From the NCBI RefSeq assembly GCF_964355755.1, contig NC_092680.1:3139001-3203000 (forward strand): DNA of 64,000 nt. The letters run 5' to 3'. Made by a program: the position numbers and the translations under genes. Below are positions 1 through 64,000 of the stretch, one piece after another (position 1 is the first letter of the stretch; every line of letters starts with the position of its first letter). Origin of the DNA: Antedon mediterranea (taxonomy: Eukaryota; Echinodermata; Crinoidea; Comatulida; Antedonidae). The notes under the pieces were generated by a model. The model saw only the letters and a program-made list of their open reading frames with translations. It ran no database searches and had not been told where the DNA came from.

Positions 1-1691
1 CCGATATGTATAAATCTCTTCAAGTTCTAGTTGCTTTAGTGAATAACACAGTGCCTGTTCAGTATATTTACCCGTGTAAGTTGGCTCCTATACCCACCAA
101 AGTTAGCAGTAACAGTGCCCATGAAACCCGGGTAAATAGCTAAGCATACATAGCATCTTATGTTATTGACATGTAACATGAAGTATTATCTTGACAATCG
201 TTAGTACAATATTGTTTTCATTGACATTGCATTTGGCACACAGCCAATTTGTAGTAAACAACCTGACGTGTCCTTATTGATATTTTATGAAACTTTGTTT
301 GATTTATGTCTGATAAAAGTTTATCACCCTTTGAAAAGTGTTCTTTCAGAATTGCGTTAAATTTTATTTGTTGTTTTTCTTCTTGGATCTTTTCCCCCCT
401 TAATCTATGACATGGTTATTCTAGATCCCATGCATAAGTTTTCATTGGTGTTGAAATTTAATCATTAGGCCTATATTGAGTAAACATTATTTTACAAACT
501 TAAATCGGATGTTCACATATGCGTTGCGCAACACACGTAATGTTTTGCGTAAACCACCAGTTTGTTGCGAGATCCCGACTACTAAGAGTTTGTTATAAAT
601 AAAAGACAGTCGACAGGCTAAAAAATCAGTTATAATTTTTCACAATCTTTGATGCTGGTTTTAAATATTGATGTCTACTGTGTAGGCCTAAAAAAACGAG
701 TTTATTTCAATGGCCTATTTATTCGATTCTAACAACATTTAAATAAGTAGGCTTTTCCTTTAAAAAAAAATATTGTTGGCGCTAGTCCAGAACGTGCTTT
801 TTGGCAGCTCGATATATTAATAACGTGCGTCAGATCACACACAAAAAAGAAAGAAAAACCCGATAAATAAATAAAAATAAGTTAAATCGGCTTATCAAAT
901 TATAGGCGTAGTAATGTACATTTACATTATTAATGTATGCAGCGTGGTCATAATGCCACTCTCGCGTTGTTTACGATGATGTGTATATATCAAATATTGT
1001 AGTATGATGACATATTATTAGTAATTCATTGATGAGGTTGCTCGTTTAATATTATGCTGGTAGACGAACTCTGCGTTAAATTATGCAATATTCTTTCTCT
1101 TTGTTAGTGTATTCTGAGTGTTTTTTTCTACGTGATACAGTTTTTCCTAGAGAGTTTGTCACCCTCTTTGTCATTTTATTGTTATAGATTAATTTTCTTT
1201 TTTCAAATAACGGATAAATGAAAATGAAATTAATAACACGGTACCGGCAGTTAGTCATGTTATTCAATAATAGGCATACAACATATTTAATTTTAATTTC
1301 ATATGTAAAACATTAACATAACAGTCATGATATACATTCTTTGTTACCATAATGACGTAATACCTGGATTTTTTTTATTGATCTTGTTTCATTGCAGGAC
1401 CATATTAAAAAACAGACATTTTGTGATCTTTTCTTTTCTGAATTATGTTATCCTGCCTAAATATGTTTTAATAAATAAATAAATAAAATCTTAACCCATT
1501 GCTGATCAAGGCAATGTTTATTCGTCACATCGCCTTAATTAGCAATTATGTATAGGCCCTACAAATTATTTATTTATGAAATTTATTTTTCAATGCATTT
1601 GAAATAGAAATGTAAAATACATACTATAATATGAAATAACTTGAAGGGGAATTCCCACTAATCATAAGGTTGATTCCACGAGGAACGTCAT
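1..1691. other. Gene-free AT-rich stretch
   Basis: No open frame longer than about 60 codons and no recognisable exon was seen. The stretch has A/T runs, a short (AATA)n tract near 1471-1488 and scattered TAGGCCTA-type palindromes. I see nothing else here. Confidence 0.6.
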
Positions 1692-1814
1692 TGCGCAATG
1701 TATGATGGGAAGGGTTTGGGAGCCAACGTCACGACGCGTAGGCCTACGTACAAATAACAAATCACGTACGTACGCGTTGTGACGTTTGCTCCCAAACCAT
1801 TCCCATAATGCGCC
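1692..1814. repeat. Foldback (inverted-repeat) element
   Basis: The left arm (about 1692-1750) reads on the reverse strand as the right arm (about 1765-1814). Both contain the blocks GTTTGGGAGC, AACGTCAC and ACGCGTA in the same order when one arm is reversed, with a few mismatches. The centre is CpG-rich and holds TAGGCCTA at 1739-1746. This is the shape of a small foldback MITE. No target duplication was identified and there is no coding capacity; short frames across it are by-products. Confidence 0.6.
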
Positions 1815-2574
1815 GCACAAGCTATTTACGATATACATTATAACCACAGCATCTTTTTGCGTTAAGCCTGCTTTCTATTAAGGCCCGGTTCACACTGAGA
1901 ATTTATACTGTACGCTAAATAAAATAGACCTCACGCCAGTCTTCTGCATGGTCTAACGCGGTAGAAACTCACGACGTGTTCAGACCTACTTGGTACAATA
2001 TGCGCTTGTACGTTTTGTAACAATTTTCAATATTTTCGTGTGACATTGACACTTATTAAGTCTATGTTGATGTATAAGCAATATTACCATTGTTCAAACT
2101 TTACCATATTTTACAATCAAACATAATTATTCTTTTGTGCATGTAAACCAGCTTTTCAGCTGACACGTCACCATGTCACATGTTCGTTCCCAATAAAATG
2201 TTATCTTCTGTTGTACTCGCATCATTGATAGGTCATATCGTACTAATATTAATCTGAGCCGGGCTTAAGATTAACAATATACCAATATTGAAATCTAAAA
2301 AACAAATTTGCATAATTCCCTGTGTTTGATACTAAACCCACGTCTAGGCGTTGAGTGAAGTTACGGCATTTATTAATTGCAGACTCATATTCATGAGTAG
2401 GGCCTACAGTCAAATAAATAAAGATATTGCGATGAATGTTTTATTATATTGGGTCCCGGGTGGTAGGCTATTCTCCCGCGGTGTAAAACATAAAATAATA
2501 GCGCCCCCCCCCCCCCCCATAACACAGAGATGAGTTAAAACAACCACCAATAGCCTAGATAAGCATAACTAATG

Positions 2575-3270
2575 AAATTGCTTATTTTGTTATTATATCG
2601 CGTGCACATTTAAACAAAAGTAAAATAAATGTGTCTTTTTTTTGTCGGTAACTTAATCATGTGGAAATTAAAAGACGGACTTAAAATTAACACACAATTA
2701 AGTGGTCTAAAAAGTATCGTTTCGGAAACCGCAAATCGTAGACCTATTATTATATTTATTCATGAATAACTTATCATTTACATCCAGTCTCCGAGACTGA
2801 TGTTTGTTTTATTAAGGCTAGTCGTTCCATATGGATTAATGATTTAATGCAAACATATCGAACTGGTATGTTTTGCAATCCCTTAGGAGTATGTTGCAAC
2901 GTATGGGAGACGCGTAATGCCCATATGTTGTTTTCATTCAGTAAAGCCACCCCTCCCTCTGAATATGTAGGCCTTTTGTTTGTACTGTCAAAAATGTATT
3001 TTCTTAAAATAATAATATTAACGCACCTATTTCCAGACCATGAAAGAGAATTGTAATTTATTAAGTTATACTTATTTATATTTGTTATTATGCCTTATAT
3101 TGCCTGCACATTGATAACAAAAAATGACGAAATATGTTTTTTAGTAACTTAATCATATGTGAAAGATGGACTTTGAATTAGCATTCAATTAAAAAACAAA
3201 TGTTTAAAAAAAAAGTATCGTTTAGGAAAGCGCAAGTCTTAGACCATTATTTTTATAAATGTTTGTCTGT
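2575..3270 (+). repeat. Diverged direct duplication, two copies ~485 bp apart
   Basis: Segments at about 2575-2780 and 3060-3270 share an ordered series of blocks: TTTGTTATTAT, GTAACTTAATCAT, AAAGTATCGTTT, and then a purine-rich block followed by TTAGACC or GTAGACC. Substitutions and small indels separate the copies, so the duplication is old. No coding potential is shared. Confidence 0.55.
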
Positions 3271-4215
3271 ATTTTACTCGCTCTACAATTTCAAGTACAC
3301 AAAGTAAAGCTTTGATTATTCAACGATGGTACCATTTTATTTGATGTCGTAACAAATGTCAACATTATCGAGCACATGGTGTGCAGGTTATATTTGACAC
3401 ATCACCTGATAATGACCGATGGAATTTGATTTATTATATTTAACAATAATTATGATACGGGGATAAAGACTGATATGGAACCCCCTTTCGCGACACTTTG
3501 TTGTATCCTAACTATGGTCAAACACAAGGACGAAAACAGATTTGTTTATACAATGATTATTAATTATCATTTGATGAAATATTTACTTAAGTTATTCTCA
3601 CATGATTGATACTATTTCACTACGAATAAATTATTAATTTATCGATATTGTTCTCTTAATCGAAATGCTTTGCATTTCCGGCCGCTCGCAGACGATGTAA
3701 ACATACCTATCTCGCGCCAAACCTCAATGGTGATATTATCATCTACTTGGGCTATCAGTGAGTTTGATAATCGAACATATCAAAGCGTAGAAACAAACAA
3801 AAAGCATCAATAAGATAAAACATTGAAAAGATTATCCACTTAATAATATATACAGATGACATTGAAATGACTATACAAACATGCACCCGACCACATGTTC
3901 ACTGATATTGTGCTGTTTTTAAAACTGTTTTGTTTTTCAATTATTATTTCACCTAAAGCAGAGTACTTGAAAACAATGTTAAACAACCAGAAGTTTACAA
4001 TAATTACAGGCCTAGTGCGTAATAATTTCAGAGCCACCCGATTATGTATTAGTATTTTAACATTGCCTTTTGCAATTTGATGTATTTTTTGTTGTTTCAT
4101 TGTCTTTATTATGCCAAGCAAAACAAATTTTCATTTTAAGTGGACCAATAACATTTCTTGTATCTTGAATCTAGTATTTAATACTGATACTCGTATGATT
4201 TGCGATAGTCAATAA

Positions 4216-4237
4216 GAATCTGTCTAGTGACAGATTC
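4216..4237. repeat. Perfect short hairpin
   Basis: GAATCTGTC and its exact reverse complement GACAGATTC are separated by a 4-base loop (TAGT). Nothing nearby suggests a specific role; it could be a chance structure or the core of a decayed palindromic element. Confidence 0.4.
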
Positions 4238-5442
4238 AGAATCGGGTGATGATAAGGTGAACGCGGATCTTTAATGAAAAAAGTTTTTGTGAAAATCGGC
4301 AAAAAACTTGTGATGATTCTGCTACTAAAAGCAATCTATTGTGAATGAGAGAACATTAAAAACAATAGTTATCTTTGTTTTCTCATTATTTTATTAAGTT
4401 ACTTTGTTGGTTTGTTTACTTAATAGTTGTCATATATGTGCTTATAACAACATCCAGCATGTTGTTGGTTGCTACTCAACGGTACCGGCATATAAGCACT
4501 TGAGGTTGATTCAATGCTTGTGCTTTTTTTGTAATGTGTCCTATTAATAGATGACTATGTGATATTGTCAGAAGGTATACATGGTTATCTGAACCGCCAA
4601 ATTTTTTTTATCTATTATGCCTAATTATAAAAAAATGTTTTATTTGTTTGTTTATAGAGTCATCTCGTGACAAGTGCAATTGTTTTTAAATATTATATAA
4701 ACAAATTGTTTGTAGTCGAACTATTATGTTGATTGATTGATTGAACTGAAATCTCGTCAACCTGACGATTAAGTTTCATCAAACGGATATATAGTGTTCT
4801 ATATTCAGTATTAATTCGATTACAGTACTGATTATCGCTACTCTTCACGATACGACACTTGATTTGATATTTTTCTTGTTACAGTTGACGTGATGCAAAT
4901 CGAGAATAGACACTGACATTTACATAGTCTGCCGATCGGAAGAGCATGTAATACGCCAAATTGCTTCATATCTAGGTTATCAATAGCAGTGATACCTGTG
5001 CCAACATGTGTCGTGGTTCGGTAGATCGATATTGCAAAATGACTACTTGTATCATACGAGTGCCATTGACTACAGGATGAGTGTTTAATATACGTCATTC
5101 CATGAAATAGATTTTGCGATTTGCGAAATGTCAACTTAAAAATCGTCTGATCTTCACAACTAGTTCATTGCGTAATATAATCCGGTTAGAACGTGTTTGT
5201 TGGCATATCATATCAAATTGACAAAATTGAAATGTCATTATACCGTGTTGTGAAGACGCTAATATCTCTATCAATCATTATAAACCTAGTATATTATTTG
5301 ATAATCGAAAAATACTTCTACCCATGGCATGATGATCAGTATGTAGGTTTATTGCGTCATTGTTGGCCCATTTTTAAGACTAGGAGAATCAGATGTATAA
5401 GCTACTATAGAAAGCCATTTGATGCTATTTTCTTTTCTTCGC

Positions 5443-6010
5443 TTAAAGATGTATTGTCCCTTGCACCGGTGTCCCTTGAAACACAAAAAATGAAAAAAAA
5501 AAATATTCTAAATTTAAATTGGCCATATCAAAGTAATATTAAAGTTATTCACTTTAAGTCGAAAATTCGAGCCAAAAACAACAGTTTACGTAATTAACAG
5601 GTAAATTAATTAGATTACATTTCGTCTGAGAAATCGTCGCAAGCGAAAGTAAACAAAGATTTCAAACCATGAGTATGCATTATGCATGATGCTAATTAGG
5701 ATTGTTTACAACTCATCACGGTTGAGAAGGTGTTTTCACACAGATCGCGAGGAAGTTTTATGATTATGCATACAGAGTAGCCAAACAAGCGCATTGCATT
5801 ATGGGATATGTTTTGATTGAAAACTTTGACTGGAAGTCAAAGTTATTTTTTGAACAAAAAAACATCTGTATTTCGGTTAAATTATTTTTTTTGACTAATT
5901 TTTGGTGAAAGTTAATAACTATTATGATACTTCAAAATGACCCACTTTTTTTCGAAATTAAAAAAAAATAAAAATTTTTGGAATTAGTCGAAGGGACAAT
6001 ACATCTTTAA
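5443..6010. mobile_element. TTAA-bordered inverted-repeat element (MITE)
   Basis: The 20 bases at 5443-5462 are the exact reverse complement of 5991-6010. The outer four bases on each side are TTAA, leaving a 16-bp terminal repeat AGATGTATTGTCCCTT. The 568-bp interior is A/T-rich and has no transposase frame, so this looks like a non-autonomous DNA element with a TTAA target site, as used by piggyBac-type transposases (class is inference). A 134-codon open frame starting at 5193 runs into the left end and is probably not a gene. Confidence 0.72.
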
Positions 6011-8374
6011 AGGACCATCAGACCTATTATTGTATTATAATAATATCAGACGTTTTTACCCAAGACCAGTTTTCTCTTGTTTTACCGCTGGCGAGGAAAT
6101 TTCCAATTCTTTATTACTTTTTGGCGATCTCAGCTTGAGTATCCTATTATATATTTTAAGGTTGTATCTAAATCTTATACAATTCCTGTGACGTAATGCA
6201 GTAGGCGTCTACCTCTACTCTAATTAAACGTACGGTACATCTTTAGTCTGTTTGGAACAATCTTTTTAATTCAATTTAAGATGCTCCTTCTATCGAAGTT
6301 TTCAAACCCCTGTTAGACCCCCCCCCCACCCCATCTTTTTAGTGCTTTGTATTTAAGTGCTTTGGACCAATCTGTTGATTGTTCATGTTAAAAGCGCTTT
6401 ATAAATTTGACAACATTAACATTATTAGCTGTCTGTTCTGTGTGATCATCCTTGCTAGACAATGTCAACACTGATATTTGTATAGTGTACGATGGAATCA
6501 ATAACATGTAGGCCTATGATGCACTGATACATATACCCTCGTTTGTACTAATTGTATCAACATGTACCAACAATATGATGTTGTTATATTAATATTAGAC
6601 GCTGTGAGAGAGCTCATTTTTAAACAGAAAATGATAACACACAGTTTTGTTGTTTGTTTTTGTTGATTTTTCACACAAAATCAATATGATAAATTAATAA
6701 TATCTGAAATGGATTTCTAATGTTTAGACGCAATTAGTGGTTTTATATTGTGTTGCATGTTTTAGCCCCGAATTAAATTTGGTTTTTTACCAGGTCGCAA
6801 TCACAAAGCCACAGGATAAGAGTTATCGGAAATGCGACTTTGTCACTAGTCAACTCCCTTGCGTTGCGCATACGCATTTGCGTTGCGTCCTCTAGTGGTA
6901 AACTTTACACTCCTGCATGTTTCACTGTGAGGCCTACGTAAACAATGTCTGAAACCCGTTTATACAACACACACACGATAAATATACATTGTCTTTCTAC
7001 ATAAAACAAGAGAAATTTAAAAAGTTTGTATCGTAACAAAGTTGTTCTTATACTGATCATGACGTCATTTTTAGTAGATTTTTGAAAATATTACTTTCAC
7101 CCCGAGGACAGTATAAATGGTTATTCTACAGTTCTTTTTTTTTTCTTAGGCCTACACTTTTATCAATTTTGTCTTCTGTAGAAAAAAAATATGTATATTT
7201 ATTTATTTATCGTAGTTATTGCCCGTTTATTCGAAATAAATGAACACCAAAAGAAGTGCGCCCCCATACGATGGAAACTGAACAAACTTTATAAAAGTAT
7301 CGACGAATTTGTTTCGAAACGGGTACTACAAATTCACAGATTGGATTTACTACACACGAGATATTAAACACATTACGAATGAATTATTTAGTTAAAATGT
7401 GTTATTTAACACGTTAGGAAAGTTTTAATAAACAGTAAAGGACGTTTTGATTATAAAACAAGACTTGAACTTGTTTTTAAATCAGGTTCACAATCGTGGT
7501 TACTATAGGCATGCCCCATGCCAGTTAAAACATTTGACTCAATCTACGTACTCTATGTGAACAACGACATTGTCTGTTACTCTCGTTTGTTAATTCCATT
7601 TACATCGATCTAATATTTACTTACTAACTAACCAGACAAAATAAATCATAAGTTTAATACAAAAGATGCATTCATTGTTGTCACAGTATATGTCAATGAT
7701 ATGTCAACGAACTTAAGAACTGTCACCCGCTAGCTTTTTTAGTCTGCAAAAATGAACGCAGGCCGCCAGGGTCTCTGAAAACAAATCAACCATGAAAAGG
7801 CAACAGAACTCGTTTCTATAGGCTCACTTGTTGTCTAAATCCCCGACGCTATAAACCAGGGTCAATATTACAATAGATTGTGCCACACTCGAGCTCACAT
7901 AATGCAATTAAGCGGAAGTTGTTTTGTATACATTATTTGTAGTTTTAGCTATTATTCAAATTTAAATACTGTACACTTATTGCTGGTGTTTAAGTAACGC
8001 CGAATATATGATAAAACTTAACGATAACATCGACCTCATGACAATAGACCAGAATAATTAATTCCAAGAGCCAACAAAAATTATATATATTATATAATTA
8101 TATATTAAATTTCGTATATAAAAAAAAATATATTATTAATTGAATAAGGCTAATAATATCAACAAACAATAAACAAGTCTAACTTTTTTATTTATTTGTA
8201 TCAACAAATATAAAATATAGTAAAATAGACACATTTAAATAAAATTAACACTTGTACTAATTAATTAATTAATATCTGCAGTATATATTTAAATAAAATT
8301 AATCTCTTGACAGATTAAGCAATTACATACAATAAAGGTTATTAAAAATATATTAATTTTTTCTTTAGTTTTTC

Positions 8375-8545
8375 ACATGCGCGTTTAAAATATAACAATT
8401 ATAACACGGCTTTTGTACGCGCGCGTCAATTTCGTGTCTTGAAATCTGTCATCAGTTGAAAGTGGAAGAAACAACAACGTTTGACATGCGCGTTTAAAGT
8501 ATGATAACAATTATGACACAGCTTTTGTACGCGCGCGTCAGTTTC
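8375..8545 (+). repeat. Imperfect tandem duplication, ~109-bp spacing
   Basis: Two copies start at 8375 and 8484 with ACATGCGCGTTTAAA. Each continues through a variable ATAACAATTAT stretch to the shared block GCTTTTGTACGCGCGCGTCA. The CpG-rich core stands out from the AT-rich surroundings. Confidence 0.6.
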
Positions 8546-8617
8546 TTGTCAACATGAAACTATACAGGAACTATAATATGAAGGGTGTGAGTGCGTCGTG
8601 TGTTAAAGTAATTACTT

Positions 8618-8631
8618 GATCACGTGATCAG
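8618..8631. other. 14-bp perfect palindrome containing an E-box
   Basis: TGATCACGTGATCA is its own reverse complement and centres on CACGTG, the binding core of many bHLH transcription factors. No nearby gene was found, so a regulatory role is speculative. Confidence 0.35.
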
Positions 8632-9829
8632 TCTATTATATTCTGAACAAAACTAACCACAACCGCAGGATGTTCTATTGATAATATGAATAGTAAGTTG
8701 TTCTTTAAGAACCCCATCAAGTCTCTTTATATACTTACAATTTTGAATTGTGTTTAAAGATCGAGGGTCGAACGAAAAATAATTACCTGCGAATCGAGTA
8801 TTATGTGTTTGCAAGGCGTACATCGTTTAATGATAAACCATATGGGGTATCAATGGGCTTTTGAAAATTCGTGTTATTAGTTTCCGAGTAAACAATAAAG
8901 TTTGTGTTTTTATGAAAAGTACAAGAGGAAGTGTGTGAATAGACACTCTTATGTGTATGTTGTTCTAAACGTTCATGCCAATAACAAAATAGGCCTTAAG
9001 ATTTCTTTTTCATATTGTGCATGTTTAACAGATTTCGATGCGTAGGCCTACTTTGGTTGTAGGTAGAATAATAACTATTTCCCTAACACTATTATTTTAA
9101 AAGAACACTTATGGTTCTTGCTACCCGACCACCACAATATAACTTCAATGATTCTGTTTCGGCTTCAATATTTGTAATCGATTACTTTTTTAGAAGTTGT
9201 TTATCAAATGTCATATACGGTAGGCATAGTAAATACACTGAAGTTAATAACACTAAATAGAGGAATTGACATGAATGTAGACCTGGCCTAGGCACATAAT
9301 AGTTCTTTTTACGACTTTGAAGTTACCTATTTTATCCAATAATTCCAAAGAAAAACAAAATCCATAATGTTCTGATTTATGTTTTCCTTTCCCTTGTCTG
9401 TTTTCATAGCCCGCAGAAGCATTCAACCAATTGCATGAGTTAAGTCCCTATCCGATTAGTTTAAATCCGTCAAAATATGTACACCATTTAATGAAAAGTA
9501 AACATTTTTTGAAATTAAAAAGAGGAGGATTTGGCTTATTTCCAGTGTGTGCTTGTTGTGTAACACTTCTACAAAACAAATTGATATTGTTTGCCAATTT
9601 GAGCTGTCAAAGAGTTGTGTTGAATGAACCTTAACCTATCAGTAAAATGTCGATGTTCCAAGTGAGAGTAATTAACAATGCAGTTAAAAAATAAAAGAAC
9701 TAGCAGCAAAACAAATCGTGTCACTATGAGTTACAGCAGCGATAGAAAAGTGTGTAAAAATAAAATTTACAAACAAATAATACAGTATAGCCCAAATGCA
9801 ACAGTAAAGAAAGACGTTGTCAGAATAGG

Positions 9830-12360
9830 AGAGGCAAGAGCAGCAAAGTAAAGCAGCAAGCTCAACTGCAACAGTACAGAGTAGGGCATGGCAGCAGAAT
9901 GGGAGATACAAAAGCAGCAAAGTAAAGCAGCAAGCCCAACTGCAGCAGTACAGAGTAGGGCATGGCAGCAGAATGGGAGAGGCAGGAGCAGCAAAGTAAA
10001 GCAGCAAGCTCAACTGCAGCAGTACAGAGTAGGGCATGGCAGCAGAATGGGAGATACAAGAGCAGCAAAGTAAAGCAACAAGTTCAACTGCAGCATTACA
10101 GAGTAGGGCATGGCAGCAGAATGGGAGATACAAGAGCAGCAAAGTAAAGCAGCAAGCTCAACTGCAGCAGTACAGAGTAGGGCATGGCAGCAGAATGGGA
10201 GATGCAAAAGCAGCAAAGTAAAGCAGCAAGCTCAACTGCAGCAGTACAGAGTAGGGCATGGCAGCAGAATGGGAGATGCAAAAGCAGCAAAGTAAAGCAG
10301 CAAGCTCAACTGCAGCAGTACAGAGTAGGGCATGGCAGCAGAATGGGAGATGCAAAAGCAGCAAAGTAAAGCAGCAAGCTCAATTGCAGCAGTACAGAGT
10401 AGGGCATGGCAGCAGAATGGGAGATACAAGAGCAGCAAAGTAAAGCAGCAAGCTCAACTGCAGCAGTACAGAGTAGGGCATGGCAGGAGAATGGGAGATA
10501 CAAGAGCAGCAAAGTAAAGCAGCAAGCTCAACTGCAGCAGTACAGAGTAGGGCATGGCAGCAGAATGGGAGATACAAGAGCAGCAAAGTAAAGCAGCAAG
10601 CTCAACTGCAGCAGTACAGAGTAGGGCATGGCAGCAGAATGGGAGATGCAAAAGCAGCAAAGTAAAGCAGCAAGCTCAACTGCAGCAGTACAGAGTAGGG
10701 CATGGCAGCAGAATGGGAGATGCAAAAGCAGCAAAGTAAAGCAGCAAGCTCAATTGCAGCAGTACAGAGTAGGGCATGGCAGCAGAATGGGAGATACAAG
10801 AGCAGCAAAGTAAAGCAGCAAGCTCAACTGCAGCAGTACAGAGTAGGGCATGGCAGCAGAATTGGAGATGCAAGAGCAGCAAAGTAAAGCAGCAAGCTCA
10901 ACTGCAGCATTACAGAGTAGGGCATGGCAGGAGAATGGGAGAGGCAGGAGCAGCAAAGTAAAGCAACAAGCTCAACTGCAGCAGTACAGAGTAGGGCATG
11001 GCAGCAGAATGGGAGATGCAAGAGCAGCAAAGTAAAGCAGCAAGCCCAACTGCAGCAGTACAGAGTAGGGCATGGCAGCAGAATGGGAGATGCAAGAGCA
11101 GCAAAGTAAAGCAACAAGCCCAACTGCAGCAGTACAGAGTAGGGCATGGCAGCAGAATGGGAGATACAAGAGCAGCAAAGTAAAGCAACAAGCCCAACTG
11201 CAGCAGTACAGAGTAGGGCATGGCAGCAGAATGGGAGATGCAAGAGCAGCAAAGTAAAGCAACAAGCCCAACTGCAGCAGTACAGAGTAGGGCATGGCAG
11301 CAGAATGGGAGAAGTAAAGCAGCAAGCCCAACTGCAGCAGTACAGAGTAGGGCATGGCAGCAGAATGGGAGAGGCAGGAGCAGCAAAGTAAAGCAACAAG
11401 TTCAACTGCAGCAGTACAGAGTAGGGCATGGCAGCAGAATGGGAGAGGCAAGAGCAGCAAAGTAAAGCAACAAGTTCAACTGCAGCAGTACAGAGTAGGG
11501 CATGGCAGCAGAATGGGAGAGGCAGGAGCAGCAAAGTAAAGCAGCAAGCTCAACTGCAGCAGTACAGAGTAGGGCATGGCAGCAGAATTGGAGATGCAAG
11601 AGCAGCAAAGTAAAGCAACAAGTTCAACTGCAGCAGTACAGAGTAGGGCATGGCAGCAGAATGGGAGAGGCAGGAGCAGCAAAGTAAAGCAGCAAGCTCA
11701 ACTGCAGCAGTACAGAGTAGGGCATGGCAGCAGAATGGGAGAGGCAGGAGCAGCAAAGTAAAGCAGCAAGCTCAACTGCAGCAGTACAGAGTAGGGCATG
11801 GCAGCAGAATGGGAGATGCAAGAGCAGCAAAGTAAAGCAACAAGTTCAACTGCAGCAGTACAGAGTAGGGCATGGCAGCAGAATGGGAGAGGCAGGAGCA
11901 GCAAAGTAAAGCAGCAAGCTCAACTGCAGCAGTACAGAGTAGGGCATGGCAGCAGAATTGGAGATGCAAGAGCAGCAAAGTAAAGCAGCAAGCTCAACTG
12001 CAGCAGTACAGAGTAGGGCATGGCAGCAGAATGGGAGATGCAAAAGCAGCAAAGTAAAGCAGCAAGCCCAACTGCAGCAGTACAGAGTAGGGCATGGCAG
12101 GAGAATGGGAGAGGCAAGAGCAGCAAAGTAAAGCAACAACCTCAACTGCAGCAGTACCGTATCGTAAAGAAGGCATAGCAGAATGGGAGATACATGACAG
12201 CAAAGTAAAGCAACAACCTCAACTGCAAAAGGTATGGTAAAGAAAGGTATGGCAGAATAGGAGATGCAGGAGCAGCAAAATAAAGCAACAAGCTCAACTG
12301 CAGCAGTATGGAAAAATAGACGTTGTCGGAATGAGAGATGCAGGAGCAACAATCTTGACT
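9830..12360 (+). repeat. 74-bp minisatellite array, about 31 units, with degenerate edges
   Basis: A 74-bp unit, CAG-rich and poor in T on this strand, is repeated head to tail from about 9830 to 12140. Landmarks in each unit are AGTACAGAGTAGGGCATGGC and a following GAATGGGAGA. One unit, near 11290-11350, lacks 14 bases. Marker variants recur at multiples of five units: CAATTG at 10381 and 10751 (370 bp), and GAATTGG near 11587 and 11957 (370 bp). From 12140 to 12360 the units degenerate, and both edges carry a shared edge-type variant with AGACGTTGTC. Because 74 is not divisible by three, the overlapping open frames on both strands are by-products of stop-poor sequence, not genes. Confidence 0.95.
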
Positions 12361-13569
12361 ACATCAGAAGTAAGGCATACAGAGTGGTTCTGCAGGAGCA
12401 GTAATAAACAAAACATCTGAACTGCCTCAGTGAAGAACAGCATGGCAATTCTGCAGGAATAGATCGACAAAAGACGATTCCTCTGGTTAAACGAGTACTG
12501 CAAGATCAGCGATATGTCAACAAAATGGAAGATGTTTACCAATGGGAAGATTCACGAAGAGCAAACACTTTACGAGCAATAAACCACAACCCTTTAAGAA
12601 GCAGAACAATGATCGTTTGTGTTAAACGAGAGTAGTTGCAGCAATTCAATTCAATTCAATTTCTTTTTATTTCGGAAATATCATCCATATTAATAAACTT
12701 ATAAACAGAAAAAGAAAAATCGTAAACGTCAAAACGTCAACCACATCGCAGCAGAAATACAATAGCAACTTTAATATTAACCACGATGATTATTTGACGA
12801 ATTAAAATTAATTGATTTGTAAGGTATATTAATATGAATTATTGGACTGATTATTTAACTATTGATTTTTGGATCAAACGTCCAGCTAATCGTATTACAG
12901 TCATTAGCATTACCATGCCAGATACTATATACCTAAAGGCATTAGTAAATCCGTAGAGCAACTCGTATCGTTAATCACCTCATCCAAATAGAAAATGACT
13001 GTGTAAATCAGGCTCTTTGATAAATTAATCCGAAATACAATAACGTGATTAAGTCAATCAGCTTTATATTTATTTTGTGGTTAATTTTCTGGTGAATAAT
13101 ATAATTTTATCAAACACTAACAAATTTATCGCCTTTCTGAATTTATTTATTGTTAAGGGAATCTTCCACAATGAATGATTCAACCAAAACAAACCACTAA
13201 AACGATTGTTATATCAATAGTAATGAGGAAAGCCATGTATAGCTGAACCATCTAGAAAACTGAATCATCAACTCTTTTGCTTACACGTGATTCATACTGC
13301 GGGGAGATCCACTCATCACGTCGAGGTGTTGCCCGAACGTTGAATTAGGCTGCCCTCGCATCAACAAACATTTCTATCGTCTGTAGTCATATGTACGCAT
13401 GCTCAGTACACGTTTTCGTCATGAATCATTGATACGGAGGGATGGTCTCTGATTATGAAAGGAATAACTATTTGAATAATTTGTAAAATGTTAAGTTGTT
13501 GGAATGGCGTTGGTTTGTATTTATATCCGATTTATTCAGAATAAGATAAGCAAAATAACTGTCAAAACA
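12361..13569. other. Gene-free stretch with one retroelement tail
   Basis: Apart from the tail-like sequence at 12640-12720, no gene or repeat was recognised here. Confidence 0.5.
12640..12720 (-). mobile_element. Retroelement 3' tail, minus orientation, with AATTC-type repeats
   Basis: On the minus strand this reads ATGGATGATATTTCCGAAAT, then AAAAAGAAA, then a short ATTGA repeat. The same tail pattern (ATCCGAAATAAAGAAA followed by a short tandem repeat) recurs at about 28522-28565 (minus) and 35762-35910 (plus). Short tandem repeats after a fixed 3' end are typical of non-LTR retrotransposon or SINE insertions; the class is inferred. Confidence 0.5.
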
Positions 13570-13574
13570 TAGTT

Positions 13575-13915
13575 GATGTGTTTATGAATGAGTAGGGTTA
13601 CACCTAAACGTTGTCATTGAAGTGCTCATTGTTTTCTGATAGGTATGGAATGCTGAATAGAAAAAGTTTTGTTTTTCTATTTAATTCATCAGTTGATACT
13701 GCTGTTGTAGTATTTTATTTTAAGCATACTTTTAAAGTCACGCCACAATTTGTGGGTCTATGAATGAGGGCTACACCTAAACGTTTTCATCGAAGCGCAA
13801 TGTCCTCATTGTTTTCTGATAGATATGGAATGTTGAATGGAAAAAGCTTTTTTTAATATTTATTTCAGTGCTGTTGTAGTTTTTTTTATAAGCATACTTT
13901 GAAGCAGGTGGAGGT
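13575..13915 (+). repeat. Imperfect tandem duplication, ~177-bp unit
   Basis: Two copies share TATGAATGAG, TACACCTAAACGTT, TCATTGTTTTCTGATAG and ATATGGAATG-like blocks in the same order (first near 13583-13670, second near 13759-13850). They differ by several substitutions and indels, including AATGTCC present only in the second. No coding frame is conserved. Confidence 0.65.
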
Positions 13916-13939
13916 GAAAAAATGCACTCCCTAGTCTAA

Positions 13940-14300
13940 TTCCGCTGTTCATTTTGCTTTATTTTCGCATTGAAGAAACGGCATAAATCAACTAAAAGTA
14001 AATCAATTTCGTTTAGCCTAACAAAATGCAATAGAAGTCCAAATACTGTATGTAGACGATGCGACTGTTTAGATTTAACATTAAACTAATATGATTAATA
14101 TTGGCCTACAACCTATATACTGTATATATAATACCGCTGTTCATTTTGCTTTATTTTGGCATTGAATGAACGGCATAGATCTGAGTAAATCAATTTAGTT
14201 TAGCCTTTAAAAATGCAATAGAGAACTCTATATACTGTGAATGTTTATATTTAACATTAAACTAATATCATTAATATTGGCCTATAACCTACATAATTAA
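13940..14300 (+). repeat. Imperfect tandem duplication, ~190-bp unit
   Basis: Copies near 13940-14120 and 14132-14300 both contain CCGCTGTTCATTTTGCTTTA, a CATTGAA..AACGGCATA block, AGTAAATCAATTT, and TTAACATTAAACTAATAT followed by ATTAATATTGGCCTA. It lies directly beside the 13.6-13.9 kb duplication, so this stretch has undergone repeated local duplication. Confidence 0.65.
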
Positions 14301-14850
14301 ACAGGTTTATTTATAACTTTATAACTTTATTACTTTCGTTGAATGATTTATCGATTCGATGACTGTGAATAATAAAAGTGATGTTGCTTCATCCAACTCA
14401 TCAAAATGACGTCACCGCGTAAGAATTAAAGATGACGGAAGCTTACGGTAATATCACAATATTATAAAACCCATCACATGATAGCATTAGTGAGATTCAG
14501 ACTCGATGAGTAATAATACAGTAGCATAGAAGATGATATTTACTTGTCAAAACTATTAAAGAAGTTCATCAACTTTCAAAGCCAGGGTGGGGGGATACAC
14601 GGATGATGAAAAGTTTACCTTTTTTTAGGCCTCAAAACAGAATCAAACAGAAAAAAAGATCACTTCGGTCACGCACCAAATTAGATCACTGATTTGATTG
14701 ATTGAAGTAATGGTAACTAAATATAATATAATATAATTTGATTTTTTGATTAATATGATTTTTGTTTATTATTATAAGCGAACTTACAGTCTTTGTTATA
14801 GGCCTAGCTATTGTAAAACCAGTTGAAATTTGACCAACATAGAATACAAT

Positions 14851-14887
14851 ATATACAATGGAGAATAACTTATTTCTCCATGTATAT
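14851..14887. repeat. Small palindromic element, copy 1
   Basis: The arm ATATACAATGGAGAATAA (14851-14868) and the arm TTATTTCTCCATGTATAT (14870-14887) are near-perfect reverse complements. The same core, CATGGAGAAATAA against its complement, recurs at 29157-29198, so this is a dispersed hairpin rather than a chance one. Confidence 0.55.
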
Positions 14888-15789
14888 ACCAAAAAGATAT
14901 TTACTTATGCGTGATCCAAATGGATGAAAATAAATAAATGAAAGAGAAGGATATAAAGAATGAACTATTAAACGAAAGAATGAAGAAATCAATGAATGGA
15001 TGAACAAGTGTGAAATAATTAACACAACGACATAACAATAACGACGATGATAAATAATCAATAACCGATTTATTTTAGTATTATAAATTAAATTATTTAT
15101 TGTTGTTTGTAGCACAAAAAACTGATTTGTCTTTGTATAAATTTCTACAGAAGAGTAGGCCTATAACAACACAATGGAATAACGGTTTATTCTGATGATA
15201 TTAGAACATTTTATTGAAAGCTATACTCTACCAGTAGATCTATAGCTGTGAGCAATGAATCATACTTTAATTAAATGAATTTGGAATACTAATTGTTGTT
15301 GTTCCGTGGAGTTGCCAGCGTCTGCTATTCTCGTAAAATAATGATGGGGGTTTCTTTCACGTGGAGCAAGTGGCTTTGTCCGTGGTGTAGCTGTAACGAG
15401 ATAGATCTCGGGGGTGCAACCTCGCTTTATTTGATTTACATCAAAAGCAAATTGTGAATGATTTTTATTTCATATGACAAACATTACAAAAGTAGTTTCG
15501 GCATGTATAAATAACTGAACTTAAATAACATAAACGGATACCAGTGGGATATTTGTGTTAAACAAAACAAAGAATGGATCGGCGGACAAAATGTTTTATT
15601 TTGTATATTTAATTTCGGTACAAAATATAGAAAAATACATACAAAAAAATGATACAAAGTATAAACAAAAGCGAACATAGTCACTGTAGGAAGACTTTCC
15701 ATTAACAGCAGAAATATAGGCCTTATACACTAATAAAATAATTAGAATAATTCTAAAGCAAAATGTAAATTACAGTACTAAAAAAATGG

Positions 15790-15905
15790 CAATTATGTGG
15801 GTACCAGTGGCTGGACCTCAATGGAGATACAAATGAAATAAGCAAAAACCTAAACAAAAACGATAAAGTAAAACAGTCAGAAAGAAATTGTAGAGATCTG
15901 AGGTA
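15790..15905 (+). repeat. Dispersed repeat, copy 1 (partner at 42500-42620, opposite strand)
   Basis: Shared blocks in the same order are GTGGGTA-CAGTGGCTGGA, CTCAAT-GAGATACAAA, AAATAAGCA and AACGATAAAGTAAAACAG. The minus-strand partner at 42500-42620 keeps a 66-codon open frame, so the sequence may derive from a mobile element's coding or 3' region. The family was not identified. Confidence 0.55.
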
Positions 15906-18900
15906 CGGTAGCTAACCCTTCCGCAATTTTAACTAAATTGAAGAAATAGAAATTATGATTGGGTTGGACTTGACATCTGTCATCATTGTATGGGCGTGGC
16001 ACCTTATCACATGACAGTTCCTATCACGAGGAAGACAATTTACTGTTGAAACGTAACCGGAGCGTTTATTTTTACAATAAATAATGTACCGGTATTATAG
16101 TACCCATCATTATTTCCTTCTTCCGTAATATGCCAGTTTCCAAATCAATATTCCATTGAACATGTTTATGTTTCGTTTTGACTTTTAGTTTTCGCTACCG
16201 GTAAGGTTTAAAAATGGTAATATCTACACATAGGTAAATGATTTAGTCTATAGGCCTGGATTAGAATGTTACTAATAATAACATGAGGAGGAAGAAACCT
16301 CCTTTAGATGATCCCATTTGCATGAAATTGGGTAAAGGTTCAATATGTACGCATGGACTTCTTCAATACAATTTTAGAAATGCAAGTCATTAAAACATTG
16401 TAATGCAGTATAGTACAGTAGGACCATGATGGTCATGTATGTTACTGACGTCATAATTAAGAGTCTCTATAAACGTAAAAGAGTGAAGTTTTTCACTGTT
16501 TTTCGACTATTGAGCCATTTTCTCTATTCAAACGTGTGAAATTAAGATAATTTTTTAGTGAATTTTTCTTTCATGTTGGCTTATACTACAAACTGCAAAG
16601 CCACTATAGATTGTTCCAAACACTCAAGTGTCAAAAAAAGTTTCAAAAGTTGTCTAATGCTAGGAGGCAAGGACGTTGTCCAATCACAAGCGTTGGATTA
16701 TCCGAACTCTCGATTGTCATTGGTCAATCGCTTGGGTTAAGTTTACGTTTTTGCATTGCGTCAAAGTGGGAATGTTATCGCCTTGCAGTTTAAGATTTTT
16801 TTATTAGTAGGCCTACTGGTAAACTGCTGTCAATTCGCATGAATCGTTATTTTTTTATTTTAAGTACTAGTAAACGCATGAATCGTCATTTTCCGAGAAG
16901 AAAAATGATTAGATTGTTCTCGCTTACAATCTACTTGTCAAATGCACAGGTATTTGCACATTAACAAAACCGGGGGTTTATTAGGCGTACAGTAATTCCC
17001 GCCAAAAATCGAACATAATGACAAGTGATATTTTTTAAGACTCTTCCGGGTTACGCTTGCCGCCAAAACGGAAAAGTTGGCCGTCTGCCAAATGCACTGA
17101 CAATCAAAAAAAAAAAGGAAGACTAGATTAATTCATTTATAACAGGGAATTTCCTTTCTGTTTCTGGGTAAAGCATTCCGTTGTTTATTTCATCCCGAAA
17201 AATAACCCATATGACGTTTTTCAAATATTATATTACTGTACTCTGTACCGTATGTAAGTTGTGATTTTGTTCTATTATGATATCACAGTAAATAGGCCTC
17301 ATAATAATAATAATAATAATTGTGTCGGCATGTTATATTGCTGCTAAGTGGGTCGCGGCGTGACGGTCGTGCCTGTCAAAATTACAATTGACATTATTAT
17401 TAGGCCTACGTAGTAAAGTTTCGTTGTGGTGGTCTCTCTGTGGTGTTTATGTCGTCGTTTAAAGTGGAATCATTTATATTTACCATGTATTTACCAGTGA
17501 TATAGGCCTACAGTCAATATATATTGAGCCATGCTTTCAGATGCATGCAATGAAGTACTGTAGGCCTACAAAATTCGGGTAATTCGTCAAATTACTCGCG
17601 TTGCACCTTAGTGCTTGAGAGGTTATCACATTATGACCATGCCCTTCCGGACGGTACATCACTCACTGGCAATACAATTTTTTGTCATCGATGATGTTGC
17701 CCAACTTCTTCTTTCACATAATTTGCTGTATTCGTTCCGTCAACACAACTTGATGATTCACAAATAGCCCTGACACACGTTATACGCATGCGTACTAAAC
17801 CATCATTGTCATTGTATGGATTAGAACATAAATAACTTGCATAATAAAACGACTGTTCCCTGGTTCACACAACTAAAAAGGCAATTCACCTTACATGTCA
17901 ATGCTCTTTTCTTTTGCGCGCAATGTGCAATTTAAAACCATTATTCTGCCGTTACAATTTCCAGGATACCTCATTATTACTTTTATCTCACTTATCCGGC
18001 GTTGAATTAAGATCAGTTCAGTGGCCGTTACTGTCAGCTACCTTTCCGGTGCGCCAGGCTGGAAACTTCCGAGTGAATTGACATCTGGCAAAACATTTTC
18101 CCCCATATTCAACACACCAACCGCATACATTTTGGTATGATTTCAAAGGGGGTGCGAGAATGAAGATGGGATAAGGCCCTGATGAGTGTTGCCGCTGCTG
18201 TTGTACCAACAAAAATCATATTCCATTAAGAGTACATTAACATTTTATGTTGTGCACTTTGCTTGGGTTACCGACTAAATGTGTAACTATAGGCCTAATA
18301 GGCCTACTCGATCGTCTTGTTTAATTTTTGAATCTATGTCTTTGAATTCTAGTGTTCATAATCGGTACGTTATTGACCAAACAACAGTACTGGTGACTGG
18401 GGTCATACTCTAAAGCAAAATGGGAAATGGTGATAAAAATGGGGAAATAAAGTAGGCCTACAATTATTCAATTATCATCAGAATTGTCTCTCTCGACCAA
18501 TCTTGCCGCTTCTCCTCCCCAGGCTACCGGTCACGTACAAGCTGATTTATACAATGTGCTTGTTTCTGGGAGATAAGGCATCTCTTCCTGCCACCGGGAT
18601 TTTAGGTTCTATGTGCTTGCATCTAGGACCCAGTGTTACTGATGAATTATCACCGCGTGGTCCATTACTAATCTTTGGTACCGGTTGGATTTTAAACAAA
18701 AAACCCGGTCTTCCTCCTTTTTATAAATTCTGTTCAAAATGCACCTGTTGCGTAAGCCTACATTTCTAATACATCAAAGTTCCAATTTTGTATTATGTTA
18801 ATAAAAATATATAAGTATTTAATATCGTCATATCGTACAAAGGTCCAATCATTTACCAAGTAGCGGTACCGATACTATGATGGTGGTCAAAGTTTTCACT

Positions 18901-19454
18901 TTTTTGTGGGAAATTTTGAAACATCGGTATGTTGAATTTTTCAGTGGAAGTTGGCTTACCGACTATAAACATATCCTTTTCTCGAAAATGAAACCGTTTT
19001 CACTTCAAGGAATATGCACCAAGAATGCTAGATTTGCATTCTTATCAATTACCAACAACCCATGATGCTACAATGCCAGTAACGGAATACGTATAACCTA
19101 TAAAATCTACAGTAGACACATGTTACATTCATGACATTCATGTCAAATTCACCTTCAATATAGGCCTAGGTGTAGCTAAAAATAACTTGTTTTCCACTTG
19201 TAGTTCTCCTGTCACAAAGTGAGAGATAACAGTATGTGTGCGTACCGATTCCCAGTACTGTATCTCCACATACTGCTGTATCTATTTCCGAATATTTAGT
19301 AATACAGCATCTCATTTTTATCACATGTTATGCCTGTATCATGTAAGGTTAGGTTAAGGGCTATGTTACTACTAGATACATGTGAAACACATGTGATGTT
19401 GTATTACCAAATATTATTCCAATGGTACTTCGCAAATAGACACAGTGCCGAGAA

Positions 19455-19815
19455 TCGGCTGTGTAGTGGAGATGAAAAAACAAAACCACATATATAAAGT
19501 AGACTCCTCCATTAGGGCAGACTCGGGGTATACCTCCAATAAGGTACACTTTTCTTCGATACTTGTACTTATACGGCAATTTCTGTTAAGTGTGTCTCTA
19601 TTAAGTGGACAATTTGGGTTGGGTCCCAGGGCTTTGCTGTGTAGTGGAGATAAACAATACAAAACCACATGATATCAAAATAGAACACCCTCAATTGGGA
19701 CAGATTTGGGGTAAACCTCCAATAGGGGACACTTTTGCTTGATACTTATACGGCAATTTCTGTTTAGTGGGCCTCTATTAAGTGGACACTTGGGGTCCCT
19801 GGGGTGTTTCTGTAT
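19455..19815 (+). repeat. Tandem dimer of a ~180-bp repeat
   Basis: Two copies (about 19455-19640 and 19641-19815) share GCTGTGTAGTGGAGAT, ACAAAACCACAT, a GGG-CAGA-T-GGGGTA-ACCTCCAAT block, ACTTATACGGCAATTTCTGT and CTCTATTAAGTGGACA. They diverge by roughly a tenth to a fifth by eye. No coding frame is preserved. Confidence 0.7.
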
Positions 19816-19966
19816 ATTGTAAAGTAATAAAGGATTTGAACAGAGTTGAGTTGGTGAATGAATGAACAATGACAGTTTAATTCATTTTAATTGGTAATTA
19901 ATGATCGACAAACACGATCGTTATGGATGTGGTTACATCGTATTATGGTTATCTTCCAGGAACTTG

Positions 19967-20123
19967 CTAAAGTATACTACCAAACTTTATGTGACAAAAA
20001 AAAATGTCGTAAGCCCATGTATGGACATGATGATGTCATATCACTACCATAGTTGGGCATATGACTACCATATTTGGGCACATCACGCTTTTTTTTTGTC
20101 AAACTAGTTTGATAGAGCTTTAC
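19967..20123 (+). mobile_element. Short inverted-repeat element, copy 1 of 5
   Basis: This MITE family has ends related to AGCTCTGTCTACACTATCAA. Its interior contains GTGACA, TGGACATGATGATGTCATAT, CACTACCATA and ATTTGGGCA, then TTTTTTGTCAAACTAGTTTG. In this copy the left end is degraded and the right end truncated to TTTGATAGAGCTTT. Confidence 0.65.
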
Positions 20124-21739
20124 GTTGGGCCGCCAAACACTATGCATTTAAAAGGCACATCTGTAGGCTACATGCATAATAAACTGTAAATGCCAGGAGT
20201 TGGCCAAAGTTGTAGACATCCATGAGTTACGAAATTACTGTGACACATAATCTAATTATTGCTAGTATAGTAATAGATGGGGTACGGCAATAGAACGAGT
20301 AGGCCTATAGCTAGGGCGAGAGAGAATAACTAAAGAACTATTGCACTTCTTCGGATGTTGGGCACACGCAATCATCAAAATGCATCGACGGGTTTTCCTT
20401 GATTTTCCAAACAACCATCTTAAATTTCATATGCCAACATACAGTGCACTGTGTGTGGTGGTCATTTTAATCATTCTTGGAAAAACCCATTTTCCTCCCA
20501 AACCTTAATTCGTTTCCGGTTGCTGTTGTTTAAAGATGAAATGTCACTTCTTTTTTTCAATTGGTGAATTATAATAGGCCTTTGCAATAACATACGTAAA
20601 TACCGGCAAACAGCATTTGACATTTCAAAATGGGTACCGGTATATCAAACTATCACGCAGAATTTCGAAACATAACACATTTTTTTGTAATGAAAACAGT
20701 TTTTTTTTATTGACAAAAATCGTCAGTACAGTATTGGATTTTACACAAAATGGAACCATTGTTGCGTTATGTACAAAAACAAAAATATCAAAAATTAACA
20801 CAGCAACCTGCAATTTACCCTTTCTAGAAACATTTTTTTTTCAAAGCATTTTAAACATTCTTTAATACAAATGACGAACATTTTTTGTACAAAAGCTTAC
20901 ATAGAGCGCCACACGTCATACGATAATAAAGAGCAATGGAAATGCATCGACACAGACGGATTGGAAATTGTACGGAAATTGGCTAATAAATTATTTATAA
21001 AACTGTTTGGTATGTATCTTGCATCGTTAAGTGGAATTAAATAGGAAGAAATTGGAACACTAAGTATAGTTGTATATGATAAGTTATAACAAAATTATAC
21101 TACGCTAAATCAACGTTGAAACGAATAGCCTACACTTCTGCATTTAAAGTTTTAGTCAAGGTAATTTGGGTTTACACCTGTCACAGGTGTATTCTTCCAG
21201 AAACATTATATACCTTTCGTTTTCGCGACGCGCCGCTAAATTACGCGCAGCTATTGAGTCGAAAATTATTCTGCGCATACTCATATGTTTCTGAGCATGG
21301 TGCAAAATGACATTCTTACTCAATAGAGTCACGTCGTGAAAGCGAAGGTTTCTAACTTCGAACTGTACTAAGCTATCAGGAAAAAGTTAGATTTGTATAA
21401 AATTACGCATGCGCAGAGGCGAGTATGCGTAAAGTACAATGTGATGGATTACAATTTCAAACGCATAATCAAGTAAACTTTCGAAAGGGAATTATAAAAA
21501 GTACTGTTGGCATAATTAACCTTCTAATTAAGCAATATTTAAGCGTCAATAATGGAATGTATCAAATACATCTTTAAAATATAAAATGTTTCTTCTTTCA
21601 ATAAACTGATAACAAATAATAATAATACGGTACTGCATTTCCCTAATCATGTAGCACTGTGGGAGTTGGTCTTGTTGAGTCAAATAAACCGTCTGTTAGG
21701 CCTATAGTAAGGCCCTACTTATCTTTTTTTAAAGTCAAC
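20124..21739. other. Region downstream of the TGIF gene; probable 3' untranslated sequence at its right end
   Basis: No separate gene was recognised. For the minus-strand TGIF gene this is downstream sequence. A minus-strand AATAAA (TTTATT at 20706-20711) is about 1 kb past the stop, but nearer non-canonical sites cannot be excluded. The 60-80 codon frames on both strands look random. Confidence 0.35.
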
Positions 21740-22842
21740 TCATGCATTTACAGCCACCCCAAATGAATGTTCATACTTTTTAGGCCGATGGTGATTTGTT
21801 GTCTGCCTTTCGCTTTCCCGCCTCGACACTGCGGCCTCAACCAAAACATCAAATTTACTAAAGGCGTTTCCATTGTTACACTGGGTTTCTTTGGTAAAGT
21901 CTTTTTCTGGTGGTGGTTGTAAATTTAAATTATATTTCCTTGTAGAGTTGAATGTTTCATCACGATCGTCTTTTCTATTGTCTATCGGCGATTCAGAGTC
22001 TTTTCTAACAACCAAGTTCAAAGGTGTTTCGCATTCATGTCTTCTCATCCAATGATGACGAGGGTGCTGTCCGTACATTAATCCATAATATGGTGATGGC
22101 ATAATCGGGTGCATTGGGTGCAGGGAATGCATTGTCCTGGCAGGCGGTGCCAAAAACGCTGAATAGAATGGAATAGCAGGTTCACGAGTGTCATGGCAAA
22201 TGTATGATGTTGGAGGTCGTTGCAGCTCACGATGTGGAAGAGATCGAATTGGAGACGGGGACCTTCTTCGCGAAGGTAGCAACGTTTCTGGTTGTTGAGG
22301 TGGTGTATAAGGTGGTGTTACTGGGTGGTAAGGACGTTCCATTGGAGAGATACTCTCAGATTTTGTATCTTCCTCATCAATGTCTTTTGTCGAATCAGTT
22401 TCACTTTCTGTCAGTCGTCTTTCTGACGATTCGTAACTGTCAGCTTCTGAAATATCGTCCGTTTCCATCGGTTCTTCGCTGTTTTCGGATTCCTTCCTTG
22501 CCTTGGATTTTGCTGAAGTCTTTCGAGAGATTGTGAATTTGTCGGGATCGTGGCCTTCTTTTCTAATCATTTCTGGAAGGATTCTTCGCCTTGCGTTGAT
22601 GAACCAATTGCAAACTTGCAAAATTGTAAGATTAGCCATCTGGGCAAGCTGCATTTTCTCTTGATCATTCGGGTAAGCATTGTATCGATGTTCGTATAAC
22701 CATTGTTTTAATATCTTCACAGCTTCTTTTGGCAAGTTTCCTCTACGTTTCTTTGCTGGTCTTTTTTCACCAGTTTGATTAGGCTTCCGGAAAACAACTC
22801 CGATTGGCGCTGGAGGTTCAACCTCATAAGTCTTGGTACTTA
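21740..22842 (-). CDS. TGIF: TGIF coding exon 2 (homeodomain and C-terminal region)
   Basis: The splice acceptor on the minus strand is TTTTTCAG, ending at 22843. The exon carries residues 6-372 and ends in TGA at 21742-21740. The entire homeodomain is in this one exon. Confidence 0.9.
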
Positions 22843-25800
22843 CTGAAAAACATAAAGTATAAATACATTTACTTAAACGAACATTATTCTACATATCAAG
22901 AATTGTATAGTATGACTTTATTTGACCATGGATAAATTTAATTCTCAGTGATTTGACAGAAATGTAAAGTTAAAAGCTAATATTAATCCTTTGACCTAGA
23001 TAGTTCAATCAAACACAGAACGAGATATATGAATTTGTAAATATTGACATATCGTGATTTCAAGGGACGAGTATACAAGGGGCATTGAGTTACATCCTGT
23101 ATCCTTTGTCTGCTAAAGATTGCTCATTCCATGTTCAAACTTCTGTCGAAAGACACTCAAGGTCCAATCAAATATTGTCAACAAGACATTCGGAAAAGTT
23201 TCTGACCACAAAGGATGACCCTGTACCCATATTGGCTCGACGGTTTACATTTGTCGTCCAAATAGACTTGCTTCGCGTACAATGTTAATTGATAAACCGG
23301 TCTATATTAAATTTAAAGATATTTTTCTTTTATATCAATTCAGTTAAAAAATCCAATTTAAATCACTTTAGTTTACTTCCCGACGAAATGTCATTCAAAC
23401 GTCACCGATATTGACAAGTGTGATTGTACATAAACATAAATTAACACCATGGACTTATTGACAATAAATCACTATTGTCTGTATTTACATAAAATATCGG
23501 AATCAGTGACCCGTAAGAGAAATTAGTAAACCAATTAAGATAAATGAATACGTCGTCTTAAAAGGCAATTAGCAATAAAACTTGATGGGATTTTGCTAGC
23601 ACACCATGGACATATAATTATATTTTTTATTTATTTTTTATTTTAACCATATTTAATGAGGGTGATCCATCCAGCATTTGCTGATCATTTGGGACCCTCA
23701 GTATAGGTCCACGACCACACCATTGCGCAAGAAGTATAGCTTTAATTGGAGTAAATATGTAAAAACAACAGCAATAGGCTAAGGCTCAATACATCACGTT
23801 TCAAAATTAAATTATTAAACAGAATGAACTTTAAACTTCACCTGGTACAGCAGTACCACTAGACAAAGAAATATATTCTAGAAAATTCCTCCCTACAAAC
23901 ATGTTGCTGGTATTTTGTAAGTAATTAAGTTATTCCTTTACGGTTGTTCTGCTCTCGGGGATATTATAATATTTTCTAAAATTCGAGTTCAATGGTAATC
24001 TTGTTAGGCTTACTACCTGCATTTTTAAAACCCTTTTCTCGTTTCATTCATAAAAGGCAACACGTGGTCGCTTTTGATACAACAGGCTTTTATTTAACAA
24101 GCCACGAAACGGTATCTGATTGGTTCTTTCCATACGAAACTCAGCACGTGTTTTAATGGTCGGGTTTTCCTGTACTTTTAGTTGCAACGCAATGAGTTTT
24201 TAGAGAAAAAAATGAAGGAAAATTAGTAGGCAATTAGAGTGAACATTATTCTAGATTGTATTAACAGTTATTTCTTGCACGTAAAATTAATTCAATTGTT
24301 TTCAACTATGGAGTGATAGGTCTAAGCAATCAAAAAGTCAACTGTAAGTTATTCGTAGCCAATCTGCGTTATTGAATAATGAGTAAAAAATACGAGCTAC
24401 AGACGTTTGACACGTGTGGCATCTCATACATAATGGTGCAGCATTCGGGAATTGAAAAGCAAACATCAATAATGATGATGACGCATACAACAACCGGTGT
24501 CTAGTCTTACGATGAGAAGTCAACCAGTTGTCAAAAATCTAATCAGGGTAAATTAATTTCGGATCTGATAGTGTTGTACGTCGAGAGACAGAAGGGTTGG
24601 ATCACACACAGATTCCCGCGCAAACAAAGAACACGATTTAGATTATAAACCGTCAGAATGTAATAAAAACAATGCTTGTACAAAGTATAAAAATATTAAT
24701 AATAATTATGCAAATAAAATAAAATTACGATTCAGTTATTATGTATATTTCAGTTATGATTAAGAATATTCTAGATGTTTCACTGCAAAAGAGGAGGAAA
24801 TAAAATGTCGAAGTAGACATAAAATATAAATGTAAACACAAAAAAGAAATCGCAACTAACACGTGGTTTAATTAAGAACACCATCAACGGAATTAACGGT
24901 TTCAGTTTCAGATTGAATGATGTAATTTTCAATCTGGAAAAAGCAATTAGCATTAAAGCCAAATTAATGATATGACCAAACTAACACGTGATCACAACCA
25001 CGCGTTGTACGTCAATACGCAGCAATAATCAATTCATAATTTCATTTTATGCTAAATTTGGTAGTTGGTAAAAACCAGTTGATCGCTTTTTACAGTTGAG
25101 TATAATCGATATGAGATAATCAACTTAATCTGCGCATTGATTGTGAACTGACGAAACATCATGAGCTCGATTAGACAGTCGGGTCATTATTGTTCACGCG
25201 TCTTTGTTCATCAGGAGAACTTCCCAGTTGGTCGAAAATGACATTTAGCTTCTGTTTTGAAGTGTTGTAGTTCACTGTTGTGTTTTCGGTTGTCATTCAA
25301 ACAAAGAACTTTACCTTCCGAATGACGTTAAGATTCACCTATGAACAGCCGAATTACCAACAGGTGGAGCGGTGAACAAAAGATAGGCTGCTGCAGCGAA
25401 ACAATTTACTTTCCAATTCAAATAATTCTATTATCGAAAGAAGAACACGAGACACGCGGCGGACAAAGCAGATCGATAAGGTGCTCTATAGATTTCTAGC
25501 AATAAAAAAAATGTACTCAATTGTATGACAAAAGGCACAGCCGGGCGGATGTGTTATGCTTTGTTTATTGTGCAAGATTTGTGAGAGTATACGATACATT
25601 TAGGCCTAAAAAATACTAATTGTTTGCCGGAAGGTAGAGACCAGGATTTGGGAATACGCTCTACGGAGTGCCATACCCGATAACAAACCGTCGTGTGAAT
25701 ACACCTCAAGGGAACGTTACCAAATTAAAGACAACTTCCTTCAACATGTTACCACTTTACATCATTAATACATTTTTATTCTCTTTTTAAGAGACCCATC

Positions 25801-27901
25801 AGTAACTTTGCATAGACTAGAGTCTATTGTAGTTTACTCCATGGTTGAATAATGATTTTTTTTATTCTATTCGCGATTCATCAATTTTATTTTTAAATCT
25901 CACCACAATAATCGAACGACTAGTATCGAACTTTAGAGCACTAATATTATGTAAATTGTAAGTACTGTAGTACTTGCAAGAGTAATTAGTTAGTGCTACA
26001 CGCGCCAACGATTTTTCGATTTCTAAAACAAATTATCGTCTGGTTTTCGGATTCGAACGATGCTCGTATTAGCCAATCAAATGGTGTATTTTACGCGTCT
26101 TTCATTACAAAGGCGATACAAATGAGTGAATAATTTTAGCGTTTTGACAGGTTACACAGTAAAATTTTAAATACTTGGAATTTTACCGGGCTAATTTTAC
26201 AATAACTGCCAAATTAAATAATAACAGAAAAAATCTCTGTTTGGAAACCAACCAGCCCAGATAATCCATTTGATTCTTATTATTTTATAAGGAACAATAG
26301 TGGATAAATAATAACGTACGTCGAAACCTATAGTATTATGTTAATCATTGCTGGCCTTAAACATCGTGTGTGATAGCTTTCAATTAACTCAAAATACCCG
26401 TTGTGTGTTTATTGTTTATTGCAGATAGAAATATTGAAACAAATTTTGCCTTTGTTTGGCGATGCAGTTGACTTGCATACCCGCACCCTTTACGAATCAG
26501 CTATTTGTATAACGAGCATGCAGCATATTGCTAGTGACGAGTGAATGGTATAAACCATATGGCAGCGGAGTCAGCTTTGTCGTTAATCTATCCACGATTG
26601 CCTAGTCTAGCATTAATTATTATTATCTCACTTTATTCTGATACGCCGAATGTATTCGGTAATGTGTTCACACTATACGGCAGCGCATAGACACGTCGCC
26701 GCGTACGCATAGACACGTCGCCGCGTACGCATGGTGTTACGAACGTTATAAACATACGTCAGACAGCAAACACTGCTTAGCATAGCATGATTAAGATAAA
26801 TATTCAAATTGGCTAGAGTATAATCGACTTATATATATAAATCATTTACATTGTTTAGCCGGTGTAAACAAGATTCTACCGAAAGAAGCGGGCAATTTGC
26901 TATTCAAACAGTAATTTAAGATCAAGTAATAAGCCTATTTAAGGTGTTTACGTCTAGACCAACCAACAGTGAAAACGTATATCAACGGAAAGCTACAGAG
27001 AATAATACAATTCGTTATCCTTTTCAAAAACTCATCTCATTAGCAATACATGGTTTGTGCGTAAATCCCAGGACAATTAATGCTTTGAATGTGGGTAATA
27101 ATAGACAAAACTAGGCCCATGCTCAGGAGGATCAACCGCCTCGAGGTTTACTAACATTTTTGTTCACGGTGGCAAGGACATATTTAGCATGTTTGTAGTG
27201 ATCAAATGTTTGCCCGCCTTGCCACCTATAGCGTAAACTAACGATGGTTCTTAATTTATCAAGGTAAAGTAACGTACTTGTCACAATCTCAAACGATCAA
27301 CGGGAATATTAATCACCCATAAATCAAATTGCAATTGTATGTACTAAAATATGATCCTATAGTGTGAAGTTACACAAGTCATGAATGTCAAACAATATAC
27401 ATTACAAAGCATAATGTATTATATACAAAATAAAGAGTAAATTTAATATTTAAGCAGCATAGATTTAAGAAGGTAGCCCAAACTATTTGACAAAGCACAA
27501 CAAACAACTAATATATATATATATAATATATCAAAACGCTATGATCATTGTAAGAGTTATGTTCAAACGAATTCAATTGTTCAGTATTGTATATATTATA
27601 ATATAGGATTTGACAAGAACACGGGCAACAATACTATACAAACGTTACAACAATGGCCACACAATTGTACGGTGCAACCTGCCAACTTAGTATGCAAGGA
27701 ATCTAGACTTAAAAACAAAGCGCGTGATGTAAGAAAATACCACCATGACGTATACAATCTTAACATATTGTACCATCTCACATCAACACACGAGGTGGCC
27801 ACACATGTAAACGGTTAACAACAAAGACATATCAGTGAAGCAGGTATTATAAACAGCCAAGAAGAACGTGTAAAAAGACTCTTACCTTTTCTTATCCTCA
27901 T
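21740..27901 (-). CDS. TGIF: TGIF-family TALE homeobox transcriptional repressor (two coding exons)
   Basis: Coding exon 2 is 22842 down to 21740; coding exon 1 is 27901 down to 27886. The phases fit: exon 1 ends with one base of a codon and exon 2 supplies two, giving Val6. The product is 372 residues. A basic stretch (KKRR) leads into a TALE homeodomain at about 37-99, with the three-residue loop region YNAYPNDQE and recognition helix WFINARRR (85-92). [19 protein letters not shown] follows, diagnostic of TGIF rather than Iroquois. An acidic Ser-rich tract spans about 122-166, TPPYTPP about 180-186, a CtBP-like PLNLV 279-283, and the TGIF-type C-terminal FDVLVEAAV 336-344. TGIF proteins are nuclear corepressors acting on TGF-beta/Smad and retinoid targets; that role is inferred from the family. 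The start is the first ATG after an in-frame TAA. Confidence 0.9.
23625..23705 (-). mobile_element. SINE tail fragment (family with GCTGGATGGATCACC end), copy 1
   Basis: Shares ACCATATTTAATGAGGGTGA and TCCATCCAGCA-TTGCTGATCA with copies at 28425-28475 and 34524-34585. On the minus strand this is the 3' end, followed by an A/T-rich tail. It continues only to GGGACCCTCAG before similarity ends. Confidence 0.6.
26685..26728 (+). repeat. Two copies of a 22-bp CpG-rich unit
   Basis: GCATAGACACGTCGCCGCGT plus AC occurs twice in direct tandem, with the first copy's unit starting at 26685 and the second at 26707. Inside the TGIF intron; significance unknown. Confidence 0.75.
27886..27901 (-). CDS. 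TGIF: TGIF coding exon 1 (start codon and MRIRK)
   Basis: Five codons plus one base (ATG AGG ATA AGA AAA G) precede a strong donor, GGTAAGAG. No upstream in-frame ATG exists before a TAA about 20 codons earlier. The donor phase matches the exon 2 acceptor. The choice is supported by phase and consensus only; an alternative promoter with another first exon is possible, as in vertebrate TGIF1. Confidence 0.7.
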
Positions 27902-27999
27902 ATCGAATTGTATTTCCAAATTAAAACTTTGATTGATCGTTGAATATATGTATTAATTAAACTATCAAAATGTCCAGTGTCAAAAATGATAAGTCTGCT

Positions 28000-28160
28000 C
28001 TTTCGACGTCTGTCAGTGAATGAAGTGTAGATCGTTCACTAGCCACTATTATGACAGGAGCACATGGTATTCAGGAACATCCGGGCGTCGTAACGTATCA
28101 ATTACTGAATCGATCAGCCAATCAAATCGTAGAATTGCTGAACCAATGATCATTTACTAT
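28000..28160 (-). promoter_or_regulatory. Possible TGIF promoter region
   Basis: This is the sequence just upstream of the minus-strand first coding exon. It has two CCAAT pentamers (28118-28122 and 28143-28147) but no TATA box in a convincing place. No transcription start can be fixed from sequence, so this is a weak positional call. Confidence 0.25.
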
Positions 28161-28424
28161 TTTAGCACTTGACTGTTTTATGATTCATCGATAGAAAGTA
28201 CCCGCTCATAACTGCTATGAACTGTTTTACTACGAAACAACGCCAGCTAGTGAGTAATACTTGCCAAGGTAATATTGTGACAATAAATAGTGAAATTAGC
28301 CGATGGATGATTATTGTTGCCTGATATATCGCATGGTAGTCATCAGATTAGAAAGTTATTGTTGTTTAACTCTATTTTATCCGACAAAGTTATTAAGTTA
28401 ATAATAATGCCTTTTTATTTTTTT

Positions 28425-28475
28425 ATTTGAACCATATTTAATGAGGGTGATCCATCCAGCAATTGCTGATCATTA
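28425..28475 (-). mobile_element. SINE tail fragment (GCTGGATGGATCACC family), copy 2
   Basis: ACCATATTTAATGAGGGTGA and CCATCCAGCAATTGCTGATC are shared with the copies at 23625 and 34524. Similarity stops after CATTA. Only the 3' end is present, as expected for 5'-truncated retroposition. Confidence 0.6.
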
Positions 28476-28521
28476 AATGCTACTTGGTGTGGTACATTAA
28501 AGCATATAGACGAATCCTCTA

Positions 28522-28565
28522 TTCATCATTCATTCATTTTCTTTATTTCGGATAGTACATCCATA
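28522..28565 (-). mobile_element. Retroelement 3' tail with (ATGA)n, minus orientation
   Basis: CATTCATTCATTTTCTTTAT followed by TTCGGATAGTACATCCAT is the reverse complement of the tail at 35762-35800. This is an independent insertion in the opposite orientation. Confidence 0.55.
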
Positions 28566-29156
28566 AATTATACAAAAAAAGAGAATGCCAATTTTCACCA
28601 ACGCTGATGTAGGTTAGATTGTGGAAGTACGTTAACTATGGTTTGAATCAGTCTATTACAAGTCATTAATTCTGTTCACATTCAATTAATGAAAACTTTA
28701 ACAATTAAACAATATAAACAAATAAAGTATAATGTAATTAATTTGGATCAAACTTAAAGGCCAAGAAAGACCCAACAAAATATAAAAACTAAATAACAAA
28801 ATAAGATTTTATATAAAAAGATAAAGGTTCTTAAAACTATGTATAGGCTAATGTTCCTCTATAAAAAAAGCATAATATGTTGTTATTATAAGTAAATGTG
28901 CGACCCCTACAAATCGTTCAAATCACCAATATAACAAATATAGTGTGTGATTAATTTGTAACAAATAATGTTAAAATATGCTACCGGTACTGCTGTATGC
29001 TGTACACTTATACAGTAGGCCACAATAATCAGGCCTAGTTACCAGGAGGTAATGCCTGGAATGTACAAACAAAAACAATAAATATTGATTATTGATAACC
29101 ATAATTTAATCATCGACCTCACATGACAGAAATGAAAGAATCGATATGTCTACTTA

Positions 29157-29198
29157 GTATAACCATGGAGAAATAAAAAGTTATTTCTCCATGGTATA
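29157..29198. repeat. Small palindromic element, copy 2
   Basis: CCATGGAGAAATAA (29163-29176) faces its exact complement TTATTTCTCCATGG (29181-29194) across the loop AAAG. The stem extends outward with TATA on both sides. It is related to the hairpin at 14851-14887. Confidence 0.6.
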
Positions 29199-29431
29199 AC
29201 TATTAGTACCAGAGCTCTATAACCCGGTATACTATAACACACTTTAGTGGACCCTCTGGTTTCCAGAAATTAGAGAGTGTATTGCTTTCGGAAACCACTA
29301 TATTATTCCTTCGTCAAAAGAAATAATAGTAAGTAATATGGAGAGAAATGAATAGGCCAGTACAATCATTTTTCAAACCGTTTTACACCGAAAAGTGAAA
29401 TAAAATGTATAGTAAAACATTGTTACTCATA

Positions 29432-29590
29432 TTTCTGGTGGTGGAACAAGTCTTCTCGGATATAAACCGTAGGCCCAGTGTACAGTTTAAAGAACCCAGT
29501 TCATCATTCGAGACGAAAAAGGGGTTACCCCGGTGAACTGGTTCACAAAATAGCCCCTGTATCAATAAATAAAAAATAAATAAATAGCTG
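29432..29590 (+). mobile_element. SINE, 5'-truncated copy (same family as 39805-40123)
   Basis: Starts at TTCTGGTGGTGGAAC and shares GTCTTCTCGGATA, TATAAACCGTAGG-CCAGTGTAC, TTTAAAGAACC, CGAGACGA and GGGGTTACCCCGGTG with the fuller copy. The tRNA-like head is missing and the end is an A-rich AAATAAATA tail. Confidence 0.7.
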
Positions 29591-29904
29591 TGGTTTAGAA
29601 AATAGCCGTGACGAATCGATCATCAACATTTGCGAGGACCATCCATCCATCAGATCATCATCAAGAATAAATACAATGTTGGTTTTTGTTTTGTTCTCAT
29701 TGTTGTCTATATTGATAACATTTTTAAATCGTCAAAATACATGTGCATTTACTCGGAAAACATAACTTGTATCTGGGAGACTATCATGCACCAACATTGG
29801 AGCAATGAATGTTAATGTAAGGCTACATTTTTTTTAATGTTTGCTATAACAACAATAGATTAGATAAAAGATATATTTTAATATATTGTTTGATGGTTTG
29901 CATG

Positions 29905-30070
29905 GCGAAATCAAATGTTGATATAAAGTTTGCGGTACACCACGTATATAGTTCTGAAAAGAGCTGTTGAGTTTCTCGACGTTTTGATCAATATGCCTTG
30001 ATCGTCTTCAGGAGTGAGAATGCACCTCCTGAGGACGATCAAATCATAAGATATATTTTGTACTTTTAAA
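29905..30070 (-). mobile_element. Penelope-like retroelement end fragment with hammerhead-like core, copy 1
   Basis: On the minus strand the fragment contains CTGAAGA, then a 7-bp stem CGATCAA closed by TTGATC(A), then AAACGTCGAGAAACTCAAC. CUGANGA - stem - GAAA is the hammerhead ribozyme core, and such motifs are known at Penelope-like element ends. Just beside it, 29998-30014 pairs with 30026-30042 as a 17-bp stem with a single T-G mismatch. A second copy lies at 59582-59720. The core's G12 is A here, so a working ribozyme is unlikely. Confidence 0.5.
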
Positions 30071-30326
30071 CCATGACAACAAACATGTGGCATTTTTTCC
30101 AATGATAGATTATTAAATATATATTATTAACCAGCAATCATGATTAGTCACATAACAATAGGACAGTTTTTACTTTGGAAATGTTGTTCAATGATAATCT
30201 ACCCTCACTTTTGTAAATTGGGTCGAGCGTTGATAGATAAAGTCATTCAAATTCAACCAAGATCTTTTGTTCAAATCCTGACGGATTGTAGGGGCCAACG
30301 CCTGTTCAGCCAGTTTAATAATAATC

Positions 30327-30498
30327 TTAAGCGCTATCTACACTATCAAACTTTATGTGACAAACAAATGTGATGTACCCATATATGGACATGATGATGT
30401 CATATCACTACCATATTTGGGCATACTATCACTACCATATTTGGGCACATCATACTTTTTTGTCAAACTAGTTTGATAGTATAAACAGAGAGCTTTAA
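30327..30498 (+). mobile_element. Short inverted-repeat element, copy 2 of 5, TTAA on both sides
   Basis: Flanked by TTAA at 30327-30330 and 30495-30498. The left end is GCGCTATCTACACTATCAAA and the right end TTTGATAGTATAAACAGAGAGC. The interior carries TGGACATGATGATGTCATAT and two CACTACCATATTTGGGCA repeats. The TTAA borders suggest the element uses a TTAA target; the enzyme class is inferred. Confidence 0.75.
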
Positions 30499-30674
30499 GC
30501 GCTATATACACTATCAAATTTTTGTGACAAATAAATATGATGTACCCTTATATGGACATGATGATATATATATGATGATGATGTCATATCACTACCATAT
30601 TTGGGCATATAACTACCATATTTTGGCATATCACACTTTTTTTTGTCAAACTGATAGTTTAGACGAGCTTTATA
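30499..30674 (+). mobile_element. Short inverted-repeat element, copy 3 of 5, directly adjacent to copy 2
   Basis: Begins at the TTAA that closes copy 2 and shares it. It has the same interior, with an extra ATATATATGATGATG stretch near 30563-30580. The right end is TGATAGTTTAGACGAGCTTT. Head-to-tail adjacency implies insertion into a sister copy's target or duplication of one copy. Confidence 0.7.
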
Positions 30675-33600
30675 AGTCCAAACATTATTCTTCAGTAAAA
30701 CAATTTAAATGGTGAAATTGTAATATGTGTATTAAACGTCAATAGTGAATAAATAGGCTTTTAATGTGGATATTATTTATATCAGTCCAAAGGCAAATTA
30801 CTGAAAAAAAGCTAAAACGATAATATAACAGGATATTTTTGAAATGCCTGTATAGAGCAATTAAGAAATGCGCATTTATTCAGATGTTGCGTTTTCTTGC
30901 GAATACAACTTTCAAACAACAAGGGGTGTATAATGCTGCTTTGTTAACAGTAATTTCGAATGACAATAATGATTACGTAATATGCAATCTTATGTACGCG
31001 CCTCGAGTTAAGATAATACGCGTCACCTACCAGTAATCTGTAATAAATAAACAATTTTTCTAAAGTTAAATTTTATCAGTGATCTCAAATAAAAATTTAA
31101 CACTTCCGCTATTTCCGCATTAATTAAGTATGCCCGGTTATGCATAAACATTTAGCAATACATAGATAGCATAGTCCTGTGTTGGATTGCTAATCTTTTC
31201 TACCAGAATACGAAACGTGACACAGGAAAAGGCTACCATAAGCTACCAATTGCCTGTCAAGCTATCCAGGCTGTACATTTTATGTTTATTGTTAAATCAA
31301 TTAGATTTGTAATTACTAAATTATAATAAGTTATCTTTTAAGTATTGCTTTGTCTTGTCTTCTGTTATAGACAAATATAACTTTGTACTAAAGTCGCTAA
31401 AAATTAAAAAAATATTGCAATTTGAGATAGAAAATCAACAAAAGAAAGAAGATATTTTTTTAGGCTGATCGAAGTCGCTAAAAAAATAGTGTTTTGAAAC
31501 TGAAATTTACAACAAAAAAAAAGCTTTCACCTATTATTTATTGTATTGTTATTATATTTTTGTTTTTTACTATTTAGGCCTATTATGTTTAGGCCTATAA
31601 TTAATCATCAACAAATTATTATTTAACTTGTTTTTCGTTTGTTTTTATCACAACATTTATTGATAATGATTTTTTTTTTTAAATATAGTAACTTGAAGTA
31701 TAAACCTATATGGATCGATGACATAGGTTGCAGCGCTGAGAACACAACGTCCAAAGCTTGGTCTTTGAAAAGTTGATAACAATGGACGGATTGTAAGGTA
31801 CAGTAACAATTTTTTGCTACGTTTGTTTTATGTCAATTGCTATTAAGAAATGTCTTGTGTGAGAGGTTCTTTTAATCCAGGCGATGCTTACGTACAATGG
31901 CGAGTCCTGGTTCGTTTAACATCACCATTAATTGTTTGTCTGAGATGAAATGTCATTGTTCACTGTTCTGTCAGTGTCAAAGTAGTAAAATTCACTTAAA
32001 GTAGCTTTTTCGAAATTAATTTACACATAATATTTTTATTATAATTTACGGGAATTAGAACAATTTTAAACCTATGTATAAGGCATATACTGAAAACTAA
32101 ACATAAGAAAAAACGAAGAAAAGAAAAAAGAACAAGAAAACAATACAAAACATGAAACAAAAACAAAAGCAAAAACAGAAGAAAAACACACCCAAAATAT
32201 TAACATAAAAAGGTACAAGAACATTCCAAAATTATCTTTCTCCTACGAATTTTAGATAATTGTTCATTAATGAGAAAACTTAAAAATATTTAAATATTCT
32301 GTAATGGTATGCTTTGCAGTAGAAGGAGATCAATACTATAAAAAAAATTGTTCTATTTAAGAAGACAGTTCGCAAGTTGGTTTTGGGTGAGATCTGATCG
32401 ATTGGTTTATACGGATTCCTCTTGATTCGAAATAAAAAGTGACGGCAGTTATTAAATGAACGAATTTCTTCTTTATAGTCTGCCTAAACCTTCCTCTACC
32501 CACTAACCCATGTAGGCCAATCCCTAATCAATATTTCTATGTTAACGGTGGTCGTCGACTGAGTTTTTCCACAAGACCTCTTTAAGACGTGAAACTTTGT
32601 CAACATTCATCGCACGTTTTACGCTCCGATTGCTAAACAAAAAATGGTCTAACAAGTGACATTGTGTTAAGACTTTCCTCATTAGAAGTAATTCTTAACT
32701 CCTTTTATTTATACGTTTTACTTTATCCGAAAATATTTAATACGCCTGCGGGAACATACCCATGGGGTTTGGTATTCTTTGGCTTATATAACATGTATTG
32801 GAAATTGTTAGATTGATATGAATAGCCACTTAACAATGTTATGAGTCCACTGATGTAACTGTTTTGTTGCGCGTTTTGGAAGCGTGATAAATCTGGTAAA
32901 GACGCGTAACTCTCCTCCTAGGGGGGACTCCTGATCAAGGTGAGACGATTAAGATGGCTGTGGTTCATTGTACCATAGGCCTACTTGATCGAGTGTCGGT
33001 TTGAAATCGCTGTGTCAACACGTAGGCCTAAAGTATCTTCTCAGCAAAATCATTGACTGTTAAAAGTATTCAATACGCATAATATAGGCCTGCCGTAACG
33101 CAGTTAATCGCAGTGAACAGTAAATTATATAATTTCATTTTAGGCAATGTTTGGCCCCGAACGGTGCCACGGCTTTTTACGCGCGTATTTTTATAAGAAG
33201 CTTCCTAAAACTATATATAATAAGCATGTGTTGTTCTGTAATACAGTAGGCCTATATGTATATACCTCCATGGACGTATAGTTCTTTCGTATGGTTTACC
33301 GTAATACGTATTTTATAATCTTTATAAACCTTAGGCTACAAACATCATCAAACATATCGTATTTTTATCCAAATATCGTCATTCTATAATGTCAAAACGT
33401 AACCCACATTGAACACGTATATCGTTTACAGTTATCATTAATGTATTCTTTCTATGTGTGACAAATTTATTATTAAAGGTTAAGTGCATCATCAAGTGTT
33501 AGTGTTTATGCAGGATTAGATATGTTCTATCGCCAACAATGTATTCTTGAGTCATCAACAAGAAACTACCGTAATAGTTCAAGTACATTATCCGTGTTTC

Positions 33601-34511
33601 TATGCTGGTTGTATGATTGATAAAATAATTTGACAGTCCTAAAAATGACGTCATATTGCAAACCTGACGCAAAACCAACACGCGTACCATATAAGACACT
33701 CCATAATTATATAGACCTATCACCCTACTCTCTCTATAGTAGCAGAAAATATGGGGAAAATTGAAAAAATAAAACGTAATTAATATGGGATTCAAAATGT
33801 TAAGAAGAAAGAAGAAGAAAATATGACGCGAAATTGACGTCACGTGAACCGTACGTATTAACCTGAGAAAAACGCTGTCAAACCATACGCTGTCAGAAAG
33901 GTTAATCGCCGTAGTAAATATTGATTCTGATTTTGTAATATTCTAAAAGCTGTATACATGGCAGGCCTACAAGTACGATACTGAGAACATAATAGGCTCG
34001 ATGCATGTTGAGCACCCGACCATGTGTGTGTTTAGAATAAACAACGATAATAATATTTGGTAAACAATTTTATAGGATGAATTTGATTTCTAACAGATTA
34101 CACGTATTTGTTTGTTAATGACTACAATGTCGGATGACCTGTTCGAATTCGAACTCAAAATGCCCTTGAAAGACTCTGACCAACAGCAAGTGATGGAAAA
34201 TATAGTAGGGCCTATATTATATAAGATTTTCCTATGTATGAGTATACACTAACCCCCATGTAGAAATACTTCTGGCTATCGAAGACATTTTGGATGATTT
34301 GTTGAAACACATTTTGGATGATTTGTTTCTGAACTTAATTTCTGTTAACATTCGAGCCTTAATTTGTTCCTCCTAGCAAAATAATAACGGTTATATAACG
34401 ATTATAACTTTTTTAAGTTCAATTTCTGTGTATTTTCTGTGATCGTCTTCCGTTCCGTGAATCGGAACATGTGTGAATGCAGTTTTTCTCTGGTAATGCA
34501 TGGAAAGCACA

Positions 34512-34775
34512 TTAGGTCTTTTTTTACCATATTTAATGATGGTCATCCATCCAGCAATTGCTGATCATTAGGGACCCTCAGAGGTTCACAAAACAAACAT
34601 ATAGACAAGATGCTCTACAAAACAAAGTCTTATTACAAGTCTTTGGGAGTGGAGTTGTAATTTTGTCCTTAGAAAAAATCCTGACATGTGACGGGACTTA
34701 AACCAGGACCCTTGGAGTGGATAGCCAAGCATCATAACTAACCATTATGGTTTCAGTAGTACCGAACGCTGTCAA
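34512..34775 (-). mobile_element. tRNA-derived SINE, longest copy, minus orientation
   Basis: Reading the minus strand, the head contains AATGGTTAGTTATGATGCTT and, after about 35 bases, GGTTTAAGTCCCG, which resembles a tRNA B box (GGTTCGANTCC). The body ends in TGAGGGTCCCTAATGATCAG, CAATTGCTGGATGGATGACC and ATTAAATATGGT, followed by a T/A-rich tail. Its 3' end matches the fragments at 23625 and 28425. Confidence 0.6.
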
Positions 34776-35761
34776 CCTACTCAATGATTTCATTTTTTCC
34801 ATATATTTGTAATATGAGAGCATTTGGTTGTGTTATAGGCCTACAATATACATTACCTGCATTTTTTACATTGGTAAATATTATACTGCTAAATGTTATA
34901 AACAACGCTATGGATTGTTGATACAACTTGATAAGCAATTGATAATATAGTTTGATGGTTAGTAATTAATTAATTTACAAATATCCGTTCCCAACTTTGC
35001 CATTGATAAGCACAAGGACAATGACAGCTCACTCACCAGATGTAAACAAAACAAATTTTTTGTAACGTTGTTTTAAAAATACTGAACAAGCTTATAAATG
35101 TATTAAACTTCTAAAATGAACAAATTAAACAATACTAATTAAAAGCTGACAGGGCCAGGTTAAATTCAACCATGTCCAAGTTACGTTTACCAACCACTGC
35201 CTGTCCAACTCACCATGGTACAGTATAATCATGGACCAGTTCCATGGTATAATGGCTCTATGACTTTCTGTCAATTTCTTTGTCTTTTTATATTTTCTCA
35301 TTTTCTTTTTCTTCCTTCTCCATAACTTGTCCATTATTCCTTCTCGTTAAATCCTGATGGCCTTGTATCCATTCCCCATTCCCTGTCAGATGTTTTCCGA
35401 TAATTTTAAAGGTTAGGCATATAACAATTAATTAGAAAATTTGAGAAGTTGTATTAGTGAAACTCACTACTAAGACTAAATAATACATATAGGCCTTGGT
35501 GAAACTGAACGATAAACTTATGTTTGTAAAAGTTATTGGTTCATTTAAAAAAATAGATCTAGCCTATAGTGAAACTTACCGGTAAACATAAGTTTGTTAA
35601 GTTATCGGTTCAATAACGTTCCCTCTTTCTATGAATATTGGAGAAACTCTATAATACATAGTTTTAAGAACAGAATTCATGACAGTTGCAATAGTCTGAT
35701 TCAAACCATTACCGTACTTCCATGCAATCCAACCTACGTTGGTGCAATTTTTTTTATGATT

Positions 35762-35911
35762 TGTATATGGATGTACTATCCGAAATAAAGAAATGAATGA
35801 ATGAATGAAAGAAAGAACGAACGAACGAACGAACGAACGAACGAACGAACGAACGAATGAAAGAAGGAAGGAACAAACGAACGAATGAAGGAACGAACGA
35901 ACAAATGATGG
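35762..35911 (+). mobile_element. Retroelement 3' tail followed by (ATGA)n and (GAAC)n microsatellite
   Basis: TGGATGTACTATCCGAAATA and AAGAAATGAATGAATG lead into about ten GAAC units (roughly 35815-35860) and degenerate GAAT/GAAG units to 35911. The tail is shared in reverse with 28522-28565 and more distantly with 12640-12720. The microsatellite gives spurious Ser/Phe/Val/Arg-rich frames on the minus strand. Confidence 0.6.
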
Positions 35912-37397
35912 AAATATAAAAAATAGGTTCATCTGGTGAAACTGACCGATAAAACTTCAGATTGTGGTTGTAACACCTGTTGCCATTCCAAGGTGACAGG
36001 CAGCAACACAAAGACAGTTTACGTTGCGTAGGATCCGCTTCTTCTTTCAAATGCAACTTCCTCGAGTGCTTAGTGGCAGTGTATTAAAGACTTATTTCAT
36101 CCTGTGTAAAGAACTTGTTTATTAAATATTCAAATATGATTGTTAGCATAATAATTCCACAACAATACAATGTCCCTGATAATGCTCGAATTAAGCCAAG
36201 ACGTATCCCAATATAACAATACGTTTTATCCCGATGGATACTTTAGCGGTTTACGATAACTTGTGGATGTTTGTATTTTTTTGAAAACATCTAAACAACT
36301 TACCAACTTACTAACTAAACTCACCACGAATTATTGTCATAATATAAAGGTGAGATGTTTGGCATATGGTAAACTAATTAAAGGTTACCGACACTTTATT
36401 AAAATTATTGTTATTCATCAATCGGTCAATTGGTCAATTATTTTTATTTTTTTTTCAATTTCGAAAGTGTGAAAGTTAGCCCTTCTTTATAGTAAACTCG
36501 TCGAGTAATCTTCATAAGAGATAATCACTTGCAGCTCTCTTTATTGTTGACAGCTTGGCGATTTAACAACAATAAAAATAAAGAAAAACTGATGTAAGCT
36601 AGTTCTTTTTATACTTACAGAATGGATTTAGACAGAAATAGGCCTACGTAAAGGTACGTGTGCTTAAGTTTACTTTAAAACAGACTTAAACAAAAACATT
36701 GATTTAAAGTAATTTTGTTTAACGCTTAAGCAATAATATTACTGTTACTTCTGTATTAAAGTATAATTGCTGTGACAATTATTATATAAATTAATAATAA
36801 AAAAAAAATGTTATGAAGAAAGATGACAACGCATAACATTACGCATGAACCCACCCTGCGCTAAATTGAGAGATGTCGATAATATGCGGGTAACTAACAT
36901 GTGCTTTATCAATCAGGGGTGGCTTACCTACACGGGCTATCTGCCACTTCCTCCAAATAGACAAGCCCTTTCCGTTTTGTCGCGCGCGAAGGATTTCAAT
37001 TTAAAACAACTTCCGATGCAATGTTACCTAAAGCGATATTGCAGGCATGTAATGACATTGCTCAAGTTCATAACGGGATGGGGGCCGGAATGTCAGTCCC
37101 AAAAATCGTGTTAGAAGTAGGCCTAGGCCATACATCACCATTAGAATCGAGCATTAGATTGAACACACTGGAATTGGAATATTTCGTGCAATAAGTATTG
37201 CGCTGCTGCCGTGGAGGTATTTTATCATGGAAAGTCTAAGTGTCTTTAAATTGTAAAAAAAGACAGACATATATTTTTTATTGGACGAGAGTTCACAAAC
37301 ATTGTAAGGAATTCAATTTTATGTTTACGGAATGGTATTATAATATCGATTATTTAGGCAAAGAAGATCTCGGCAGTAGCCTAAACTGTCTACTCCA

Positions 37398-37491
37398 AGG
37401 ATCAGTTTCTTCCAACTCTAAGGATCTCTTATCCTCCAATCCAAAGATCTGTTATCCTCCAACACCGAGGATCTGTTATCCTCCAACTCTG
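37398..37491 (+). repeat. Four tandem units of 23-24 bp
   Basis: The units follow the pattern AGGATCTGTTATCCTCCAAC plus three to four variable bases; the first is the most diverged. They lie inside a 126-codon open frame (37240-37620) of unknown meaning and encode an ICYPPTP-type motif there. Confidence 0.6.
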
Positions 37492-37914
37492 ATATTCTTT
37501 TCACCATACAAGAAGGGATACTTACAAGACACACCGATTTCTTCGTCCTCTGCTGGGCACTGGTACACTGAGAGGGGCATGAGAAAGGCGGATTGGTTCC
37601 GGAAATCTTTCTTATCGTAAGATCTCTAAAAGGTGCCTTAATAATGCACGATTATCCCGCTGCCACAACGCTTGGGATTAACTTGTGTTCTTATCTGTCA
37701 ACGCCGCTTGTGTTGTGTCATTCATTTTTAAATAACAGGAAAGTGCTGATAGCTTGTTTCGCGTAAAATATTGAATTAATATTTAAAAACATACGTTCAA
37801 AGGTACCGTACCAACCAACAATCTCCAGATCTGTACGGTACACCTCTATGCATAACAATTGTGTTTGGAGGATTCCAACCTGGACGTAACATATTATCAT
37901 TTCAGTCATATATG

Positions 37915-38040
37915 CCTAAAGTCTGCGTTCCAGACGGAGTTTTGACTTAATATTAGTAGGCCTGACAAGATAAATATTTTGGCACATATGGCGTTACATA
38001 CGTAAACTACTTGAGCATCGAAAAACATCGAAATAACTAC
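37915..38040 (+). mobile_element. Dispersed element fragment (partner at 40600-40740, opposite strand), copy 1
   Basis: The reverse complement of this stretch aligns with 40600-40740 through GCCAT-TGTGCCAAAA-ATTTAT, then GTCAAAACTCCGT-TGGAAC. Divergence is moderate with small indels. See the partner for the Penelope-like features. Confidence 0.55.
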
Positions 38041-38654
38041 AGACTTGTGGCAAGTGAAATGCCTAAGGTACGATGGGCAACTTTCGTACCATCTCGGACA
38101 AAATTTAGGTTTTTTCGGATAAACGACTTTCACCAACAACAAAGCACACGGCTACTTTCCGGCCAGATGGTTTCAAATATTAACCAGGCAAATGGTGTGA
38201 TTCGGACAGTACACAGTTTTACTGGTACTGTTTAAGAATTTGGAATCCATGGTTGGAAGTACGCTTAGGTCTAATAACACTAACAAAATATTTGTGATAG
38301 AAATATTAACTATGGTTTAAGGCATCATAGTTAGGAGTAGGGCCTAATGTATATGAATATTGTATCATATCGACCCCCCCGCAGCGGCTTTCATATTTTA
38401 TAGCTGTATACAAAATATTACGAGGTGACGGCTAAATGAGCTGCACCCCTCAATAGTAAAGAACTAACATGATTGTCATAAAACTACTCTGGTATGAATA
38501 ATTTCGAATGCCTTTTCTATATAATATTACTTAATTGTTAATTATATCAAAGAACTTATAACACAAGAATCTCCTGTTCGTCCGAAGCGCGTAACAATTT
38601 CGAAAGGCATTGTGGGATAGAATAGAGGTATGGGTGCCGCCATTGTGAGCCATG

Positions 38655-38835
38655 GAGTAGGGCGCCCGCATCAAATTAGAAAGTCAAAATCATAGAGGGG
38701 ATCTGCTAATGCTCTAGGGGGGGGGGATAGAGTAATTGACTGAGGAGTAGGGCGCCCGCATCAAATTAGAAAGTCAAAATCATAGAGGGGATCTGCTAAT
38801 ACTCTAGTATAGGGGGGGGGGGGGGGTGGGAGGGT
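38655..38835 (+). repeat. ~90-bp tandem duplication with expanding G-runs
   Basis: GAGTAGGGCGCCCGCATCAA starts at 38655 and again at 38745. The identity continues through AAGTCAAAATCATAGAGGGG and ATCTGCTAAT, and each copy ends in a run of G (about 9 and then about 16). The copies are almost identical before the G-runs, so the duplication looks recent. Confidence 0.85.
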
Positions 38836-39804
38836 GTAGATCAATTGACTTCCTAGCTGCTCCATGCTGTGAAATGGCGTCGCCCAGTTTGACCTTTTAA
38901 CCCTGTACTTCCGATACTGTGTTTTGAATGCAAATTGAAGAACAGAGTTTGATTATACAAATATAAAGATAATTCATTAATCCTTTCTTCTGCCTTCGCA
39001 ATCTTATATTAAATAAAATGTTTTATATAGGCTTAACTCTGATGACGTTACACCCCTCATAACAGTACCATAACAAAAACAAAACAAGATAAACCCGATG
39101 CTATGATTAAGTAATTTTAAAATAGTAGGCCTAATACGTCTATGCCACGATGTTAATATAAACATTTGCTGTTAAAACAGAAATGATGACGTCATTAAGC
39201 GGTTCATCAATTTTACTAGGCCACGAAATAGGGACCTACGGAAAAATATAATTTGCTGATTAAGACCGAACTTGAGTGAAGAATTAACGACGAATGTTTA
39301 TCATCATTTACTTCAAAATATATTTTTCTTTCTATGCACGTGCTTCCTAATCAGCCTAAATGAAATTTTGTCATTTAATAGAAAATAGATCAATACACGC
39401 GATAATAGTAAATTATTTTGTTTATTATAGCAATTACATCATTAGGTCGCGTGGTATAGTTTCTAATTTCAGGGATGATGGCTCATTTGTTTGCTTACGT
39501 CTATAATATTAATACTGTACTTAGTTGCATATTTAACAATGCTATCAAATGTACGGTATTTTTATGGCTGTAACCGTTTTTGATATGTATCCCGTTTGAA
39601 TTGAATGGCATTCATATGCCAAAACTTAAATCTGGATTTCTGAATTTTCCCGAAATTATAGTATTTGTTTATATAATATTTCCTTGCGTTAGTGTGTGTT
39701 TGTATTTGGACCGCATAGCATATTGAGTGCCACCGATTTAAAGATGCCTGAAACCTATACATAAACAATATTACTGATTTAAAATCCGTATCTCGAGTCC
39801 ACTT

Positions 39805-40123
39805 AGTGGGTGAGTGGCCGAGCGGTTAAGACAGTGGAACAGTAATCACGTAGCCATAACATCGGCAGGAGTTCGAGGCTCACTCACTCCATGGTTCTGG
39901 TGGTAGAACGAGTCTTCTCGGATAAGGACTATAAACCGTAGGTCCAGTGTACACAACTTGCTCGTGTGCACTTTAAAGAACCTAGTACATCTTTCGAGAC
40001 GAGTAGGGGGTTACCCCGGTGTATTAGTACATCACAGCCACTGATCCCCAACTGGGCCCTCTGGGAGATCAGTCGTTGACTGAAGAGGTTACCCAGTATA
40101 AAGATAAAACAAACAAACAAATA
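39805..40123 (+). mobile_element. tRNA(Ser/Leu)-derived SINE with AAAC tail
   Basis: The head has an A box TGGCCGAGCGG (39815-39825) and a B box GTTCGAGGCT (39871-39880), spaced as in a tRNA with a long variable arm, with GTGGGTG and CACTCAC as possible acceptor strands. A conserved body follows (GTCTTCTCGGATAAGGACTA, CTCGTGTGCACTTTAAAGAA, GGGGTTACCCCGGTG) and the element ends in ACAAACAAACAAA. A second, headless copy lies at 29432-29590, showing that this is a mobile family and not a tRNA gene. Confidence 0.8.
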
Positions 40124-40149
40124 GTAATCCACGTGATTGTGAGCGTTAT

Positions 40150-40285
40150 AAAGCTCTGTCTACACTATCAAACTTTATGTGACATGATGATGTCATATCA
40201 TTACCATATTTAAGCATATCACTACCATATTTGGGCACATCACAATTTTTTGTTAAACTAGTCTGATAGTTTAGACAGAGCTTAA
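40150..40285 (+). mobile_element. Short inverted-repeat element, copy 4 of 5
   Basis: The left end AGCTCTGTCTACACTATCAA and the right end TGATAGTTTAGACAGAGCTT pair well. TTAA closes the right side (40282-40285); ATAA stands on the left, one base different. This copy lacks part of the left interior. It sits about 30 bp after the SINE at 39805-40123. Confidence 0.75.
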
Positions 40286-40599
40286 GTTCTATTGTTCACT
40301 TTACGCTTGTTGCTTAAATACCTTTGTTGGTTGTAAAATGTTATTGAGGCTTTAATCATTTCAATGCATGGTAATTCCATGGGAATTTCCCGTCGCGTTT
40401 CCCACTTTCATTCAATGGGTGGCTGGAAGGAAGTTCGTGTCCACACAACAAAAAGCTACCGTAATTCATTCCATGGTTTTGATTAGGATCAGCATAATTT
40501 ATGTCTATATCGCGTCAACAAACTAAATAAATAACTAAAATGTTATTACACGAAACCGTTACTGGTAGTACATTTAGGCCTACACATATAGACAAGTAT

Positions 40600-40740
40600 T
40601 TTTCTTGTTAGTCCACCAGTCGACGTTTCGAGTTTTGTCTCAAGAAGTATACATATGAGACGCCATGTGTGCCAAAACATTTATATTTTGACTAATAATA
40701 TATGTCAAAACTCCGTTTGGAACCTGGACTAATTTAAACA
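40600..40740 (-). mobile_element. Penelope-like end fragment, copy 2 of the 37915 family
   Basis: On the minus strand the sequence reads CTTCTTGAGACAAAACTCGA then AACGTCGACTGGTGGACTAA, preceded by GGAGTTTTGACATATATTAT and TTTTGGCACACATGGCGTC. The CTCGAAACGTCGAC phrase is typical of Penelope-like and related retroelement ends in invertebrates (from general knowledge, not checked). Partner at 37915-38040. Confidence 0.45.
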
Positions 40741-41553
40741 TTAAATCACCATAATACCCACCACCAATGTAGAGAGACGGATGTTGTAGAGATTTTGCCT
40801 CTTTTTGCTAAAAATACTGAAAAATAATGATTATGATGACGACAGATAGCTTGATTGGCTGTTGATATTACTACATGCTGGTTAATTCCTAATTATTAAA
40901 TAAGGAATAAATATAATAATATGACATGCGGGCTCAGAATAAAATTACGTTAGAATTATTATCATAGTAACACAGTATACGTTTAGGAGCACAACGTGGC
41001 ATCTAAAATTATCTAATAGTACAATTTCATCATTGTTTGTGTTCATTTCGTAATGAACATCATCATCAATACAACGTGTAAGTCAGCCAACAAGTTCAAT
41101 ATCTCAAAGTCATACTGTCATGTGACTATTACGGCGATTGAAACGTCACTGTAGACACAAGATCGATAGCGGATTTGATTGAGAGAAATAAATGTGTCAC
41201 GTGCACGCATGGGGGCCGGGGGGGGGGTGGTTGTGTCTTGGAGAGAGTGTGGATGATGCACCTTCTCCCTGGATCGCGGCCTTATACTACACATAGTCAA
41301 TTATTATAAAAATATAAGCCAATAAGTAAACAATGATTCGGTATAAAAGCAAATGAAATACGGCAAGCATGTGCCCTTATCTACTACAAGTCAATATTAT
41401 TATTATATTTACCCCCAGCGTACAATGATATTGTGTGGTCCGTTGACCTTCTAGTTATGTCAAAAACCAAGCGTTCTTTGTCAACAATTGTCTGTGAAGT
41501 TTAGTACAGTGAACACTATTAATTTGATGTACAGTTTACATCTTATGCCTACA

Positions 41554-41849
41554 AATATTGATAAGCTTCGCCAAAATAATTATGTGTATTACTTGCGCAT
41601 TGTGGATAGTTCTCTTGGTTCATATTTAAATATTATGACAATTCAACATACCTTATATTACATTTGGTTGAAACAAATATTTGTGTTTTTCTCTGCCTAG
41701 AAACATTGGTAAGCTTCGCCAAAATAATTATGTGTATTACTTGCGCATTGTGGATAGTTCTCTTGGTTCATATTTAAATATTATGGCAATTCAACATACA
41801 TTATATTACATTTGGTTGAAACAAACATTTGTGTTTTCTCTGGCTGCGT
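41554..41849 (+). repeat. 148-bp tandem duplication, nearly identical
   Basis: AAGCTTCGCCAAAATAATTA starts at 41563 and again at 41711, a spacing of 148 bp. The copies agree almost completely through TTGTGGATAGTTCTCTTGGT and ACATTTGGTTGAAACAAA, with only a handful of differences. 148 is not divisible by three and the small frames over it are unrelated to known proteins. Confidence 0.85.
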
Positions 41850-42499
41850 TTAGATTATTTTCCGTAGTATGAAATGTGTGATAGGACAGTGTTAGAGGTC
41901 TAACGAAGAAATGCGAGTGGGTATTATTAGATGAATTAGTGCTATGCAACATATCATACTTTATGTTTGGTAAAACATACATATAAAAATATTCTTTTTT
42001 TTAATCTATACGTAGGCCTATACATTCTAAGAATGATATTAATAACCATTTATGATGTATTTGTGTTGTTTTTTACTAGGTCAGAGACAATAACGCGTAC
42101 AATTGTATTGTTGTTTTTTTTTTTTTTTTTTTTCCGGTAATTTATAAAAATATATGTCCAACCTGGAAGATTTCTTCGAATAATAATTATCCTGGATGAG
42201 ATCGAGTCCACATAATGTTTCATTGTTATGAAGTCGCATAATTTTCGACGTTTTCTCTAAGTGTTAGCAACTCTGTGACTCACCATCAAGGTCACAATAG
42301 AAGCTTTGTCCTTTTTTTTGACAACGCCTTTTTTAATCTTAGTATAAGTATTAATACTAATCATCATACAATGAATTGTGCATTGTTTCGTTGACAGTTA
42401 CTTTGTCCGAACGTAAGAAACTATAGATGGCGCTCTCTATCGATAACTGTATTAATTTTCTGTGTGTATCAATACATAATTATTGCACTGAAAACTTAG

Positions 42500-42620
42500 T
42501 GTTGTCCGAAAAGCTCTGCTAATTTTTCTGGCTGTTTTACTTTATCGTTTTGATTTAGCTTTCTGCTTATTTTATTTTGTATCTCTATTGAGATCCAGCC
42601 ACTGATACCCACAGCATTGT
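42500..42620 (-). repeat. Dispersed repeat, copy 2 (partner at 15790-15905)
   Basis: On the minus strand this carries GTGGGTATCAGTGGCTGGAT, CTCAATAGAGATACAAAATA and AACGATAAAGTAAAACAG as in the partner. It lies inside a 66-codon minus-strand open frame (42496-42696). Likely a fragment of an unidentified mobile element. Confidence 0.55.
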
Positions 42621-43663
42621 AATTTTTTTCATTAATTTGCCTTTGCACTAATACATCATTAAAGTACAAATATTTGTTAACGTCTTCAATTGCCATATTA
42701 CTGTATTTTCATTGTCTCGTGATATCTAAATATGAGCAATATTGTCATAATTGGGCGGGCACATAAGCGCCAACAAGGACAACAATCTCGTGCCGTTGCA
42801 TGCAACATTCAAGAATACAATATACGGAAAAACCAACAACATAAATATACTCAATTGCATCCTTTAGATGGTAGGCCTAGATGGCATGAAGACGTAGAGG
42901 CATACCGTACAAGGAAGTAGTAGGCCAATAGACAAACATTGTGTTTTTATTTATCATTCTGTAACAGTTAGGTCCGCTTGTAAAACGAAACTCCGAAGGA
43001 AGTCAACAATAACAGTCCAAAAACAAAGAGAATACTGACCTAATAATAGTACAATAAACACATGTACAATAAAGTATTTCCGTAGACGCGCAATTCCTTC
43101 TTCTATAATCGTCTTTCATAGAAAAAAATATGAAGATTCTTTGTAATAATATACTGCCTTACCGTATCTACCTACTAGTTTAAGATTATAATAGTATACG
43201 TATCTTTAAATGTTTACGTAGGGCCTATAGATCTCACCTTTTAGAGACGATTAATTAATTTATATTGGCATTTTTTTTGCAGGTCGTTCTAACGCTTAAT
43301 TTGAATCAATCAAAATAACATTTATTTTCTTCATTAATAACAAACATATTGATGTTTTACTAATGCATAACAGTTTACGCAATGTGTACTAATGTATGAA
43401 TTATAAAGGGTCTATCCTAAGTATTATATTTTTCTCTATTATTTAATTTGGTCTAAAATAACGTTATATAATATAAGTTTTGAATAAAATAAATCCTAAC
43501 TCCATCAACGACACTCATTTGAACTAGCAACGATTTGATACTACGCATAAATTAAATTTCGGCGCTGTTCGAACAAAAACAAATTACTTGCCGATAGAGG
43601 GTGGTATTTATAAACAACACAAGTTCGCTCTTATTTTAATTATTTCCTGATGAATAGTCTCTC

Positions 43664-43899
43664 AAGCTCTGTCTACACAGACTAGTTTGACAAAAAAGTG
43701 TGATGTGACCAACTATGGTAGTGATATTTGTATTTTATTTATTTATGACAATTCAGAGACACATCTTCCGGAGAAGCCAGATAGAAGTCACAATAGCCGA
43801 TATTACACAAGTGATTCCATTAAATTGTATCATATCCATATATGGGCACATCACATTGTTTTTTTCACATAAAGTTTGATAGTGTAGACAAAGCTTTAA
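43664..43899 (-). mobile_element. Short inverted-repeat element, copy 5 of 5, inverted and carrying an insertion
   Basis: The ends are AGCTCTGTCTACACA and TTTGATAGTGTAGACAAAGC followed by TTAA (43896-43899). Internal order is reversed relative to the other copies: TTTGACAAAAAAGTGTGATG comes first here. About 100 bp of unrelated sequence (roughly 43728-43825) interrupts the interior. Confidence 0.65.
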
Positions 43900-44757
43900 T
43901 CTTCACCTTCGAGTGAAATATAATCTAATAAAAATAACTTTATATAAGTAATAATTGGGTCTCTCACTCTATTGCCGATACTATTATCAATGACTACAGG
44001 AAGTAAAATAAACACAAAATATTAAGTACTTTCTTTGAATTTATTACATAATTTTATCATAAAGTTTACCATCATCAAAACATTCTTTGGAAATATAATG
44101 TAGTGCGTGGTATACTTCACACCGATTATAATTTATATAGTAACACTAAATACAAGGTTTAAGGTCGCTCATATTCAGTTTGATACAGTTGACACAACAT
44201 CCAGAGTGTTGGATCAGCTTGTGTTATTATGTGCGGGTATGTCCAGTTTGTATGTTCAGATCAGGACGTATTCTTCCATTCCATCCAATCAGAACGGTTT
44301 GTTGTTATGGGATGGTGGGACAGACATTTTTCAGAGAACCACGTCTTTCCATTTATACAATTCTAAAATGAGAAATAAGAATAAGTACTAAATCTTTCAT
44401 TGACCATTGTGGAAAATTACTATTATTAAAACAGCTGCTTCAACATGTCACAAAAGCATGACAAATTAACAGTAAGACATAAGTACATTATGTTATGCTA
44501 ACATTGTGTATGCATCATGATTGTGTTGTTGTAGATTGTCATTAGTAAAAATTAATAATCTCATCTTTTCATTAACAGGTATAGGTTAAACCTGTCTGTA
44601 TTGGCAGTGATTGATGATTAAGGCCCATATTTTGTTGTTTTTTTAAAATAAATTTTTATACATTATATAAATATGGGCACTGGATATCAATGTAAAAAAA
44701 AATATAAGCATGTCTGTTTTATTGGTTAGCAAATTGATTTTAAACTTTGATGTTTCA

Positions 44758-44763
44758 TTTATT
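44758..44763 (-). terminator. Candidate poly(A) signal for OST4
   Basis: AATAAA on the minus strand, about 135 bases past the OST4 stop codon. A second AATAAA is at 44718-44723. Either could be used. Confidence 0.4.
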
Positions 44764-44896
44764 TTGAACAGCTTATAATCTCACAATAACATGAAAAATG
44801 CTAAGCATTATTTTTGTTATATTTGTTTTAGCTTTTTTTAGTAGATGTGTTTATAAGATTGTTTTGTTAATATTACCTTAACACTGGGAGGGCATT

Positions 44897-45013
44897 TTAC
44901 TCTAATTTGTTCTTTGGATTGTTTACAGCAACAAAATGGTACAGGACTACCAACAGAAATAGCGTTACACCAAGCATATTGGCAAAGATAGCTAGCTGTA
45001 TATCGGTAATCAT
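44897..45013 (-). CDS. OST4: OST4, 4-kDa subunit of the oligosaccharyltransferase complex
   Basis: This short reading frame encodes 38 residues beginning [16 protein letters not shown] and containing [16 protein letters not shown] near the end. That is the conserved animal OST4 (about 37 residues), recognised from its near-identical N-terminus and the YHFVAVNNP motif. OST4 is a single-span ER membrane protein that helps hold the catalytic STT3 subunit to its partners in the complex that N-glycosylates nascent proteins. The hydrophobic span is roughly residues 8-31. A strong splice acceptor (TTTTGTTTTCAG) ends at 45021, only seven bases before the ATG, so the 5' untranslated region is probably spliced; I could not place the upstream exon. 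A longer overlapping frame of 66 codons in another phase over the same DNA is a shadow. Confidence 0.93.
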
Positions 45014-45840
45014 GTTGAACCTGAAAACAAAATGACAATATTGATTAAATCAGGAATAGCGAATACAGAAATATTAATCATAATGGATGAAGTCTTGCAG
45101 CATGGAGTAATCCATGCTTGCAACAAGAAAACATCCTGAAATGGTTGGATAACGGGAATGCTAAATAAGCTGGTTAGTCTGTCCATTTACCTCCATGGTC
45201 GGTCTTTCTTTAGGCTTTTAGTACTGTATGATTGTAATAGGATGTAATAGGATATAGTAGGCCTAGCTAGTAGTAATGATATGCGATAAGTAGGCCTAGC
45301 TAGGCTTGGATCCGCTAGGCATTCTATTTATTACAAAATATACAGAATTATACTACTACTATACTACTACTAGCTAGGCCCTACTACTACTACTACTAGG
45401 ACCAGGCCTACTTTTATTTAAATTACGCTGCACTACAAAACAAGGGATAATTCATAATTAACATCTTAACCAGTACAAAAGTCTCGATCACTAACTTATA
45501 GTAGTAGGAGCACTGACTACCTTTGTATTTAAGGAGATAGCTAGGTTCTACTAGGCTCACTCCGCAGCTGGGTCGGCTCACTCCGCTCTGGCACCACAAG
45601 GTCAAAATCGACAATATTGCCATGCATATTGCCTAGGATTCAGATTAGTGTGAGCCTAAGCTGCCATCGATAATAATAACACAACCACATGAACTAAATT
45701 ATTTATATTTAACTAATATTCGTTAAATTAATGAAGGCCCTATATTAAAATGTTACCTAAATCCACTTTTTAGAGAACAAATCCGTTCAGGTTGTCGATG
45801 TGTCAGTATCGTAGAGGTTAAAGGTTAAATTGATGCATTT
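45014..45840. other. Upstream flank of OST4; 5' exon/promoter expected here
   Basis: Contains a (TAC/TAG)n tract at about 45355-45400 and a short direct repeat, GGCTCACTCCGC, near 45551-45585. The OST4 transcription start should lie in or beyond this region, but no core promoter motif could be assigned. Confidence 0.3.
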
Positions 45841-45889
45841 GCGCCACCAACGTTTACACAAAAGTATTTGATTTGAGCGTTGGTGGCGC
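45841..45889. repeat. 12-bp perfect stem hairpin
   Basis: GCGCCACCAACG (45841-45852) pairs exactly with CGTTGGTGGCGC (45878-45889) across a 25-base loop. It lies just outside the left end of the transposon at 45942 and may be a remnant of another palindromic element. Confidence 0.6.
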
Positions 45890-45941
45890 TTTCACTCTTG
45901 CTCATAATCATTTTAAATTTCAAAGTAATACATGGTATAGG

Positions 45942-46766
45942 CAAAGAATATATATCACAAGAATGAGTAATCCGCGATTTTCCCTGTAACAGTAATATTG
46001 TCCATGTGGTAGGGCGCCGCCATAAGTGTGGATGTATACAACTTTTTGTGACGGTTTCAATAATCAAAGGCTAGACCACCGGTAGTATTTTCATGATAAA
46101 AAATGTTATCAACTACATGCCAACATCATGTTAAATACTATTTGGATATTTAATTGTTCATTTTATGCAATTTATTTAGTAAAAACTGCCGTATAAACAG
46201 TTTGCTTTATCAACCGGGCGCTACGATAGCGTGACCGGGCGAGTTGGTGTTTACGCGTTTTCACAAAGGATAGTTTAATAATATTCCTATATTTAACTTC
46301 TTTCTGGTAAAACAAATAAATGTTAATAACATTTAACATTTTGTCCTATTAATAACATGTATCTTATACTAATTTATATCATAAAAACAATACTTAATTT
46401 ACCGGGCGTAGAGTAGTACACGGCAATGGTAAAGAATAGGCCGTGCTGAGTAACGATTCGTGATTTTTGGTGTTGCTGTGTTAGGCCTTTTTTGTGAACT
46501 AACTTAGCATGTTAGTAAATAATTGTCTGTAAAAGTGAATGTACACTAGATTGTTAATAAATATGTATTATAAAATAGTTTACAATTGCAAAAACTATTA
46601 TCATAATTCTATTTAATGTGACATGTATCATGTCTATTAAATCAAGTCTTATTTAGTATTTATACATCCGCCCTTATGAGGGCGGGCATCACTCACTTGA
46701 GCTCTCTGTTACAAATTTCTCATGCAAAAATCGCGGAATACTCATTCTTGTGATATATATTCTTTG
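45942..46766. mobile_element. 825-bp non-autonomous DNA transposon with long inverted repeats
   Basis: The left end CAAAGAATATATATCACAAG and the following AATGAGTA are the reverse complement of the right end, TACTCATT then CTTGTGATATATATTCTTTG. Weaker pairing continues inward for about 100 bp (TGTAACAG and GGATGTATA blocks on both arms). The 7-bp direct repeat GTATAGG borders both sides (45935-45941 and 46767-46773), as a target duplication would. CA...TG termini with a 7-8 bp duplication suggest a hAT-type element (inference). No transposase frame is present. Confidence 0.8.
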
Positions 46767-46773
46767 GTATAGG

Positions 46774-49700
46774 CCTACACAAGCTTTGCTAGGCTAGCTA
46801 TGATCGGACATACCATAAGAAAAAATAGCCTCTCCTTTTTGGTACAAAACTTTCAACTTCAACAAATCATAATGTTATCTGATAGGGCCCACTTAGTACT
46901 ATTGGGTCGAAGACGTCCTAGGCCTAAAATATCTTTAAAATTCCATTATGTTCTTAATGTAATTACAAAGTAGGCCTATTATTTATTAATTAATATGGCA
47001 CGCAAAGTTCGTATATTAGTGTAGATTCAGAATCATATAATTTGTTTCATATTTAATTTCAAATCAGGTAAAATGGCTTTTTTTTTTCTGGCGGGAACCT
47101 ATGCAGCTATTTCTCTTAACAAAATAATAGATGTCATTTCCGGGGACCTTACAGCTCTGTTTGGTATGCCGTGCGTTGTTATGCAAATTAGTTTGTGCAC
47201 ATATGAATCTCTTGGTGCAAATTTTGCAACCAAACAGTGATTTTTAATATGTACCTATTGAGCTGTTTATCTACTTATCGGTTCATACCAAGTTCATGCA
47301 ACCCAAGTCTTGTCATCGTCCATTATATAGGGGGGTCAACCATTATGACTACAACTAATTTCCATAATTATTGATTACATTTTTTAACCAAAGAAATTAA
47401 AATGACATAAACTAGTAAAGTATGAACATTTTCAGACTTTGTAATAATTACCATCTATTCATTAAACAGGTCACAGAAAGATAATCATAACCATTACCCG
47501 AGTGAAAAATGGTAGATCCCAGCTCGCTAACACTCAAACATAGGTATCTTAATTTGGCAATTGTGAATATAAAACACGACATATAGAACTAAATAACACC
47601 TAATAATTGTGCCTTATATATCAAACATTACAATGATATAAAAATTAAAATGCTACTTACAATTATATAATGAAAAATTAACCCCAAACTTAGCTACAAT
47701 CCAACGGTCTGTCAAGTGAAGGCTTGATAACACAGAGGCAAACCCTATTTGAATTTTGCCGCTTTTTTGAGGATTTTTTAGATTTTTTCAAAATAGATTT
47801 TGCTATTTTGACACAGTCTATTTTAAGCCAATGCTCATAAGAAAAGTATGTAAGGAATCTATGAATATTCAGCTTTCTTTTAAGAAACTATCCAAAATGA
47901 TTGATGACTTACAAGTGATCTTAAATTGCAAATAAAACACTGTGGGGCTTTAGAAAATAGGTAAAAAATTGACCTCACACTGTCAGCGGTCAATGGATGG
48001 TGAGTTTTAAAGCGTAAAATGACACATCCTTTTTGTAACTTTACAATTTCAAACATATATCATTATGTTCAGTATTGTCTACAGTTTATTTTGAGCTACT
48101 ATCCAAAAAAATCCGATTTATAATAGCCGAGATATTTAGGTGGGAACATGAAAATCAAGTGTTTTGTAGAATATCACAATGCGAAATCAGTGGTATTCAT
48201 GTCCCAGTGGAGTGTGTTGAGGCAATTTAGCTATTTCGTTGCTCAAGAGATTCATATGGTGTATTATGGGGAAGATCAACACGCCACACTTTTAAATTTT
48301 GGTGTTATTAATCTTTACATTAGAAGATTGTTTAAATCATGTAAATGAAACAATTTGCGGGCGGGAACCTAGCAGCTCCCCTCTTTTAGTTAGCTCCCCT
48401 CTTTTAGTTTGCAAAAGTAATCTCGAAAAGAACTCCATGTGGAAAAGAAGCCCACCCAAGATTACTAAAAATGAAGGAGCACATGGGCTTCTTTCGAGGT
48501 TTCATGGCAGTCTATTTAATGGAAAAATAAATGCCATACAACTTTTTTTCTCTTGTTTAGGCCTAGGCCTGACATTTTCAACCCTCCAGATGAAGGAACA
48601 TCGTAAGGAAAAAGAAATCGCGGACCGCTAACATTATTAGAATCGACTTAATTTAAACATTTTGAACCGTTCAAAGACGAAAAAAGTTATCGCAATAGGA
48701 CCATATAGTATTTATGTTACATTAAATGTAGTTTGTGACCTTAAATTAGATCTAAAAACCGTAGAGAATGAGTGAGTATTGTTGGTTGTTTGTTAGTGAG
48801 TGGATATTTGGACATCGGAATTGGTTTTCTTGTTGAAGAGAGAATATTTTGACCCCTCGAAAGGGCAGTGACGACGGAAGCTAACTTGTACCTTATCATC
48901 ACAATTGTTGGTACATACACTCATAATCAGTGTTATGACAAACGCTCTTCAAACAACACTCACCATAAATCACTTTCCATGCCATGATTAAACTGATTAT
49001 CTTAACGTGCTGAAACCGTGAATTATATCCATGTAGCCTACTATTTTGTGAATTATTACAGTATAGCATAGCCATGGTAGACACGTTTTCATATTCTCAC
49101 ATTTTCTCATCGGGACGATTCTCGCACTCGACTCCCGAACACAAAATCATGTACCAGCCCCGCAATTTTCTAAATGTATTTCCTTTGATTGGGCGGGTCC
49201 ATTGATTGGGCGGCATTTGAATTGAAAAAAAAAACGAACCGCAATCACATTCGATTAAGGTTAATGAAATAATGTAATCCAATGAAGAGAGGGACAATAT
49301 TCGCCAGGTCTAAACGAATCGAGGTTGATGGCCTACAACGTTTGTAGACCTAGCCTATTTCCTGACTTGAACAAAGCTGAGACAACCAAATTGACATGTG
49401 AACAATATATTAATAAGTGATCCAACAAAATATCAGGTGAATAGACTTTTAAGCATACCTAATTGAGTATTTTCAAAATCTGTTAAAACTTGTGTAAATA
49501 TTATTCGTGATAACACATACATAAACGAGTTTGTGCTATTTCTGACACGGTCATCTCTACGACCGCAATAATATGAAATTGGCCATTCAGTTACCTTATC
49601 ATTTGTTATCATAACGAAAATATATTAACAACATGATAGTATATGCTGTACTCACTGTAAAGGTAATTACTGCCTATATTACACTTATTGATGCAAAACA

Positions 49701-50223
49701 TTATATAATATAGGGCGATAATATGGTATCTAAATATTTGTTTCACTCGAAAACAACAAACTTTTATAACTGTAAATAATGAGGTTCTCTCCAAATTTGC
49801 ACCAAACTCTCGTATACGGTATATGTAAGCTACAATAATAGTGTTTTCTTGTAGCCCAAGGTGGCTACAACCTTTTTCACATGATTGTTTGGCTCCCTGA
49901 TGTCATACATTCCTTTTTCCCTGTCACTTGGCATGAAACAGCCTCGCTGTTTCTTGTAGTTAGGCAAAACACCGTGACAGAATCAGCTGCAATTTAAAGT
50001 ATAAACATTAATTTATTATGGTTTACATCGTGTTTTAAATATTTTCTGATTTCAAATCAGATAAGGTTTCAGCCTTTACTAATTTACCAAACTTTCCAGT
50101 ACTTTGAATTAATAATAATTCTAAAATATATAATTTGTTCATGCTTGGTTCTGAAAAATAGTAAATTCATCATTGTCTTAAAATTTATATAGAGTTCAGC
50201 CGTTCTATTTAACGTGGAAAATA
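46774..50223. other. Gene-poor stretch between the 825-bp transposon and the receptor genes
   Basis: No gene was firmly recognised. A 110-codon frame (48299-48631) ends in a hydrophobic stretch and a basic MKEHRKEKEIADR tail; it could be random or a small membrane protein, and I cannot tell. An 11-bp stem hairpin sits at 48444-48494 (AAAGAAGCCCA and complement). Confidence 0.4.
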
Positions 50224-50379
50224 GAAGGAAGAAGGAGCAGGGGGAGGAAAAGAGTCACTTGGTTGGCCAGCATAGCTGAATGGATTCGGAATAGAGGCGA
50301 GAATACCAAAGAAGTGGAGTTGCTGAATATGGCAATAGACAGAGAATTGTGGCACAACATGATCGCCAAAGTCTCATGA
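50224..50379 (+). pseudogene. Remnant of a non-LTR retrotransposon reverse-transcriptase ORF (C-terminal end)
   Basis: A 51-codon open stretch ending in TGA at 50377-50379 encodes an Arg-rich start, GRKRVTWLASIAEWI, and after a spacer LLNMAIDRELWHNMIAKVS. The pattern 'R-rich, W-L..I..W, L...A.DR..W' is the familiar extreme C-terminus of LINE ORF2 proteins. GAGAGAGAGA follows the stop region. Everything upstream is lost, so this is a dead fragment about 450 bp before the receptor gene. Confidence 0.65.
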
Positions 50380-50829
50380 TATGGCACTTCGAGAGAGAGA
50401 GATCAGCATAACCATAGTATATTGTAATTTATCAACTTTAACAATTAACCTGAATTTAATGTTTCGTAACATTATAGTATAAGAGAGGAAAAAGATTGTT
50501 GGAATTTGTTTGTTTTGTTTACTGCAGTTATATTATTTTCGTTGTCCTTTGCAAAAGCCTACATTTTGTAACCCCTTGATTATTATGACGAAAAGTATAT
50601 CTTATATCCATCTAGATAAACGTAGGTCCTAATGATTTATATCAACTATTGCAACAATACTTATCACGTGATTTCAAGATGCTGGGAGGCGAAAGTTCAT
50701 GTTTGACAATAGGCCTACTATCCGATGCTAAGTTTTCTGTCCAAGTCGGGATAGTTTATTGGATTGTGAAAGTGTTTTTGTAGTAGGCCTAATATCTATA
50801 TTGCGGAAATCGCTTTTCAAGGTCTAAAA

Positions 50830-53800
50830 ATGTTCAACGAATATTTTTGGATATCTCTTGTTTTGTGTGTTTACCCAGGGATCAAACACTTCTCTGCAGG
50901 TAAGCTGGATTTAAAATATATACCTGCAATTTCAATGCTTAGCTACTTTGTTAATCTCACACCACTCTACTGAAACACACTTCAAGCAAAAGAAGCAGCA
51001 TCGACACATTGTTTTAAGCTGCATGCAGGAAGATAAATACATGTTCTTTTCAGATTTTTACAGAATTTGCAGCAACGAAAAATTCAAACTGTGAAGCTGT
51101 AGAGAGTATATCTAAACTTCTACAGAATCATTCATTTCAATACATAGAAACAATTTTGTATCTAAGTCAATATATTTCCTGCATACTGATAACCATTATT
51201 AATTCTGGCCTACTTGTTATGTTATTTCAGCGAGTGATTGCGGTTCGCCACCTGCAATTGGCAATGCTACATTAACATCTTCTGGTGGTTCATCAGAAGG
51301 TGACTACGTCATCTATACATGTGAGAGTGGCTTTCTTCCGACTGAAAACCAAGCAAATGCGGTGAAGTTTTGTCAAGATGGACAATGGATAGGAAGTGAT
51401 CTTAAATGTAAATGTAAGTGCAAATTAATGTATTTTCAACAGTAGTTACGGGCACCAAAGGTACGGTACCTCTAAGATTTGAATTTCTGAACATATCAAG
51501 GACGTATTCACAACATTTGTTTACACTAACCTTACCAGAGTTCGTTTACTGAAAAGCCAGAGTTTGTTCAATTCCAATTTTCAATTCAAAGCAACATTTA
51601 TTTCTTTTTATGTTCATCAAGAAGAAGGTTAACAGTTAATATAAGAAAACAAGAATAATACAAACTCATTTTCAACAGATCTTAAATGTCCAGAACCATC
51701 TGTGCCTGCCTTTGGCAACGTAAGCAGTAGTACGACAGAGTATAATACAGTAATCAGCTACTCATGCCATCCAGATAAAACATTAGAAGGAAATAGTACA
51801 AGACGTTGTCAGGTTGATGGCTCGTGGAGCGGCGAATCACCAAACTGTATTGAATATGGTCAGTATAGTATACTTATTAAAGCAAACATTGATAATAAGA
51901 TCATGTTGGTTTCAACTCTGTATTTAAAAATAAATGTTTAAATAGCAGTCCTTACGTTTTCTTGGCGAGTCATTGTTGATGATATTTTCTATCTTCTCTT
52001 TTGTAAAGGTTGTGAGAGCACAAACGATGATTTCATCGTGGCCGACACATGCTTTAACATAAAAGTTGAGGAAAAGACGTGGCAAGGAGCAAATGTGAGT
52101 TGTATATCTTCTGGAGCTAATCTGGCGTACATTGGAAATGAGGAAACACAAGAAGAAGTTGTAAAGGAGATTAATAGGAAATACGGGAATGAGAATCACG
52201 ACTACTGGATCGGATTATATGAAGTTATTGTGACGCAGTGGTACTGGACTGACAGTAGGCCTAATTTATTTAATTTTGATAAAGATACATATTGGCAGTG
52301 ATCTGGAGAGGGGCGGAGGGGAGGGCCGTATGTCCCGATGTGGTCATTAATGTTTATGTCATTGTGCAAACGGGGTGGAACATAAACATATTGTATTCTA
52401 GTTATTCTAAGATATTACCCCTTACTACTAGTAGTATTTGTAATGGCCTGGAAACCACCAATCATGTAGGTTAATAGTTCTGTTGGCATTTGTTTCTTAG
52501 TATGTGACTGAAGGAGGAGCTTTTAATGTCTGCTAAAATATGTTCTGAATACATCTATTTCACAGGTGATTCTCCTATGGTTTACAGTAATTGGGAATCT
52601 GCATCAGCCGGTGATGTTGGCGATCGTTGCTTTCTTAAGGGTAGCACAGCGAAATGGTCAAGCGTATTTTCTGGAACTACAATGGGATATATCTGTCAAT
52701 TTGGTATGGAACTTTTTTTATGGAATGCTGCATTTTTAAAGTAACACATTGTAGCAAGCTCAAAAGATATTAAAGACATAAAACATCCATATGTGTACTA
52801 TTACAGTTCAATTAAAAATAAAGAACATTTTTGTTTTCTATTTTAACTTAATTATAATAATTATTCAATTAAATAAATCATCATTTTGATTTTTAAATTC
52901 GTTCATTTAATCCTTAGCTGATGATTGCCCAAACCATTTTAGCTCAACTGGAGACTTTTTAAAATATGGTACATCAATAATTGATGGAAACACTTACTGT
53001 TTTGTATTTAATCCATCGGCGAATCAAAATTGGAATGGGGCGAGAGATAATTGCAAGAATCAATACCGTAAGTCTGACGGAGGAACAGAAATGACAGGAC
53101 GTCTTGTTGAAATCACAGATGAGATCACACAAACTTACATTGAATCGTTGATAACAAAGAACAGTAATGACTTAGGTGGTGGTGACTATTGGATTGGTGC
53201 TGAGAAGAAGAACGCTGATCCACGTGTTTGGAAATGGACAAATGGTCAGTATGTACAAAGAATTTGTATTATATCGTATACTTTATTTTATTAAATGTCA
53301 ACATTGCAAACATTTGAACTAGGCCTAATGGAGTCGTAGTTAAGTATCACTGAGCTTTTAGGATATGGCTACTTGATGTCTGACTAAGGATTTATAAAGA
53401 AAAAATTTGGTTTTGTGTGTGGCAGTGCATAATGTGTAACAGAACAAGTCAATTTCCAGAAAAATAAAGATTATGTTTTGTTTTATATTTAGGCAAATTG
53501 TATTCACTATTATTTTAGGGTAATTTCTTCTGTTACTTTTTACACTTACCAATCTCAATTTCGTAAAAGGGAGCCAGTCTAACATGACCACAATGGTAGT
53601 AGATGACACAAGGCATATTTTATAATTCATATATTACGTCAAAGTATGTTTTACATTAGCGTTTATTTTAAATTGGCAATAATTTAGGTCTTAATTCAAC
53701 ATATACATCATGGGGTCCTAATGAACCTAGTGGTGATGGAAGTTGCGTAAACTTGTTGAAAGTACACGGGTATAATTGGAACGATGAAGGCTGTGGTACA

Positions 53801-56800
53801 ACGTCGGGATACATCTGTAGTTACGGTAAGCAATACATTCAGTTGATACAAAATTGTAGTGTAGAGTAAAACCAAAATAAAAGTAGTACGTGCCAAGAGG
53901 TAAAGGGTTTAAACATACAATTATATACATATGACGCGGAGCTTCCAGGATCTAGACGGTGATTTGTTGGCGTAATACTGCACTTGAGCTGGTTTAGTTT
54001 CGGACAAAATATCAAAACGCGATGATCCACTTGTAGCGCTCGTAAAGGAATACTACCAACATGAAAACGACAACTAGAGACTTGGGGCAAGTCTATATAC
54101 AGTGAAGTGACACCTTAGAACATTGCTTTTATTTTATTTACAATCAAATTATAAATGGCTAAGAAAAAATAGGCTCCTTTTAAAAATGTTTTTTTTTTGT
54201 TTCCAATCATAACATGTAATATAATAAATATAAAATAAATATTGCATTTAAAGATTATGCTGATGCTGTTACTTTCTGTGGGTTTCCTGGTGGTATACTG
54301 AATGGATTTGTTTTAGACGACGTAAAGGATAAATACGACATAGGTAATGTTGTTCGCTATGATTGCATAAACGGCTACACTATGGAAGGATCACCTAACA
54401 TCACGTGTACAAATAATGTTAAATGGGAAAATAAACCATTATGTGTTGGTAAGTATATTTAATATTAATGTTTCTTAAGAGAAAAAGATATTATGTCAGC
54501 CAATTGGTGGCAAAACGATTTTTATTTAGATATAAACCACTTAAAGGTAAACAAGTAAATTAGTCCCACATCGACATTTAGACATTTAGACGACTGTTTA
54601 GTTATTCAGTTGAAGTCTAACCAGAAATTACAATTTGATAAAGTTTATTTTTTTAAATAATATTCTTTTTTTGACTAGCTGTAAATTGCACATCCCAGCC
54701 ACACAAAATCGAGTTCTCTACTTATACAAATGTGTCGGCTGCCAAGTACTGTGACGTAGTTGTGTACGAATGTTGGGATAATTACACTATGGTGGGATTT
54801 GGTGTTTCAACGTGCTTAGCCAATGCGACATGGAGCTATCCAGAATTTACTTGTGAAGGTAGGAATGAACGATTTTATAAAGCATAGCTTTTAAAATCAT
54901 TGTATACGTTGAAAATGAGTGTAGATTCATCGTCATTAAAAAAAGTATATCGGTTTATTCGTTCTTATATTTATGATTTAATTTGATGTTATTAAATTTG
55001 TCATTTTCTCTTCAGGTATTAAACCAACGATTGAGTCTAGTACGAAAAACCTTAGGAGCACCATAGTAACTGGCGTCGTGAGTTCGCCTACACATCAGAC
55101 ACAACCTACCAAAGAAGGCTTGACGACATCATTTACCACGCCAGATAATCCGATAGACATTGCTTCAACAACCGAATATTTTGGAATGTCTACTGGTACA
55201 ATTTATCATACAGCAGATGAAACATTGACAACCGAATTCGAAACGACTTACTATACTACATTTACAACTCAAGAAAAGCCTACAACAGAAGTTGCGACAA
55301 CTGAATTTATGAAAACACCTGAACGTGCACGAACAACGACAACCTACAACACATTAACAACAAAATTAGAGTCCACAGAAGACACTATAACACAAGTAAA
55401 TATGTCAACAAGAGACATTATTTTGACAACTGAATCTAAAGAAACATCTGAAGGTACACCATTAATTACGGCAACCGACCAAACATTGACAACAGAATTA
55501 GAGTCGACAGAAGACACTATAACACAAGAAAATATATCGACAAGAGAAATTATTTCGACAACTGAATCTATAGAAACATCTGAAGGTACACGATCAACGG
55601 CAACCGACCAAACATTGACAACAGAATTAGTGTCGACAGACGACACTATAACACAAGAAAATATATCGACAAGAGAAATTATTTTGACAACTGAATCTAT
55701 AGAAACATCAGAAAGTGCACGAACAGCGACAACCGCCAACACATTGACAACAGAATTAGATTCGACAGACGACACTATAACACAAGAAAGTATGTCGACA
55801 AGAGAAATTATTACGACAACTGAATCTATAGAAACATCTGAAGGTACACGATCAACGGCAACAAACCAAACATTGACAACAGAATTAGAGTCGACAGTCG
55901 ACACTATAACACAAGAAAATGTGTCGACAAGAGAAATTATTTCGACAACTGAATCTATAGAAACATCTGAAGGTGCACGAACAGCGACAACCGACAAGAC
56001 ATTGACAACAGAATTAGAGTCGACTGACGACACTATAACACAAGAGAATATGTCGACAAGAGAAATTATTGCGACGACTGAATCTATAGAAACATCTGAA
56101 GGTACACGATCAACGCGAACCGACCAAACATTGACAACAGAATTAGAGTTGACAGACGACACTATAACACAAGAAAATGCTACAGCAGAAATTATTTCGA
56201 CAACTGAATCTATAGAAACATCTGAGGGTACACGATCAACGGCAACCGACCAAACATTGACAACAGAATTAGAGTCGACAGACGACACTATAACACAAGA
56301 AAATGCTACAGCAGAAATTATTTCGACAACTGAATCTATAGAAACATCTGAAGGTACACGATCAACTGCAACCGACAACACATTGGCAACAGAATTAGAG
56401 TTGACAGACGACACTATAACACAAGAAAATGCTACAGCAGAAATTATTTCGACAACTGAATCTATAGAAACATCTGAAGGTACACGATCAACGGCTACCG
56501 ACCAAACATTGACAACAGAATTAGAGTCGACATACGACACTATAACACAAGAAAATGCTACAGCAGAAATTATTTCAACAACTGAATTTATAGAAACATC
56601 TGAAGGTACAAGATCAACAGCAACCGACCAAACATTGACAACAGAATTAGAGTCGACAGACGACACTATAACACAAGAAAATGCTACAACAGAAATTATT
56701 TCGACAACATTTGAAGGTACACGACCAGCGACAACCGAACGAGAATTTACAACAGAATTAAGGCTGACAGAGGATATTAAAACACAAGAAACTCCGTTAA

Positions 56801-59447
56801 CAGAAATGACTTCGATACCTGAATCTATAGAAACATCTGATAATATAGGAACAGAAGCAACAACTTCCAGCGCATGGTCAACGCAGAATTATAGGACGTC
56901 TGACACCATTATTATTGTGACAACTGCATCAAAACAGTCAGAAGGTATCAAATCAACAATGCAACGAAAACAGACAACTGGCGGTACTTGGTCAACTCAG
57001 AGCTTTATAACAAATGGAATGACGACATCACATTCGCAAACATCGCAAACTCAACAGAGACCAACCACAAAACAAATGTTGTCAACTATTATTAGAGAAA
57101 CTAGTGACGGTGCAAGAACCACACAGAAATATACGACCATTGAAATGTCAACAACTCAATCGCCACAAACAGAGGCTATTGCATCACCAACCCAGAACAT
57201 TCTGACAACACACGTATCAATAACTGATCCGGTAACACCAAATGATGATGGTACACCTCAGACGCAGGATCACGTGACAACTGTCGAAGCGGTGACAACT
57301 AACTTACAGCGGACAGAAGGTATGCTTTCCTCAACACAGAAAGTGCAGCCTACAACAGAAGTATCTACAAGACAAACTGCTGACGGTTCACCAACACAGA
57401 GACCAACTGATGATGGTACACCTCAAACGCAGAAACACGTGACAACTGTCGAAGCAGTGACAACTAACTTGCAACAGACAGAAGGTATGCCTTCCTTAAC
57501 ACAGAAAGTGCAGCCTACAACAGAAGTACCTACAAGACAAACTGCTGACGGTTCACCAACACATAAACCAACTGATGATGGTACACCTCAAACGCAGAAA
57601 CACGTGACAACTGTCGAAGCGGTGACAACTAACTTACAACAGACAGAAGGTATGCCTTCCTCAACACAGAAAGTGCAGCCTACAACTGAAGTATCTACAA
57701 GACAAACTGCTGACGGTTCACCAACACAGAGACCAACTGATGATGGTACACCTCAAACGCAGAAACACGTGACAACTGTCGAAGCGGTGACAACTAACTT
57801 ACAACAGACAGAAGGTATGCCTTCCTCAACACAGAAAGTGCAGCCTACAACAGAAGTATCTACAAGACAAACTGCTGATGGTTCACCAACACAGGACTTT
57901 GATAAAACCGATATACTGACAACTCAATCACAGAAGACGAATTTGGTCTCAAAAGGAACACAGCAACATACAGCTGAAGAAGAATTTACAACTAAACCAC
58001 ACAAAACAAATTATGTTGTTAACATTACAACATTACAGACAAAGCTATCAACAGGGAGTGAACCAACAACCAAACGTCAACAAAAAGAGACAACAGAATA
58101 CTGTAAGTATTGCATGAGCATGTATTTCCCAAATCAATAGAATAGGACAACTTACTCATAAACTATCATAGTGTCCTCATAACCGATTGGTATTCTGATT
58201 CTATTATCTACATCAAATGTGGTCTTTGATTACAGATTCCACATCGAACCCTCCCAGTGAAGGACTTACTCTTACATATTTAAGTAAGTATATAACTTTG
58301 TCAGCTTTGTATAATATTTAGAGCACAGTTAGCATGATATAAAATAACTAGATTTCATATTGGGATTTAACTGCACGACACGACGCGCGACGCGGAAATA
58401 CGAACTTACCGAAGCGTGTCGTAAACATTACAAATCAGTTGATCATAGAGTCGCATACGGTCGTATCGTCTCCACACCACCGATTGTTTTTGGATATGCA
58501 CCGATAACAGTTAACTTGCTGTAGACATATTGGCGGTTGTGTAGATGAAATAATAACTTTAACCGTCAGCGATCGTTGTCTTTACTGACCCTACTCGTTA
58601 TTTTGTTTCAGTTATCATTAGCGTTTTAAGTGCTTTCGTGGTTCTGTTTCTCTTAATCCTTATACTGTTAATCTGTTCTTATTTGAGACGGTAAGTATAG
58701 TTAGTTCACTAATCCTAATTATTTGAGGCATCCATTTTGTCGTTTCCAGAATAGTGTAAAGGTGATTTAAGATTCCTTCAAAAAAGAGGGATTAGCCGCT
58801 CAATAAATTTAATAAACAATAGAATATTAATAGAAAATATAGAATGAATGTAAATTACCAGGAAGGTGGGCTTTTGTACACCGACTTGGCTGTACCTATC
58901 TAACTTCTTTCTTTCTAGAGAGTATTTTAAAATCAAATGTGTTAATCAGTATTCTATTAATTGTGTTTAGTTAGCAAAGAATAGTAGTAGTTACCAAAAC
59001 AAATTGATAAACAAGATATATCAGTGATGAAGAGAATAATTCATTATATTTTTATTGGTTGAATGTAGAAGACATCCTATAGAAGAGTCAAAAGCAGAAG
59101 ATCTTGATTTCGACGAACCACCACCACATGTCGACCAAGATTTCTTTTCCAACTTCACGGGTATTCCGAGAGCACGGCTTTCTTTTCAACATGATGTTTT
59201 AGACAAATTCGATTATTACAACGAAGGCTACAGTGAATTTGAAGCTACGTCTCAAGTAATGTATGTGAGGCGAACAAACCGTGTTTCGCAGTCAAACTGG
59301 GAAAGAGATCCTAGCTACGAGCCTTCAAATACAGGGCCTAGCTTTAAAACGAATCGTGGCTATGAAAAGGGTTATGAGGATTCAGAACTTATTCCAATGA
59401 ATTCAATGGGAGAAACAAAAGCTTCTTATGGTTTTCCAGTTTATTAG
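50830..59447 (+). CDS. Receptor copy A: CCP2 - CTLD2 - CCP2 - mucin stalk - TM - tail (13 coding exons)
   Basis: Exons: 50830-50899, 51231-51413, 51679-51858, 52009-52254, 52566-52703, 52918-53244, 53688-53825, 54254-54448, 54679-54858, 55016-58102, 58236-58283, 58612-58690, 59069-59447. All borders are GT-AG; the frame stays open to give 1749 residues. Signal peptide 1-23 (exon 1). CCP/sushi modules are exons 2 and 3 (24-144). CTLD1 is exons 4-5 (145-272), with WIGL but no EPN-type motif. CTLD2 is exons 6-7 (273-427), with WIGA, EPS at 394-396 and WND at 412-414, suggesting calcium-dependent sugar binding. Exons 8 and 9 are further four-Cys CCP modules. The Thr/Ser-rich stalk is 553-1597, the helix IISVLSAFVVLFLLILILL starts near 1599, and the tail 1624-1749 has YYNE and an acidic dileucine-like EDSELI. 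Probable cell-surface lectin/adhesion or immune receptor (inference). I know no named gene with this order. Confidence 0.88.
55354..56760 (+). repeat. Coding minisatellite 1 in the mucin stalk: 126-129-bp unit, ~11 copies
   Basis: Inside exon 10. Each unit encodes LTTELES-D-DTITQEN, then STREI or ATAEI, then ISTTESIETSEGTRSTAT. Six early units use the 43-residue STREI form and later units the 42-residue ATAEI form. All lengths are multiples of three, so the frame is kept. Thr/Ser density points to heavy O-glycosylation. A 440-codon antisense frame over the same DNA is a by-product. Confidence 0.92.
57243..57897 (+). repeat. Coding minisatellite 2 in the mucin stalk: 165-bp unit, ~4 copies
   Basis: Each unit encodes 55 residues that include DDGTPQTQKHVTTVEAV, TTNLQQTEGMPSSTQKVQ and PTTEVSTRQTADGSPTQ. 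The copies are nearly identical at DNA level, so they are younger than minisatellite 1. They lie about 500 bp downstream of it in the same exon. Confidence 0.92.
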
Positions 59448-59581
59448 AAAGATACAGATTTTTTTCTTTGAGTGACGTAACCGTTGTCCTCCGCAACAAC
59501 CGCGGTAATTATTTGTATTATACAATATTGTAACGGTTTTTAGTTTATACTCAAATATAATGACTAAATGTATGTTATATT

Positions 59582-59720
59582 GGGCGAAATCAATATGTTG
59601 ATGTAAAGCTTGTGGTACACCAATATATAGTTCTGAACAAAACTGTTGAGTTTCTCGACTTTTCGATCAATATAATTTGATCGTCGTGAGAAGTGATCGA
59701 GAATGGGAATGGGAGGTTAT
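59582..59720 (-). mobile_element. Penelope-like end fragment, copy 2 (partner 29905-30070)
   Basis: On the minus strand TTGATCGAAAAGTCGAGAAA and CTCAACAGTTTTGTTCAGAA match the first copy, as does GGTGTACCACAAGCTTTACA in the flank. Here GAAA is intact but CTGAAGA has become CTCACGA. It lies between the stop codon of receptor A and its likely poly(A) signal, so it may be part of that 3' untranslated region. Confidence 0.5.
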
Positions 59721-59919
59721 ATATATTTGTTAGAGCATTGCGCAAATTGACATATTGTGCACATGCGTGCACACGTACTGCGTAGGATATGACCGAATCA
59801 CGATTCTTCTTTTTTTACTCCTGGACGGACGTTGCAACTCTCTAAATATATTAATATGTATCAATCAATTTGAGAGCTGGTACTTTATATTATGATGATT
59901 TAGCCTATGATAGGAAGCT

Positions 59920-59925
59920 AATAAA
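59920..59925 (+). terminator. Candidate poly(A) signal of receptor copy A
   Basis: AATAAA 473 bases after the stop codon, the first canonical signal I see downstream. Earlier variant signals could be used instead. Confidence 0.35.
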
Positions 59926-60614
59926 CACTATAATCTATTTTCCTGTGTGCTAATGGCTTCATTACACAACTATCCGCATCTATCAATAATCACATTGGTT
60001 TACTTTAAGATAATATCACTGTCAAATGACATATTTAACTCTTGTTCATACCTAATTTTGACTACAAGTAAACAAAATCGTATCTTTATCTGTAACTCAC
60101 TGAACTACATAATCGAAACTTTGTAGATAATATAATGGGATAATACAACTCATGACACTGCCAATTCAATATTAGTAATAAAAACACTCACTTCGGTCTA
60201 ATTTGTGTAAGTATGATTTTCTTCATAAATATAGTAGGCCTACTTTAGGATTTGAATTCAGTTTAAAAACTGATATATCATTACCAGTATTAGGCCTACA
60301 CTTCTTTTGGGAGCACGTAGGCCTACAGTAGGTAATTATCGTAATGTGTACAACACGATTAAAGGCGGTGAATGTCATTTAGCACCGGCGTTCTGAAATC
60401 AAAATGAAACTAAAATGTATGATTACATTTTGCACTTGCACGATTGTAATAGGCCTAAATATCAGAGGTTAGGCACATTTGTGCCATATAAAACACCATG
60501 TTATATATATTATATTTGCGGTTGTCTTTATGTGTTCTGATATATATTTTTGTATAATATGTTGTCTTTTATTTAATAACTGTGACAGATTTTATTTTTG
60601 TGTGTAATGAAGAA
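59926..60614. promoter_or_regulatory. Spacer between the receptor copies; promoter of copy B expected
   Basis: Stop of A to ATG of B is about 1.17 kb. No TATA box or other motif can be assigned with confidence; several TAGGCCTA palindromes occur (for example 60235-60242 and 60292-60299). Confidence 0.3.
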
Positions 60615-63600
60615 ATGACACTCAACAAAAGAACGATTGTGTTCCTGTTTATTTGTATAAGTTGTGCTGTACAATCTGAAGGTATTCCCAATAATTATTG
60701 ATTTACTGTCTAAATTATTAAAATATAGACTTAAATTCAACATTTATGCATTGACCATACAATTTCATGTACGTATTGTCTTTAGATCATCGCCATCAGA
60801 TATTCCATCAACGTTAAAATTTGCGCATGCAATCCGTGTTTTTTTGCAAGGACAATTAGTTTGGACAAAAAAAGTAAACTGCGCCAGTGCAAAATCGCTG
60901 AGTCGTTGCTATTTGCATAACAAAGTTTGCATAGCAACACAACCATTTGCTGATTTAGGAAACAATGTTAATCTGGGCTACATTTTCATAGATTAAGAGA
61001 AAGAAACATCTCTAGTTTGCACCCATACAAAGAATGAGATGATCTGATATAAAAAGGTACGTGTGCCAACAGTTTCGTGGTATTTAGTAGGACCTATGCC
61101 TATTTTTCTTTCCCGTTTTGTTTCAGCGAGTGACTGCAGTTCGCCACCTGAAATTGGCAATGCTACATTTACATCTTCTGGTGGTTCATCAAAAGGTGAC
61201 TACGTCATCTATACGTGTAACAGTGGCTTTCTTCCAACTGAAAACCAAGCAAATGCGGTAAAGTTTTGTCAAGATGGACAATGGATAGGAAGTGATCTTC
61301 AATGCAAATGTAAGTCTGTGTTAGAAAAGACGACAGAAGATACGACTTTCATGATTAGTGTTTGTGACGTAATTATTATAATATTACATGGAAATTGCTT
61401 ATCAACTATCAATTACGGTTTAAACCCGCATATTATTGATCCAAATTATTAAAGTTATGCAAATAATGAATGGCTTAGTAACCTACAGTCATTTCTTAAA
61501 TTGAATTGGTAAGCTGATAATTAGTTTACTGACCATCTTAATACGTTCACACGGTTTCTAAATAACGTTAGAATGATAACATAGCAAATGTAATTTTCAA
61601 CAGATCTTGAATGTCCAGAACCATCTGTGCCTGCCTTTGGAAACGTAAGCAGTAGTACGACAGAGTATAATACAGTAATCAGCTACTCATGTCATCCAGA
61701 TAAGACATTAAAAGGAAATAGTACAAGACATTGTCAGGTTGATGGCTCGTGGAGCGGCGAATCACCAAACTGTGTTGAATATGGTCAGTATACATATACT
61801 ACATACTACATATAATATAGATAATAAAATCATGTTTATTTAAAAATGAATAAATGTTTATTATTGGCGCTTATTCGGAAGAAGAATTTACTAACCAAGC
61901 AATAGCAGTATTTAATTTTGGTGAGTCACTGTTGATGTTATTTTCTATCTTTTCTTTTGTAAAGGTTGTGAGAACACAAACGATGATTTCATCGTGGCCG
62001 ATACTTGCTTTAACATAAGAACCGAGGAAAAAACGTGGCAAGGAGCTAATGTGAGTTGTATATCGTCTGGAGCAAACCTGGCGTACATTGGAAATGAGGA
62101 AACAAAAAAAGAAGTTGTAAAGGAGATTAATAGGAAATACGGGAATGATGATCAAAACTACTGGATCGGATTGTACGAAGATATTGTGACGCAGTGGTAC
62201 TGGGCTGACAGTTAGTTTTATTTAAATAAAGATACATCATTAAATAATGTGATAACTGTCATATTCATTGTTTTAGTCACTTATTATCCAATATCGTTTA
62301 TTAGTATCATAATTGTATAACTGAGAATAATAATAATAATTATCACCTTATTATTACGTTAATCGTCATTCGTCTCGTAACAGTCATAATTACAATAAAG
62401 TTATTACCAAGTAATATTATATATAATCATAATCACAACGTCGTATAATTTATTCATTGTATTCCATCATTACCAGTGGTAATATAATCCCATTTGTAAA
62501 CTCTACGGATTACTTCAACCATGGAGGATCCTCCATGCTTCAACTATTTCTTTATAATATAATAGGTAATTAATTTCGTTATGGCTTTTCTCCTGATATA
62601 CTTCCACATGTTGAATTACTTTTGAATTATCAGTTGATTATTGCATAAAGTATATTATACCGTTAACTTGATTCTATCACAGGTAATTCTCCCATGGTTT
62701 ACACTAATTGGGAATCTGCATCAGCTGGTGACGTTGGCGATCGTTGCTTTCTTAAGGGCAGCACAGCGAAATGGGCAAGCGTATTTTCTGGAACTACAAT
62801 GGGATATATCTGTCAATTTGGTATGGAACTTTTTTTATGGAATGCATCATTTTTAAAGTAACACATTGTAGCAAGCTCAAAAGATATTGAAGACATAAAG
62901 CATCCATGTGTGTGTATTACAGTTCAATTAAAACTAATGAACATTTTTGTTTTCTATTTTAACTTAATTATAATAATTATTCTATTAAATAAATCATCAA
63001 GAAATATGTTGCTTTTTAATTGATTTTTAAATTCGTTTATTTAATCCTTAGCTGACGATTGCCCAAACCATTTTACCTCAACTGGAGACTTTTTAAAATA
63101 TGGTCCAGCACACATTGATGGAAATACCTACTGTTATGTGTTCAACCCGTCGTCTAATAGCAATTGGAACGGAGCGAAAGACACTTGCAAGTATCAATAT
63201 TATGACTACAGTGGAGGAAGACAAATGTTAGGACGTCTTGTTGAAATCACAGATGAGATCACACAAACTTACATTGAATCGTTGATAACAAAGAACAGTA
63301 ATGACCTCGGTGGTGGTGACTATTGGATTGGTGCTGAAAAAAGGAACGCTGATCCACGTATTTGGAAATGGACAAATGGCCAGTGCATCGTTTTGATTAC
63401 ATTTAAAATTTATATAAATTATGGAGTTTCTCAATTGATAAATAACCATGTGTCCATTGTCATTGTTTAATTATGTTATCGAATTGATAGATTAGCTGAC
63501 TCATGTATACATTTTTAAAATTACCTTTACATACTAACTGGTAGTAACTAGTTTATACTGAGCTGTGTATTCGGACCACCATAAAAATGAAGACAAGAAA

Positions 63601-63783
63601 GACCAATGGAAAGATAGTAACAGGAATATATCTGTAATTTTATAGGTCTTAATTCTACCTATACATCATGGGGTCCTAATGAACCTAGTGGTGATGGGAA
63701 TTGCGTCAACCTGTTGAAAGTACACGGGTATAATTGGTGCGATGAAGGTTGTGATAAATCATCAAGGTACATTTGTAGTTACG
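60615..63783 (+). CDS. Receptor copy B (partial; continues past the right edge): CCP2 - CTLD2 visible
   Basis: Visible exons: 60615-60681, 61127-61309, 61604-61783, 61965-62210, 62683-62820, 63052-63378, 63646-63783; total 426 residues. Exons 2-7 have exactly the lengths of copy A (183, 180, 246, 138, 327, 138) and closely similar sequence, so this is a tandem duplicate. The signal peptide exon differs: MTLNKRTIVFLFICISCAVQ here, MFNEYFWISLVLCVYPGIK in A. In CTLD2 the EPS motif is kept but WND is WCD (411-413), removing a usual calcium ligand. The donor after exon 6 is GC instead of GT (63379-63380). If unspliced, the frame ends about 30 codons later at 63468-63470, giving a protein without the lectin core. 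Domain role as for copy A; fate of the stalk and membrane anchor is off the window. Confidence 0.83.
62520..62537. repeat. 18-bp perfect palindrome in intron 4 of copy B
   Basis: CATGGAGGATCCTCCATG is its own reverse complement and has CTTCAAC on each side in direct orientation, as a small insertion with a target duplication would. The corresponding intron of copy A lacks it. Confidence 0.6.
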
Positions 63784-64000
63784 GTGAGTAACATTTAAAT
63801 GGCCACTATAATACTGAGAGATTATCGCGTTGAATTATTGTTTTAAATAGCTATGACGTAACAGACCATACAAAAAATGTACTTATTATTATTATGTTAA
63901 AGCTTATTAAAATCTTGAGTTATCTGTATCTTTAAAATAGGCGGAAATGAATAGCACGCCCTACTATTGCTTTCTGCATTTTGCAAAGTACTGTTGTATT

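Follow-up and report, generated by a model that had tools for sequence, protein, structure and literature searches.

The large CTLD and CCP families have roles in adhesion and development as well as in recognition, and several described surface proteins combine features found at the locus studied here. Members of the mannose receptor family (group VI) carry many tandem CTLDs and, to our knowledge, no CCP, and CD248 (endosialin, group XIV) has a mucin stalk. Zebrafish Cd248a consists of one CTLD, one CCP and five EGFs encoded by a single exon (PMC9471012), the CTLD of Fugu selectins is reported to lie on the 5' exon (PMC514892), and the insect CTL-X protein TcCTL15 is reported to combine a single CRD with eleven CCPs and an F5/8-type domain (PMC9954269). 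The gene analysed here, copy 1 of a tandem set, lies in a 64,000-nt window (the whole stretch of DNA that was analysed) from a marine animal, probably a feather star. As the original prediction proposed, its product has the order signal peptide-CCP-CCP-CTLD-CTLD-CCP-CCP-mucin-transmembrane segment-tail, which is backed by Pfam and by two tandem paralogues, the signal peptide being assigned by eye. A full-text literature search, covering titles and abstract starts and leaving most subscription journals outside its scope, returned no description of this order.

Gene model and domain content of copy 1

The 13 exons at 50830-59447 on the forward strand join in frame into 5250 bases encoding 1749 residues, with a single terminal stop and with GT donors and AG acceptors at 12 of 12 introns, which bears out the predicted in-frame closure. 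Introns 1-11 are phase 1 and intron 12 is phase 2. The exons are as follows.

50830..50899, +, exon 1: start and presumed signal peptide (assigned by eye), phase 1 end
51231..51413, +, exon 2: CCP1 (splice chain and Pfam)
51679..51858, +, exon 3: CCP2 (splice chain and Pfam)
52009..52254, +, exon 4: CTLD1 first part, WIGL (splice chain and Pfam)
52566..52703, +, exon 5: CTLD1 second part
52918..53244, +, exon 6: CTLD2 first part, WIGA (splice chain and Pfam)
53688..53825, +, exon 7: CTLD2 second part, EPS and WND
54254..54448, +, exon 8: CCP3 (splice chain and Pfam)
54679..54858, +, exon 9: CCP4 (splice chain and Pfam)
55016..58102, +, exon 10: Thr-rich stalk of 1029 residues with 43-residue and 55-residue repeats
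58236..58283, +, exon 11: juxtamembrane
58612..58690, +, exon 12: the greater part of the transmembrane segment
59069..59447, +, exon 13: cytoplasmic tail with YSEF, YYN and EDSELI

The Sushi and Lectin_C search that had been proposed for the product detected four domains of the first kind and two of the second. Pfam was applied to residues 1-560 and to the transmembrane segment and tail, while the stalk was judged by composition. In residues 1-560, Sushi was found in four stretches (E 5.6e-32; 110.4 bits against a curated cut-off of 20.7) and Lectin_C in two (E 1.9e-21), with no further family up to E 1; the transmembrane segment and tail gave matches only under the cut-off. Since the stalk is free of Cys, an EGF domain cannot lie within it. 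Domain search likewise gives four Sushi and two Lectin_C domains for the head of copy 2 and for that of copy 3, so that a C-type lectin-like domain is recognised by profile in all three copies. The WIGL, WIGA, EPS and WND motifs are present in copy 1 as claimed, and the predicted membrane anchor corresponds to one transmembrane segment (residues 1589-1626). There is likewise a single such segment in each of the four genes of the cluster (three copies and a headless gene), and none of the four passed the hydropathy cut for a signal peptide.

The "huge mucin stalk" of the original prediction stands as a Thr-rich repeat exon, but with a composition of 28% T, 9% S and only 4% P it is better called mucin-like. 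Its coding frame is free of stops, while the two other forward frames contain 76 and 65. We take a 440-residue antisense ORF at 55344-56666 to be a probable by-product of the repeats, and we disregarded a similarity between the stalks of copies 1 and 3, which their composition could produce by itself.

That a soluble CCP-CTLD lectin and a neighbouring membrane mucin were wrongly joined is an idea to which the adjoining headless gene lends some substance, as it shows that a mucin half can exist alone. Several points speak against such a join. Introns 9 and 10 measure just 157 and 133 bases, exon 10 has phase 1 junctions at both ends, the exon chain is the same in copies 2 and 3, and in its 3' part the stalk exon of copy 1 aligns with that of copy 2 over 177 positions at 40% identity, a weak match obtained with the composition filter off. 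Because the order recurs in two paralogues, the head dN/dS between copies 1 and 2 is 0.32 and both of these introns are short, chance assembly or a two-gene join is very unlikely, and we give the latter hardly any credence. The single-gene reading is thus upheld by the domain search and the two tandem paralogues.

Tandem copies, a headless neighbour and the history of the heads

Two tandem copies downstream of copy 1 keep the order of signal peptide, two CCPs, two CTLDs, two CCPs, stalk and transmembrane segment; across the three, the Thr-rich stalk varies greatly in length and the tail is short or of medium size. Copy 2 begins at 60615, inside the window and just past 50830-59447; its exons 8-13 lie past the window end, reaching C11:3205684. 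Exons 1-7 are as follows.

60615..60681 (C11:3199615-3199681), +, exon 1: putative signal peptide
61127..61309, +, exon 2: CCP1
61604..61783, +, exon 3: CCP2
61965..62210, +, exon 4: CTLD1 first part
62683..62820, +, exon 5: CTLD1 second part
63052..63378, +, exon 6: CTLD2 first part, GC donor
63646..63783, +, exon 7: CTLD2 second part, EPS and WCD

An apparent stop in the CTLD1 match of copy 2 sits just beyond the exon end, at the donor. In all three copies, every head exon (2-9) is phase 1 at both of its boundaries. The headless neighbour, consisting of signal peptide, stalk, transmembrane segment and tail, also closes in frame.

Of the 529 head residues, 460 are the same in copies 1 and 2, whereas their stalk lengths, transmembrane segments and tails all differ; near-identical ectodomains joined to different tails are one of the features of paired receptors as a way of working. 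Within these heads, dS ranges from 0 to 0.82 across 36-codon windows, and synonymous and nonsynonymous differences are both clustered, a distribution which suggests mosaic gene conversion. Recent duplication would account for the shared residues as well, and introns at this cluster appear to change quickly: between copy 2 and the headless gene, three introns have 45-58% identity (no shuffled control), against 69-84% for the signal-peptide, juxtamembrane, transmembrane and tail exons of the same pair. On the other side, 10 of the 12 introns of copies 1 and 2 lie at 0.42-0.58 identity, against 0.43-0.55 for shuffled sequences (one shuffle each), while intron 5 stands at 0.94; this unevenness, together with the clustering and the range of dS, makes recent duplication in place of conversion a rather unlikely explanation.

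No sign of positive selection was seen in the heads, dN/dS being below 1 (0.32 for copies 1 and 2; 0.27 for copies 1 and 3, a pair in which dS is saturated in two exons). A candidate peak at residues 291-326 was dropped because synonymous changes also peak there.

Candidate sugar-binding site, tails and proposed function

EPS is present in CTLD2 of all three copies, and WND in copies 1 and 3 (2 of 3), with WCD in copy 2. CTLD1 has neither an EPN/QPD-type motif nor WND, and exon 5 of copy 1 reads WSS at the WND place. Judged from these motifs, CTLD2 is the only domain predicted to be fit for Ca2+-dependent sugar binding, and copy 2 retains these motifs only in part. It should be noted that CTLD2 of copy 1 has no Glu at what we take, by placing the residue numbering by eye, to be the usual third Ca2+ ligand place; given this missing Glu and the WCD of copy 2, sugar binding may be weak or lost. 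Among solved chains, the C-terminal half of CTLD2 best matches the galactose-specific C-type lectin 1jzn (E 8.2e-07). For the whole head, complement receptors and factor H score best, and as these matches come through the CCPs they carry little information on the ligand. When both CTLD profiles were run against the PDB, the mannose receptor family had the top total scores, raised by its many domains. DCIR, an immune receptor of the EPS type, is reported to bind mannotriose and Lewis glycans (PMC11624271).

Four tails were scanned for seven motif types with 2000 shuffles as control. The tail of copy 1 (127 residues) has an acidic dileucine, EDSELI, of a kind found in 2.9% of shuffles, and that of copy 3 has NPF (1.2%) and DPW (2.0%). 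The tail of copy 2 (27 residues) and that of the headless gene have none of the seven types, and Tyr occurs in copy 1 but not copy 2. An explanation by signalling motifs was dropped, since no tail of the four contains an ITIM and YxxPhi and YxN are frequent in shuffles. Paired receptors also signal in opposite senses from a shared ligand (ITIM against ITAM or an adaptor), and of this arrangement the ITIM side was looked for and not seen in any of the four tails.

We regard copy 1 as a real type I membrane receptor gene, one of three tandem paralogues, whose likeliest job would be to let immune or epithelial cells recognise glycans of microbes or of altered self (probability of roughly 0.5). 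A glycan- or microbe-binding function and a role in adhesion or immunity are what we infer from the domains. In the proposed mechanism, an O-glycosylated stalk would hold the head above the glycocalyx, the EPS/WND site of CTLD2 would bind sugar with Ca2+ in copies 1 and 3, CTLD1, its sugar site lost, may bind protein or serve as a structural partner, the two pairs of CCPs could act as spacers or protein-binding arms, and the tail might drive uptake or signalling. Gene conversion would keep the heads alike while different tails are attached in paired-receptor fashion. A precedent is TcCTL15, a CCP-rich transmembrane lectin that is reported to bind bacteria (PMC9954269).

Two other roles can be considered. 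The stalked head may bind a glycan on a neighbouring cell, or itself, in developing or regenerating tissue. Such cell-cell adhesion is possible: the combination of CTLD, CCP and transmembrane segment resembles selectins and Furrowed, the long Thr-rich stalk fits cell-cell contact, and homophilic adhesion through the second CCP is reported for Furrowed (PMC9954269). However, both an EGF and an N-terminal CTLD are absent, and a housekeeping adhesion gene would less often be expected in tandem copies whose tails and stalks diverge, next to a headless sibling. Alternatively, variable stalks and converted heads might distinguish haplotypes as markers of individuality, with the headless copy as modulator. 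The clustered differences between copies, the repeat-built stalks and a polymorphic CCP-containing gene of Ciona, for which a role as individuality marker has been proposed (PMC5465252), are consistent with this, but the head dN/dS of 0.32 and data from one assembly make allorecognition improbable.

Returning to the receptor reading, its broadest form is speculative and, in our opinion, unlikely to hold in full: a lineage-specific recognition cluster in which conversion would maintain a glycan-binding head, exon exchange would join it to independently evolving stalks, anchors and tails, and the headless gene would work as a decoy or a regulator. Such a cluster would be the invertebrate counterpart of paired immune or allorecognition receptors, made from CTLDs and CCPs. 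If the receptor reading is true, the locus would be a clear-cut example of modularity by phase 1 exons, with a symmetric eight-exon head in three tandem genes that is missing from a fourth, and with stalk and tail free to change.

Comparison with known systems

Within the same genome, CCP runs lie beside two CTLDs on one strand at C1:14725126-14733232 and C1:34906006-34920451. These loci differ from copy 1. In the stretch read, their 15 and 19 CCP matches flank the CTLDs on a single side, the CTLDs are in single open frames, and there is one weak match to the copy 1 head (36%, E 5.1e-4). Their occurrence lowers the surprise of an architecture that the original prediction called unfamiliar, and copy 1 is therefore a variant and no new kind.

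Among described systems, the mannose receptor family likewise consists of type I receptors with tandem CTLDs, whereas in copy 1 four Sushi domains flank just two CTLDs. CD248 shares CTLD, CCP and a transmembrane segment; copy 1 lacks the EGF repeats of group XIV, has two CTLDs and four CCPs, and is spread over 13 exons in place of the single-exon gene of CD248. From Furrowed and TcCTL15 it differs in pairing two CTLDs with four CCPs and in having a repeat stalk. Selectins, like copy 1, unite CTLD, CCP and a transmembrane segment in one surface protein, and the predicted contrast with them holds: a single N-terminal CTLD followed by an EGF is replaced by two internal CTLDs with CCPs on both sides, a long repeat stalk and no EGF. 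Nor is either CTLD on one exon, a phase 1 intron splitting both in all three copies; in copy 1 it falls at the equivalent point of each, leaving exons 5 and 7 at 138 bases apiece. Copy 1 would, should the receptor reading be true, represent a selectin-like yet differently built receptor type outside vertebrates.

Gene structure and the tandem family

The original prediction of a 13-exon chain closing in frame at window positions 50830-59447 (+) was borne out: all 12 introns are GT-AG (introns 1-11 in phase 1, intron 12 in phase 2), and the joined exons, 5250 bases with one terminal stop, encode 1749 residues. The predicted domain order also held, namely signal peptide (putative, by eye), CCP, CCP, CTLD, CTLD, CCP, CCP, stalk, transmembrane segment (TM) and tail, with a Pfam search of residues 1-560 recovering Sushi (four stretches, E 5.6e-32) and Lectin_C (two stretches, E 1.9e-21), the only two families with E up to 1. 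The stalk exon, exon 10, spans 3087 bases; its own frame is free of stops, whereas the other two forward frames hold 76 and 65. It repeats mainly with periods of 129 and 165 bases, both divisible by three. Thr makes up 28% of its product, Ser 9% and Pro 4%, and the absence of Cys from the stalk excludes an EGF module there. The single hydrophobic segment, residues 1589-1626, serves as the predicted TM; Pfam matches to the TM and tail piece all fell below the cut-off.

This gene (copy 1) is a member of a tandem family. The genome (18 contigs totalling 354 Mb, of which 11 measure 22-41 Mb) was searched with the 529-residue head, the CCP and CTLD part encoded by exons 2-9, yielding at least 59 matches (82 of 171 candidates scored); among the matches listed, all those with >45% identity belong to one cluster on contig 11 (C11). 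Reading 29.4 kb at this cluster gave two more complete chains, with a headless gene between them.

Further genes of the contig 11 cluster
Copy 2, C11:3199615-3205684: 808 residues, 13 exons, one GC donor; start inside the window at 60615
Headless gene, C11:3207787-3211784: 139 residues, 5 exons closing in frame
Copy 3, C11:3214627-3223658: 1553 residues, 12 exons

The heads of copies 2 and 3 each contain four Sushi and two Lectin_C stretches by Pfam. The headless gene comprises a signal peptide, a Thr-rich stalk, a TM and a tail resembling the copy 2 tail, and extra stalk exons are possible within its long introns. Every head exon is bordered by phase 1 at both ends, so that the frame is kept with or without the head, and the headless gene shows an instance of such in-frame absence.

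Other features were observed in the window and in the further stretches read from this genome (L001-L003).

Window 9821-12308: satellite-like array with a repeat unit of 74 bases (148 and 222 as other readings), GC about 0.51, strong AT skew
Window 21740-22735 (-): 331-residue open frame with a Homeobox_KN domain (E 6e-19), TGIF-like by eye
L001 6837-7015 and L002 6174-6353: 182-base repeat, 84% identical between sites, tRNA-derived SINE-like by eye; ARAGORN found no tRNA in L001 or L002
L002 about 3730-4270 and 7855-8035, within copy 3's intron 5: repeated element whose ends are complementary; by eye it resembles a MITE
L003 5857-6843 (-), downstream of copy 3: 328-residue open frame, rhodopsin-type GPCR-like by eye

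Heads, stalks, tails and possible function

Copies 1 and 2 have 460 of 529 head residues in common; between copies 1 and 3, identity per exon is 36-63% where the sequences align. Stalk exons encode 1029, 190, 902 and 43 residues in copies 1, 2, 3 and the headless gene, respectively. The repeat units of copies 1 and 3 are unlike each other. With the composition filter off, the 3' parts of the copy 1 and copy 2 stalk exons align over 177 positions at 40% identity. The tails (127, 27, 74 and 34 residues, in the same order) are unlike one another, save that copy 2 resembles the headless gene, and the copy 1 tail had no match beyond itself in the genome at E up to 1.

Read from the sequence, this anatomy of head, extended stalk, TM and tail says surface receptor. 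The main rival reading of its role is adhesion; we favour recognition of glycans or microbes, which would be coupled to uptake. The copy 1 tail has an acidic dileucine (one occurs in 2.9% of shuffles) and the copy 3 tail has NPF (1.2%) and DPW (2.0%), but these come from a scan of four tails for seven motif types, which found none in copy 2 or the headless gene.

History of the heads and of the two CTLDs

The heads of copies 1 and 2 differ by a dS of 0.218 and a dN of 0.070 (ratio 0.32), with dS ranging from 0.079 to 0.426 by exon and from 0 to 0.82 in 36-codon windows. Residues 291-326 hold the peak density of synonymous differences (p 0.003) and of nonsynonymous ones (p 0.0008), by 5000 shuffles each. 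For copies 1 and 3, dS is 1.56, not being computable in two exons, and dN is 0.42. Intron identity between copies 1 and 2, counted over ungapped columns with one shuffled control per intron, is 0.42-0.58 in 10 of 12 introns versus 0.43-0.55 after shuffling, the largest excess among these being in intron 8 (0.58 vs 0.44); intron 3 reaches 0.70 (control 0.47) and intron 5 reaches 0.94 (control 0.54). Window 51231-54858 and C11:3200127-3203526 have head exons alike while most introns lie near the shuffled level. From this pattern we infer an older duplication overlaid by patchy gene conversion. What speaks against it is that copy 2 and the headless gene match at just 45-58% in three introns (a figure without shuffled control), with non-stalk exons at 69-84%. 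Introns in this cluster thus diverge rapidly, and gene conversion is not taken as proven.

CTLD1 (exons 4-5) and CTLD2 (exons 6-7) are each interrupted at the same place by a phase 1 intron in all three copies. Exons 5 and 7 have the same length, 138 bases, in copies 1 and 2, and measure 138 and 141 bases in copy 3. The matching split position and exon sizes argue that a two-exon unit was probably duplicated to give the two domains. CTLD2 reads EPS in all three copies, with WND in copies 1 and 3 and WCD in copy 2; neither EPS nor WND was found in CTLD1. Among solved chains, the whole head best matches complement receptors and factor H, via its CCPs, and both CTLD profiles give their top total scores to mannose-receptor family chains, boosted by the many domains of these. 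The C-terminal half of CTLD2 best matches the galactose-specific lectin 1jzn (E 8.2e-07), closely followed by a mannose-receptor domain that likewise reads EPS. DCIR carries EPS, with mannotriose and Lewis glycans as ligands (PMC11624271).

Comparison with known systems

The copy 1 family misses at least one tested defining feature of selectins, of CD248 and of mannose receptors. Three other loci of the same genome were picked for Sushi and Lectin_C matches lying close together; one has four CCP matches and one CTLD match, and the other two are as follows.

C1:14725126-14733232 (-): CCP run (15 matches), then two CTLD matches; the CCP run extends to the end of the stretch read
C1:34906006-34920451 (-): CCP run (19 matches), then two CTLD matches

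By their domain matches, both these loci resemble copy 1 in setting CCPs beside two CTLDs. Sushi-containing CTLD proteins are present in bivalves too (PMC10140915). Since these loci and bivalves combine the same domains, the copy 1 family is a variation on a known CCP and CTLD kind. With a common head and divergent tails, its members would be like paired receptors in their way of working, an analogy that claims no kinship.
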